Assembly (NCBI GenBank): GCA_009903905.1
Contig: WYEI01000022.1
Coordinates: 1-5,384, forward strand
Direction of reading: 5' to 3'
Origin: Pyrobaculum sp.
GTDB taxonomy: Archaea; Thermoproteota; Thermoprotei; Thermoproteales; Thermoproteaceae
Length of the DNA: 5,384 nucleotides
Part shown: positions 1-5,384 of the stretch, piece after piece
Numbering within the stretch: the stretch's first letter is position 1
Layout: each line of letters starts with the position of its first letter
Notes under the pieces: generated by a model
Seen by the model: only the letters and a program-made list of their open reading frames with translations
What the model was told of the DNA's origin: nothing
Database searches by the model: none
Program-made: the position numbers and the translations under genes

Positions 1-2
1 GA

Positions 3-68
3 AAAGAGGTTGAGTCGCTCTACCGTGAAATCAAGGAGTGGTTAAACGTAGAGCTCAGTCTATATTAG
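3..68 (+). CDS. C-terminal end of an unidentified protein (5' part outside window)
   Basis: Frame 3 reads 21 sense codons, KEVESLYREIKEWLNVELSLY, and then TAG at 66-68. The peptide is charged and amphipathic, as expected for a C-terminal helix, and the codons (GAG, AAG, CTC, ATC, TAC) match those of the genes nearby. The other two plus frames stop early (TGA at 11-13, TAA at 43-45). No family can be named from so few residues. The stop lies directly against the 3' end of the sRNA candidate on the opposite strand. It could be a chance open stretch, because only about 65 bases are visible. Confidence 0.45.
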   Translation, partial: KEVESLYREIKEWLNVELSLY

Positions 69-121
69 TCAGCGGGATAACCGCCCTGTCACCGCTCCAC
101 GGCTCCCCAAGACGTCATCAC
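69..121 (-). ncRNA. Candidate C/D box sRNA (2'-O-methylation guide)
   Basis: Reading the minus strand, a perfect box C (GTGATGA, complement of 115-121) is followed 42 nt later by a perfect box D (CTGA, complement of 69-72). The total is 53 nt, a typical size for crenarchaeal C/D sRNAs. Internally, GTGACAG resembles a degenerate C' box and leaves a 13-nt putative guide (GGCGGTTATCCCG) before box D. The D' box is poor (TGGA at best). A TATA-like element centred near 146 would place transcription start at about 121, directly at box C. Such RNAs guide 2'-O-methylation of rRNA or tRNA with L7Ae, Nop5 and fibrillarin. I could not identify a target. The weak D' box is the main reason for doubt. Confidence 0.45.
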
Positions 122-140
122 GAACCCACCCACAAACAGG

Positions 141-151
141 GTTAAATACAT
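141..151 (-). promoter_or_regulatory. TATA box for the sRNA candidate
   Basis: On the minus strand this reads TGTATTTAAC, an A/T-rich element in GC-rich surroundings. Its centre is about 25 nt upstream of the box C start at 121, the normal archaeal TATA-to-start distance. No protein-coding start lies at that distance on either strand. Confidence 0.45.
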
Positions 152-195
152 AAGGCAGAGCCGTGGCTTCACGGCAGGCGTGGCCGCAACGCCCT

Positions 196-345
196 TCACT
201 GACCGGCCACGTAGCGCCTGCACCACTCTGCCCTCCTCCGCAACGCCTCAAGCACCTGGGGGTCTGCATCCGGGCGTTTTGCGTACTCCTCGTACTCCTC
301 TATGACCTTCCTACAGCCCTCCACCACCCGCCTGTACCAATCCAC
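196..345 (-). CDS. Small hypothetical protein, 49 aa
   Basis: From GTG at 345 the frame reads MDWYRRVVEGCRKVIEEYEEY and continues to a TGA at 196-198. The product is highly charged (Arg/Glu-rich), contains two cysteines and is probably all-helical: two amphipathic helices separated by a KRPDADP turn at about residues 23-29. There is no signal peptide or membrane segment. It begins 14 bp after the stop of the 75-residue gene upstream (360-587), so the two are probably co-transcribed. The open frame extends further upstream to 546, but that part overlaps the upstream gene and reads as low-complexity Gly/Arg, so I reject it. The start is uncertain because no clear ribosome binding site is adjacent, although GGAGGAGG occurs about 25 nt upstream. 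I do not recognise the family. Confidence 0.5.
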   Translation of the reverse strand: MDWYRRVVEGCRKVIEEYEEYAKRPDADPQVLEALRRRAEWCRRYVAGQ

Positions 346-359
346 GACCTGGCCGGGTC

Positions 360-587
360 TTAACTGGCCTCCTCCTTCAACTTCTTCTTTATGTAGTCTA
401 GGAGCTCTCGGGCTTCCTCCTCCGTGAGGTAGCCGACTTTGAGCCTCTCCGCCAGCTCTCTGTCGCCGACGACGAGCACGAACTTCCCCTCTATGGAGGT
501 GAGGGAATCCGCAGAGACCGCCTTCACGCCCGGCACCTCCGCCCACTCGGCGGGTGGCTTGCCCCTAAACACTACGTAGATCTCCAT
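360..587 (-). CDS. Hypothetical protein, 75 aa, alpha/beta
   Basis: The protein starts MEIYVVFRGKPPAEW and ends in a Lys/Glu-rich helix, LLDYIKKKLKEEAS. The pattern is a short N-terminal beta strand (residues 2-8), a second strand KFVLVVGD (35-42), and two charged helices (43-50 and 55-74), which suggests a small soluble alpha/beta protein. I chose ATG 587 over ATG 602. The TATA element at 606-615 is centred about 24 nt from 587, which fits the leaderless transcription common in this group, while 602 is too close to it. It is followed after 14 bp by the 49-residue gene. It lies 40 bp downstream of the acetyltransferase stop but has its own promoter. No family was recognised and the function is unknown. 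Confidence 0.68.
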   Translation of the reverse strand: MEIYVVFRGKPPAEWAEVPGVKAVSADSLTSIEGKFVLVVGDRELAERLKVGYLTEEEARELLDYIKKKLKEEAS

Positions 588-605
588 ATATACGCCGTAC
601 ATCCA

Positions 606-615
606 TTTTAAAAAA
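606..615 (-). promoter_or_regulatory. TATA box, overlapping a T-run at the end of the GNAT gene
   Basis: On the minus strand this is TTTTTTAAAA, centred about 24 nt upstream of ATG 587, so the downstream transcript is probably leaderless. The same T6 run follows the acetyltransferase stop (628) by about 12 bp and could also act as its oligo-T terminator. Confidence 0.6.
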
Positions 616-627
616 TGATGCGTAGCG

Positions 628-1155
628 CTATAAGTTGAGAAACGGCTTTAGACAGGTCTCGCGCCAGAGCCTCTCCACGTCTTGGGTGTGCGTAGCAACG
701 GCAACGGGGTCGCCGCCTTTTATCAGCAGAACGTCGTCGTCGTATCCGCAGGTGGCCTTAAGCAGAACCTCCCTCGCCCCGCGGGGCAGTTCGCCCCATC
801 TATACCCCACATATCCCAGCTTTCTGAAGAGCCGGATAGCCGCCGCGTTGTCCTCCGTCGTCGTTGCCATGTATACCCCGGCCCCGCACAGCTCCTCCAC
901 CTTCTTTACGAGAAAAGACGCAACGCCGCGTCTCCTGTATTCGGGCACCACCGCCACGTAGTAGTGTACACACGCCGTAGCCGCCAGCTCAACCGTGTAG
1001 AAGATCTCGGCGCCGATGGCCTCGCCGCCCATATACGCCACGACGGCGCCGGACCGCGGCCACTTCTCCAAAACCGCGCGGGCGTATTTGACAGGGCCTT
1101 TGTAGTATGTACTTATTATCTCCAGAGCCTTCGCACCATCTCTTACTACCTCCAC
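628..1155 (-). CDS. GNAT-family N-acetyltransferase, 175 aa
   Basis: The product transfers an acetyl group from acetyl-CoA to an amine; the substrate cannot be read from the sequence. Residues 62-79 (CVHYYVAVVPEYRRRGVA) form the GNAT beta4/motif A, with the R-R-R-G-V-A pyrophosphate-binding loop at 74-79. TEDNAAAIRLFRKLGYVGY at about 100-118 is motif B, with the usual Asn (103) and the LGY turn. The last 55 residues are an extension beyond the core, ending ETCLKPFLNL. GTG 1155 is preferred because it overlaps the end of the aldo/keto reductase by only 10 bp, the typical geometry of translational coupling. The longer open frame to 1275 is antisense-like Arg/Gly-rich sequence inside the reductase gene. 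The two are probably one operon. The N-terminal start could be slightly off. Confidence 0.85.
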   Translation of the reverse strand: MEVVRDGAKALEIISTYYKGPVKYARAVLEKWPRSGAVVAYMGGEAIGAEIFYTVELAATACVHYYVAVVPEYRRRGVASFLVKKVEELCGAGVYMATTTEDNAAAIRLFRKLGYVGYRWGELPRGAREVLLKATCGYDDDVLLIKGGDPVAVATHTQDVERLWRETCLKPFLNL

Positions 1156-1955
1156 CGCGCGATCTCGGCGAAGTCCTCCTCGCTCAGCTCCAGCCCAAGC
1201 GCCCCCGCTATTTCGTCTATGTGCTCCTTCCTCTCCGCCTTCGGGATGGGAACGACGCCACGCTTCACGTACCACGCAAGCGCCACCTGCGCCGGGGTTG
1301 CGCCGTATTTCCTGCCGATTTCGGCAAGCCGCCGATCTCTCGCCACGGCGCCCTTCTCAAGAGGCGTGTATGCCATGTACATAATTCCGTTAGCCAAGGC
1401 GTAGGGGAGCACATCCGCCTCGTCCCTCCTGTTGTAGAGCGAGTAGTGGTTCTGGACGGCGGCCACCTCGTACTTCTTGGCACACGTCTCAGCCACCTGC
1501 AACTGTTGCAGAGAGAAGTTGCTGACGCCAAAAAACCTGACAAGCCCCCTATCCACAAGCGTCTCGAAGGCGCGTATAGTCTCGCAAATAGGCACGGCGT
1601 CTGAAGGCCAATGCAACAGATACAGGTCAATATAGGTGCCGAGCCTCGCCGCGCTCCTCTCTGCCGCCTTCAGAACCTCCTCATACCTCGCGTGGCTAGG
1701 CCACACCTTAGTAACTACGAAAAGCTCCTCCCGGGGGAGCCCCTTGATGGCCCTGCCCACCAGCTCCTCAGAATGGCCACCGCCGTACATCTCCGCCGTA
1801 TCTATCAGCTTCAAGCCCCGCCCCACCGCGTATCTGACAGCCTCAACCCACTCTCCGTCTCTGCTCGTATCAGCGGTCCAGAACCCGCCGCCGATGCCCC
1901 ACGTCCCCAGCCCAATAGCCGGGACACAGCCGACACGTCTAAAACACCTCTTCAC
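1146..1955 (-). CDS. Aldo/keto reductase, 269 aa
   Basis: A cytosolic NAD(P)H-dependent oxidoreductase that interconverts carbonyls and alcohols; the substrate cannot be predicted. The AKR (beta/alpha)8 signatures are complete. N-terminal VPAIGLGTWGIGG occupies residues 11-23. The catalytic tetrad is D52 and Y57 (IDTAEMYGGG), K83 (VVTKVWPS) and H115 (DLYLLHWPS). GVSNF and a C-terminal cofactor-phosphate segment, VVPIPKAERKEHI, follow. The length is normal for a short AKR. GTG 1955 is chosen because the TATA element near 1987 puts transcription start at about 1960 and the family N-terminus aligns from there. The upstream ATG at 2003 would lie upstream of that TATA and adds an atypical tail. 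It is the first gene of a pair with the overlapping GNAT gene. Confidence 0.92.
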   Translation of the reverse strand: MKRCFRRVGCVPAIGLGTWGIGGGFWTADTSRDGEWVEAVRYAVGRGLKLIDTAEMYGGGHSEELVGRAIKGLPREELFVVTKVWPSHARYEEVLKAAERSAARLGTYIDLYLLHWPSDAVPICETIRAFETLVDRGLVRFFGVSNFSLQQLQVAETCAKKYEVAAVQNHYSLYNRRDEADVLPYALANGIMYMAYTPLEKGAVARDRRLAEIGRKYGATPAQVALAWYVKRGVVPIPKAERKEHIDEIAGALGLELSEEDFAEIARWR

Positions 1956-1982
1956 AATACCACAGACCCACACCCTATTAAA

Positions 1983-1991
1983 CTTTATAAT
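1983..1991. promoter_or_regulatory. Shared bidirectional TATA element
   Basis: The plus strand reads CTTTATAAT and the minus strand ATTATAAAG, with a TTATAA palindrome in the middle. On plus, its centre is about 24 nt before the first base of tRNA-Arg (2011). On minus, the expected start at about 1960 lies just upstream of GTG 1955 of the aldo/keto reductase. No second A/T-rich element is available for either gene, so both probably use this one. Confidence 0.6.
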
Positions 1992-2042
1992 GTGTGTATT
2001 CATCTAACAGGGGCCCGTAGCTCAGACAGGACAGAGCGGCGG

Positions 2043-2079
2043 AGCGCTTGCTGGCCGCCGTAGGCCGCAAGGCGCCGAC
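2043..2079 (+). other. tRNA-Arg intron 1 (37 nt, position 30/31)
   Basis: The boundaries are set by restoring the anticodon stem and may shift by 1-2 nt. The intron folds on itself: GCGC (2044-2047) pairs with GCGC (2072-2075) next to the splice sites, and TTGC (2048-2051) with GCAA (2067-2070). This gives a helix flanked by short bulges (GGA and CGA), consistent with a relaxed bulge-helix-bulge substrate for the archaeal splicing endonuclease. Confidence 0.82.
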
Positions 2080-2105
2080 CCTCCGGAGCCGTAGGACGTG
2101 GGTTC

Positions 2106-2124
2106 ACGGCGAGAGCCGGCCTAC
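2106..2124 (+). other. tRNA-Arg intron 2 (19 nt, T loop)
   Basis: The insertion follows TTC of the T loop and precedes AAAT. Its exact ends are ambiguous by one base because an A lies at both junctions. It contains CGGC-GAGA-GCCG (2107-2118), a 4-bp hairpin with a GAGA loop. T-arm introns are known in Thermoproteales tRNAs. Confidence 0.85.
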
Positions 2125-2149
2125 AAATCCCACCGGGCCCGCCAGCGGC

Positions 2150-2154
2150 TTTTT
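2150..2154 (+). terminator. Oligo-T stop after tRNA-Arg
   Basis: A T5 run lies six bases after the encoded CCA, inside a small inverted repeat (GCCAG 2141-2145 and CTGGC 2155-2159). This is a plausible archaeal oligo-T termination site for the tRNA transcript. Confidence 0.45.
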
Positions 2155-2214
2155 CTGGCCTACGACCGAACTGGTGTGTTGAATTCAAACGCATTGACTC
2201 GCTGTCTGGTTCTT

Positions 2215-2405
2215 CTATCTGGCGTCTACCGGCCGACTCAAGATGCAGACCCCCGGCAACTTTTTACGGTTCCGCACCTTGTACTCTGTGTATATTGCCG
2301 ACGCTTGGAAGACCCAGTCCACCGAGCCGTGGAGGACGCCGCGTCTAAAGACCTGCTCAAGTACCTTGTCAACTTCTCGACGGACCTAGGCGCAGGCTCA
2401 AGATA
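2215..2405 (-). pseudogene. Inverted, truncated PaRep2b remnant
   Basis: On the minus strand the frame through 2370-2281 reads DKVLEQVFRRGVLHGSVDWV and then FQASAIYTEY. This matches residues 23-53 of the intact PaRep2b in this window (LEEVLEEASTRGVLRGPVDW, then VFPAWATYVEY), and the DNA is also alike (CGCGGCGTCCTCC is identical). Upstream, the counterpart of LRL followed by GTCGAGAAG is in another frame, and a TAG (2386-2388) interrupts the reading frame. Downstream similarity ends by about 2280 and a stop follows at 2215-2217. It is a decayed N-terminal piece of a second copy, opposite in orientation to the intact gene. The plus-strand open frame over the same bases (2098-2406) is its shadow. 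The outer limits are approximate. Confidence 0.72.
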
Positions 2406-2522
2406 GTGCCTAGTTTTACCTAGGGTTATGACCTCACGGCGTGTTCAAGAGCACCACATATGTTGAATAGTTACCCACGTTCCCGCCTCTAACCTCTTAA
2501 ATGCCATTTTCCCACCGATAAA

Positions 2523-2628
2523 TGTCCATAGGCACACCCTACAGACTTACAGGTCGGGCCTATGCTGTGGGGTAGTTCCTATGGGCAACGGTTTAACGTA
2601 TACACAAACCCATTGGACTTATGAGTCC
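2523..2628 (+). ncRNA. Candidate structured RNA (three consecutive hairpins)
   Basis: No coding frame is convincing here, but the sequence folds strongly. Stem 1 outer: 2523-2532 pairs with 2578-2587 (10 pairs, one G-U). Stem 1 inner: 2536-2544 pairs with 2565-2573 (9 pairs, one G-U), with an apical AGG/CCT. Hairpin 2: GGTTT 2590-2594 with AAACC 2606-2610. Hairpin 3: GGACT 2615-2619 with AGTCC 2624-2628 and a TATG loop. A TATA-like TTAAAT at 2497-2502 would start transcription at about 2524, the foot of stem 1. I do not recognise a known RNA class; RNase P and SRP signature sequences are absent. The strand is assigned only from the TATA position. It could instead be a folded DNA element or transposon debris. 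Confidence 0.35.
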
Positions 2629-2647
2629 TAATGACATGTCAGAAGTA

Positions 2648-2682
2648 GTGCCCGGCCGGAATTTGAACCCGGGCCACGGGGT
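2648..2682 (-). pseudogene. Orphan tRNA 3' fragment (T arm plus 3' acceptor)
   Basis: The minus strand reads ACCCC, GTGGC, then a T arm CCGGG-TTCAAAT-TCCGG (2656-2672), then CCGGGCA (2649-2655) and a C at the discriminator position. The T loop is canonical, but the closing pair next to it is G-U instead of the near-invariant G-C. No D arm or matching 5' acceptor (TGCCCGG) exists upstream through 2800. It is most simply a decayed tRNA 3' end, as left by integration of a mobile element. A split-tRNA 3' half is possible but less likely. Confidence 0.6.
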
Positions 2683-2768
2683 CACGCGTTCTGTCAACGC
2701 TGCCTTGCAAAATAAGAGAGATGGGCATTAGATGTGAAACTTTGTGAATAACCTCTTCGTTGGGGGGA

Positions 2769-2962
2769 TTATAGACACGTCACTTCGATGTACTTAAGCT
2801 GACGCCTAAACCGTCTCTTGACGTCTTTCACAATTTCACAATTTTTGGACACAAAGCATTATCGATTTCAAACAATGCGCCTTCCAGATCCATTCCAGTC
2901 GGCCAAATCTGGTATGTTGTTGAAACGTAGCTTGCCACCATCTTCATGATGCGATGCGTCAT
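2769..2962 (-). pseudogene. Small unknown gene, apparently frameshifted by an 8-bp duplication
   Basis: From ATG 2962 the frame reads MTHRIMKMVASYVSTTYQIW, then PTGMDLEGALFEIDNALCPK and IVKL, ending at TGA 2828-2830 after 44 residues. The stop lies inside a tandem duplication of TTGTGAAA (complement of 2826-2841). Removing one copy keeps the frame open as IVKDVKRRFRRQLKYIEVTCL to TAA at 2769-2771, giving 61 residues with a basic C-terminus. The gene is divergent from PaRep2b, and the CCTGTNAG array lies just upstream of its start. I do not recognise the family. Codon use is more A/T-rich than in the flanking operons, as in the rest of the island. The 44-residue form may instead be the real, functional product. 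Confidence 0.42.
2826..2841. repeat. 8-bp perfect tandem duplication (TTTCACAA x2)
   Basis: TTTCACAA occurs at 2826-2833 and 2834-2841, and three further bases (TTT) match the next unit. It creates the stop codon of the minus-strand gene above. Confidence 0.9.
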
Positions 2963-2972
2963 CGGGTCTTCC

Positions 2973-3040
2973 CTAACAGGTACTCGTTCACAGGTACAAT
3001 TATGCCTGTGAGCCTGCACCTGTCAGTCTTTACCTGTAAG
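2973..3040. promoter_or_regulatory. Array of five CCTGTNAG sites (operator or iteron candidate)
   Basis: Plus-strand copies are CCTGTGAG 3005-3012, CCTGTCAG 3019-3026 and CCTGTAAG 3033-3040, exactly 14 bp apart. Minus-strand copies are CCTGTTAG (complement of 2973-2980) and CCTGTGAA (complement of 2987-2994), also 14 bp apart. The inner four are exactly symmetric about 2999.5. The array fills the gap between the divergent small gene (start 2962) and the PaRep2b TATA box (3047), with the fifth copy ending 6 bp before the TATA. This layout suits a cooperative dimeric regulator. An iteron-like replication site is an alternative. Confidence 0.65.
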
Positions 3041-3046
3041 GAGAAG

Positions 3047-3056
3047 GCTTATATAG
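3047..3056 (+). promoter_or_regulatory. TATA box upstream of PaRep2b
   Basis: GCTTATATAG is preceded by purine-rich AAGGAGAAG, which fits a TFB recognition element. It predicts a transcript starting at about 3076. A second, weaker TATA-like ACATATAC (3096-3103) lies about 23 nt before ATG 3122 and could give a leaderless message instead. Confidence 0.6.
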
Positions 3057-3121
3057 CTAACCGAAGAGAAGAGCCATGGAGTCAATTATGGTTCAACATA
3101 TACCGCGGCGTTTACCACGTC

Positions 3122-4576
3122 ATGGATATAAACAAAATTAAACAACGTCTAAAGCTCACGCTTAGGCTTGTTGAGAAGCCGCCGACGCTGGAGGAGGTGC
3201 TTGAGGAGGCCTCCACCCGCGGCGTCCTCCGGGGGCCTGTTGACTGGGTATTCCCGGCGTGGGCCACCTATGTCGAATACGCGGCACAGAGGATCGCCGA
3301 GACGTTTCAGCTTACAGAGGAGGAGAGGAGTCAGCTCCTTGACTTCAGAGACACAGTGAAGCGACTCCTACTGGAGGCGCAGAGGCAGGCCAAGGAGAAG
3401 CTGACAGCGCTGTACAAAGCCGTCGCCGAGGACACGTACAGGATTAAGGGGAAGAGGCTGTATGCGCCAGACGAGACGTGGATGGATATAAGAGGGGACT
3501 TCGCTCCGCGCATTATAATCCGCGGCGTGAGCGCCTCGGTGCGTTTTCCCGACGTGTTGAAGCTACCGCGCGAGAGGCTTGAACTGCTTCAGCTGGGCTG
3601 GAGGGCAAGCGACGAAGGTAATGAAAGGAGCCGACCCTACATGGGCACTACACAGCCCTGGCAGGTGTTCGCATGGACTGCGACGAGATACGGAGAGCTT
3701 TACATACGCGTCGCCTTGGTCAACCTAACGCAAGAGGGTGTAAGCGTATTGGTACATCTTAAGGCGAAGAGCTGGAGGCAGAGGTGGAGCAAGACGGAGG
3801 CCGTAGACCTCGCCGCGGGCCACCTCAGACGTGGGGAGTGGGCGCCCTTGCTAACTATGCGGCTTGGCGATGGCCAAGCCGAACGAAGGAAGGTATTAAG
3901 TAGCGAATACAAATTAATGATTGCAAATAAGGAGCCTTGGAGGTTGGGCAACAGCATAGGCACGAGAAAGGCCCTAGTCGCCACAGGCAAAGAGGCGTTT
4001 GTAAAGCTTAGAGAGGCGGCTGGCGTATACGGCGAACTGCTGGATCTGCTGAGGGCCCACAAGTGGATCTACATAAAGCTAGCCACAGACGACGGCTTTA
4101 GAGCCGCCTTCAAGCTGAAGGCTGAGAAGAGGAGCATAGACGTCCTTAGAGAGGCGTATAGGCAAAACAACGGCGAGATCCCTACGGAGCAGTTTTCACA
4201 CGCTGAGGCGGACAAACCGGGTGCCGTGGCTGCGGCGGGCGTCGTGATGCATCTCGAGCTGGTGAGCGGCAGAGGCGGCTCCCTCGTCGCTAAATACTTC
4301 ACCCGCGATGTCGGGAAGGCGCTCGCCGCCGCCGATAAGCTCAAGGCGGCTGGGCTGAGGCCCAACATTGTGAGATCCGGCCCAAACTACGTGGTGTACA
4401 TAGCCACCACGGACCTTCTAAAGCTTGCAGAAGAAGACGACGTCGTCAGAAGAGCCATAGCGCTGTATCTCGCCGAAAAGGCGAAGAACGGCACGCCGAT
4501 GCAGAGGGAGATCGCCGAAAAGCTCCTAAAGAGACATCCTCTTTTTCAATCTCCCAATGTCTTTCTGCATCCTTGA
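3122..4576 (+). CDS. PaRep2b family protein, 484 aa
   Basis: It belongs to PaRep2b, a multicopy repeat-associated family from Pyrobaculum whose function is unknown and many of whose copies are broken. Landmarks recalled for the family are RGVLRGPVDWVFPAW (33-47), MGTTQPWQVFAW (174-185), SHLRRGEWAPLL-like GHLRRGEWAPLL (about 232-243) followed by LGDG (248-251), KEPWRLG (270-276), HKWIYIKLATDD (313-324), VSGRGGSLVA (381-390) and NGTPMQREIAEKLLKRHPLF (456-475). The frame is intact, so this copy may be functional. ATG 3122 is chosen because the protein becomes family-like from there; the open frame reaches 2954 but the added residues cross the operator array and TATA box. No signal peptide or membrane segment is seen. 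The LGDG element recalls LAGLIDADG nucleases, which is inference only. Confidence 0.85.
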   Translation: MDINKIKQRLKLTLRLVEKPPTLEEVLEEASTRGVLRGPVDWVFPAWATYVEYAAQRIAETFQLTEEERSQLLDFRDTVKRLLLEAQRQAKEKLTALYKAVAEDTYRIKGKRLYAPDETWMDIRGDFAPRIIIRGVSASVRFPDVLKLPRERLELLQLGWRASDEGNERSRPYMGTTQPWQVFAWTATRYGELYIRVALVNLTQEGVSVLVHLKAKSWRQRWSKTEAVDLAAGHLRRGEWAPLLTMRLGDGQAERRKVLSSEYKLMIANKEPWRLGNSIGTRKALVATGKEAFVKLREAAGVYGELLDLLRAHKWIYIKLATDDGFRAAFKLKAEKRSIDVLREAYRQNNGEIPTEQFSHAEADKPGAVAAAGVVMHLELVSGRGGSLVAKYFTRDVGKALAAADKLKAAGLRPNIVRSGPNYVVYIATTDLLKLAEEDDVVRRAIALYLAEKAKNGTPMQREIAEKLLKRHPLFQSPNVFLHP

Positions 4577-4583
4577 GGCTGGT

Positions 4584-4657
4584 GTCGTTAGCGCCTCGCG
4601 CCGCGTGAAATCGACGAGTCCATGAGCTACTGGAGGTCGACGTCTTAAGCTAACGAC
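4584..4657. repeat. Nested inverted repeat after PaRep2b
   Basis: GTCGTTAGC (4584-4592) and GCTAACGAC (4649-4657) are perfect 9-bp inverted repeats, starting 7 bp after the PaRep2b stop. Between them, TCGAC/GTCGA (4611-4615 with 4636-4640) and TCCA/TGGA (4619-4622 with 4631-4634) form a second hairpin. There is no T-run, so it is not a standard archaeal terminator. The rest of the 226-bp gap up to tRNA-Gly shows no convincing gene. Confidence 0.5.
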
Positions 4658-4802
4658 CGTGGAACAGAGAGGTGAACGGAGGCGGCTGGGGCGTATATTG
4701 AATTGAACGCGTCGAGATTGCCGGCGTATGGAATCGGCACATCTCGCAACCGACACATAGAGTTAACTTCATCTATCCAGCCACGCCAGAAGAATCCGTG
4801 GA

Positions 4803-4895
4803 TGCGGCGGCCGGGATTTGAATTCCCGGGGTTTTCCCTCCCGGGATCAACGGCTTGGCAGGCCGCCATCCTAAACCAGGCTAGACTACCGCCGC
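4803..4895 (-). tRNA. tRNA-Gly (anticodon GCC) with a T-arm intron
   Basis: On the minus strand, acceptor GCGGCGG (complement of 4889-4895) pairs with CCGCCGC (complement of 4804-4810), with discriminator A at 4803 and no encoded CCA. The anticodon stem GCGGC/GCCGT encloses loop CTGCCAA, giving anticodon GCC. The variable loop is TGATC. T-stem CCGGG (complement of 4840-4844) is separated from TTCAAAT-CCCGG (complement of 4811-4822) by 17 extra nt. Removing these gives a normal 76-nt tRNA typical of archaeal tRNA-Gly. The gene is divergent from the CC1-like gene, and its 3' end faces the PaRep2b island. Confidence 0.95.
4823..4839 (-). other. tRNA-Gly intron (17 nt, position 53/54)
   Basis: The intron AGGGAAAACCCCGGGAA lies between the 5' T stem and the T loop, a non-canonical site. 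It can form GGG-AAAA-CCC next to the junction, a minimal helix for a relaxed bulge-helix-bulge. The boundaries are fixed because neither end base repeats across the junction. Confidence 0.85.
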
Positions 4896-4916
4896 TGTGT
4901 AGGCCCTACGGGGCAT

Positions 4917-4928
4917 CTTTTTAAATTT
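4917..4928 (-). promoter_or_regulatory. TATA box for tRNA-Gly
   Basis: On the minus strand this reads AAATTTAAAAAG, centred 26-28 nt upstream of the tRNA 5' end at 4895. It is the only strong A/T-rich element at that distance. Confidence 0.65.
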
Positions 4929-4950
4929 TTCTCCTCTTATTTTAGCCGTT

Positions 4951-4960
4951 CTTTATAAAT
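4951..4960 (+). promoter_or_regulatory. TATA box for the CC1-like gene
   Basis: CTTTATAAAT is centred about 26 nt upstream of ATG 4982, so transcription should begin at or within a few bases of the start codon. This implies a leaderless, strongly promoted mRNA. Confidence 0.75.
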
Positions 4961-4981
4961 AGTACCCAGTTGGCAGGAACC

Positions 4982-5155
4982 ATGTCGAGGAAGCAGAAGC
5001 TAAAGTTCTACGACATTAAGGCGAAGCAGGCGTTTGAGACGGATAACTACGAGGTGGTTGAGAAGCAGACTGCCCGTGGGCCGATGTTGTTCGCCGTCGC
5101 CAAATCCCCATACACAGGCGTAAAGGTGTACAGGTTGCTGGGTAAGAAGAAATAG
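4982..5155 (+). CDS. Probable chromatin protein CC1, 57 aa
   Basis: The sequence MSRKQKLKFYDIKAKQAFET, DNYEVVEKQT, AKSPYTGVKVYRLLGKKK matches my recollection of CC1, a monomeric 6-kDa crenarchaeal DNA-binding protein found in Thermoproteus, Pyrobaculum and Aeropyrum. It has 11 lysines, including a terminal KKK. Alternating hydrophobic residues suggest a small beta-rich fold, and the conserved-looking KSPYTG turn is at 41-46. It would coat DNA together with Alba-type proteins. ATG 4982 fits the TATA box at 4951-4960 as a leaderless start; the TTG at 4970 does not. A T-rich terminator follows directly, so it is probably monocistronic. The coding assignment is firm and the family name less so. 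Confidence 0.7.
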   Translation: MSRKQKLKFYDIKAKQAFETDNYEVVEKQTARGPMLFAVAKSPYTGVKVYRLLGKKK

Positions 5156-5162
5156 AAAAAGA

Positions 5163-5185
5163 TTTTTTTCTCTCCTCTTTTTTTT
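5163..5185 (+). terminator. T-rich terminator after the CC1-like gene
   Basis: T7 (5163-5169) and T8 (5178-5185) runs separated by pyrimidines, starting 7 bp after the stop codon, form a classic archaeal oligo-T terminator. The downstream ATG lies only 3 bp after the second run. Confidence 0.75.
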
Positions 5186-5188
5186 CAT

Positions 5189-5384
5189 ATGCCGTATAGG
5201 TTTCGTGGTGTGGAGATTTACTGGCTTGGCCACGACGCATTTAGGGTTGTGGGTGGGGGCGTCGTTCTCTACATAGATCCCTACCAGGTACAGGTCGGGG
5301 AGCCTAAGGCAGATGTTGTGTTGGTCACGCATGAGCATTTTGACCACTGCGATCCGCCCTCTATACAGAGGGTGGCGAAGCCGT
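5189..5384 (+). CDS. Metallo-beta-lactamase-fold hydrolase, N-terminal part
   Basis: The 65 visible residues begin MPYRFRGVEIYWLGHDAFRV and contain LYIDPYQ (31-37), then DVVLVTHEHFDHCD (45-58). The H-x-H-x-D-H motif (THEHFDH) is the zinc-binding signature of the MBL superfamily. The early GHDAF and IDP elements are typical of UlaG/UPF0173-like MBL proteins, usually hydrolases of about 200-230 residues. The substrate is unknown. The C-terminal two thirds lie outside the window. The start follows the terminator of the CC1-like gene by 3 bp, with no ribosome binding site, so it is probably leaderless with its promoter inside the A/T-rich stretch around 5155-5170. Read-through from the upstream gene is the alternative. 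Confidence 0.88.
   Translation, partial: MPYRFRGVEIYWLGHDAFRVVGGGVVLYIDPYQVQVGEPKADVVLVTHEHFDHCDPPSIQRVAKP

Follow-up and report, generated by a model that had tools for sequence, protein, structure and literature searches.

A 14-bp-phased site array upstream of a putatively LAGLIDADG-like gene of Pyrobaculum, probably the control switch of an apparent tRNA-associated element

Several described systems provide points of comparison for the locus analyzed here. In the archaeal integrating element SSV1, the operators of F55, a small protein encoded by the element itself, are tandem ATAGATAG repeats located at the early promoters (PMC5569661). WhiA is a LAGLIDADG-derived regulator, which binds its own promoter at GACAC (PMC3781837). 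The PaRep repeats are numerous in the genomes of Pyrobaculum, in which the PaRep2b (PF07775) repeat genes have been called putative transposons (PMC3558965), and tRNA-integrated archaeal elements are known, as is a model of intron gain in tRNA genes (PMC3293823). The portions of the PaRep literature covered by the search state no mechanism for these repeats, and no paper on the array described below was found among the literature covered.

The window, the whole 5384-nucleotide stretch of DNA from the heat-loving archaeon Pyrobaculum that was analyzed, resembles the F55 system in carrying short repeated sites at the promoter of what looks like an archaeal integrating element, and differs from it in the sequence of the sites, their 14-bp phase, their mirror centre, and their number, which reaches seven in one relative. 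The array (2973–3040) contains five six-mers of the form RCAGGY/RCCTGY between positions 2976 and 3037, separated by steps of 14, 14, 14, and 14 bp, which bears out the spacing proposed for both strands in the initial annotation. The two distal sites (ACAGGT at 2976–2981 and 2990–2995, plus strand) face right, while the remaining three (GCCTGT at 3004–3009, ACCTGT at 3018–3023, and ACCTGT at 3032–3037, minus strand) face left. The inner four sites are, as claimed, mirror-symmetric about 2999.5, and their centre is the palindrome ACAGG-N10-CCTGT (2990–3009), a core that is also kept in copies of Thermoproteus CP80 that fall outside the array-bearing clade. The fifth site was correctly placed beside the TATA box, which it precedes by 11 bp (TTATATAG, 3049–3056, plus strand); the frame that would mirror it, at 2962, carries two mismatches, so that it stands without a partner. 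The description of all five sites as CCTGTNAG holds exactly for four of them (2973–2980 on the minus strand; 3005–3012, 3019–3026, and 3033–3040 on the plus strand), the fifth (2987–2994, minus strand) being CCTGTGAA, one letter off, and all five are exact in the RCAGGY/RCCTGY form.

Such an order had been considered very unlikely to arise by chance, a judgment that the shuffles uphold: a phased chain of at least three sites, with one gap allowed, never arose when the window was dinucleotide-shuffled 2000 times, in comparison with the chain of five in the real sequence. The CCTGTNAG motif occurs six times in the window, two of them outside the array, against an expectation of 0.73, and none of 200 shuffles had as many. 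Among the 172,662 five-frame stretches of the loci L001–L017, the best contains two perfect sites. In the whole genomes of WP30, CP80, and Bin S10, CCTGTNNG pairs at a 14-bp distance (at most one mismatch) number 5, 12, and 5, versus 7, 8, and 2 for the reversed control, and given that this loose pattern is not clearly commoner than its control, it is the phased clusters that stand out, and not the pairs as such. When phased repeats of other motifs were sought upstream of 17 copies of the gene, only the window exceeded a chain of two (shuffled upstream regions gave a chain of two in 293 of 300 cases and of three in seven), in a test that demands exact five-mers, and thus misses the imperfect array of L007. 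A protein-coding origin of the array, as implied by the annotation of two relatives (P0002 and P0004) with an N-terminal extension through it, was rejected because the frame hits stops in L007 and L015, by eye, and because a period of 14 bp is not a multiple of the codon.

The array was also held to lie between two divergent genes, which the window does not sustain, since the 63-aa open reading frame on its left (2828–3019, minus strand) has no match in Pfam or NCBIfam and no TATA box visible by eye, and finds no support as a gene. In some relatives, a small divergent gene does occupy the corresponding place.

The gene on the right (3122–4576, plus strand) encodes a protein of 484 amino acids, for which a LAGLIDADG-like fold is predicted with moderate scores at about residues 145–336 and, when these are folded alone, at residues 355–484. 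As with WhiA, which is itself among the fold matches of the protein, a predicted LAGLIDADG-fold protein would have candidate sites in its own promoter; families missing from the match lists are not excluded by their absence. WhiA has a C-terminal helix-turn-helix and has lost the catalytic residues, whereas in the window protein, neither a helix-turn-helix nor any other array-binding domain was identified by the family or fold searches, and three acidic residues, D164, E165, and D250, show no variation across 48 aligned rows. No LAGLIDADG chain was found among 19 PDB sequences at E values of up to 1, and no PDB sequence gave a useful match.

Like the PaRep2b genes, this gene belongs to a multi-copy family of the same archaea, and one PaRep2b gene of CP80 (L101, PF07775 at 55.2 bits) has, about 200 bp upstream, the four-site palindrome discussed below. 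Unlike them, the window protein matches no Pfam family at E values of up to 10, including PF07775 (curated cut-off of 20.4 bits), which is not listed for any of the 25 aligned relatives either, and reaches 17.0 bits, below the cut-off, in a single distant relative (L045) of the ten scanned. The alignment with a true PaRep2b protein by hhalign returned an E value of 0.044 over 65 columns, with a probability of 1.2. Given the missing PF07775 match, the gene is, at most, a distant relative of PaRep2b. Residues 612–651 of L101 (856–3792, minus strand), inside its PF07775 region, match LAGLIDADG_3 at an E value of 0.0046, below the cut-off, which hints that PaRep2b as a whole may be LAGLIDADG-derived.

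A leaderless upstream open reading frame of 21 codons (3076–3141, plus strand) overlaps the start of the main frame. All five of the clade copies examined have such a frame, of 15–21 codons, at the same place (starting at 5955 in L007, 5955 in L004, 5963 in L015, and 4124, on the reverse strand, in L083), where it begins 26–29 bp downstream of the first base of the TATA box. The main start was set in four copies, and in each of these the upstream frame overlaps it, an arrangement that may represent translational coupling.

The search for similar arrays upstream of other copies was answered in part. The phase and the 11-bp gap are kept at four gene loci, with between two and seven sites: the window itself, contigs C16 (L083) and C67 (L007) of CP80, and position 1.89 Mb of Pyrobaculum WP30. 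Contig C16 has seven consecutive frames, six of them perfect and one with a mismatch, and C67 has four, two perfect and two with one mismatch, both with the same phase and switch of orientation, while the WP30 locus has two perfect frames adjoining the TATA box. The distance from the proximal site to TTATATA is exactly 11 bp in all four. Many other copies have neither the array nor the palindrome, including L002, L004, five copies of Bin S10, and eight distant homologues in genomes of the family; L004, a WP30 copy of the same clade, has the same TATA box and no array. As array-free copies are this common, the array is not a general operator of PaRep2b.

On the family tree, the six rows with an array fall within a single clade of 22 rows (support of 98/100), four of them (the window, L007, L083, and L015) with the array itself, and two (P0002 and P0004) with an array inferred from the annotated extension; 15 of the 22 rows come without upstream DNA. 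The array label requires four changes on this tree, a number as low in 16 of 500 shuffles; L011 has a very long branch and a doubtful reading frame. Three-site patterns (up to two mismatches) match in five of the 19 genomes of the family of WP30, as the arrays of WP30 and CP80 and as single weak matches elsewhere, and two of these 19 genomes, again WP30 and CP80, match the DNA of the window region. In the order-wide scan (up to one mismatch), CP80 alone matches among 45 genomes, and the viral contigs contain no relative, by protein or by alignment, and no match to the pattern.

WP30 also has a solo array (1,431,442–1,431,509), with five frames (four perfect, one with a mismatch) in the same phase and with the same switch of orientation, and no family gene beside it. 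In L027 (1458–1519), which corresponds to this array, an exact 24-mer is shared with the window, though in inverted relative orientation. Positions 5867–5886 of L007, the central 20 bp of its array, are the exact reverse complement of window positions 2990–3009, which either an inversion or four transitions would explain. The solo array, and the fact that several copies of the family are broken, would fit a relic or a chance order with no present function, a reading that is scarcely credible in view of the 2000 shuffles and of the phase and TATA distance kept between genera.

The CP80 copies outside the array clade carry a related four-site palindrome, with a spacing of about 25-14-25. The outer steps are of 24–27 bp, mostly 25, which is equivalent to 14 plus about one helical turn, and the central step departs from 14 in L006 (15) and at one site of L001 (13); some of the outer sites are degenerate or absent. 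In 238,134 bases from 28 sources, ACAGG-N10-CCTGT occurs exactly 11 times, always upstream of genes of the family, at distances of up to 500 bp in nine cases and of 544 bp in L010, the last lying 481 bp ahead of the matched portion of L001's second gene, while spacers of 8, 9, 11, and 12 gave 0, 2, 1, and 1 matches; this sample leans toward the gene, being made up mostly of loci fetched for it. In whole genomes, the exact palindrome occurs 16 times in CP80 and 0–4 times in 18 others, with 0 and 0–7 occurrences, respectively, of the reversed control. Twelve of the 16 CP80 palindromes precede a gene of the family or of PaRep2b, which is truncated in one case. Open reading frames with no family assignment lie about 226–241 bp from those of C1 and C28, the palindrome of C44 has a sequence that is 23S rRNA in three loci checked, and that of C7 was left out of the assignment.

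In the CP80 copies outside the clade, 216–263 bp separate the palindrome from the protein match, and the divergent gene is often the closer of the two. A small divergent frame starts 66–84 bp from several palindromes, on the side away from the family gene, and is lacking at the near palindromes of L001 and L010; a Cys-rich, 58-aa form of its product has 26 homologues.

Ten CP80 sets, aligned without L101, L102, L103, L105, and the near palindrome of the second gene of L001, sit within long palindromes, and the conserved feature could, on this basis, be a long hairpin or cruciform of DNA or RNA in which the CAGG sites form the stem. A 136-nt region of L003 folds at a z of −9.6, 8 of 18 pairs in the ten sets have two-sided changes, more than plain protein sites need, and neither the paired cells nor the covariation score was equalled in any of 500 shuffles. 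Against this, 49 of the 500 shuffles had at least as many pairs with two-sided changes, and 450 had at least as many further pair types. The window array folds at a z of −2.0 only, six of 200 shuffles folding as well, which indicates that the pairing is not common to the two groups, and most of the region would lie outside the expected leaderless transcripts. A structural role thus appears improbable as the main explanation, and the two-sided changes stand as a point against the operator reading adopted here.

The surroundings of the gene point to the tRNA genes. In the window, the 3' portion of a tRNA, comprising the T arm and acceptor with the anticodon arm ahead of them, was recognized at 2650–2705 on the minus strand, from its similarity and by eye, and is directed away from the array; this fragment resembles Rfam tRNAs in L066 and L049, and is itself unlisted by Rfam. 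An intact tRNA lies at 4803–4895 (minus strand), convergent with the gene, with its 3' end toward the 3' end of the gene; it was found by Rfam, whereas ARAGORN reported no tRNA in the window. The fragment and the tRNA have the expected places and directions, but by eye the fragment does not derive from that tRNA. An N-terminal fragment of a second family copy (2281–2366, minus strand, opposite to the gene) adjoins another tRNA-like stretch (2011–2145), and since this inverted fragment lies beside a further tRNA-like sequence, the region may have received more than one insertion.

The borders are clearest in CP80. In L083, a perfect 30-bp repeat of the 3' end of a tRNA flanks the gene and its array, 2040 bp apart, with an intact tRNA on the 3' side of the gene. 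The arrangement in L007 is similar, with a repeat of 17+17 bp, split in the intact tRNA (in the region 7340–7700), which carries a T-loop insert that is absent from the border fragment. Both copies thus resemble the tRNA-integrated elements, with the 3' repeat of the tRNA at the borders and an intact tRNA at one end, and the insert of L007 accords with the intron-gain model (PMC3293823). They differ in the length of L083, 2040 bp from repeat to repeat, and in having a LAGLIDADG-like protein and no integrase seen. The divergent frame of L083 was considered as one that might continue across the tRNA repeat, as in the SSV-type integrases, and was discarded, as it stops after seven further codons. 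Inspection by eye also showed T-loop inserts in the window at 2011–2145 and in the tRNAs adjacent to L004 and L011, and none in those of L001, L006, L008, L015, and L083.

The other 17 of the 19 copies compared, including the window and L015, which have no direct repeat at the borders, have no tRNA repeat near both of their ends. For the second gene of L001, a T-arm repeat of 16 bp lies at a distance of over 1 kb, and the remaining copies have no repeats or short, unrelated ones. The gene of L008 is flanked by a 69-bp direct repeat of 80% identity (4666–4734 and 8400–8467), not from a tRNA, whose downstream copy abuts a tRNA, possibly as a shared end of the element. A tRNA convergent with the gene and at most 300 bp from its 3' end is found in seven of 18 copies, a count that omits the fragmentary L017 and the second gene of L001. 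Four of these tRNAs were recognized by Rfam (the window, L001, L004, and L011), and three by the T-arm pattern or by eye (L007, L015, and L083), being unlisted at the Rfam threshold; L002, L003, L005, L006, L008, L009, L010, L012 (with only 160 bp of flank), L013, L014, and L016 have none. Overall, the gene seems to be part of a tRNA-associated element.

This context keeps an iteron or recombination site in play. The phased sites might be arm-type binding sites for the complex that integrates or excises the element, near its tRNA-derived end, given that the array is located between the gene and the tRNA 3' fragment in the window, L007, and L083, that tRNA repeats, perfect in L083, flank the gene and array in L083 and L007, and that the centre of L007 is reversed relative to the window. 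This role, the main alternative, seems unlikely, since no array is present 3' of the window gene, where the interval from the site at 3983 to that at 5114 is free of ACAGG/CCTGT, the sites keep a fixed distance of 11 bp to the TATA box in all four loci, and the homology of several CP80 copies continues past the palindrome into the divergent gene; no integrase or recombinase domain was found among the eight window frames scanned. Short phased repeats in variable numbers with a near-palindromic centre would also suit the iterons of a replicating free form of the element, or a centromere-like site on it, a reading that is very unlikely considering that the same eight frames include no replication protein and that tblastn (1e-5) did not find the gene in 50,697 phage or 72,556 plasmid records.

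The operator reading fares better. The array at 2976–3037 is, with fair probability, a cooperative operator of the tRNA-associated element, that is, the probable control switch of what looks like a mobile element beside tRNA genes. The layout itself, with a symmetric nucleation site and half-sites added outwards in a single phase that ends at the promoter, corresponds to that of a cooperative operator, and the conservation of phase, orientation, and TATA distance in diverged copies supports a dedicated one. This agrees with the early proposal of a dedicated regulator, except that the gene it serves has no PF07775 match and is at most distantly related to PaRep2b. In this reading, the palindromic centre (2990–3009) would nucleate the binding of a dimer, the bound protein would spread cooperatively along the sites at every 14 bp, ending just upstream of the BRE/TATA region, and the operator would set the timing of production of the endonuclease-like protein by the element. 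The sites, their phase and symmetry, their distance to the TATA box, and their conservation in part of the family can be read in the DNA; the binding of a protein, its cooperativity, and the sign of control are inferred. In some relatives, the operator sits between the promoter and the small divergent gene, and may control both. The element itself most likely encodes the binder, for which the LAGLIDADG-like protein and the small divergent one are the candidates. Self-binding by the former, by analogy with the autoregulation of WhiA, is a possibility to be entertained with some doubt.

Together, the proposed operator, conserved in part of the family, the predicted endonuclease-like fold, and the clean tRNA borders of one copy turn the PaRep repeats into an element open to testing. 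In a more speculative and rather unlikely extension, a single LAGLIDADG protein would both break the DNA for integration and coat the phased array, silencing its own promoter and that of its divergent partner, as PaRep2-like repeats invade the T-arm ends of tRNAs, with T-loop introns of the L007 type forming a barrier. Apart from this extension, the PaRep repeats provide a concrete case for the view, modelled in PMC3293823, that tRNA introns arise together with the elements that target tRNA genes or serve as a defence against them.
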